Below are positions 1 to 25,679 of a stretch of 25,679 nucleotides of DNA, piece by piece; position 1 is the stretch's first letter, and each line of letters opens with the position of its first letter. The notes under the pieces are model-generated. The model did no database searches and was not told where the DNA came from. It saw only the letters and a program-made list of their open reading frames with translations. The position numbers were made by a program, and so were the translations under genes. The DNA is from a virus. Where the stretch lies: the IMG/VR virus record IMGVR_UViG_3300043446_005743, positions 1 to 25,679 of that record, one strand, 5' to 3'.

Positions 1-729
1 ATCAAACCTTTGTACGAGCTACTGCAGAGACATAAGTTAAATCTAAAGAATAAAATTTACATGATGACTTCCAACTTCGGCGAGATATCGCTCACACCCT
101 TGCCTACTATGGAGGTTAGCAATGACTTACGATTAAACTACGGAGACAGCTTTAATGAGTTTCATGAGAAGATGCTCCACAGTTTAAAGAACGAAACCTC
201 AGGGTTGTATCTATTCAGTGGTCCTCCAGGCACAGGAAAATCATCCTATATTAAATATCTCACTTCTTGTGATGTGGGCAGAAAAATAGTGTATGTTCCT
301 GGAGCCATGATCGAGAAGCTGGTAGCCCCTGAATTGGTTCCCATACTGCTAGAGAATAGGGACATCATCCTTGTGCTTGAGGACGCAGAGAAAGCACTCA
401 TCTCTAGAGAAGTATCTGCGCATACTGACATGGTGCAGACGATATTGAATCTAACCTCAGGTTTCCTTGGAGACGCAGCGAATGTGTCAATCATCGCCAC
501 ATTCAATACGGATAAAGAAAACATTGATGAAGCTTTACTTAGAAAGGGTAGACTTAAGCTAAGCTATGAATTTGATAAGCTAAGTTTGGAGGACACCCTA
601 CGTCTAGCGGAGTCTCTAGGTAAAAATTGCGAAGGTATCACTGAAGGTATGAGCCTTGCAGATATTTATTATATTGAAAAACAATCAGGCTACAAGAAAA
701 CTGAAGAAAAGCGAGTAGGCTTCTTCTAG
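1..729 (+). CDS. AAA+ ATPase, 5'-truncated by window edge
   Basis: The reading frame is open from base 1, so the true start lies upstream. A TTG at base 10 is an in-frame codon and need not be a start. Counting from that TTG, a Walker A motif GPPGTGKSS lies at residues 71-79. A Walker B-like IILVLEDAE follows at 119-127, a sensor-1 Asn in ATFN at about 166, and candidate arginine-finger residues in LLRKGR at about 178-181. This is the normal order for an AAA+ module that couples ATP hydrolysis to remodelling of a protein or nucleic-acid complex. The C-terminus is short after the small lid region, with no protease domain. The gene converges on the terminase gene and its stop TAG shares the CTAG at 726-729 with the terminase stop. 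The substrate cannot be told from sequence. The AAA+ assignment is secure; a closer family name is not. Confidence 0.88.
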   Translation: MKPLYELLQRHKLNLKNKIYMMTSNFGEISLTPLPTMEVSNDLRLNYGDSFNEFHEKMLHSLKNETSGLYLFSGPPGTGKSSYIKYLTSCDVGRKIVYVPGAMIEKLVAPELVPILLENRDIILVLEDAEKALISREVSAHTDMVQTILNLTSGFLGDAANVSIIATFNTDKENIDEALLRKGRLKLSYEFDKLSLEDTLRLAESLGKNCEGITEGMSLADIYYIEKQSGYKKTEEKRVGFF

Positions 730-2453
730 AGAGTCTGAAACTCTTCTCTTCCTGCTGTGGTACTGGGTCCAATAAGATTTGCGTCTCCTATAGCCATATA
801 GGCGGCGCACACAGCATACACAAGGCTGTGCATCGCATCGTCAGGCTGCTTGGGGTGATGGTCGTAGATAAGTTCTTGACCATACATACCATCCTTAACC
901 TCGACGAAAACGTTCATAAGATCTTGCATATATTCAGAGACCTCCTTCCAAGCGGGAAATAGAATTTTACCTGCCTTGATCTGTCTTATCACAAGTGAAA
1001 TAACATCGCTTCTGTGTAAGACCCAGCGATTCTGTCTCCAGTCGTATACCCCAGGCTCAAAATGTTGAATCATTTTAGTCCTTCTGTAGGCAGCTAGCTG
1101 AGATCTGGAAGGATCAGTTAATTCGCATAGTTTGATACCTCTGATAGGATCAGGTCCGGAGTCAGATACACAAAACGCTCCCACACTGTTAGCCTTCTCT
1201 GCGATATCTTTGATGTGTGCCTCGTAATCAAACCCACGATATATTTTTGCGGAAATCACCTCGTACACACCGTCAGTACGCATAGCACCTAAGGTAGCTA
1301 CAGTACGAGACTGGGACATACTCACACCCCAGTCAACACCCATGGTATAGGCCACATAGCGCCCCTTGTTATTATTTAAAATTGTTAAATTATGTTCATT
1401 ACCATCTGCGTGTTGAGCTCCAAGCAAGCACACCTTCACGAGTTCTTCCTGTGTGATAGGTTTAGATCCTATGTCATAAGTTAACCCAAAAGTTTCATTC
1501 ATTACTACCCTAATTTCATTCTTACCGCTATGCACCTTCTCATAGATTTCTCGCCATTCTTTAGGGTCTTCGTTAAAATGAGGTAATATAGGCTGAGCTA
1601 GGTGATATCCGGTAATCAGGTGATTTGTGGGGTTAGCGCTAACCCACTCGCCATTACGCGAGCTTATAACCTTTCCGCACTTAGAGCAGCTTAAGCCTGC
1701 AGGCTGTATCATTTTCAGAGGGTCGTTACCTTCTGTTAATGAGTTCCAGTGATTACACCCAGCACATTTCATCATCCACTCCAGTTGATTAGATGTCTTC
1801 CACATTCTATGAATAGTGTTCGTGGAGTCCAGGGGTGTACCTGCAAAGATTTCACGTTTATACGGACTCATCGCCATTGTTTCTTGGATGATGGGAATTT
1901 GATCGTGTTGTATATCTTGAATTTCATCGTACACAACACAGTCAATAGCAGGTCCGCGAGTTCTTGTGGCATCATCAGAAACGTACCTAAATAACACACT
2001 GCTATGAGTATCATCTAATATCTTCTCAAATACGTCATTTTTAAACCAACCCTTTAAAAGCAGATTTTTAATTTTTGGGCTCTCAAATCTAGGAGGAATA
2101 TAATTACTTGAAAAATACTTCGTTGTAAGCTCCTGAGGGCCGACATACATCATTTTAAAATAATTCCATCGGATTAAATTAAGGCATATAAAATTACTTA
2201 AAAGTGTCGATTTCAAAGTTTTTCTACTACATTTCAACAAAAGCTTTTGGGGCATATTATCGTAGATATGCTTCAACATCGGGAAGGCTTCAAGCTTTTG
2301 TAGTCTACCTTCGTTATCATAAAGGTAATTTTCGACAAAATGTGAAGGTGGCAACACCGAAAACGTTAATTGTCGCGCAAGGAAAGACGATTTAGCATTC
2401 TTTTTGCTAAGCAGCTTCTCGACAGTGTCCTTAATTTTATCGTAATGCGACAT
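726..2453 (-). CDS. Terminase large subunit (DNA packaging ATPase/nuclease)
   Basis: The 575-residue protein has the expected two-domain layout of a large terminase, which pumps DNA into the prohead and cuts the concatemer. The ATPase half has a Walker A-like CSRKTLKST at residues 75-83, Walker B VVYDE at 173-177 and a coupling-motif-like AGTP at about 204-207. Two CxxC pairs (C230/C233 and C256/C259) suggest a small zinc ribbon between the halves. The nuclease half has MGVDWG with D374, a second acidic patch VSDSGPD at about 429-435, and the final PDDAMHS with D538/D539, typical of the RNase H-like fold. It is the only confident minus-strand gene here. Its start codon overlaps the start of a small plus-strand gene. 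No small terminase subunit is recognisable nearby. Confidence 0.93.
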   Translation of the reverse strand: MSHYDKIKDTVEKLLSKKNAKSSFLARQLTFSVLPPSHFVENYLYDNEGRLQKLEAFPMLKHIYDNMPQKLLLKCSRKTLKSTLLSNFICLNLIRWNYFKMMYVGPQELTTKYFSSNYIPPRFESPKIKNLLLKGWFKNDVFEKILDDTHSSVLFRYVSDDATRTRGPAIDCVVYDEIQDIQHDQIPIIQETMAMSPYKREIFAGTPLDSTNTIHRMWKTSNQLEWMMKCAGCNHWNSLTEGNDPLKMIQPAGLSCSKCGKVISSRNGEWVSANPTNHLITGYHLAQPILPHFNEDPKEWREIYEKVHSGKNEIRVVMNETFGLTYDIGSKPITQEELVKVCLLGAQHADGNEHNLTILNNNKGRYVAYTMGVDWGVSMSQSRTVATLGAMRTDGVYEVISAKIYRGFDYEAHIKDIAEKANSVGAFCVSDSGPDPIRGIKLCELTDPSRSQLAAYRRTKMIQHFEPGVYDWRQNRWVLHRSDVISLVIRQIKAGKILFPAWKEVSEYMQDLMNVFVEVKDGMYGQELIYDHHPKQPDDAMHSLVYAVCAAYMAIGDANLIGPSTTAGREEFQTL

Positions 2454-2612
2454 AAGAGAAAAAATAAAAATTATAGTAAAATAGAGAAAGCTGGTAAAGC
2501 GTCCACAAAGCTATTTACAGTTGTAGATTCTTCTGTTAACGCTTTTTTCAGTATGTTTGATCCAACCAACTCTGGCAAGAAAAAATATTATAGAGTCTAC
2601 AAAGAACGATAG
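2445..2612 (+). CDS. Small basic hypothetical protein
   Basis: Starting at the ATG at 2445 this encodes 55 residues rich in Lys and Arg, beginning MRHKRKNKNYSKIEKAG. The same frame is open further upstream, but that part lies entirely antisense to the terminase gene, so I take the ATG that clears most of it. The two divergent genes still overlap by 9 bases at their starts. There is no Shine-Dalgarno sequence, as for most genes here. No domain is recognised. The high positive charge would suit nucleic-acid binding, but that is only a composition argument. It could be a chance open frame. Confidence 0.4.
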   Translation: MRHKRKNKNYSKIEKAGKASTKLFTVVDSSVNAFFSMFDPTNSGKKKYYRVYKER

Positions 2613-2634
2613 ATGTGTTATACTCATATCTGTT

Positions 2635-2793
2635 ATGAGTAGAACTATCAGAAAATATCATACCAGAGACCGCCGTAATCGCTATAAGCGCCTTGAGCGT
2701 CACGAGCTTGAGGACAAGTATTATACCGACGTATCCAAGTCACATGACAGGAAAATCAGAAAAAAGGGAAATATCCAAGACCAAGACGAGTAA
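2635..2793 (+). CDS. Small Arg/Lys-rich hypothetical protein
   Basis: From the ATG at 2635 this encodes 52 residues with dense basic and acidic charge (MSRTIRKYHTRDRRNRYKRL, then RHELEDKYY). The start lies in TTATGAGT, the same context as several solid genes in this window, which supports it over the upstream in-frame TTG at 2557. The last 50 bases overlap the AT-hook gene in another frame if that gene starts at 2744. No known domain is recognised. It sits with two other small basic proteins just upstream of the Ycf46-like cluster, suggesting a short operon of DNA- or RNA-associated proteins. That is inference. Confidence 0.45.
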   Translation: MSRTIRKYHTRDRRNRYKRLERHELEDKYYTDVSKSHDRKIRKKGNIQDQDE

Positions 2794-3307
2794 TATTGAT
2801 TTACCAAAAAAAAGAGGGCGGCCTAAAGGGGCCAAGAATAAGCCTAAACCGACCACCCATGTGGTGGCGGAGAAGCGTCCCAGAGGTCGCCCAAAGGGAG
2901 CCAAGAATAAACCTAAAGAGCAGGAAGCTCCGACGGTTATCGCTATTAAAAAGCCTAGAGGACGCCCAAAAGGGTCCAAGAATAAAATTGCCGCTCCAGA
3001 AGCAAGCAAGCCAGACGTTAAAGAAACGGTACCCGTAAAAGTTAAAAAGAGAGCTAATAGCGTGGAGTCGTGTGAAAAACCCATACATCCACTGATTCCA
3101 GCCATTCTATGGTTGGAGAAAACGATGCACCCATCTCAGCTGCAATATTATCGCAGTCGAGCAAACAAGCTTGAGTTACCTCAAACTTCAGCAACCACTG
3201 CGGTACAAACCGCAATAGCGTCAGACATTCTGGGATTCTTCAATGTGCAGGATCCGGAAATATGTAAACAAGTAAAAAGAAACACATTCGTAGTAAACAA
3301 CGTATAA
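2744..3307 (+). CDS. Triple AT-hook DNA-binding protein
   Basis: The protein has 187 residues from the ATG at 2744; a TTG at 2693 in the same frame is a less likely start. It carries three copies of an AT-hook-like block: KKRGRPKGAKNKPK at residues 22-35, RPRGRPKGAKNKPK at 45-58 and KPRGRPKGSKNK at 70-81. Each has the GRP core (25-27, 48-50, 73-75) that inserts into the minor groove of AT-rich DNA in known AT-hook proteins. After a Lys-rich linker comes a C-terminal region of about 85 residues, probably mostly helical, that I do not recognise. A role as a DNA-architectural or regulatory protein follows from the hooks; the target is unknown. The stop at 3305-3307 lies 2 bases before the next gene, so the two are probably co-transcribed. 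Confidence 0.8.
   Translation: MTGKSEKREISKTKTSNIDLPKKRGRPKGAKNKPKPTTHVVAEKRPRGRPKGAKNKPKEQEAPTVIAIKKPRGRPKGSKNKIAAPEASKPDVKETVPVKVKKRANSVESCEKPIHPLIPAILWLEKTMHPSQLQYYRSRANKLELPQTSATTAVQTAIASDILGFFNVQDPEICKQVKRNTFVVNNV
2807..2986 (+). repeat. Three tandem AT-hook coding repeats
   Basis: Three similar DNA blocks at about 2807-2848, 2876-2917 and 2951-2986 encode the AT-hook motifs. They share a core close to GGCCCAAAGGG(A/T)CCAAGAATAA with third-position changes, and the variable spacers between them encode differing residues. The pattern suggests internal duplication of a coding unit followed by drift, not a non-coding repeat or CRISPR array. Confidence 0.75.
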
Positions 3308-3309
3308 TC

Positions 3310-4893
3310 ATGAACACCATCAACAAAATCCAAAACTATCAGCTCGCAGCATACACAGGGGTTTTCGTACTCACCCACGAGGAGTCGAGGTTCATGCTTG
3401 AGCTAAACTCACTGGCTGAAAGTGACCCGACACTTACAGTTAGTGAATGGGATGCTCAGAACGGACTAGTTCACCGTTTTGGTGGAACCCCCATCAACCA
3501 TCCAGAAGAAACAAATACCACAGGGTTTTTGCTCGAGTATATTCAATCCTACAAACAAGGAAACACCCTTTTCATATTGAAGGACTTTCACCTTCACTTT
3601 GATAAAATCCTAAATATTCGTCTTTTGCGTAATGCCTGGAATAGATTGAAGCGCTTGGGCAATATGATTGTTTTTGTAGGACATAAATTCGCGGTGCCCG
3701 GCGAGCTTCAGAAGGAGATTCAATTGCTGGATTACAGTCTCCCAGATGTGGCGTCGTTAAGAGAAAGGCTTAATTTCATCCGAGACTCGGTTAACAAAAG
3801 CCGAGAGCAGGCAGGAAAGGACCTGCTGGAGATGGATGAGTATATCGCTGAAGCTGCCGTGGAGGCGGCCAGAGGCATGACTGGTCTCGAGGCTGAAAAC
3901 GCTTTCGCGTCAGCATGGACTTCTGTTAAAAAATATGACAGTAAATTTGTTGAAGCTGTTTTTCAGGAAAAAATTGCCCAGCTCAAGAAGAATGGTTTGC
4001 TTACCTACATGGAGCCTAATATCAGCTTTGATAATGTTGGAGGTATGGATGGTCTTAAAAAATGGCTGACTGCGCGTAAGAAAGCATACTCAAAAGAAGC
4101 TAGGAATTTTAATCTTCCTATGCCTAAGGGTATGTTGCTTGCTTCTGTTCCTGGTACAGGCAAAAGTCTGATATGCAAGGCTATTGCAAAAGAGTTTGAC
4201 TGTCCTCTATTCGCATTAGATATTGGCAGCATCTTCGGTTCGCTGGTGGGTAGCAGCGAGGCAAATATGCGGGAAGTTATTAAAACGATTGAAAGCATAG
4301 GCAAGTGCGTCATTCTAATTGACGAAATCGAGAAGAGCTTAAGCAACAGCGCGGTGAGCGGCCAGGGAGACAGCGGTGTAAGCAGCCGCATCTTTGGCAC
4401 GTTCCTGAGCTGGTTGAACGATAGAACCAATCCAGCCTTCATTGTGGCCACCACAAACAACCACACATTGCTGCCATCAGCCCTTATCCGCAAGGGTCGT
4501 TTTGATCAGTTGTTCTGGGTAGACCTACCGTCAGCCCAGGAGCGCAAGGAGATCTTCGAAGTTGTTATCAAGAAATATAATAGAGATCCTAAAAATTTCT
4601 CTATCAAGTCTCTTGTGAACGGGTCAGAAGACTTTACAGGTGCAGAAATTGAAGAGGTCTTCAAAGATGCGTTATACAAAGCCTTTGACGCTAACGAAGA
4701 AGTAAGTGATAGTCATGTACTGGAAGTATTATCGGAATTTATTCCTTTTGCTTCAAGTCATGAGGAAGATCTAAAAGTTATGCGCAAACAAGCGCAAGGT
4801 AAATTGGTTATGGTTAACAGCAAGGGAGATCCTATTGCTGACGTACAGAAAAACATGCGTAAACTCAGTATCGCAATCGGAAACGAAGAATAG
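3310..4893 (+). CDS. Ycf46-like AAA+ ATPase
   Basis: This 527-residue protein matches the Ycf46-type layout of cyanobacteria and plastids. An N-terminal region (about 12-150) contains an LTHEESR stretch and a WDAQNGLV segment like the family's 'EEER ... WD...G' pattern. The AAA+ core follows: Walker A SVPGTGKS at 279-286, FALDIGSIFGSLVGSSEAN from 301, Walker B VILIDEIE at 334-341, sensor-1 TTNN at 381-384, and IRKGRFDQ with R394/R397. There is no FtsH-type zinc protease HExxH domain. Known Ycf46 proteins are AAA ATPases with poorly defined roles. Downstream genes include the Ycf35 (DUF1257) and DUF2997 families, which accompany Ycf46 in other genomes to my knowledge, so this is probably a functional module. 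Its substrate is unknown. Confidence 0.87.
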   Translation: MNTINKIQNYQLAAYTGVFVLTHEESRFMLELNSLAESDPTLTVSEWDAQNGLVHRFGGTPINHPEETNTTGFLLEYIQSYKQGNTLFILKDFHLHFDKILNIRLLRNAWNRLKRLGNMIVFVGHKFAVPGELQKEIQLLDYSLPDVASLRERLNFIRDSVNKSREQAGKDLLEMDEYIAEAAVEAARGMTGLEAENAFASAWTSVKKYDSKFVEAVFQEKIAQLKKNGLLTYMEPNISFDNVGGMDGLKKWLTARKKAYSKEARNFNLPMPKGMLLASVPGTGKSLICKAIAKEFDCPLFALDIGSIFGSLVGSSEANMREVIKTIESIGKCVILIDEIEKSLSNSAVSGQGDSGVSSRIFGTFLSWLNDRTNPAFIVATTNNHTLLPSALIRKGRFDQLFWVDLPSAQERKEIFEVVIKKYNRDPKNFSIKSLVNGSEDFTGAEIEEVFKDALYKAFDANEEVSDSHVLEVLSEFIPFASSHEEDLKVMRKQAQGKLVMVNSKGDPIADVQKNMRKLSIAIGNEE

Positions 4894-4930
4894 TCAACAA
4901 ACAACAATTAAGCATTAACTAACTCATATT

Positions 4931-5929
4931 ATGAACAACGAAAATCAAATAACTCAAGCTCTTCAGAAGTACTACGATAAAGTTTGGCAGGACGGAAAAT
5001 TGGTCAATGTACATATCGGTATGTGGGGCATGAGTCACAACCTTGAAGAATCAGACATCAAGCTGGATAACAAGCTTCCGGACGAGATCAAGCTGGGCAA
5101 GAAAATGCTGATCAAAACAGCAGTTTTCAAGAAATTTAAAAACATCGAGCAAAAGATTCGAAAATACCTGTACTCGAACTCTTTCGATTTTCCGTTGGTA
5201 CCTCAGGCGCACTTTGTACCAAAGTCTCGCTACATTGAAGTATACTCACAGCTCGTAAAGCTGCGGGAAGAATTCATGGCGATGGCTAATGAGTTCGTGG
5301 AAAAGTATGATGATTATAAGAAGGAGGCGCTGGAGTTTTACCAACAGCACAAGGACACGGTAAACGTGGATCTTGAGAAGTACTACCCCTCGGCACAACA
5401 TGTGCGAGAAAAGTTCTATATGAACATTATTTCGTTTGAAATCGCTCTGCCCACAGAGTTCAAGGAAGTTAATCTGCAAGATGAGATTGACCGCGAGATT
5501 ATCAATGATCAAGCCAGGCGTACAGCTTACGAGTCTTATAAGACCGAATACAGTAAGCAGCTCAGTACACATATGGCAACAATCAACGACTTCGTGGGAG
5601 ATGTAGTCAATACACTGCGCTCCAAGGTTATAGAACACTGCTCTGCCGCTCTGGCGAAGATCGGCAAAAAAGAAGTTGTTTCTGATGCAAGCATAAGGAC
5701 GCTGTTGAAGCATATCCAAGAGTTCAGAGAAATGAACTTTGTGGATGATAAAGTGGTGGAAAACAAGCTAAATGAAGTTGAGCGTCTTTTACAGAAAGAC
5801 CACGATTTCGAAACAGATAAAGACGCAATCGCTCTGTTGACGCAGCACCTCACCTCTGTGGTGAAAGAAGCGGAAAACATCAGTGATCTGGCAAACGTTT
5901 CGGGGGAGTACTTCAGGAAATTGGCATAA
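4931..5929 (+). CDS. DUF3150-like protein
   Basis: The protein has 332 residues, is largely alpha-helical in appearance and has no membrane segment. An N-terminal VNVHIGMWGMSHNL stretch, a long charged helical middle, a central FDFPLVPQAHFVP segment and a FYMNIISFEIALP stretch resemble phage proteins of the DUF3150 family, which often lie beside AAA+ ATPase genes. I recognise the family by pattern only. It starts at an ATG 37 bases after the Ycf46-like gene, with no Shine-Dalgarno sequence, and its stop overlaps the next start in TAATG. The position implies a partner or adaptor for the AAA+ ATPase, but no enzymatic motif is visible. Confidence 0.6.
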   Translation: MNNENQITQALQKYYDKVWQDGKLVNVHIGMWGMSHNLEESDIKLDNKLPDEIKLGKKMLIKTAVFKKFKNIEQKIRKYLYSNSFDFPLVPQAHFVPKSRYIEVYSQLVKLREEFMAMANEFVEKYDDYKKEALEFYQQHKDTVNVDLEKYYPSAQHVREKFYMNIISFEIALPTEFKEVNLQDEIDREIINDQARRTAYESYKTEYSKQLSTHMATINDFVGDVVNTLRSKVIEHCSAALAKIGKKEVVSDASIRTLLKHIQEFREMNFVDDKVVENKLNEVERLLQKDHDFETDKDAIALLTQHLTSVVKEAENISDLANVSGEYFRKLA

Positions 5930-6216
5930 TGTCCGAAGACCTACAAGACCCTCCAATATACGACACCCTGACGGTGAAGTTCAGAGGAGATAACCATGAA
6001 ATAGTTCTACCCTATTGCGAGGTAGCTAACGGGGATATTAAAACAATCGGTACAAATTGTATTTATATATCCGTAACAGAGAAAGGCTTTGCTGATGAAG
6101 TTAAGATGACCTTTGAGGAATTCTTAAACACAATTGAAAAAGCCTTTGACACCAAAGAAATCACAAAGCTGTCAGTACAAGCTGCTGATAGTTACGACAC
6201 AGTAAAAATACTATGA
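5929..6216 (+). CDS. Hypothetical protein in Ycf46/Ycf35 cluster
   Basis: This is a 95-residue acidic protein that looks beta-rich at its N-terminus (YDTLTVKFRGDNHEIVL) and helical later (FEEFLNTIEKAF). I recognise no family. Translation is coupled on both sides: its ATG overlaps the upstream stop in TAATG, and its TGA overlaps the next ATG in ATGA. That tight placement between the DUF3150-like and Ycf35-like genes argues that it is a genuine part of the same module. Confidence 0.75.
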   Translation: MSEDLQDPPIYDTLTVKFRGDNHEIVLPYCEVANGDIKTIGTNCIYISVTEKGFADEVKMTFEEFLNTIEKAFDTKEITKLSVQAADSYDTVKIL

Positions 6217-6599
6217 GTCACGCGGTTAATATCACCACACAGTTCAAGAGCATAGAAAATTTGCTCAAACAGTTCAAGTCATTGGGCTGGCAAATTGAGC
6301 ACGATCAAAAAATTAAAACATACCCCAGCGATCCCAGGAGGGAAGAGGTGCACAAGTATGTGGCCAAAAACCCTAAAGGAGGCTATGACGTAGGTATAGA
6401 TGTGGATAACGAAGGTAACGCATACTTTGTGTGCGACTTCTTTGATTCTTCGATCCAGGACCAGCTAGGCAAAAACCTACAGAAAATCAAACAGGGTTAC
6501 GCCTTGTCTGAAATCAAAAAGCGTCTGCGTGAAGAGGACATGGAATACACTGTGTCCACTTTACCTTCAGGAGAAATGGTAGTTATCGCTGAGAAATAA
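6213..6599 (+). CDS. Ycf35-like DUF1257 protein
   Basis: The 128-residue protein has the DUF1257/Ycf35 plan. It opens with MSH and a TQFKSIENLLKQFKSLGW helix, then a KNPKGGYDVGIDVDNEGNAY strand pair, FVCDFF, then IKQGYALSEIKKRLREE, and a final strand pair TVSTLPSGEMVVIAEK. The family is known from cyanobacterial and plastid genomes and scattered bacteria and phages, and has no firmly established biochemical role. Its presence beside a Ycf46-like ATPase and a DUF2997 protein makes the assignment stronger. The start is fixed by the ATGA overlap with the preceding gene. Confidence 0.85.
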   Translation: MSHAVNITTQFKSIENLLKQFKSLGWQIEHDQKIKTYPSDPRREEVHKYVAKNPKGGYDVGIDVDNEGNAYFVCDFFDSSIQDQLGKNLQKIKQGYALSEIKKRLREEDMEYTVSTLPSGEMVVIAEK

Positions 6600-6602
6600 T
6601 AT

Positions 6603-6803
6603 ATGTCTAAAAAAATAGTATTTAAAATTAATCAGAACGGCGATATATTGATAGATAAGGTTGAGGGGTATGGTAGCTCATGCCTCGAAGCCACAAAAGA
6701 TATCGAGAAGGCTCTAGGTAAAGTTAATGAGTCGTCTAGAAAAATGACACACGAATATGAGGAGCCAGTCAGCTGTGATAACTCTCAACGTGTGAGTCAA
6801 TGA
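6603..6803 (+). CDS. DUF2997-like small protein
   Basis: The 66-residue protein matches the DUF2997 pattern: a first strand KKIVFKINQNGDILID, a glycine turn, then the signature SCLEATKDIEKALGKV (roughly residues 26-41) and a polar tail with EYEEP. Members are small, often lie next to DUF1257 genes, and have no known activity. Here the gene follows the DUF1257 gene by 3 bases and overlaps the next by ATGA. The tail beyond residue 55 is longer and more polar than I would expect for the family. Confidence 0.78.
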   Translation: MSKKIVFKINQNGDILIDKVEGYGSSCLEATKDIEKALGKVNESSRKMTHEYEEPVSCDNSQRVSQ

Positions 6804-7048
6804 GGACTGTAATCTACATCGATAAAAATGGAGATGTTTCCGGTCTAGCTGATGATGTTGTGGATAAACTTGACCTTGGAGTGAAGAGCGTCAACAGGGT
6901 ATCTAATGTTGAGTTCGATCACTCCTCCCAGCAATGGGTAGCCACAGCGTTAGACGGCGAGGTTATCGCCCAAGATGCTGTGAGAAGTAGGGTGATAGAT
7001 ATGGAAAGAAACCACCTGAACAGCCTTATAGAGAAAAGCTTCTCTTAA
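6800..7048 (+). CDS. Small hypothetical protein ending the Ycf46 module
   Basis: This 82-residue protein has a short strand MRTVIYIDKNGDVSGL, then a segment of the type RVSNVEFDHSSQQWVATALDGEVIA and a helix RSRVIDMERNHLNSLIE. The 'xVEFD...WxA...G' pattern is seen in small phage proteins but I cannot name a family. It starts within the ATGA overlap with the DUF2997-like gene and ends 11 bases before a strong hairpin, so it is probably the last gene of this transcription unit. Confidence 0.75.
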   Translation: MRTVIYIDKNGDVSGLADDVVDKLDLGVKSVNRVSNVEFDHSSQQWVATALDGEVIAQDAVRSRVIDMERNHLNSLIEKSFS

Positions 7049-7059
7049 GGATAAAAAAC

Positions 7060-7088
7060 AACCGAGCGGGTCCGACCCCCGTTCGGTT
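7060..7088 (+). terminator. Intergenic hairpin, probable terminator
   Basis: AACCGAGCGGG at 7060-7070 pairs with CCCGTTCGGTT at 7078-7088, giving 11 pairs including one G-T, around a 7-base loop. The following TTGTAGGTATATT is only partly T-rich, so termination may be incomplete or the hairpin may instead stabilise the upstream mRNA end. It separates the Ycf46/Ycf35 module from the SbcD region. Confidence 0.7.
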
Positions 7089-7103
7089 TGTAGGTATATT
7101 CTA

Positions 7104-7469
7104 ATGACTACAATCCTAATGGAAATAATGTTGTTCGATCAAGAACAGCGGCATAAAAATTACAACAAAGTAATAGTGGTTGATGTATCTATTGATGATA
7201 ACAGGGTGTTTATGGTGAAAGCCCATCACTTTAAAATAGGTGTGCTTAGAAACCCTATAACCAAAGTCCGCCTAAACTCGGAGCATGAAGAATTGGCTCT
7301 TTCAAAGTTTAAAGAAATTCTGCAAGGTAAGAAAAAAGAGGGCTTTAGATATCTTCGCTCAGGAGAGTCTATAGATTTAGTTAATTTCAGAAAAATATTT
7401 ACTGATAAAAAAGTCAAAAAACCCAAAAAAACAGAAGCTGCCAAAGAGCATAGAAAATTAAGTGTATGA
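7104..7469 (+). CDS. Hypothetical protein, weakly WGR-like
   Basis: The 121-residue protein has a strand-rich N-terminal half. A stretch at roughly 58-83 (SEHEELALSKFKEIL, then KKKEGFRYL) resembles the end of a WGR domain, a fold that can bind nucleic acid, but the WGR tripeptide itself is absent. I hold that only as a weak resemblance. The C-terminal 20 residues are very Lys-rich. It begins 16 bases after the hairpin and shares an ATGA overlap with the next small gene, placing it first in the SbcD-containing operon. Confidence 0.65.
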   Translation: MTTILMEIMLFDQEQRHKNYNKVIVVDVSIDDNRVFMVKAHHFKIGVLRNPITKVRLNSEHEELALSKFKEILQGKKKEGFRYLRSGESIDLVNFRKIFTDKKVKKPKKTEAAKEHRKLSV

Positions 7470-7651
7470 GTAGCAAATACAACAAATTTGTAGAAGTTAT
7501 AAAAATTGTGGAAACCATGAGCTCTCAGGATGTGGGAGAGTTGGTATTGTTACTAAAGGAAACAAAACACAGAAGACAAGAATGTCAGCAAAGTATCAGA
7601 GCCAAATGGCTCGTATCCAGAAAAGATCTGCACCCTGTATGCAAAACATAA
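7466..7651 (+). CDS. Small hypothetical protein upstream of sbcD-like gene
   Basis: This 61-residue protein appears helical in its first half (KFVEVIKIVETMSSQDVGEL) with a basic tail. It starts in an ATGA overlap with the previous gene, a good sign that it is translated. Its 3' end overlaps the sbcD-like gene by 13 bases if that gene starts at 7639, or by 70 bases if it starts at 7582. No family is recognised. Confidence 0.6.
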   Translation: MSSKYNKFVEVIKIVETMSSQDVGELVLLLKETKHRRQECQQSIRAKWLVSRKDLHPVCKT

Positions 7652-8739
7652 GGTTTATAGCGTTTAGTGACCAGCACTTAGAGTCAAAGCTTTACAACAT
7701 TCCGGAACTTGAGCAGGACAATAGAGACCTGTTCAAAATGGCGGTAGATAAAGCGATTGAGTTAGATGTTGATTATTTGGTAAGTGTGGGTGACTTGTTT
7801 GATAATAACAAGCCATCATCAGACACTATCAAATTCGTTTCAGGTCAAATAGCACGATTAAAGCCTGGTGTGGCCGTAGCCATTGCTGGAGACCACAGCA
7901 AACCCATAAACGGCTCCACCTGGGAGAATGTTTGTGGGTTCAAACCTATCAGTAGTGTACCTGAGTTTGCTGGTGTGGACTACAGCGATAACCCTGCAGA
8001 CGTTATCCACAACATCAATCACCAGCTACTCGGTAAACCTCGAGACACAGTAAAGTTCATCTTCATGCACCAACAGGTGCCAGAGTTATGGCCGTTCTGC
8101 GAAGACAAGAAAAAGATCAGTATTAAAGATATAGACTTCTCCAATCAATGCGGAAGTATTGAAGGATTATTCCTAGGGGATATCCACATACGCAGAAGCA
8201 TTGAATATTGGGACGTAAACTGCAAAAAAAATCTTTTTGCAGGCTACTGTGGCAGCCTTGGTGTGACCGCAGCCAACGAAACAGAGAAGCCTGGATTATA
8301 TTACCATGACGGAGATAAGCTCACTAATATTACTTACGAACTACCGAGGAAATATGTAACGATCGATATTCATGAACATGTTGCAGAATCAGCATATTTA
8401 TCTAAGTTTAAAAAAACATATGAAGAATATACAAAAGAAAGTAAACGCCCTGTTTTCTTGATTAAACTGCACAACGGTGCAGATATAGGAAACCATTTAA
8501 ACTTTCTTTACGATATTGGTTATGTGCGTGTGAGTAAGGTTAAAAAAGATAAAGATGGTGCAGAAGAGCTTATTAACATTCGAAGTGAATTAAAAACAAC
8601 TGAAAGGTTTCAGGATGTTTTGAAACAACTAACAAAAGACTCCAAAAATCGTGAGCAGCTTCACGATTTGACCTACAAACTATTAACATCTGAAGACACC
8701 AAGTCGGTGTTGGACGAATTCAAACAAAACAAATTGTAA
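7639..8739 (+). CDS. SbcD/Mre11-like nuclease subunit (gp47-type)
   Basis: This calcineurin-like metallophosphoesterase is the likely nuclease partner of the SbcC-like ATPase at 12153-14210. Starting at the ATG at 7639 puts the first strand, MQNIRFIAFSDQH, at the N-terminus as usual; an upstream ATG at 7582 would add 19 atypical residues. Metal-site motifs in order are D11-x-H13, GDLFD at 51-55, GDHS at 84-87 where most relatives have GNHD, H144 in FMHQQ, and GDIH at 180-183 where many have GHxH. At 366 residues it is near the usual length. SbcCD/gp46-gp47 complexes resect and process DNA ends during phage recombination. Unusually, eight genes separate it from the SbcC gene. Confidence 0.88.
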   Translation: MQNIRFIAFSDQHLESKLYNIPELEQDNRDLFKMAVDKAIELDVDYLVSVGDLFDNNKPSSDTIKFVSGQIARLKPGVAVAIAGDHSKPINGSTWENVCGFKPISSVPEFAGVDYSDNPADVIHNINHQLLGKPRDTVKFIFMHQQVPELWPFCEDKKKISIKDIDFSNQCGSIEGLFLGDIHIRRSIEYWDVNCKKNLFAGYCGSLGVTAANETEKPGLYYHDGDKLTNITYELPRKYVTIDIHEHVAESAYLSKFKKTYEEYTKESKRPVFLIKLHNGADIGNHLNFLYDIGYVRVSKVKKDKDGAEELINIRSELKTTERFQDVLKQLTKDSKNREQLHDLTYKLLTSEDTKSVLDEFKQNKL

Positions 8740-8743
8740 AATT

Positions 8744-9184
8744 ATGCAAAAAATCACAGAAGCCGAAGTATTAGCAATTTTGGAAGAACTTTACCTGGAA
8801 GGAAGGGTTTCCAAATCTATGGTGGACGGAGAGGAAGCTTATCAACTAATAGACAAAAGCCCTAGCAGTAACCTCAAAATGGACAGCAAACCTACTCAAG
8901 GAGTAAGTTTTAACTTGCTTCAAGGGCACAACCCCCCAATCCCTTATAGACTTATGGGTTGGCGCAACGAAGGCTATGAGGTCACAGGTGTAAAAGGAGT
9001 ACGTCAGATATCCAGATTCTTCCCCATGAGCGAAAAGGAAGAAGCCAAGAAATATTTGCTTGAGCTTGATAATGGTAATTTGTGGCATAGTGAAGCCTCC
9101 GATTATACAGATCCGGACTACGGAGTATTTACCGGAAGGCGTAAGCGTGTCCACATACTTACACCAGACGCATTATACAAATAA
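8744..9184 (+). CDS. Hypothetical protein with winged-helix-like N-terminus
   Basis: The 146-residue protein begins 4 bases after the sbcD-like stop. Residues about 3-38 (EAEVLAILEELYLEGRVSK followed by DGEEAYQL) have the spacing of a recognition helix plus wing in a winged helix-turn-helix, so DNA binding is possible but unproven. The remainder, including YRLMGWRNEGYEV and LLELDNGNLWHSEASDY, is not recognised. The A/T-rich leader has no Shine-Dalgarno sequence. Confidence 0.7.
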   Translation: MQKITEAEVLAILEELYLEGRVSKSMVDGEEAYQLIDKSPSSNLKMDSKPTQGVSFNLLQGHNPPIPYRLMGWRNEGYEVTGVKGVRQISRFFPMSEKEEAKKYLLELDNGNLWHSEASDYTDPDYGVFTGRRKRVHILTPDALYK

Positions 9185-9188
9185 AGTT

Positions 9189-9860
9189 ATGAGTGAAACA
9201 AACTTTAATAATGCGTTTTTGCTAGGGTATTACGGCAGCGATATTACTCATGCCTGCTCTGCTTGGACCAGCACAAGCCGAGACTTAACAGAAGAGAAGA
9301 AAGCTAGAATCCCTGCACTTCTAAAGATGCTAGCTGATAATGGTCATGAAACGCCCTTTGAAAAGAGTGCGTTACATTTCCTTGTAAACACAGACATCGC
9401 ATCACACATACATATTCTAAAGCACCGTATAGGTGTGAGTGTTAACGCAGAGAGCGCAAGATATAAAGAGCTCAAGGAAGATAAAACATATATTCCTCTA
9501 GACTGGTCAGGAATTAAAGTCACATCCCTGCCAGGAGCCTCCGAGGATTTAACTTGGGGGGAGTTACTGAAAAGTTATACTGATCTAGGTAACACTTACT
9601 ACCATGCAGCCTTAGCTGACCTTGAGGCTAAGCTGGGAAGAAAGCGGGCAAAAGAGTCTGCCCGCTACTTCAAAACATACAGCTCCAAACTGGAAGCTGA
9701 CGTTCAATTCAACTTCAGGAGTTTTGTGCATTTCCTGAGGCTAAGAAACAGCGATGACGCACAGGTGGAAATCAGAGATATTGCCACCACAATGCTAACT
9801 GCAGTAAAAACCATTCCAAACAACCCATTCGAACACACATTAGCAGCATTTAACTTATGA
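9189..9860 (+). CDS. thyX: Flavin-dependent thymidylate synthase ThyX
   Basis: This is a 223-residue ThyX, which methylates dUMP to dTMP using FAD, NADPH and methylenetetrahydrofolate. The ThyX signature region reads KHRIGVSVNAESARY at residues 78-92, corresponding to the RHR-x7-S motif that binds FAD and dUMP. The first Arg is Lys here, and eight rather than seven residues separate R80 from S89. ETPFEKSALHFLV near residue 56 is the usual preceding helix. I choose the ATG at 9189 (context TTATGAGT); the frame is open upstream but that part overlaps the preceding gene. It would enlarge the dTTP pool for phage DNA synthesis. The stop overlaps the next start in ATGA. Confidence 0.93.
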   Translation: MSETNFNNAFLLGYYGSDITHACSAWTSTSRDLTEEKKARIPALLKMLADNGHETPFEKSALHFLVNTDIASHIHILKHRIGVSVNAESARYKELKEDKTYIPLDWSGIKVTSLPGASEDLTWGELLKSYTDLGNTYYHAALADLEAKLGRKRAKESARYFKTYSSKLEADVQFNFRSFVHFLRLRNSDDAQVEIRDIATTMLTAVKTIPNNPFEHTLAAFNL

Positions 9861-10186
9861 GTACCAGATCATTTATAGCCATAAAGAACAACCACACAAA
9901 CCACGACGCAGTGTATTGCCATTTTGACGGCTATCCTGACGGTGTAGGAAAGATGTTAAAAGAGCACTATACTGAGCCACAAAAAATCAAAGAATTGCTA
10001 GCTAACGGAGATATGTCTTCGTTAGGCGAAACAGTACAAAAAACTGTTTTCTATAAAGATCGCGGCGAAGATCTACACATCACAAAAACAAGAAGTTTTG
10101 ACGAATTGGTAGATAGAGCCAGAAGCGTAGGAGCTGAATACGTTTATCTTTTCAGCGATAGCGTCTGGGATTATTTTAAATGCTGA
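9857..10186 (+). CDS. Conserved phage protein (MSTRSFIAI family)
   Basis: The 109-residue protein opens with MSTRSFIAIKN and continues with a YCHFDGYPDGVGKML segment, then ELLANGDMSSLGE and a C-terminal Tyr-rich strand. This is a plan I know from many phage and bacterial hypothetical proteins with the 'IYCHxDGYP' motif; their function is not established. The start is fixed by the ATGA overlap with thyX. Confidence 0.8.
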   Translation: MSTRSFIAIKNNHTNHDAVYCHFDGYPDGVGKMLKEHYTEPQKIKELLANGDMSSLGETVQKTVFYKDRGEDLHITKTRSFDELVDRARSVGAEYVYLFSDSVWDYFKC

Positions 10187-10211
10187 ACAAATTAAAGCGA
10201 GGTTTAATATC

Positions 10212-10727
10212 ATGATTGAAGAACTTAAAACTAAATATCCTGAGCTGTTCAGCGAAGGTGAAATGGAACCTATCAACTTGTTCGGTATCGAATGCGATGA
10301 AGGATGGGTTGATATAATTCGCAACACGTGCTCACATTTATACAGTGGGTACAAACAAGCTAAAAACAGCTATGAGTATTGGCGGAAACAAGCCGCAGAG
10401 CCAAGCGATAAATATAAGCCAGAAGAAATTGAAGAGCATCTCGATAAGCATCTTGCACGTTTAAGTCTAGCTGAATCTAATATACCTAAAATAGAGCAGA
10501 TCAAAGAGAAATTTGGCGCATTACGCATATATACCTCAACATATAATGACTATGCCAGAGGTGTGCTGGATATGGCAGAAAGTATGAGTGAGAATATATG
10601 CGAAGTCTGCGGTAACAAAGGCATGCTATATCCCTTCAGCTGGATGAAGACACTATGCACTGATCACGCTGAAGCTCGATATGGTGAAAAAGCAAAAAAG
10701 TACCAAGAAGAGCAAAAAAACAAATAA
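10212..10727 (+). CDS. Conserved phage protein with treble-clef-like zinc site
   Basis: The 171-residue protein carries FGIECDEGWVDII near residue 24 and IKEKFGALRIY near 97. A probable zinc site uses C130, C133, C149 and H152 (CEVCG ... LCTDH). The pattern 'GW ... KEKFGxLR ... MAExMS ... CExCG ... W.KTLC..H' recurs in many phage proteins of unknown function. A structural zinc or nucleic-acid binding role is plausible. The gene is separated by 25 bases from its upstream neighbour and the C-terminus is Lys/Glu-rich. Confidence 0.78.
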   Translation: MIEELKTKYPELFSEGEMEPINLFGIECDEGWVDIIRNTCSHLYSGYKQAKNSYEYWRKQAAEPSDKYKPEEIEEHLDKHLARLSLAESNIPKIEQIKEKFGALRIYTSTYNDYARGVLDMAESMSENICEVCGNKGMLYPFSWMKTLCTDHAEARYGEKAKKYQEEQKNK

Positions 10728-10732
10728 ATTAT

Positions 10733-11035
10733 ATGGTATCTACAGGTTTCCCTGGTGACAGTGATCCGCGAGATGAAATTCCTGACCCTCCCTGCTGTGA
10801 GTGGTGCGATGACCCCATGGAATGGGAGGGAGACGCGGAATATGATAGTGATACGGGAAGAGTGGTAGCATGCGGAGGCAGTTTTAGTTGCGTAAACTCG
10901 AGCTGCCCCGAAAAAAACCAGCATGTAAGAGCATTACATAACAAACTCTCAAATGTGAGATTTGCGCTGGTTACGCAAAAAACAGACATATCTGAAGAAC
11001 TAAAGAAAAAACTATTAACAATACTAGACAGCTAA
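10733..11035 (+). CDS. Cys-rich hypothetical protein
   Basis: This 100-residue protein has a Pro/Asp-rich start and cysteines at 21, 22, 25, 47, 53 and 58. CCEWC and CVNSSC could form a zinc-ribbon-like site, although spacing is irregular. The C-terminal third looks helical (ISEELKKKLLTIL). No family is recognised. It lies 5 bases after the previous zinc-site protein and 3 bases before the next gene, so it is very likely co-transcribed. Confidence 0.65.
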   Translation: MVSTGFPGDSDPRDEIPDPPCCEWCDDPMEWEGDAEYDSDTGRVVACGGSFSCVNSSCPEKNQHVRALHNKLSNVRFALVTQKTDISEELKKKLLTILDS

Positions 11036-11038
11036 AAA

Positions 11039-11242
11039 ATGACCGACAACCTATTCCATAAAATAGATATTAGCGAATTAGAAGAGCAGAAGAAGGCTTT
11101 GACTGACTTAAGCCTGATCATGTCCAAGCTTTCTCCTATACTGCACGATATCTACATATCAAAAATAGAAGATACCATAGGCTTTATTGACAGCGCTCAA
11201 GCTTATATCAAGGAAACACTAAAAGCTCCTGTCGAATTATGA
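11039..11242 (+). CDS. Small helical hypothetical protein
   Basis: The 67-residue protein is predicted by eye to be almost wholly helical (ISELEEQKKALTDLSLIM, later ISKIEDTIGFIDSAQAYI), suggesting a small helical bundle or coiled-coil partner. It has no known motif. Its stop overlaps the UV endonuclease start in ATGA, which implies translational coupling. Confidence 0.65.
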   Translation: MTDNLFHKIDISELEEQKKALTDLSLIMSKLSPILHDIYISKIEDTIGFIDSAQAYIKETLKAPVEL

Positions 11243-12171
11243 ATATTATGGATAGGCGTCACGAAAATCCAAAAAAAGGTGTTTGCTGTATCGTGTTAAC
11301 GCTGGAGGAACAGGACCCGGCGTTAAAGTTCAAAACCATAACCTACAAGAGCTTTGAGAGTCTTCCTAGGGAGGAAGCGCTACAAAAGCTTGGAGATATA
11401 ATATCACACAATCTCAAGGTTACGCAAGAAGCTATACGATATTGTGGGAACAATCACTTGAACTACCGACTCTCTTCAAGTATTTTCCCGCTACTAACAT
11501 ACGATAAGGCAGAAGTTTCTCTGGAAGATCTGCCTAACGCGGCTCAAATAGATAATGAGATTGAGCTCCTTCGCGATACTGTTAAGGTATCTGGAGTGAG
11601 ATTGAGCACCCACCCTGACCAGTTTAACGTGCTTGCAAGCGATAACGAAGAAACCGTACTGCGCACAATACGTGAGCTAGATTTTTACGGTAAATTCATG
11701 ACACGCATTGGTTGCCCTTTGTCTCATGAGTCTCCTATTAATCTACACATGGGAAGTGCACAGAATCAGGATTGGTGGAATATATCTGATAAGTTTAACA
11801 GCAGCTTCTTAAAGCTGTCGAATGATGTGCGTTCTAGGTTAGTGCTAGAGAACGACGATAAACCTCGCTGCTGGAGCGTGAAGAAACTGCTGATGTATCT
11901 GCACCTCCCGTTAAACATACCGATCACGTTTGACTATTTGCATCACGCATGTCATCCTGATAAATTATCCGAAAAAGAAGCATTTGATATTGCCTATCAT
12001 ACATGGGGCAGGGTAAAACCACTGTTTCACTACAGCGAAGCGGCCCCAGGGCAGAATAACCCAAGAAAGCACGCAGATTACTCCACAGCCGAACCGGACA
12101 CATACGGAAAAGCTGTGGATCTAGATTACGAGTTTAAAATGAAGGAAAAGTCATGGAGCTTAAAAAAATAA
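11239..12171 (+). CDS. uvsE: UV-damage endonuclease UvdE/UvsE
   Basis: The 310-residue protein matches the UvdE/UvsE family, TIM-barrel metal-dependent endonucleases that nick DNA immediately 5' of UV photoproducts and start excision repair without UvrABC. Visible family motifs are YRLSSSIFPLL at about 76-86, STHPDQFNVL at 123-132, NLHMG at 168-172, LVLENDD at 201-207 and TFDYLHHACHP at 230-240. These hold the His, Glu and Asp residues expected as metal ligands. The length is usual for the family. The start is set by the ATGA overlap with the previous gene, although an in-frame ATG lies three codons later. It overlaps the SbcC-like gene by 19 bases, placing lesion nicking and end processing in one operon. 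Confidence 0.9.
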   Translation: MNIMDRRHENPKKGVCCIVLTLEEQDPALKFKTITYKSFESLPREEALQKLGDIISHNLKVTQEAIRYCGNNHLNYRLSSSIFPLLTYDKAEVSLEDLPNAAQIDNEIELLRDTVKVSGVRLSTHPDQFNVLASDNEETVLRTIRELDFYGKFMTRIGCPLSHESPINLHMGSAQNQDWWNISDKFNSSFLKLSNDVRSRLVLENDDKPRCWSVKKLLMYLHLPLNIPITFDYLHHACHPDKLSEKEAFDIAYHTWGRVKPLFHYSEAAPGQNNPRKHADYSTAEPDTYGKAVDLDYEFKMKEKSWSLKK

Positions 12172-14210
12172 TACTCAAAAACTTCAGGTCCCATAAGAGC
12201 CTGAGTCTTGAATTCAACGCAGGCATTACCGGTATCGTTGGAGGCAACGGTACCGGTAAGAGCAGTATTGTCGAGGCCATCATTTTCCTGTTTACAGGGG
12301 AGGGATACGGCAAAACTAAAACAGATATGCTTACCGTGGGACAGTCCAGCGGTTATGTAATTGGACACATCCTTATAGACGGTAAAGAAGCCATACTGGA
12401 GAGACATATAGATGCAGCCAAGGTTAATCTGAAGTATGACGATAAAGTCTACAAGAAGAGCAGTGAAGTTAATGAGCTTTGGGCTCAGTTATTTCAGATC
12501 GACAAGCATCTTGTGCAAAATGTAATTGTATCCAATCAGGGAGAAATATCCCTGCTTTTTAACGGAGACAATAGCACAAGAGAAAAGCTGTTCCAGAAGA
12601 TATTCATGGTACCTAATACCAATAAGATTAGAGACACTGTATGGAACAGCTATATTAAAATGGCTCCTCCAGAGTATGCGGTTAAAGATAGCTTGGAACT
12701 AAAGAGTCGGAAGCAGGAGATTGATGAATTGCTGGCCGACATAGAAAAAGCGCTACAAACCCAGGAGATGGACAAGTTACAAAATAGCTATAACTCCCTG
12801 GTAGCTAGAAAGTCGTTTATTGAGAAGGTCATTGCAGATGAGTTATTATACGGCACCCTCAAAAGTAAGCTCAATAGCCTGACCGATGAGCTTGGTAAGG
12901 TTAAAACCGAAAAAGCTACAGCGCAAGAAAGTTTAAACGCGGCAAACTATGAGGAAGCCTTGAAGTCTGTTGCGGCTATGGATATGGCTGCAACACAATT
13001 GCAGCAGAAGATTAAAACCCTGGCCGAGCTGGATGCGTTGGTACGCCCCAGCAGCAATGTATCCAAAGATGATGTGGATAGCCTTGCCTCAGAGATGGCC
13101 GAGCTCACAGGGCAGATCAACCTAAAGAAGCAGAAAATAGCCGAGCTGGGTGAAAAGTTGCAAACCTACGAACAAAAAGGTCTCGATGCTGAAACAACAT
13201 CCTGCCCCACATGCGGTGCGGAATTAAAAGACATCACCTCGATAATTAGACATATCGAGACCGAAAGAGACCAGGTGATATATGAGGCAACTCTAATCAA
13301 AACCAGTCTTGATAACGCTAAAGCTCAAAAAGAAGTAAAGCAGAAAGAATATTTGGTATTTGAAAGCTATCAGAAAAAATCAGATGAGCTTAGTTCTAAA
13401 TTATCTGCGTATGCAGATGTGAGGTACGACGCTCAACAGCATGAAGCCTTCAGGGAGCAAATCAAAAAGCATAAGCTCAACGAAGCTCTTCTATCAGGAC
13501 TAGCTAGCGCTGAAGCGCAACTACATCAAGATATCAACCAATTACAGCTTAAGTTGGCCTCCAGTACAGGTTATGATAACACAGATCCTGAAGGCGCTTC
13601 TGCCGAGTTATCAAAAATTGAGGTAGAGCTGCAGGGTGTTAACCAGCGTCTAGCTACCGTTAAGCAGCTGGAGATTGATATAGCCGTCAAGAGACAAGAA
13701 GCCTGCTCTCTTTTGGAAGAGATCAAACAAAACGAAGAGCACATAGCTAAAAATAAAAAAACATCAGATTATAAATCTATTCTTACAGAAGTATACGATA
13801 TATTTCATCCTACAAAGTTTCCTAGAGCGTTAATCCAAACCTATTCATCTACTGTGACAGAGTACATGAATGACGCGTTGACTGCGTTCGACTTCCCCTA
13901 CACGGCTAAAGTAAATGAGACTTTCGGTATTGACGTATACAATGACGAAGGCCTATTACTCCCGTCTGTATCGGGTGGACAACAGGTCATGATCGGATTC
14001 AGTCTTAGGCTTGCTTTACATAACATGTTTGTGGGAGCATTTCCATTCATGGTAATCGACGAGGGCAGTTATGGGTTAAACGCCGAGAATAGCAAAAAAT
14101 ACTTCGAAATCATCAGAAGCTTGAACAAGCACAGCAAGTTCAAGCAGGTGATAGTCATTGACCACCACCCTGAACTGAGCGAGTATGTAGACTACACAGT
14201 ACAATTATGA
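12153..14210 (+). CDS. SbcC/Rad50-like ATPase (gp46-type)
   Basis: This 685-residue SMC-like ATPase is the likely partner of the SbcD-like nuclease. Walker A GGNGTGKSS is at residues 30-38. Two coiled-coil arms flank a zinc hook C351-P-T-C354, through which Rad50 family dimers join. The ABC signature SGGQQ begins at 607, Walker B MVIDEG is at about 633-638, and the H-loop region DHH is at 670-672. The arms are short, comparable with phage gp46 rather than bacterial SbcC. A moderately good AAGGA lies 6-7 bases before the ATG, one of the few Shine-Dalgarno-like sites here, and may support re-initiation in the overlap with uvsE. It acts with SbcD in end resection and recombination-dependent replication. 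Confidence 0.93.
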   Translation: MELKKIILKNFRSHKSLSLEFNAGITGIVGGNGTGKSSIVEAIIFLFTGEGYGKTKTDMLTVGQSSGYVIGHILIDGKEAILERHIDAAKVNLKYDDKVYKKSSEVNELWAQLFQIDKHLVQNVIVSNQGEISLLFNGDNSTREKLFQKIFMVPNTNKIRDTVWNSYIKMAPPEYAVKDSLELKSRKQEIDELLADIEKALQTQEMDKLQNSYNSLVARKSFIEKVIADELLYGTLKSKLNSLTDELGKVKTEKATAQESLNAANYEEALKSVAAMDMAATQLQQKIKTLAELDALVRPSSNVSKDDVDSLASEMAELTGQINLKKQKIAELGEKLQTYEQKGLDAETTSCPTCGAELKDITSIIRHIETERDQVIYEATLIKTSLDNAKAQKEVKQKEYLVFESYQKKSDELSSKLSAYADVRYDAQQHEAFREQIKKHKLNEALLSGLASAEAQLHQDINQLQLKLASSTGYDNTDPEGASAELSKIEVELQGVNQRLATVKQLEIDIAVKRQEACSLLEEIKQNEEHIAKNKKTSDYKSILTEVYDIFHPTKFPRALIQTYSSTVTEYMNDALTAFDFPYTAKVNETFGIDVYNDEGLLLPSVSGGQQVMIGFSLRLALHNMFVGAFPFMVIDEGSYGLNAENSKKYFEIIRSLNKHSKFKQVIVIDHHPELSEYVDYTVQL

Positions 14211-14231
14211 ACAATTCACAACAAAAGTATA

Positions 14232-14447
14232 ATGCCTAACAAACTATGGTCAACAACAACCGACAAGACAAGAATGATTGAGAAACCGCCATTCGGTCCA
14301 GGTTTTTCAATAGAACAAGTTGAACTCGCTGAATCTATGGTGATAACCTTCACGGATTTTAAAGATGCTGGTGAAGACTACACCATCTTTGAGCTGTTTG
14401 ACAAGGCAGGTAAAAGTATAGCAGTAACCAAAATAGAAGGATACTAA
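14232..14447 (+). CDS. Small hypothetical protein
   Basis: The 71-residue protein appears to be a small beta-rich domain (ESMVITFTDFKDAGEDYTIF, then KSIAVTKIEGY). It lies 21 bases after the SbcC-like gene and 2 bases before the next small gene. No family is recognised; position alone ties it to the recombination genes. Confidence 0.6.
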   Translation: MPNKLWSTTTDKTRMIEKPPFGPGFSIEQVELAESMVITFTDFKDAGEDYTIFELFDKAGKSIAVTKIEGY

Positions 14448-14449
14448 TC

Positions 14450-14659
14450 ATGAAAATAAACATGCGTATGTGCAAAAAAAGCTTAAAAGCTCCGGTAGCC
14501 AACTTTATGGATACTACGGCAAAAGCCTTGGGAGTAATGGCTAAAGAGATCGCCCTGAATGCGCTGAGTGATGACTCTTCTCAGCAGGAGCGGGCGTCAG
14601 CCGACAAAGCGGAATGTCGCCGTAAGCCTGCAAAAAAACCTCAAGTTCGCAAGAAATAA
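14450..14659 (+). CDS. Small Lys/Arg-rich hypothetical protein
   Basis: The 69-residue protein has a helical, Ala-rich middle (FMDTTAKALGVMAKEIALNA) and a strongly basic tail (ECRRKPAKKPQVRKK). The tail suits nucleic-acid contact but no family is recognised. It ends 7 bases before the SF2 helicase gene, so it may be an accessory to replication. Confidence 0.55.
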   Translation: MKINMRMCKKSLKAPVANFMDTTAKALGVMAKEIALNALSDDSSQQERASADKAECRRKPAKKPQVRKK

Positions 14660-14666
14660 ATAGTTT

Positions 14667-16124
14667 ATGCAAATAGCGATGGTCCGTTTTAACCAGGGGA
14701 TAAAGATAACCCCCTGTCCGATATATATATCTAAATTTCTCAGATACCATCACAGGGAAATGAGAAGTATAGGTTATCAACGACAATGCGCGTTTGTTGA
14801 GAAACTCTTATACGTTACAGATAGCGACGGATCCGTCTACACGCTACCAGGTTTTTATCACGATCTGGTAGCGTTGGTGCATAAAAACATGGACACAGTG
14901 CTTACGACAGATCTAAGAACTCGTATGCCTGAGCCTGATTGGGAGGCCGTCAAACATATCAAGCTGCGCAAATATCAAAAAGAGCCTGCGTTAGATTTGA
15001 TATTTAAAGGTATGGAAGATAGTGGTGTCGTAAACGCTGCAGGAGGATTCGGTAAAACTCACATTCAAGCCGTCACTTATGCGGCATGGAATAAGCTTAA
15101 CACTATTCTGGCGATTCCCCTGAAGCAGGTAGCCTTACAGACACATAAGAAATTTCAGGAATTTTTTCCTGATAAACATATAGGTCTGGTAGGTGGAGGA
15201 AAGCACGACATTAGCGAAGATATCACGATAACCACATTTAAATCTCTGCGTAGTTGCGCCATAGAAAAATGCCAGCTACTTCTGGTAGACGAAATGCAGA
15301 GTGCAGGTCAAGACACGTTTCAAAACACATTAAAATTAATGCAGCCTATAAGGGTGTTTGGCTACTCAGCCACAACCGAAGGTATATTCAATAACACAGA
15401 CAAATTACTAAAAGGTTTGTTTGGAGAAGATTTAATATACTTTCCATACGAAGATGCCGAAGAGGCTGGCGCTGTAGTTCCAGGAATGGTTTATATGGTC
15501 AAGATGCCTGAAAATACCTTTTTGGATAACTACACAAGCTTTGAAAGCAAGTTAAAACACGGTATAAAAAAATGTGATAAGCGAAACGAACTTATTGGTA
15601 GGGCTTGCTCGTTGATTCCTCAGGACTGGCAAACCATAGTATTCATCGACCATGTGAAAGATCATTTGATTCCACTATATAAGCATATGCCTAAAGATAC
15701 AAAATACCTTCACAGGGAGAGCAGCAAAAAGAATGTAGGCACATTTGCACTCACAACAAAGCAACAAAACGATACAATTGAGCAATTTAGCAATAATGAG
15801 TTCAAAACACTAATTGCTTCTGATGCCTTTCGCGCAGGTGTGGACATCCCTAATTGTAGGGTTGTTGTACAGGCAAGCGGCGGAAGCAGCAAGGTGGAAG
15901 TGCTTCAGGAGGCCTACCGCGCCAGTCGTATCCTCACTCAAGAACAGATAAATAAATTTAAGTTATCTAAAAAAACACACTTTGTGCTTGTGGATTTCAT
16001 GGATAACCATGATCCTGTATTAGAAAGTATGGCTAAAAAACGTATGAGCTACTACAAGGAGCAAGGCTGGAAAGTGAGTGTGGTTGACAGTCCCGAGCAA
16101 ATAGATTGGGAAAAACAAAATTAA
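14667..16124 (+). CDS. SF2 DNA helicase (UvsW/RAD25-like)
   Basis: This 485-residue helicase has the superfamily 2 motifs in order. They are LRKYQKEPA at about 100-108, Walker A AAGGFGKTH at 124-132, a DEAD-type box VDEM at 207-210, SATT at 234-237, motif V ASDAFRAGVDIP at 384-395 and motif VI QEAYRASR at 414-421. An N-terminal region of about 90 residues precedes the motor, as in UvsW-type phage helicases that drive branch migration and convert early to late replication. Which of these roles applies cannot be decided from motifs. The next gene is a primase, so it opens the replication block. Confidence 0.9.
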   Translation: MQIAMVRFNQGIKITPCPIYISKFLRYHHREMRSIGYQRQCAFVEKLLYVTDSDGSVYTLPGFYHDLVALVHKNMDTVLTTDLRTRMPEPDWEAVKHIKLRKYQKEPALDLIFKGMEDSGVVNAAGGFGKTHIQAVTYAAWNKLNTILAIPLKQVALQTHKKFQEFFPDKHIGLVGGGKHDISEDITITTFKSLRSCAIEKCQLLLVDEMQSAGQDTFQNTLKLMQPIRVFGYSATTEGIFNNTDKLLKGLFGEDLIYFPYEDAEEAGAVVPGMVYMVKMPENTFLDNYTSFESKLKHGIKKCDKRNELIGRACSLIPQDWQTIVFIDHVKDHLIPLYKHMPKDTKYLHRESSKKNVGTFALTTKQQNDTIEQFSNNEFKTLIASDAFRAGVDIPNCRVVVQASGGSSKVEVLQEAYRASRILTQEQINKFKLSKKTHFVLVDFMDNHDPVLESMAKKRMSYYKEQGWKVSVVDSPEQIDWEKQN

Positions 16125-16137
16125 ACTATGCTAACGA

Positions 16138-17058
16138 ATGAACAGTAGAGTAAAAGAATTACTCAAGCTGAAATTCGGAAAATTCAAAAGCGTGTCGGGC
16201 GGCAGTTACAGGATTGCCTGCCCGACATGCGATCCGAAGCACAGCAAAAAAATGAAAAGGTACATCAGCCCAGGATGGGCTGAGAGCCGTTGCTTCATTT
16301 GTGAGAAAACTATCCCAATAGCTGAGCTTTTGGGAGAAAAGATAATTTTTGAACGCTCTGAAACTGCGGAAGAACTTGAAGAATACAAGTATGCCAAAAT
16401 ACTACCATATCATAACGCCTTAAAGTTGAGTGATATGGATTCTTCTTCTCCCGCTATACAGTTTATGACAAAAGATCATCTGTATAACTTTCAGTATTAT
16501 GATAGTCTTGGAATAAGATACATTCCTGCGGGCTGTGGAATAAATGTGAGTTTTGATAGTGGTTTTACGGTGAACACCAGTGAAAGTCTATTCTTTCCTG
16601 TGTTTGCAAAAGATAATACATATGCAGGCTGGCAGCTGCGCTTTGTGCCTGGCACATGGAATGGCGATAGATTTCAGTTTATGCGATATATGCATTTGTT
16701 TCCTAAGGGTAATCACATTTTCAACTACTCTTTCGCAAAAGCCTACAAAGATGTGGTTGTTGTTGAAGGAGTGAAGAAGGCCCTAAAATTAGCGAATGCT
16801 GTAGCTACATTAGGAAAAGGCATATCTTCGGCACAGAAACAACTGATACAGGAGTGGAAAATAATAACCCTTATTCTAGACGGAGAAGAAAAAACTCAAG
16901 AGCTAGCCAGAGATATACAGCAGGAATTTATACAGAATGGAAGAAAATGCGTAAACATAGACCTGAGGAAATATGGCTTTGAGTCTCCAGATGAGACCAC
17001 ATCCGAGCAACTACAAAGCATAATCATAAAAGAACATGGAGAACAAAGAAGTAGATAA
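16138..17058 (+). CDS. DnaG-type DNA primase
   Basis: The 306-residue protein combines an N-terminal zinc ribbon (C28/C31 and C52/C55) with a TOPRIM catalytic region, the minimal layout of a DnaG-like primase that makes RNA primers on the lagging strand. TOPRIM landmarks are the catalytic Glu in VVVVEG (E210) and a second acidic motif LILDGEE (D248, E250), where the usual form is DxD. A basic region between them, including GWQLRFVPGT near 162, may hold template. It is far shorter than cellular DnaG and lacks a visible helicase-binding C-terminal domain. It overlaps the following gene by 23 bases. Confidence 0.87.
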   Translation: MNSRVKELLKLKFGKFKSVSGGSYRIACPTCDPKHSKKMKRYISPGWAESRCFICEKTIPIAELLGEKIIFERSETAEELEEYKYAKILPYHNALKLSDMDSSSPAIQFMTKDHLYNFQYYDSLGIRYIPAGCGINVSFDSGFTVNTSESLFFPVFAKDNTYAGWQLRFVPGTWNGDRFQFMRYMHLFPKGNHIFNYSFAKAYKDVVVVEGVKKALKLANAVATLGKGISSAQKQLIQEWKIITLILDGEEKTQELARDIQQEFIQNGRKCVNIDLRKYGFESPDETTSEQLQSIIIKEHGEQRSR

Positions 17059-17599
17059 ACAGCTGATTGATGACCTGATTTTCTATTACGTAGAGAAAAA
17101 GAGAACTACAGATAAAAGATATAATTACAAGCCGAACGAGAAATACGATGAGTATTTCAACGAAGCTGCTGCACTATGCACCAAGCTGAGCATTCACCCT
17201 GCGGAATATGTGCAGCATATGTACAATAGGATGCACGATAAGAAAAATTTTTTCTCACCCATACATTTAAGAGGTAGAGGTGTAGAGCAGTATTTTAAAA
17301 ATTTATCTGAAAGCGACGAGTTATGGAAGGCGGAGATCACATCAGCAACCATAGATATTGCAGATGTATGGCAGCAGCAGTTGGACCTAGCCATGCGATT
17401 TGTACGTAGAGGAGAAGCTGTGGAAAGCGTATTGCTTGATTCAAGAATTGCGTTTTTTGCCTGGTTCAGGATCTTGGCTACTCCAGAGAAAAACAGCAAG
17501 ATCATACAAAAATACAAAAAAATTGCTAAGCAAGAATTGAACCCTAGGATTATAGACTTCATAAAGCAGGAAAACCTAGACCTTGATCGCCTATTATGA
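17036..17599 (+). CDS. Hypothetical protein between primase and helicase (loader candidate)
   Basis: The 187-residue protein is helical, without a visible Walker motif or zinc site. It overlaps the primase by 23 bases and the DnaB-like helicase by ATGA, so the three are translated together. In many phages a helicase loader or primase-helicase accessory protein sits here, so that is the natural hypothesis, but no sequence motif confirms it. A basic, aromatic-rich segment (FFSPIHLRGRGVEQYFKNL, about 75-93) and the C-terminal region are possible interaction surfaces. Confidence 0.7.
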   Translation: MENKEVDKQLIDDLIFYYVEKKRTTDKRYNYKPNEKYDEYFNEAAALCTKLSIHPAEYVQHMYNRMHDKKNFFSPIHLRGRGVEQYFKNLSESDELWKAEITSATIDIADVWQQQLDLAMRFVRRGEAVESVLLDSRIAFFAWFRILATPEKNSKIIQKYKKIAKQELNPRIIDFIKQENLDLDRLL

Positions 17600-19011
17600 G
17601 TGAGCTTTACAACGACTCAGACTATCTGGAGCTGACTATCAAATGTTTGTTCAGAGATAGATTGGTACTACAAAAAGCCGCAGATTTGCAGGTGAGACCT
17701 GAAGACTTTGGCACCATCAACATATACAATGCTTTCGTTGCTGCAGCATTAGAGATAGGAAAAACCTCATCAGGACCTATTAGTGACCAGCTATGCCTGG
17801 CCTATTTGAAAACAAAGCTAAAAGAATATAATATTCTGCAGGCAGAAATGTCTAGCGTGATGACCTTCTGGGAGTATATATATAACGATGAGCCTATCAC
17901 AGCAGACTATGTCCTGCAGCATTTCGCAGATTTTATAAAATTCAGAAGATATCAATTACTTAAGATAGGTAGTCACGTTACTCCGGAATCTCTGGTGCAG
18001 GAAGCCGGTCGGTTGGTGGCAGACATCAACTTAAAAAACTCCTCAGATTCTGTAAGGATGTTTGACCCTTTTGAGCAGCTTGTGCTGATCGAATACAAGG
18101 AAAGTTTGATGACAGGCTTCCCGGGTGTAGATGCTTCTACAAAAGGACTAAACTATCAGGAGCTCGGCTTGATACTAGGGCATAGCGGTTCAGGCAAAAC
18201 AGCCATGGCTGTGTACTCCGCCTTGAAAAACGCTCAAGCAGGTAAAAAAGTTTTATACATCTCTTTAGAGGAGCCTGCCGAAAACATCTGTTCGCGTTTA
18301 TACAGCAATATATTCAGAATACCCTACACTGACCTACACAAAGGTTCAGTATTGATGCAGCAGGATTTAAGAAATGCTTTTGAAAGTATGGATGCACGTG
18401 ATAAGTGCTCGTTGAGAAATTTCAAGGTACATGATTTGAGATATGTGTCGCCTGTGAGCTGCAAGTACCTCAAGACATACCTAGACCAGCTGTACAGCGA
18501 TACAGGCTATCATCCTGATTTGATTTATATTGATCAGCTGGACTACCTGACCACATCAGATAAATATGATGCGGAATGGTTAAAATACTCTAAAGCTGCT
18601 TTTGAAGTGGAAGATTTATCCAACCATCTGATAGGTGGACAGCATAAGTTTAGCATCTGGTTATTGCATCAGGCGGCAGGTAAGATGACCAGAAAATATA
18701 CCAATGCTGAAATCAGCGGCTTCAAGGGTGTAATCAAGCCTGTGGATATTGCGCTAGCCATAGGCAGAGATTCTCCTCAAGATACCACTGTAAGCATCTT
18801 CTCCTTAAAGTCTCGACATGCTAAAAACTGTCAGTTTGACTATTTTGCAGAGCTCGAGTTTATGAACTTCCAGCAGCTGGATAAAGCTGCTGAAGCAAGA
18901 GCAGACGAAGAGAAGAAAGATAGATCCCAGAGAACAGGCGGAAATTTCAAAAACATACCTTCAAGAGCTCCATTATTACCTGCAGCAGGAACAGGATTTT
19001 TAGCATCATGA
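17596..19011 (+). CDS. DnaB-like replicative helicase
   Basis: This 471-residue protein has the DnaB layout: a helical N-terminal domain (about 1-150) and a RecA-fold motor. The motor contains GLILGHSGSGKTA (Walker A 195-202), VLYISLEEP just after, a Walker B segment LIYIDQLDYL near 309-318 and ISGFKGVIKPVDIALAI toward the end, with a final SLKSRHAK basic patch. Members form hexamers that unwind DNA 5' to 3' at the fork. The C-terminal 45 residues are Glu/Lys-rich and then Pro/Ala-rich, probably a flexible tail. The start and stop both lie in ATGA overlaps. Confidence 0.9.
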   Translation: MSELYNDSDYLELTIKCLFRDRLVLQKAADLQVRPEDFGTINIYNAFVAAALEIGKTSSGPISDQLCLAYLKTKLKEYNILQAEMSSVMTFWEYIYNDEPITADYVLQHFADFIKFRRYQLLKIGSHVTPESLVQEAGRLVADINLKNSSDSVRMFDPFEQLVLIEYKESLMTGFPGVDASTKGLNYQELGLILGHSGSGKTAMAVYSALKNAQAGKKVLYISLEEPAENICSRLYSNIFRIPYTDLHKGSVLMQQDLRNAFESMDARDKCSLRNFKVHDLRYVSPVSCKYLKTYLDQLYSDTGYHPDLIYIDQLDYLTTSDKYDAEWLKYSKAAFEVEDLSNHLIGGQHKFSIWLLHQAAGKMTRKYTNAEISGFKGVIKPVDIALAIGRDSPQDTTVSIFSLKSRHAKNCQFDYFAELEFMNFQQLDKAAEARADEEKKDRSQRTGGNFKNIPSRAPLLPAAGTGFLAS

Positions 19012-21719
19012 GTGAAATAATTAAGAAACAAAAAATAGAAGTTAAACCGAATTTTGTTGAGGGGTCTCAGCCTGAGCTGATGATTGTGTTTTCGCATCCA
19101 GGTAAAGACGACCTAGAGGCTGGATGCTTCGGCGAAGCAGGTATGGCTACAGAGGTATTATCCGCCCTCAGTGGGGCAGGTATTCCTCTGGAGAAGGTAT
19201 ACTTCACAGGTATGGTCAGACACGGTATAGGTAATAAACCTAAACCCTCAGCAGAAGATATTGAAGAGTGGTCAAAGAAGCTGGATGAAGATATCGAGAC
19301 AGTAAAGCCCAGACTGATCATGCCGCTAGGGGCGGAGGTATTCAAGCGGATAATGAAATCCAACACCAAGATGGGAGATTATTTAGGGGAAATCGTGGAT
19401 ACTGCCTACGGTAAAGTTTTAGCCAACTATGCCCCCGGCATGATCGTGGTGATGGACCCTACCAAACGTCCTGAGTTTCGAGAAAATTTTGTGCTCGCAA
19501 AAAGATTTCTCGACAATAAGTTAAATTATAAAAATTATAAGTATGTTGTTATTGAAGACCCTCAAGACAACATAGCCATGCTCAATGCGTATATTAGCCG
19601 TGGAGAATTTCAGATAGGTTATGATGCAGAGTGGTTCGGTGAAAAATTTACGGACGATGAAGTGATGTATGAATTTCAGTACAGTTGTGAAAAGGATTTT
19701 GCGGTCGTATTGAATATCTCTAAAGATGGTATTACAGAGAATAGAGAGCTTCTGGACACCATGAAGATCATGCTAGAACATCCCAACGTAAAGCGTATGG
19801 GATGGAATATCCGTGCTGACGATCTGAGACTAACTCATAGAGGATTCAAGCTGGCTGATGAGACGCTAGCTTTCGACGGTATGAAAGCAGTGGCGTTTTT
19901 TGATTCTAGGCTAAGTAAAGGTCTTGAGACGGGAATCAAGTACTTCACTGAATACCCTCCATATTACACTGCGCTAAATAAAAAAATTAAAGAACATAAA
20001 CTTGGTAAAGCTGAACTAGCCAAGCTGAAGTTTTTGGAGCCTGATATATACTACCATTATTGCGCGGGAGACGCTGTAAGCCACAGAGAAGCCTGCTTGA
20101 ACATGAAGGCATCTTTTCCTGAAAATTTGAAAAGTTGCTATTATGATATCTATCTGCCACTGACCAGCTACTTCACAGACATGGAGTTTACTGGTATCGG
20201 TATAGATAAGAAGGTATTGCAAGATCTCACCGACAAGTATCTGCAAAAATATAACGAGTTAAAAGCAGAATTGATAGGCTATCTAAAAGATGAGTTTGGT
20301 GTGGAAGATTTTAATCCAAATTCTTCTCCGCAAAAAAAGTCACTTCTTTTTGAGACGCTTAAAGTGACACCAGCCTACTACACCAAATCAGGCAAATCTC
20401 CCAAGTCCAAAGTTTGGTACGATAGACAGAAACCTCAGACTCAAAAATTATACGAGCCTAGCACCAACGGTAAAAGTTTAAGTACAATTAAATTTCAGCT
20501 AGAAGAGCAGCTCGAGATATATTCAGATAACCCAGACTTAATGAGAGTGCATAAGGCGATTACTCTTTTGCTGAACCTGAATCGTGTGGGAGTATTTGCC
20601 ACGAAGTTTCTATCCAAAAAAGGCATAACTTCAGACGCGGACAGCCCTGACAACGAAATTGATGATGATGAAGAACCTCTCAAACAGAGCTATTGGGCAG
20701 CAATCTGTAAGGACGGTAGAATACATGCCAGCTTTTTTGAGTGCTTGAAAAACTTTAGGGCAAGCAGCAGCCCTAATGTGCAAAACCCAGCCTCAAAGGT
20801 TTTGGCATATATTCCGGATATCTTTGTACCTGGTTACAGTAAATTTAGCGACGAAGATCAAAAGAAGCATAAGCATTTGCTACCAGATAACATCAGAAAT
20901 ATTTTTTATACCGGTAAATCTGATTTCTATTGGGCTGAGCTGGATGTGGCTGGAGCAGACTTGGCTATCATGGCCTTTCTCTCTGGTGACGCACAGTTTA
21001 TCCACGACATCAGAGCAGGAAACTTTCATCAGACCAAGATGAGGGAATACTTTAACGATGGTACGTTAACCAAAAAAGATGTTTCAAAATATGTAATTGC
21101 CAAAAGCATCACGTTCCGTGTTTCCTATACCGCAGGGCTCGAATTCGCTGCTGTACCTATCCAGGCAGACATTTATGCTGAAAATGGGTTGCATGTAGGG
21201 GAAGAGACACTAAAGTATGCGCTAGAAACTTGGAAGAGATATGACAAGTATATGCTGTTCAGAGATAGATGTGTACAAGAAGTACAGAACCACAAAAGAA
21301 TAACCAACGCCAGAGGACTGATATTGAACTATGAGGAAACAGATAACTTTGGAATACTTGCAGGCTGGATGAATGAAAGTCTTGCTTTTCCGGTTGCAAG
21401 TGAGTTAGCTTGGTTTATGTGGGAATGTTCGATAAACCTAAAAACCCTTCTTAAAAATGAAGGGTTATGGATGAAATATGTGCTGCCTGTGAATACTGTG
21501 CATGATGCAGGCTATTGGGCAGTACACAAAGATCTGGTGAATGACGGCAGCATACAAGAGATACTGAAGTATGTATTTTGTCACTACACCAAGTTGGCCA
21601 CCGGAGACAACGTGGGATGCGAGTTATCTATTACTGACAGATGGAAAGGTAAAGAAAAAGTCTTCGAGAAAGAAACAGCTTGGAATTTTGGCAAAAATCA
21701 ATGGGAATGGAAACATTAA
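19008..21719 (+). CDS. DNA polymerase I with N-terminal UDG-like domain
   Basis: This 903-residue replicative polymerase has three parts. Residues about 20-170 resemble a family 4/5-type uracil-DNA glycosylase (HPGKDDLEAGCFGEAG, VYFTGMV with KPKPSAEDIEEW, IMPLGAEVF), an arrangement known from SPO1-type phage polymerases. Residues about 200-365 are a DEDDy 3'-5' proofreading exonuclease: D206-x-E208, N267-x3-D271 and Y351-x3-D355. The A-family polymerase follows. Motif A is LDVAGADLA with metal-binding D646, and D651 sits where Glu is usual. Motif B is KYVIAKSITFRVSY with K699, F703 and Y707, and Y695 sits where Arg is usual. Motif C is HDA at 832-834, where HDE is usual. The two metal-binding Asp residues are kept, so activity is likely. 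Confidence 0.93.
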   Translation: MSEIIKKQKIEVKPNFVEGSQPELMIVFSHPGKDDLEAGCFGEAGMATEVLSALSGAGIPLEKVYFTGMVRHGIGNKPKPSAEDIEEWSKKLDEDIETVKPRLIMPLGAEVFKRIMKSNTKMGDYLGEIVDTAYGKVLANYAPGMIVVMDPTKRPEFRENFVLAKRFLDNKLNYKNYKYVVIEDPQDNIAMLNAYISRGEFQIGYDAEWFGEKFTDDEVMYEFQYSCEKDFAVVLNISKDGITENRELLDTMKIMLEHPNVKRMGWNIRADDLRLTHRGFKLADETLAFDGMKAVAFFDSRLSKGLETGIKYFTEYPPYYTALNKKIKEHKLGKAELAKLKFLEPDIYYHYCAGDAVSHREACLNMKASFPENLKSCYYDIYLPLTSYFTDMEFTGIGIDKKVLQDLTDKYLQKYNELKAELIGYLKDEFGVEDFNPNSSPQKKSLLFETLKVTPAYYTKSGKSPKSKVWYDRQKPQTQKLYEPSTNGKSLSTIKFQLEEQLEIYSDNPDLMRVHKAITLLLNLNRVGVFATKFLSKKGITSDADSPDNEIDDDEEPLKQSYWAAICKDGRIHASFFECLKNFRASSSPNVQNPASKVLAYIPDIFVPGYSKFSDEDQKKHKHLLPDNIRNIFYTGKSDFYWAELDVAGADLAIMAFLSGDAQFIHDIRAGNFHQTKMREYFNDGTLTKKDVSKYVIAKSITFRVSYTAGLEFAAVPIQADIYAENGLHVGEETLKYALETWKRYDKYMLFRDRCVQEVQNHKRITNARGLILNYEETDNFGILAGWMNESLAFPVASELAWFMWECSINLKTLLKNEGLWMKYVLPVNTVHDAGYWAVHKDLVNDGSIQEILKYVFCHYTKLATGDNVGCELSITDRWKGKEKVFEKETAWNFGKNQWEWKH

Positions 21720-21734
21720 CACACTCAAATCAAA

Positions 21735-21956
21735 ATGAATAAAAACACACTCACAAAAAGATACCTGACAGTAGGTAGAAAAAGAATTATGGGGTCACAC
21801 AAAGCACCTCACTCGCTATTTGAGGGAACCACGCTCAAGCCTGCTGAAGATCCTAACAAAGGACTCATCAGCGCACACACAGGTAATCCATTATATATTA
21901 ACATGGCCAGAGAGCTATACAACCAAAGCCTAGGTAGACCCACGATTTACGGATAA
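21735..21956 (+). CDS. Small hypothetical protein after polymerase
   Basis: The 73-residue basic protein begins 15 bases after the polymerase stop. It contains TKRYLTVGRKRIMGSHK and later HTGNPLYINMARELYNQSLG. No family or motif is recognised. The short spacing suggests it shares the polymerase transcript. Confidence 0.6.
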   Translation: MNKNTLTKRYLTVGRKRIMGSHKAPHSLFEGTTLKPAEDPNKGLISAHTGNPLYINMARELYNQSLGRPTIYG

Positions 21957-22003
21957 AAACACGCAAGAAATCCCTTCCGTCAGAATTATCTGCAACAGGA
22001 TCA

Positions 22004-22342
22004 ATGCAAACAAACAAAACAACTAGTATGACTACAACAAACAAAACCACCCCCACCACCAAAACCACCAAGTGCACCGCACCCGTCAGATACAAATTCA
22101 CCAAAATCAAGCAGCCCACAGTAGTGAGCCGTAAAGTGTGTGGAGTATCCACGCGCGGAATTAAGCTTGAAAATAATTTGTATTATTTTGTGAGCGATCT
22201 TGTAGAAGGTTTTGGTCGTGGGTTCCTGAAATCCTTGGAATCTTCGATCATTAAAATGCGGATTAAAGATAAGAATAACAGCCAAACACGCAGACTTGTT
22301 AAAGCAACAGATCTGCCCAAGAAAATGTCCGTTCGTAGCTAG
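22004..22342 (+). CDS. Hypothetical protein with Thr/Lys-rich N-terminus
   Basis: The 112-residue protein starts with a low-complexity Thr/Asn/Lys stretch (residues about 2-25). A likely folded part follows (RYKFTKIKQPTVVSRKVCGV, then YYFVSDLVEGFGRGFLKSL) with a basic tail. An in-frame ATG at 22028 is an alternative start. The N-terminal bias partly reflects A/C-rich DNA. No family is recognised, and it is probably cytoplasmic and basic. Confidence 0.55.
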   Translation: MQTNKTTSMTTTNKTTPTTKTTKCTAPVRYKFTKIKQPTVVSRKVCGVSTRGIKLENNLYYFVSDLVEGFGRGFLKSLESSIIKMRIKDKNNSQTRRLVKATDLPKKMSVRS

Positions 22343-22421
22343 TAAATATAAAGTTTGGTAAATAATGTTCCCCCCAGGACACATTAGAAACTAAGCGTAG
22401 TAACAACCAAAAAAAAACATT
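22343..22421 (+). promoter_or_regulatory. Leader of ubiquitin-like gene, possible promoter
   Basis: This 79-base gap is the longest gene-free stretch in the right half and lies directly before the candidate ubiquitin-like gene. It contains AT-rich TAAATATAAAGTTTGG near 22343-22358, which is close to but not an exact fit for the Bacteroidota TAnnTTTG element, then a C-run and an A-run before the ATG. A dedicated promoter here would explain the terminator after the single gene, but that is inference. Confidence 0.25.
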
Positions 22422-22673
22422 ATGTACTCCATCCAAATCGCAGACAAAACCGGCCACACCACAGTAGCAGACCTGGACGTTGATCAGGCTGTAGCCCAAA
22501 TCGTCCAGAACGCCCAGAGTAACGCTCGCTGGGTGTTCATTAACGGCGAGAAATTCGAGTTCCAAGGAACCGACTTCAGCACAGCACACAACACCCAGAA
22601 ACTTCGCTCAAAACTTGAGCAGGTTGGAGAGCAAGCTGCAATCCTGCTGACGGGTGTACTCGTCGGCGGATAA
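22422..22673 (+). CDS. Candidate ubiquitin-like protein with C-terminal Gly-Gly
   Basis: This 83-residue protein has a ubiquitin-like layout. Strand 1 is MYSIQIAD (1-8), then a TGH turn and strand 2 TTVADLDV (about 13-20). A helix follows at about 20-33 (DQAVAQIVQNAQ), then RWVFINGEKFEF (37-47), which parallels ubiquitin's RLIFAGKQLED hairpin, and a last strand AAILLTGVLV. The protein ends exactly in GG (82-83), the residues an E1 would adenylate and conjugate. Since nothing follows the Gly-Gly, no maturation cut would be needed. E1 and JAB genes lie 2-3 kb downstream. No cysteine is present. The fold is inferred from pattern, not alignment scores. A small hydrophobic-tailed membrane protein is the main alternative. 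Confidence 0.55.
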   Translation: MYSIQIADKTGHTTVADLDVDQAVAQIVQNAQSNARWVFINGEKFEFQGTDFSTAHNTQKLRSKLEQVGEQAAILLTGVLVGG

Positions 22674-22695
22674 TCCCCCCAACAAAAAAACCATT

Positions 22696-22726
22696 AGCCC
22701 CGGAGAGAAATCTCCGGGGCTTTTTT
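22696..22726 (+). terminator. Strong Rho-independent terminator
   Basis: AGCCCCGGAGA (22696-22706) pairs perfectly with TCTCCGGGGCT (22711-22721) around a GAAA tetraloop, followed by a run of T residues to 22726. It lies 23 bases after the candidate ubiquitin-like gene and before the 712-residue gene, so most transcription of the small gene should stop here. Confidence 0.93.
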
Positions 22727-22756
22727 AGGCCCAAATCACACAACACATCCAACACT

Positions 22757-24895
22757 ATGTATTTAGAATTCGTAAAAGCCAAAGCTTTCTCGAAAATTTT
22801 CGAGAAAATCAGTAAGCATGTAATTAGCACGGACGTGTCCATAGACACGTCTAATTGCTATGACACCACAGTCCAAAAGTATGTATCAAGAACATCTTTT
22901 AGGTACATAAATCCTATCTTCCCGGATATAAACAGTATGGTCGGGTTTAGTAAGTTCTCACCTATTCCCAAAAAGTTTAAAGTTGCGGACACCGCCGTTA
23001 ATGATGAGATTCAAGGCATACTTAGTTCGGCGCTATCGTTTGGAAGTAGTGCTACTGTGCAAAAATTGAGCGCATCGACAGCTAAAGGCCACAGAACAAT
23101 ACGATTGATTACAAACCGCACTCCAGAGTCGCTTATACCATGGATTGTGGAAAAAGCTCCCGTAGAGTATACATCAGGAGATTATACATACAGGCTCATT
23201 ACAGGAGAAAACAAAAAATCATACGAGCCTGAAATTAAACTGATAGCTGAGAGCAATGAACCTATATACGATTATCTGGATAGAGGTTATTTGCTTATGT
23301 GTCTAACCGAAAACGTTCCAAACCTTAGCGAGGCAAAAGAAGATTTTTTGGAAAGATTAGATGCTCATAAATGGGTTGTCTCTAACGTGTATGACCTCAA
23401 TACTGCACATATTTTCATGATGTGCAGGCTGCAGCCCTGTCTTACCGATCTATTGCAGGACGGCTGCTTCATTAATAGAGATGAAGCTGAGATGTTAAGA
23501 TTAAAAATGTTCAAAAAGCTTACACCTGAAGCTAAGGTAAACTATACTAAATTCTCTAGCGTATTGGATGAGGATTACAAACAAAACTCCACCATGGTGG
23601 TTGTGAATAAACTTATCAATCGTGAGATACCAAAAACAACCATCCGCGACATAGCGTTCTCCACGATCCATGCAAAGTATGAAAATGTCAGTATTCAAGC
23701 CGACAATCTGCTTGATGTATTGGAAAAAAAGTTAGATTTTAACGGGGAATTTGATATTTATACCGTGGTTGAGCTATACGCCCTGCATGTAAAAGGTAAC
23801 GCTGACACCGCAGCATGGACTGTAGATGAAATAAACAGAATCAACGCAGGAAATACTGAGCTTAAAAATAAAAAGATAGCAGATTTAAAGATTAACGATA
23901 TCGATATATCCGTAGACCTGAATTACTCAGGCCAGAGGTTTATCAACGATATACGTATCAATAAGGACGAGGTAGCCAAAGCACTACAACGGGCTTCCTG
24001 CTATCGCTCAGCGGAAGAGTATAATCTCTTCTTGAAAAGTATCAGCAGAATGAGTATACGTTGGCATGATATTATTGCCAACGGGCTGCAGGTTAAAATA
24101 CAAGATAATATCAGTCGGGAGGATTTACGTAATCCGCTACCTTCGATAAACGCTCCAGCCTTGAAATTCTTTGTGGATAATCAGGGTTATATCAATCTTC
24201 AAGTGACGCAAGAAAGAGGAGTTAGGGTAAATCTCAGCGCTTTGATAAAGAAGGTTGAAGTGATTAACAAAAAGACTGACGGAAGAGGTGTAAGAGATCT
24301 TTTAGGTCATTTTGTGTATAGAACCAACACCTGGTCATCCAGGAGGTTGATCGAAGCTCTGATTGAAACCACCACATTCAAGGAAAAAGTTAGGCAGGAA
24401 GATGGAACGATCAAAGAGGTGGAAAGAGTACTGATCAACGAGGACGACGTTACAAAGCTGCTTGCTGTTGTGGGGGCGCAGAGTAAGGCAAAAATAGAAA
24501 GATCTAAGAAATTCCTAGAAACTGCTGTACAGCTTACCAACGCGGAATTGATTCACTTCCGTGGTGAATCAGCGTACAAAGTGCAGGGAGCGTTACGCAC
24601 ATACGCAGTTGTGATCAGTACAGCCAAGGTCTATGACTACGATACAAAACAATATCGCTGCATTGTTAACGGTAGTCACTATAAGGGTGCGGGTTACGAT
24701 GATGTGGCAAGCAGGTTGCTAGCCTTGAAGAATGACTCCGTGATGGTAGATAGTATTCGCACACTTTCAGGCGCTGCCCAGCCTGGAGCCGAAAACGCAC
24801 ACCACTATATTCCTGAACGTGAGCACAATTCGGAAGATGTGAGTGAAAGCATTAAGAAAGCCTTCGAAGCTAAATTAAATGAATCCTTACAGTAA
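22757..24895 (+). CDS. Large unrecognised protein in Ubl/JAB/E1 cluster
   Basis: The 712-residue protein has no motif I can assign. It looks soluble with mixed helix and strand, and no signal peptide or membrane segment is evident. Cysteines are few and scattered (NCYD, MCLTE, MCRLQPC, GCFIN, SCYRS, RCIVN), so an E2-like or E3-like catalytic Cys cannot be picked by eye. The first 35 codons contain two strong inverted repeats. The 3' end overlaps the JAB gene by 17 bases, so it is probably translated with the JAB and E1 genes. It could be a substrate, scaffold or novel ligase of the conjugation set, or an unrelated phage virion or host-takeover protein; nothing seen decides this. Confidence 0.85.
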   Translation: MYLEFVKAKAFSKIFEKISKHVISTDVSIDTSNCYDTTVQKYVSRTSFRYINPIFPDINSMVGFSKFSPIPKKFKVADTAVNDEIQGILSSALSFGSSATVQKLSASTAKGHRTIRLITNRTPESLIPWIVEKAPVEYTSGDYTYRLITGENKKSYEPEIKLIAESNEPIYDYLDRGYLLMCLTENVPNLSEAKEDFLERLDAHKWVVSNVYDLNTAHIFMMCRLQPCLTDLLQDGCFINRDEAEMLRLKMFKKLTPEAKVNYTKFSSVLDEDYKQNSTMVVVNKLINREIPKTTIRDIAFSTIHAKYENVSIQADNLLDVLEKKLDFNGEFDIYTVVELYALHVKGNADTAAWTVDEINRINAGNTELKNKKIADLKINDIDISVDLNYSGQRFINDIRINKDEVAKALQRASCYRSAEEYNLFLKSISRMSIRWHDIIANGLQVKIQDNISREDLRNPLPSINAPALKFFVDNQGYINLQVTQERGVRVNLSALIKKVEVINKKTDGRGVRDLLGHFVYRTNTWSSRRLIEALIETTTFKEKVRQEDGTIKEVERVLINEDDVTKLLAVVGAQSKAKIERSKKFLETAVQLTNAELIHFRGESAYKVQGALRTYAVVISTAKVYDYDTKQYRCIVNGSHYKGAGYDDVASRLLALKNDSVMVDSIRTLSGAAQPGAENAHHYIPEREHNSEDVSESIKKAFEAKLNESLQ
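22786..22807. repeat. Perfect 22-base palindrome
   Basis: TTTCTCGAAAATTTTCGAGAAA is identical to its own reverse complement, centred between 22796 and 22797. It lies in codons 10-17 of the 712-residue gene (encoding FSKIFEK). It could be a binding site for a dimeric regulator or a cruciform/hairpin in the mRNA. No second copy was seen by eye. Confidence 0.85.
22822..22856 (+). repeat. Bulged inverted repeat in coding sequence
   Basis: GACGTGTC (22832-22839) pairs with GACACGTC (22844-22851) around the loop CATA. AATTA (22822-22826) pairs with TAATT (22852-22856) outside a five-base bulge. Together with the palindrome 14 bases upstream this forms two stable hairpins near the translation start of the 712-residue gene. 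Confidence 0.7.
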
Positions 24896-25319
24896 TAAGA
24901 ACTTGATATCCTTTTTCAAGGCGATTATGCAAGCTTCCGAGGAATGCAAAAATCGGAGTGAAGAGGAAGGCGGGGTGATACTGAATAAAGATGATTATTT
25001 TGAATTTATAAAGATAAAAAACGCACATGCTGACACATCTGTGGCCTTTGGTTTGTACGAAACAGACTTATCAGAGCTGTCGATGCGTGTGTTTCCTAAA
25101 ATAGCTGAAGGTTGGAAAATGTATGCCAGTTTTCATACACATCCAACATTCAGTCCGGTTCCAAGCAGTATAGATATGACAAAATTATTTCAAGGGTTTA
25201 AATACAACATTATATTTTCGCCTATAAAAGACATGTTTTCATATTCCTTCTGGAACAATGAAGAATCATTAATCAGCTACATTCCAAAATCAACAATAAC
25301 TCAACTAGTAAACAAATGA
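24879..25319 (+). CDS. JAB/JAMM-family metalloprotease
   Basis: The 146-residue single-domain protein carries the complete JAMM zinc motif. Glutamates are in EEEGGVIL (28-30), then H86-T-H88 with exactly seven residues to S96 and D99 (SSID). Family members hydrolyse isopeptide or peptide bonds after ubiquitin-like C-termini, and the two His and the Asp bind zinc. There is no NlpC/P60 domain, unlike the lambda K-type tail-assembly proteases. It starts 17 bases inside the 712-residue gene and overlaps the E1 gene in ATGA. Because the candidate Ubl already ends in Gly-Gly, removal of Ubl from targets is a more natural role here than precursor processing. That last step is inference. Confidence 0.9.
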   Translation: MNPYSNKNLISFFKAIMQASEECKNRSEEEGGVILNKDDYFEFIKIKNAHADTSVAFGLYETDLSELSMRVFPKIAEGWKMYASFHTHPTFSPVPSSIDMTKLFQGFKYNIIFSPIKDMFSYSFWNNEESLISYIPKSTITQLVNK

Positions 25320-25679
25320 CATTTAAAAAAATCGCCATTGCAGGTGCCGGAGGTATCGGTTCGAATTTACTGTCGATCCTCTTTGACTACGGATTCAATC
25401 GTAAGCAGTTTAACTACTACGATTGTACTGTAGATATATACGATGATGATACGGTAGATCTCAAAAACCTACTGCATCAGAACTTTAAGATTGATGATGT
25501 GGGTAAGTATAAAGTTGAGGTGATGGAGGACAAGTATGTTGTTAATGGTCACAAACGTAGACTAACAAAGGAAGATTTTCCGAATTACGATCTGATCTTC
25601 AGCTGCGTGGATAGCATGCCATTCAGGAAAGATTTGTATGAATATAGTTGGAACGAAGGTAAAGGTAAATTATTCTGGA
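25316..25679 (+). CDS. E1/ThiF/MoeB-family adenylating enzyme, 3'-truncated
   Basis: The gene starts at the ATG at 25316 in an ATGA overlap with the JAB gene and runs off the window after about 121 codons. The nucleotide-binding loop GAGGIG is at 10-15. The family signature appears as DDDTVDLKNLLHQNF from residue 43, comparable to MoeB-type D-x-D-TV...NL-R-Q, with His where Arg is usual. GKYKV at 63-67 carries the conserved Lys, and a YDLIFSCVDSMPFR stretch ends with the expected Asp near 99. These enzymes adenylate the C-terminal Gly of a ubiquitin-like protein. The catalytic Cys, any zinc site and any fused domains lie beyond the window. Confidence 0.92.
   Translation, partial: MTFKKIAIAGAGGIGSNLLSILFDYGFNRKQFNYYDCTVDIYDDDTVDLKNLLHQNFKIDDVGKYKVEVMEDKYVVNGHKRRLTKEDFPNYDLIFSCVDSMPFRKDLYEYSWNEGKGKLFW

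Follow-up and report, generated by a model that had tools for sequence, protein, structure and literature searches.

Phage and bacterial systems of Ubl, E1 and JAB

The described system closest to the locus studied here is PRTRC, the plasmid ParB-related, ThiF-related cassette, in which a small ubiquitin-like protein (Ubl), a JAB protease and a short activating enzyme (E1) lie within one operon. We infer that it corresponds to the operon type of row 6d, composed of Ubl, E2, JAB and E1, in the survey of Iyer et al. (2006, PMC1779556). An E1 and a JAB are also used for Ubl or Ubl-like conjugation in CBASS type II, 6A-MBL and Bil systems, where the E2 is fused or adjacent. In phages, a Ubl plus a JAB is found as lambda TAPI/TAPK; these loci have been described with JAB + NlpC and tail genes, the setting being tail assembly, with an NlpC fusion and no E1.

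The DNA analysed here is the IMG/VR virus record IMGVR_UViG_3300043446_005743, a contig of 25,679 bases that forms the whole of the window. It carries genes for terminase, UvdE, ThyX, SbcCD-like proteins, a helicase, a primase, a DnaB-like helicase and a DNA polymerase, and from this gene content its source is judged to be a large tailed phage. A preliminary description of the sequence had proposed a set of four genes (Ubl, a large protein, JAB and E1) at the right-hand end, and all four are present there as open reading frames, behind the polymerase:

19008..21719, + strand: A-type DNA polymerase gene, upstream neighbour of the module (PHROG 17, E = 1.2e-40; present in 24 loci)
22422..22673, + strand: Ubl, 83 aa, ending in LVGG (AF2 model of beta-grasp order; Gly-Gly invariant in relatives)
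22757..24895, + strand: large protein (LP), 712 aa, always between Ubl and JAB, with a weak DUF7737-like C-terminal region
24879..25319, + strand: JAB/JAMM metalloprotease, 146 aa, predicted Ubl maturase/deconjugase (PF14464, E = 9.8e-8; invariant catalytic residues)
25316..25679 (contig end), + strand: E1/ThiF-like activating enzyme, first 121 of ~198 residues (PF00899, E = 2e-16)

The LP and JAB reading frames overlap by 17 nt, and those of JAB and E1 share 4 nt (ATGA).

Among NCBIfam models the E1 matches PRTRC_ThiF best (E = 2.5e-11 to 3e-13), with an hhalign probability of 97–98%, but its scores of 43.4 and 49.7 bits fall far below the PRTRC_ThiF cut-off of 144.75. Unlike PRTRC, the phage module lacks an E2 of the PRTRC-B type, a Prok_Ub match and a JAB-N domain, and LP has no counterpart in PRTRC. 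Comparison of LP with three PRTRC-B proteins by hhalign gave no match, Prok-E2_D gave 0 matches in 12 related contigs in a search that returned no positive-control signal, and no ParB partner was seen among the source-contig proteins scanned. By these comparisons the module appears to be most like PRTRC without being a member. For the CBASS type II, 6A-MBL and Bil systems only sub-threshold matches were obtained here, and no effector, cGAS-like or MBL gene was recognised among the module neighbours. In contrast to lambda TAPI/TAPK, the context is one of replication and an E1 is present. We have filed the module as a new variant of the bacterial Ubl-E1-JAB modules and not as a member of PRTRC, CBASS or TAPI; a description of this four-gene module was not found in the papers searched.

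Conservation of the module and related sets in other phages

Relatives were collected with E1 and LP searches and then with alignments of both, giving 27 further viral contigs. The order Ubl-LP-JAB-E1 is found in 26/26 contigs that reach far enough upstream (25 relatives and the source contig), a count that includes near-duplicate contigs and rests on ~20 distinct sequences (two alignments of 21). The JAB-E1 pair singled out in the preliminary description is thus syntenic together with both genes upstream of it. Each related contig has one Ubl, and relatives that keep JAB and E1 next to no Gly-Gly protein were not encountered, either in these contigs or in those found through a gene outside the module. 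The latter retrieval, made to avoid circularity, used as query the gp32-position gene just downstream of the module, beside a UvsX-like recombinase. It returned 22 contigs, with the E1 in 22/22 and the whole module in all 19 that were long enough, and the module is therefore a core block of this phage lineage. For all four genes dN/dS is ~0.03–0.1 where measurable, and the Gly-Gly codons of the Ubl differ synonymously among relatives; with the 26/26 synteny and Gly-Gly, these values indicate that the module is not a chance arrangement. In some relatives a gene for a DnaQ-like 3'-5' exonuclease is inserted between LP and JAB (L017:12087-12728, L035:8148-8843).

The lineage carrying the module consists of large uncultured phages, and throughout it the module is flanked by the polymerase, gp32-position and UvsX genes. 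In cultured phages LP and the gp32-position protein had no match and the polymerase was matched only distantly. Shine-Dalgarno motifs precede 6/29 of the contig genes, compared with 13/15 in a Cupriavidus plasmid and 1/13 in crAss001. Since the leaders are A-rich and mostly free of such motifs, the contig fits a Bacteroidota-type host.

An E1 search of cultured phages located a set of Ubl-like, E2-like, JAB and E1 genes in the replication region of crAss-like phages, where it adjoins primase and uracil-DNA glycosylase:

L093:2298-6708: crAss001 gp79-gp76 (also in L064, L065 and L094-L098)

The first protein, gp79, has a Ubl-like N-terminus with a conserved SG/GG; gp78, with an invariant HSH...CxG, is E2-like by pattern only; gp77 is the JAB, and gp76 is a ThiF, which several records label as a protein of thiamine biosynthesis. 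Like ours, this set is an operon of the phage replication region in which a Ubl-like gene is followed by those for a middle protein, JAB and E1, and the E1s are homologous (99% probability in profile comparison). However, the same type of comparison showed no relationship to our module for the Ubl, the middle protein or the JAB, and the HSH...CxG pattern is missing from LP. As the gene order is shared but only the E1s are homologous, the comparison suggests that Ubl pathways have been recruited repeatedly, at least twice, into phage replication regions. The gp79-gp76 set was not found described as a Ubl system in the papers searched, and those on crAss phages that were consulted mention neither ThiF nor ubiquitin in their main text. 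In the jumbo Xanthomonas phage PhiXhv-16 an unknown protein of 892 aa is encoded directly upstream of a ThiF-like E1 (L099:2244-5618), a pair that is possibly another phage Ubl system.

The four proteins

The Gly-Gly of the Ubl is invariant in 26/26 sequences and is followed by nothing or by TK, RK, EI, C, ASL, QAVLFDIE or LLQELLSLE, so that the tails range from 0 to 9 residues, with a single one of 76. That longest tail, a lysine/arginine-rich extension behind the Gly-Gly, belongs to the Ubl at L062:2922-3407. Variation in the tail behind an invariant Gly-Gly typically marks a precursor in need of processing and, given the JAMM protease encoded alongside, the tails look as would be expected of a precursor trimmed by JAB. 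The AF2 model of the Ubl (pLDDT 84) has its elements (E2-8, E11-18, H20-33, E35-40, E43-45, H55-68 and E73-78) in the order beta-beta-alpha-beta-beta-alpha-beta, which is that of the beta-grasp fold and bears out the ubiquitin-like layout first proposed for this protein. Comparison with the PDB by Foldseek did not overturn that proposal: the top match is ubiquitin-like (TM 0.43, E = 0.075), most of the best matches are ubiquitin-like or other beta-grasp domains, and the list holds many ubiquitin-like, CIDE, TGS, PB1 and MoaD-like domains, all individually non-significant with none under 0.001. A beta-grasp fold is thus likely, though not proven.

The JAB is over the gathering score of Pfam Prok-JAB. 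The HxH-x7-SxxD motif originally read in it takes the form HTH-x7-SxxD (H86, H88, S96 and D99), with the glutamates of EEEGG upstream, and the glutamate, HxH and SxxD are invariant in 27 sequences.

The E1 scores 66 bits against Pfam ThiF, where the curated cut-off is 28.1, and a full-length relative reaches E = 3.5e-18. The GAGGIG, aspartate and lysine signature noted at the outset is present and conserved among relatives (GAGGIG, DDDT, NLLHQ and Lys66, with Arg29 also kept); the arginine of the usual NLxRQ is replaced by an invariant His (NLLHQ). The remainder of the enzyme is seen in relatives only, as the contig ends within the gene; there the protein is a short E1 of ~198 aa that keeps two cysteines, one of them in EEGGCLL. 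The GGC is invariant in 26 sequences and its cysteine is probably the thioester acceptor. A search of 84,980 bacterial and archaeal genomes for relatives of the E1 gave an ordinary MoeB-like gene only. In one related contig (L016:13157-14931) an insertion of ~1.15 kb splits the E1 gene at codon 47/48; it contains an ORF of 323 aa that resembles a LAGLIDADG-type homing endonuclease, and an Rfam intron match was absent.

LP is 660–730 aa long, with pairwise identities as low as 27% in an alignment of 21 sequences. It was seen in viral contigs only, with zero relatives among the same 84,980 genomes. Its invariant residues are those of RASC (C415), H437-D438 and QYRCIV...H (C635, H641), and include two cysteines. 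None of the 21 members scanned has a Pfam match above cut-offs; 20/21 give consistent but weak DUF7737 matches in the region around C635, with a best E value of 0.0015 that falls short of the cut-off. DUF7737 is probably a part of DUF4132 proteins, and papers on DUF4132 offered no lead in their abstracts. The model of LP is of moderate quality (pLDDT 76, pTM 0.53) and found no match in a PDB fold search; it matches one viral model, A0A516M0H5 (E = 2e-5), whose function is unnamed. Residues 635–693 are the best conserved yet the worst modelled part of the protein, and might be ordered only within a complex. A plasmid search with the LP C-terminus gave chance matches alone.

The possibility that LP is itself E2-like was rejected, as no such relationship was detected by Pfam (21 members), by hhalign against PRTRC-B/F and crAss gp78, or by the PDB fold search. 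A candidate E2-like motif in LP, HIFMMCxxQP...DGCF, was dropped because C237 is Ser in 2/21 LPs. The earlier remark that the locus has no recognisable E2 holds for the Pfam scan of LP and for 12 related contigs, where the searches ran in part without a positive-control signal.

The proposed pathway and its alternatives

The core of the Ubl-pathway interpretation is supported by these results, and we think it reasonably probable that the four genes encode a phage pathway of Ubl conjugation and deconjugation, working without an E2 and set within the replication genes. It is favoured by the synteny, the Gly-Gly with its tails, the model of beta-grasp order, the complete JAMM and E1 motifs, the PRTRC-like E1, the parallel in crAss-like phages and the lack of sulfur-donor enzymes described below. 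Against it stand the missing E2, an LP of no known fold with a moderate model, the non-significant Foldseek matches of the Ubl and the existence of sulfur-transfer trios.

In such a pathway JAB would cut the Ubl precursor behind the Gly-Gly where there is a tail, and may later strip the modifier from its targets. The E1 would adenylate the C-terminal glycine of the Ubl using ATP and then probably load the Ubl on the GGC cysteine. The activated Ubl would reach its target without a classical E2, with LP serving as a transfer or adaptor protein or as the main acceptor. As the module is fixed in an operon that runs polymerase, module, gp32-position protein and UvsX, the likeliest targets would be phage replication proteins, LP or a host protein that is contacted while phage DNA is replicated. 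We put forward as a tentative possibility that LP is a new Ubl transfer enzyme of non-E2 fold, a combined E2/E3 that uses one of the two invariant cysteines; the phage pathway would then be complete, of an undescribed kind, and aimed at its own replication machinery.

Trios of E1, Ubl and JAB also make up the sulfur systems QbsE/QbsD and CysO/Mec+, in which tails behind Gly-Gly are trimmed by JAB. The service of the same trio in sulfur transfer (Iyer et al. 2006, PMC1779556), together with the matches of our E1 to ThiF/MoeB models, raises the possibility of a sulfur carrier, whereby the E1 would make a Ubl thiocarboxylate, LP or a host enzyme would use the sulfur on a nucleotide, tRNA or DNA, and JAB would trim the Ubl. 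We consider this rather unlikely. Rhodanese, cysteine desulfurase and PAPS reductase were found in 0/12 related contigs (90–204 kb; controls positive), the E1 has neither a rhodanese nor CxxC zinc pairs, and LP does not match sulfur-transfer enzymes. The preliminary description had pointed to thiamine or molybdopterin genes as partners that would speak for sulfur transfer, and no such family occurs among the contig ORFs scanned. The lack of sulfur-donor enzymes favours conjugation over sulfur transfer and does not prove it, since host donors exist and a host IscS could still provide the sulfur.

Phages often modify host proteins, and counter-defence genes are usually patchy accessories. Counter-defence or host takeover, with the pathway tagging or untagging host proteins such as a defence protein bearing a bacterial Ubl, draws on the occurrence of bacterial Ubl conjugation in anti-phage CBASS Cap2/Cap3 (PMC10097602), yet we judge it improbable here: the module is always present between the polymerase and gp32/UvsX positions, dN/dS is low, and CBASS Cap3 was not matched above cut-off. 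Its place as a fixed core set next to polymerase and UvsX argues for a replication role rather than for accessory counter-defence. Lambda TAPI/TAPK, with their Ubl and JAB, have been proposed to act in virion or tail processing. Such a role is very improbable here in spite of weak PHROG matches of the JAB to tail proteins (phrog_5556, E = 1.3e-5), as the JAB is a stand-alone protein, is accompanied by an E1 and lies among replication genes.

If functional, the conjugation pathway would be the first, in the literature searched, to form a fixed core of a phage lineage and not a defence system of bacteria or a patchily distributed accessory. It would offer a testable case of DNA replication under post-translational control in a phage, possibly with a transfer mechanism independent of an E2, and the cultured crAss-like phages with their parallel set are a direct laboratory entry point. 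The findings suggest that the phages of this lineage run a ubiquitin-like tagging pathway of their own during infection.

Follow-up and report, generated by a model that had tools for sequence, protein, structure and literature searches.

The virus record IMGVR_UViG_3300043446_005743 of IMG/VR, whose entire 25,679 bases form the window analyzed here, encodes on its plus strand a small ubiquitin-like protein (Ubl) that ends in a glycine pair, followed by a 712-residue protein (P712), a JAMM/MPN+ (JAB) metallopeptidase and an E1/ThiF-like adenylating enzyme. This gene set and its motifs are conserved among related viruses, the glycine pair is invariant with variable tails behind it, and a terminator-like hairpin sets the Ubl gene apart from the enzyme genes. 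The Ubl is likely (probability approximately 0.72) to be a virus-borne ubiquitin-like modifier, with the E1 of the cassette activating it and the JAB of the cassette trimming it or taking it off again; its conjugation is inferred.

The Ubl gene and its predicted fold

The Ubl gene (positions 22422..22673, plus strand) was confirmed as an open reading frame with ATG start, 83 codons, no cysteine and the C-terminus LTGVLVGG directly before the stop codon; the mature C-terminus Gly82-Gly83 corresponds to the codons at 22665-22670. The preliminary description, made from the sequence alone, had reported an 83-residue, cysteine-free protein with a hydrophobic LTGVLVGG tail and a Gly-Gly end; reading frame, length, absence of cysteine and terminal sequence all held. 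The assignment as a Ubl rests on this frame and its translation, on the invariance of the glycine pair in its homologues (see below) and on a predicted beta-grasp model. Pairwise dN/dS ratios between relatives were well below 0.15 (contigs L002 and L005: dS 1.02, dN 0.10); the protein is therefore under purifying selection. Sequence similarity to ubiquitin, NEDD8 or SUMO was undetectable, and comparison with Pfam, PHROG and NCBIfam yielded only sub-threshold chance matches, which for 6 of 13 homologues include a weak Pfam match to toxin PA domain 3 (E 0.006 or worse); PADLOC gave none. In a tblastn search of isolated phages neither the Ubl nor P712 was found.

The AlphaFold2 model of the Ubl, calculated with ten homologues as input, reached a pLDDT of 83 and predicted strands at residues 2-8 and 11-18, a helix at 20-33, strands at 35-40 and 43-45, a second helix at 55-68, a strand at 73-78 and a loose GG tail. 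The proposal that the protein follows ubiquitin segment by segment thus held in the model, except for the longer second helix; the fold-comparison matches were weak. The best PDB chains in Foldseek were NEDD8, a Trypanosoma Ubl and ubiquitin at an E-value of about 0.06 (0.058), non-significant when taken alone; the top rows of VIA-align were mostly Ubls (the Ddi1 UBL with the maximum Z of 5.2, ISG15, Fubi, MoaD and SUMO), the sulphur carrier TtuB was also among the fold matches, and the leading named matches in BFVD included viral ubiquitin-like proteins, again weakly. A beta-grasp fold is therefore predicted as likely on the basis of topology and gene context, there being no strong score to support it.

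The invariant glycine pair and its variable tails

Relatives of the window virus (hereafter group 1) were collected by scanning IMG/VR with Ubl, JAB, P712 and E1, which retrieved contigs of up to 204 kb. The glycine pair was invariant in 22 of 22 distinct group-1 Ubl homologues and never lost; the other positions invariant among these 22 sequences were G11, H12, W37, G42, F47, N57, L61, L65, L76 and G78. Reading frames ending in GG are uncommon here (2 of 239 frames of 50-400 residues in eight of these viral loci).

Behind the glycine pair the group-1 Ubls carry zero to nine residues of variable sequence (TK, RK, LK, HK, EI, C, TKA, QAVLFDIE, LLQELLSLE and others). The statement of the preliminary description that no residues follow GG is true for the window Ubl and two homologues (contigs L009 and L079) and fails for most relatives, which have one to nine extra residues; the suggestion that the protein would be ready for adenylation without processing accordingly describes a local exception in the window virus and not a general rule. 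Homologues extending past GG had been named as an observation that would refute the ubiquitin-like reading, and formally this case is met. Since, however, the tails are short, variable and always placed after GG, and a JAB gene is adjacent, the outcome supports that reading: a variable short tail after GG is, by analogy, the precursor pattern of ubiquitin and SUMO (pro-ubiquitin), the removal of the tail being inferred. Further support for a ubiquitin-like modifier came from the E1/ThiF-like enzyme and the JAMM/JAB peptidase encoded downstream behind P712.

Gene order and expression layout of the group-1 cassette

The order Ubl - P712 - JAB - E1 was kept wherever the contig extends far enough, with P712 and JAB separated by a single additional gene in some cases; contigs or stored stretches that are cut at one end show a partial set (e.g. 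L046, L047 and L075). The cassette lies among replication genes, with primase, helicase and DNA polymerase upstream and, in one relative, RecA downstream; replication-stage targets are therefore the first guess. The DnaB-type helicase, family-A polymerase and RecA of group 1 are as in bacterial phages.

Directly 3' of the Ubl gene, a hairpin resembling an intrinsic terminator (positions 22696..22721, plus strand) comprises 11 pairs followed by a T run. A strong hairpin was present in the Ubl-P712 gap of all 13 genomes checked, with hairpin sequences that differ between genomes; on the other side of it, the P712, JAB and E1 genes abut or overlap, to within 17 bases at most, in the eight genomes whose spacing was measured. 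Inferred from the sequence and without transcript data, this layout suggests that the Ubl would be made in excess and the enzymes in smaller amounts.

Several neighbouring genes were recorded as separate observations. A 112-residue protein is encoded upstream of the Ubl (window positions 22004-22342), with homologues at this place in most relatives, some of them of 260-270 residues. In contig L015 the gene that separates P712 from JAB (12103-12732) encodes a 209-residue protein with a weak RNase_H_2 (3'-5' exonuclease-like) match, and gaps of similar size occur in L012 and L016. The DNA polymerase I-type protein of the window (19008-21719) contains an N-terminal uracil-DNA-glycosylase-like domain in the same chain. 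In the regions 5929-7048 and 3310-4893, small genes match DUF1257 (below the cut-off) and DUF2997 (PF11211, above the cut-off), with an AAA ATPase of CDC48/FtsH-type domain nearby; such a trio resembles the ycf35-DUF2997-ycf46 set of cyanobacteria and plastids.

The JAB peptidase and the E1-like enzyme

The JAB gene (positions 24879..25319, plus strand) encodes 146 residues that match Pfam Prok-JAB (PF14464) with an E-value of 1e-7 and 32.3 bits (curated cut-off 25); the match was recovered in 12 of 12 homologues. The motif residues Glu28/29, His86-x-His88-Pro, Ser96 and Asp99 (motif at 25134-25175) were all invariant in 12 homologues. As a PHROG tail family is also among the matches of the JAB (E 1.3e-5), and pairs of Ubl and JAB are found in lambdoid tail clusters (PMC1779556), the cassette could alternatively be a tail-assembly module like lambda I/K, in which the Ubl would be processed by the JAB during virion assembly. 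This alternative is regarded as very unlikely: an E1-like enzyme is present on every contig long enough to show it, the JAB is restricted to its 146 residues without an NlpC/P60 part, and the cassette is flanked by genes for DNA polymerase and RecA rather than by tail genes.

The E1/ThiF-like gene (positions 25316..25679, plus strand) is cut by the contig end, so that only the N-terminal 121 residues are available, with the loop GAGGIGS at 25343-25363. A full-length homologue scored 66 bits against Pfam ThiF (PF00899; cut-off 28). The GxGGxGS Rossmann loop, an acidic pair and a lysine were conserved, and a conserved cysteine near the C-terminal end, aligned with a cysteine of the PRTRC and crAss-phage ThiF proteins, was present in full-length relatives; the window copy stops before this residue. 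In the NLxRQ motif of ThiF and MoeB the arginine is replaced by histidine in the group-1 enzymes (NLLHQ), and it is also absent from the E1s of the second virus group (see below) and of crAss-phages. Given the role that this motif is known to have in MoeB and ThiF, adenylation cannot be taken for granted. In the E1 tree each virus group formed one clade and the crAss-like E1s a separate one; the joint placement of the two virus groups remained unresolved and was affected by long branches. As an observation apart, the E1 gene of contig L015 (13157-14931) is interrupted, after 'DDDTV' and before 'DVKNLLHQ', by approximately 1.2 kb encoding a LAGLIDADG endonuclease, and a mobile intron or intein is therefore present in the active-site region of this E1.

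The same parts, Ubl, E1 and JAB, would also be used by a ThiS/MoaD-type sulphur carrier system, in which the E1 adenylates the GG end, a thiocarboxylate is loaded and the JAB trims, the product being a modified small molecule or nucleic acid. In favor of it, the E1 has ThiF-family similarity, MoaD and TtuB were among the fold matches of the Ubl, and bacterial Ubl-JAB-E1 sets with sulphur genes exist (PMC1779556). Against it, the ThiS/MoaD models of Pfam, NCBIfam and PHROG gave no match to the Ubl, no rhodanese or sulphur-transfer gene was noticed among the neighbours of the cassette, and the constant extra partner is P712 with its invariant cysteine, not a sulphur enzyme. On balance a sulphur carrier is considered unlikely; together with the arginine replacement in the NLLHQ motif of the E1 it constitutes the chief uncertainty of the modifier reading.

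A third alternative is counter-defence, i.e. that the cassette, as a decoy or by deconjugation, mainly blocks or reverses a host Ubl defence (Bil, CBASS Cap2/Cap3). Hosts do conjugate Ubls against phages (e.g. PMC10097602), and JAB and E1 weakly matched PADLOC defence models. These matches, however, were weak and of the generic JAB and E1-E2 kind, far from the identity of a defence family (NCBIfam CBASS Cap3: 12.7 bits versus a cut-off of 200), the activating enzyme is kept together with the peptidase, which goes beyond the needs of a deconjugase, and to our knowledge there is no host link. Such a function thus appears very improbable as the main one, and the modifier reading is retained in the following.

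A second virus group with the same cassette

The E1 search also reached two contigs, L081 and L082, whose E1 neighbourhood contains a 66-residue reading frame ending in GG plus one residue; a scan with their E1 retrieved about 40 loci (group 2). The group-2 cassette consists of Ubl, E1, JAB and a shorter relative of P712. The Ubls have about 65-75 residues and end in AIVGG or similar, followed by one to nine variable residues, with the GG present in 21 of 21 distinct sequences. Profile-profile comparison of the group-1 and group-2 Ubls by hhalign gave a probability of 96% (E 1.8e-9, score 52; at most 19 in 100 column-shuffled controls). Run over whole records, the group-2 Ubl profile produced one match in each of 11 group-2 records and one apiece in two group-1 records of 198 and 204 kb (E 2.5e-4 and 4.4e-4), the latter being the group-1 Ubl genes. 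Among 14 representative Ubls from both groups only I6, G11, H12, I27, G42, L76, G82 and G83 were invariant; the proposed check, whether the terminal GG is the most conserved position, thus found the pair among only eight invariant positions across the two virus groups.

The group-2 records contain a split family-B DNA polymerase; a chaperonin gene was identified in L082, as was a weak TFIIB-type zinc ribbon. Split PolB, chaperonin and TFIIB-type features have been reported for magroviruses of marine archaea (PMC10768690), and group 2 is inferred to be archaeal and magrovirus-like, to which the split PolB fits. A search for MCM gave weak matches in two records and a search for PCNA none, so that the archaeal assignment is not confirmed by these markers.

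P712 and its relatives

P712 (positions 22757..24895, plus strand; 712 residues) belongs to no known family: no significant match was obtained in Pfam, PHROG, PDB sequences or fold searches, nor in a search of genome contigs. Its structural model over all 712 residues was of modest quality (pLDDT 75, pTM 0.49). No E2 fold was seen among the leading fold matches, which does not exclude one; likewise, the proteins of the cassette gave no match to Prok-E2 Pfam models, and no canonical E2 was found, with a strongly diverged E2 fold not excluded. Across 23 P712 sequences 93 positions were invariant, including Cys415 and Cys635, the latter (codon 24659-24661) within a C-terminal motif.

In group 2, a protein of 390-490 residues is encoded between Ubl and E1 and matches P712 in two collinear segments (E 1e-4 and 4e-4). 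In the C-terminal segment (E 1.1e-5, score 38 versus at most 23 in shuffles) the invariant group-2 cysteine of 'CIDN..GDQ..AR....ND' aligns with Cys635 in 'CIVN..YDD.A.RLLALKND'. One invariant cysteine common to both groups, in a protein encoded beside Ubl and E1, suggests by inference a Ubl-carrying site; it is possible, and no more than that, that Cys635 is the carrier or transfer site of the Ubl. With a long helix, several strands, Cys635 and a further helix in succession (GPICIDN as the group-2 motif), the C-terminal part of P712 makes an E2-like region an attractive possibility, although the E2 fold itself is an inference.

Proposed pathway and its significance

According to the modifier reading, the Ubl would be expressed from a separate, terminated transcript and would probably outnumber its enzymes. 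Where a tail exists, the JAB would trim it to GG, the tail being already absent in the window virus. The E1-like enzyme would then adenylate the C-terminal glycine with ATP and may load the Ubl onto the conserved cysteine near its own C-terminal end, from where it would be passed on, perhaps via the invariant cysteine of P712, and attached to viral or host target proteins; the JAB could take it off again. Adenylation, the role of P712, covalent attachment and the targets are all inferences. Speaking against this reading are the weak fold matches, the failure to find a canonical E2, the unrecognizable fold of P712 and the replaced arginine of the E1.

A bolder reading would be that an old, self-contained Ubl conjugation pathway is common to large bacterial phages and to archaeal magrovirus-like viruses. 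In it, transfer would be performed by a new non-E2 (or unrecognizably divergent E2) cysteine family, P712 and its 400-residue relatives, and the modifier would have a terminated transcription unit to itself and act while the virus replicates; at present the balance tips slightly against so far-reaching a proposal. Prokaryotic Ubl systems have mostly been known from cells and plasmids, and several of them act against phages. In the present case the putative modifier, the enzyme that would activate it and the peptidase that would trim it are encoded by viruses, as a block conserved in both a bacterial and an archaeal-virus-like lineage. Should the cassette be active, it would amount to a ubiquitin-like tagging pathway that operates in prokaryotes but is encoded by viruses. 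One would then have to ask which proteins viruses tag, and the P712 family would come to light as a possible new type of transfer enzyme; protein tagging as in our own cells may be an old viral tool. No description of the cassette was found in the open literature, subscription papers being outside our reach, and one jumbo-phage review and two magrovirus papers do not mention it.

Comparison with known systems

Among cellular and plasmid systems, the PRTRC plasmid operon, with the order E - C (Ubl) - F - B (E2) - A (JAB) - ThiF, parallels the viral order Ubl - P712 - JAB - E1. Both have a small Ubl with C-terminal glycine(s), and the best NCBIfam model of the viral E1 is PRTRC_ThiF (TIGR03736; E 2.5e-11), with 43-50 bits far under the cut-off of 144.75. 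An operon type consisting of Ubl, helical protein, E2-like protein, JAB and E1 was described in 2006 (PMC1779556; 'type 6d' of Iyer, Burroughs and Aravind), and it is our own reading that the PRTRC operon is this type. PRTRC C commonly ends in a single G, in contrast to the GG of the viral Ubl. As candidates for PRTRC counterparts, the viral Ubl gave no Pfam or NCBIfam match to PRTRC C/Prok_Ub (PF14454) and aligned to PRTRC C by hhalign only at chance level; profile comparisons of P712 with PRTRC F, and of P712 and its group-2 relative with PRTRC B (Prok-E2_D), were at chance as well. No ParB was found beside the viral cassette. Since the tests for PRTRC C, F and B and the ThiF cut-off were not met, the viral cassette is not filed under PRTRC.

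In crAss-like phages and Flavobacterium phage FpV4, ThiF adjoins a JAB gene together with a protein that looks Ubl-like at its N-terminus and one of 370-420 residues; the Ubl-like part is, however, joined to a longer chain, and the partner is not recognizably P712. These four proteins are encoded together in L026 (2855-6570), L027 (2532-6543), L083 and L089, from crAss-like and related phages, where the ThiF is annotated as thiamine biosynthesis. In the cultured Salmonella phage Arash (L090, 1519-4539) consecutive genes encode a weakly Prok-E2_D-like protein, a JAB and a ThiF, and 'structural protein' is the annotation given to the E2-like protein and to the ThiF; this phage might serve as a tractable model for viral Ubl systems. 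The sets of crAss-like phages, FpV4 and Arash are regarded as related to the viral cassette but distinct. Lambda I (Ubl) and K (JAB plus NlpC) likewise combine a phage Ubl with a JAB; the lambda pair, however, lacks an E1, lies in the tail cluster and possesses the NlpC domain (PMC1779556).

The archaeal SAMP system, with the HvJAMM1 desampylase and UbaA, has a GG-ending Ubl with a single E1 and a JAMM, and its conjugation proceeds without a known E2. The viral cassette resembles it in the GG-ending Ubl, the single E1 and the JAMM; it differs in that its genes are clustered with P712 and that JAB and E1 score far under the desampylase and UbaA cut-offs (17 bits versus 130 and 19 bits versus 450, respectively). 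Compared with ubiquitin, NEDD8 and SUMO and the JAMM deubiquitinases, the viral side has a long second helix, no recognized canonical E2 or E3 and an E1 of single ThiF-domain size; in common with them it has the predicted beta-grasp order, the C-terminal GG, the short variable tail, and E1-like and JAMM partners.
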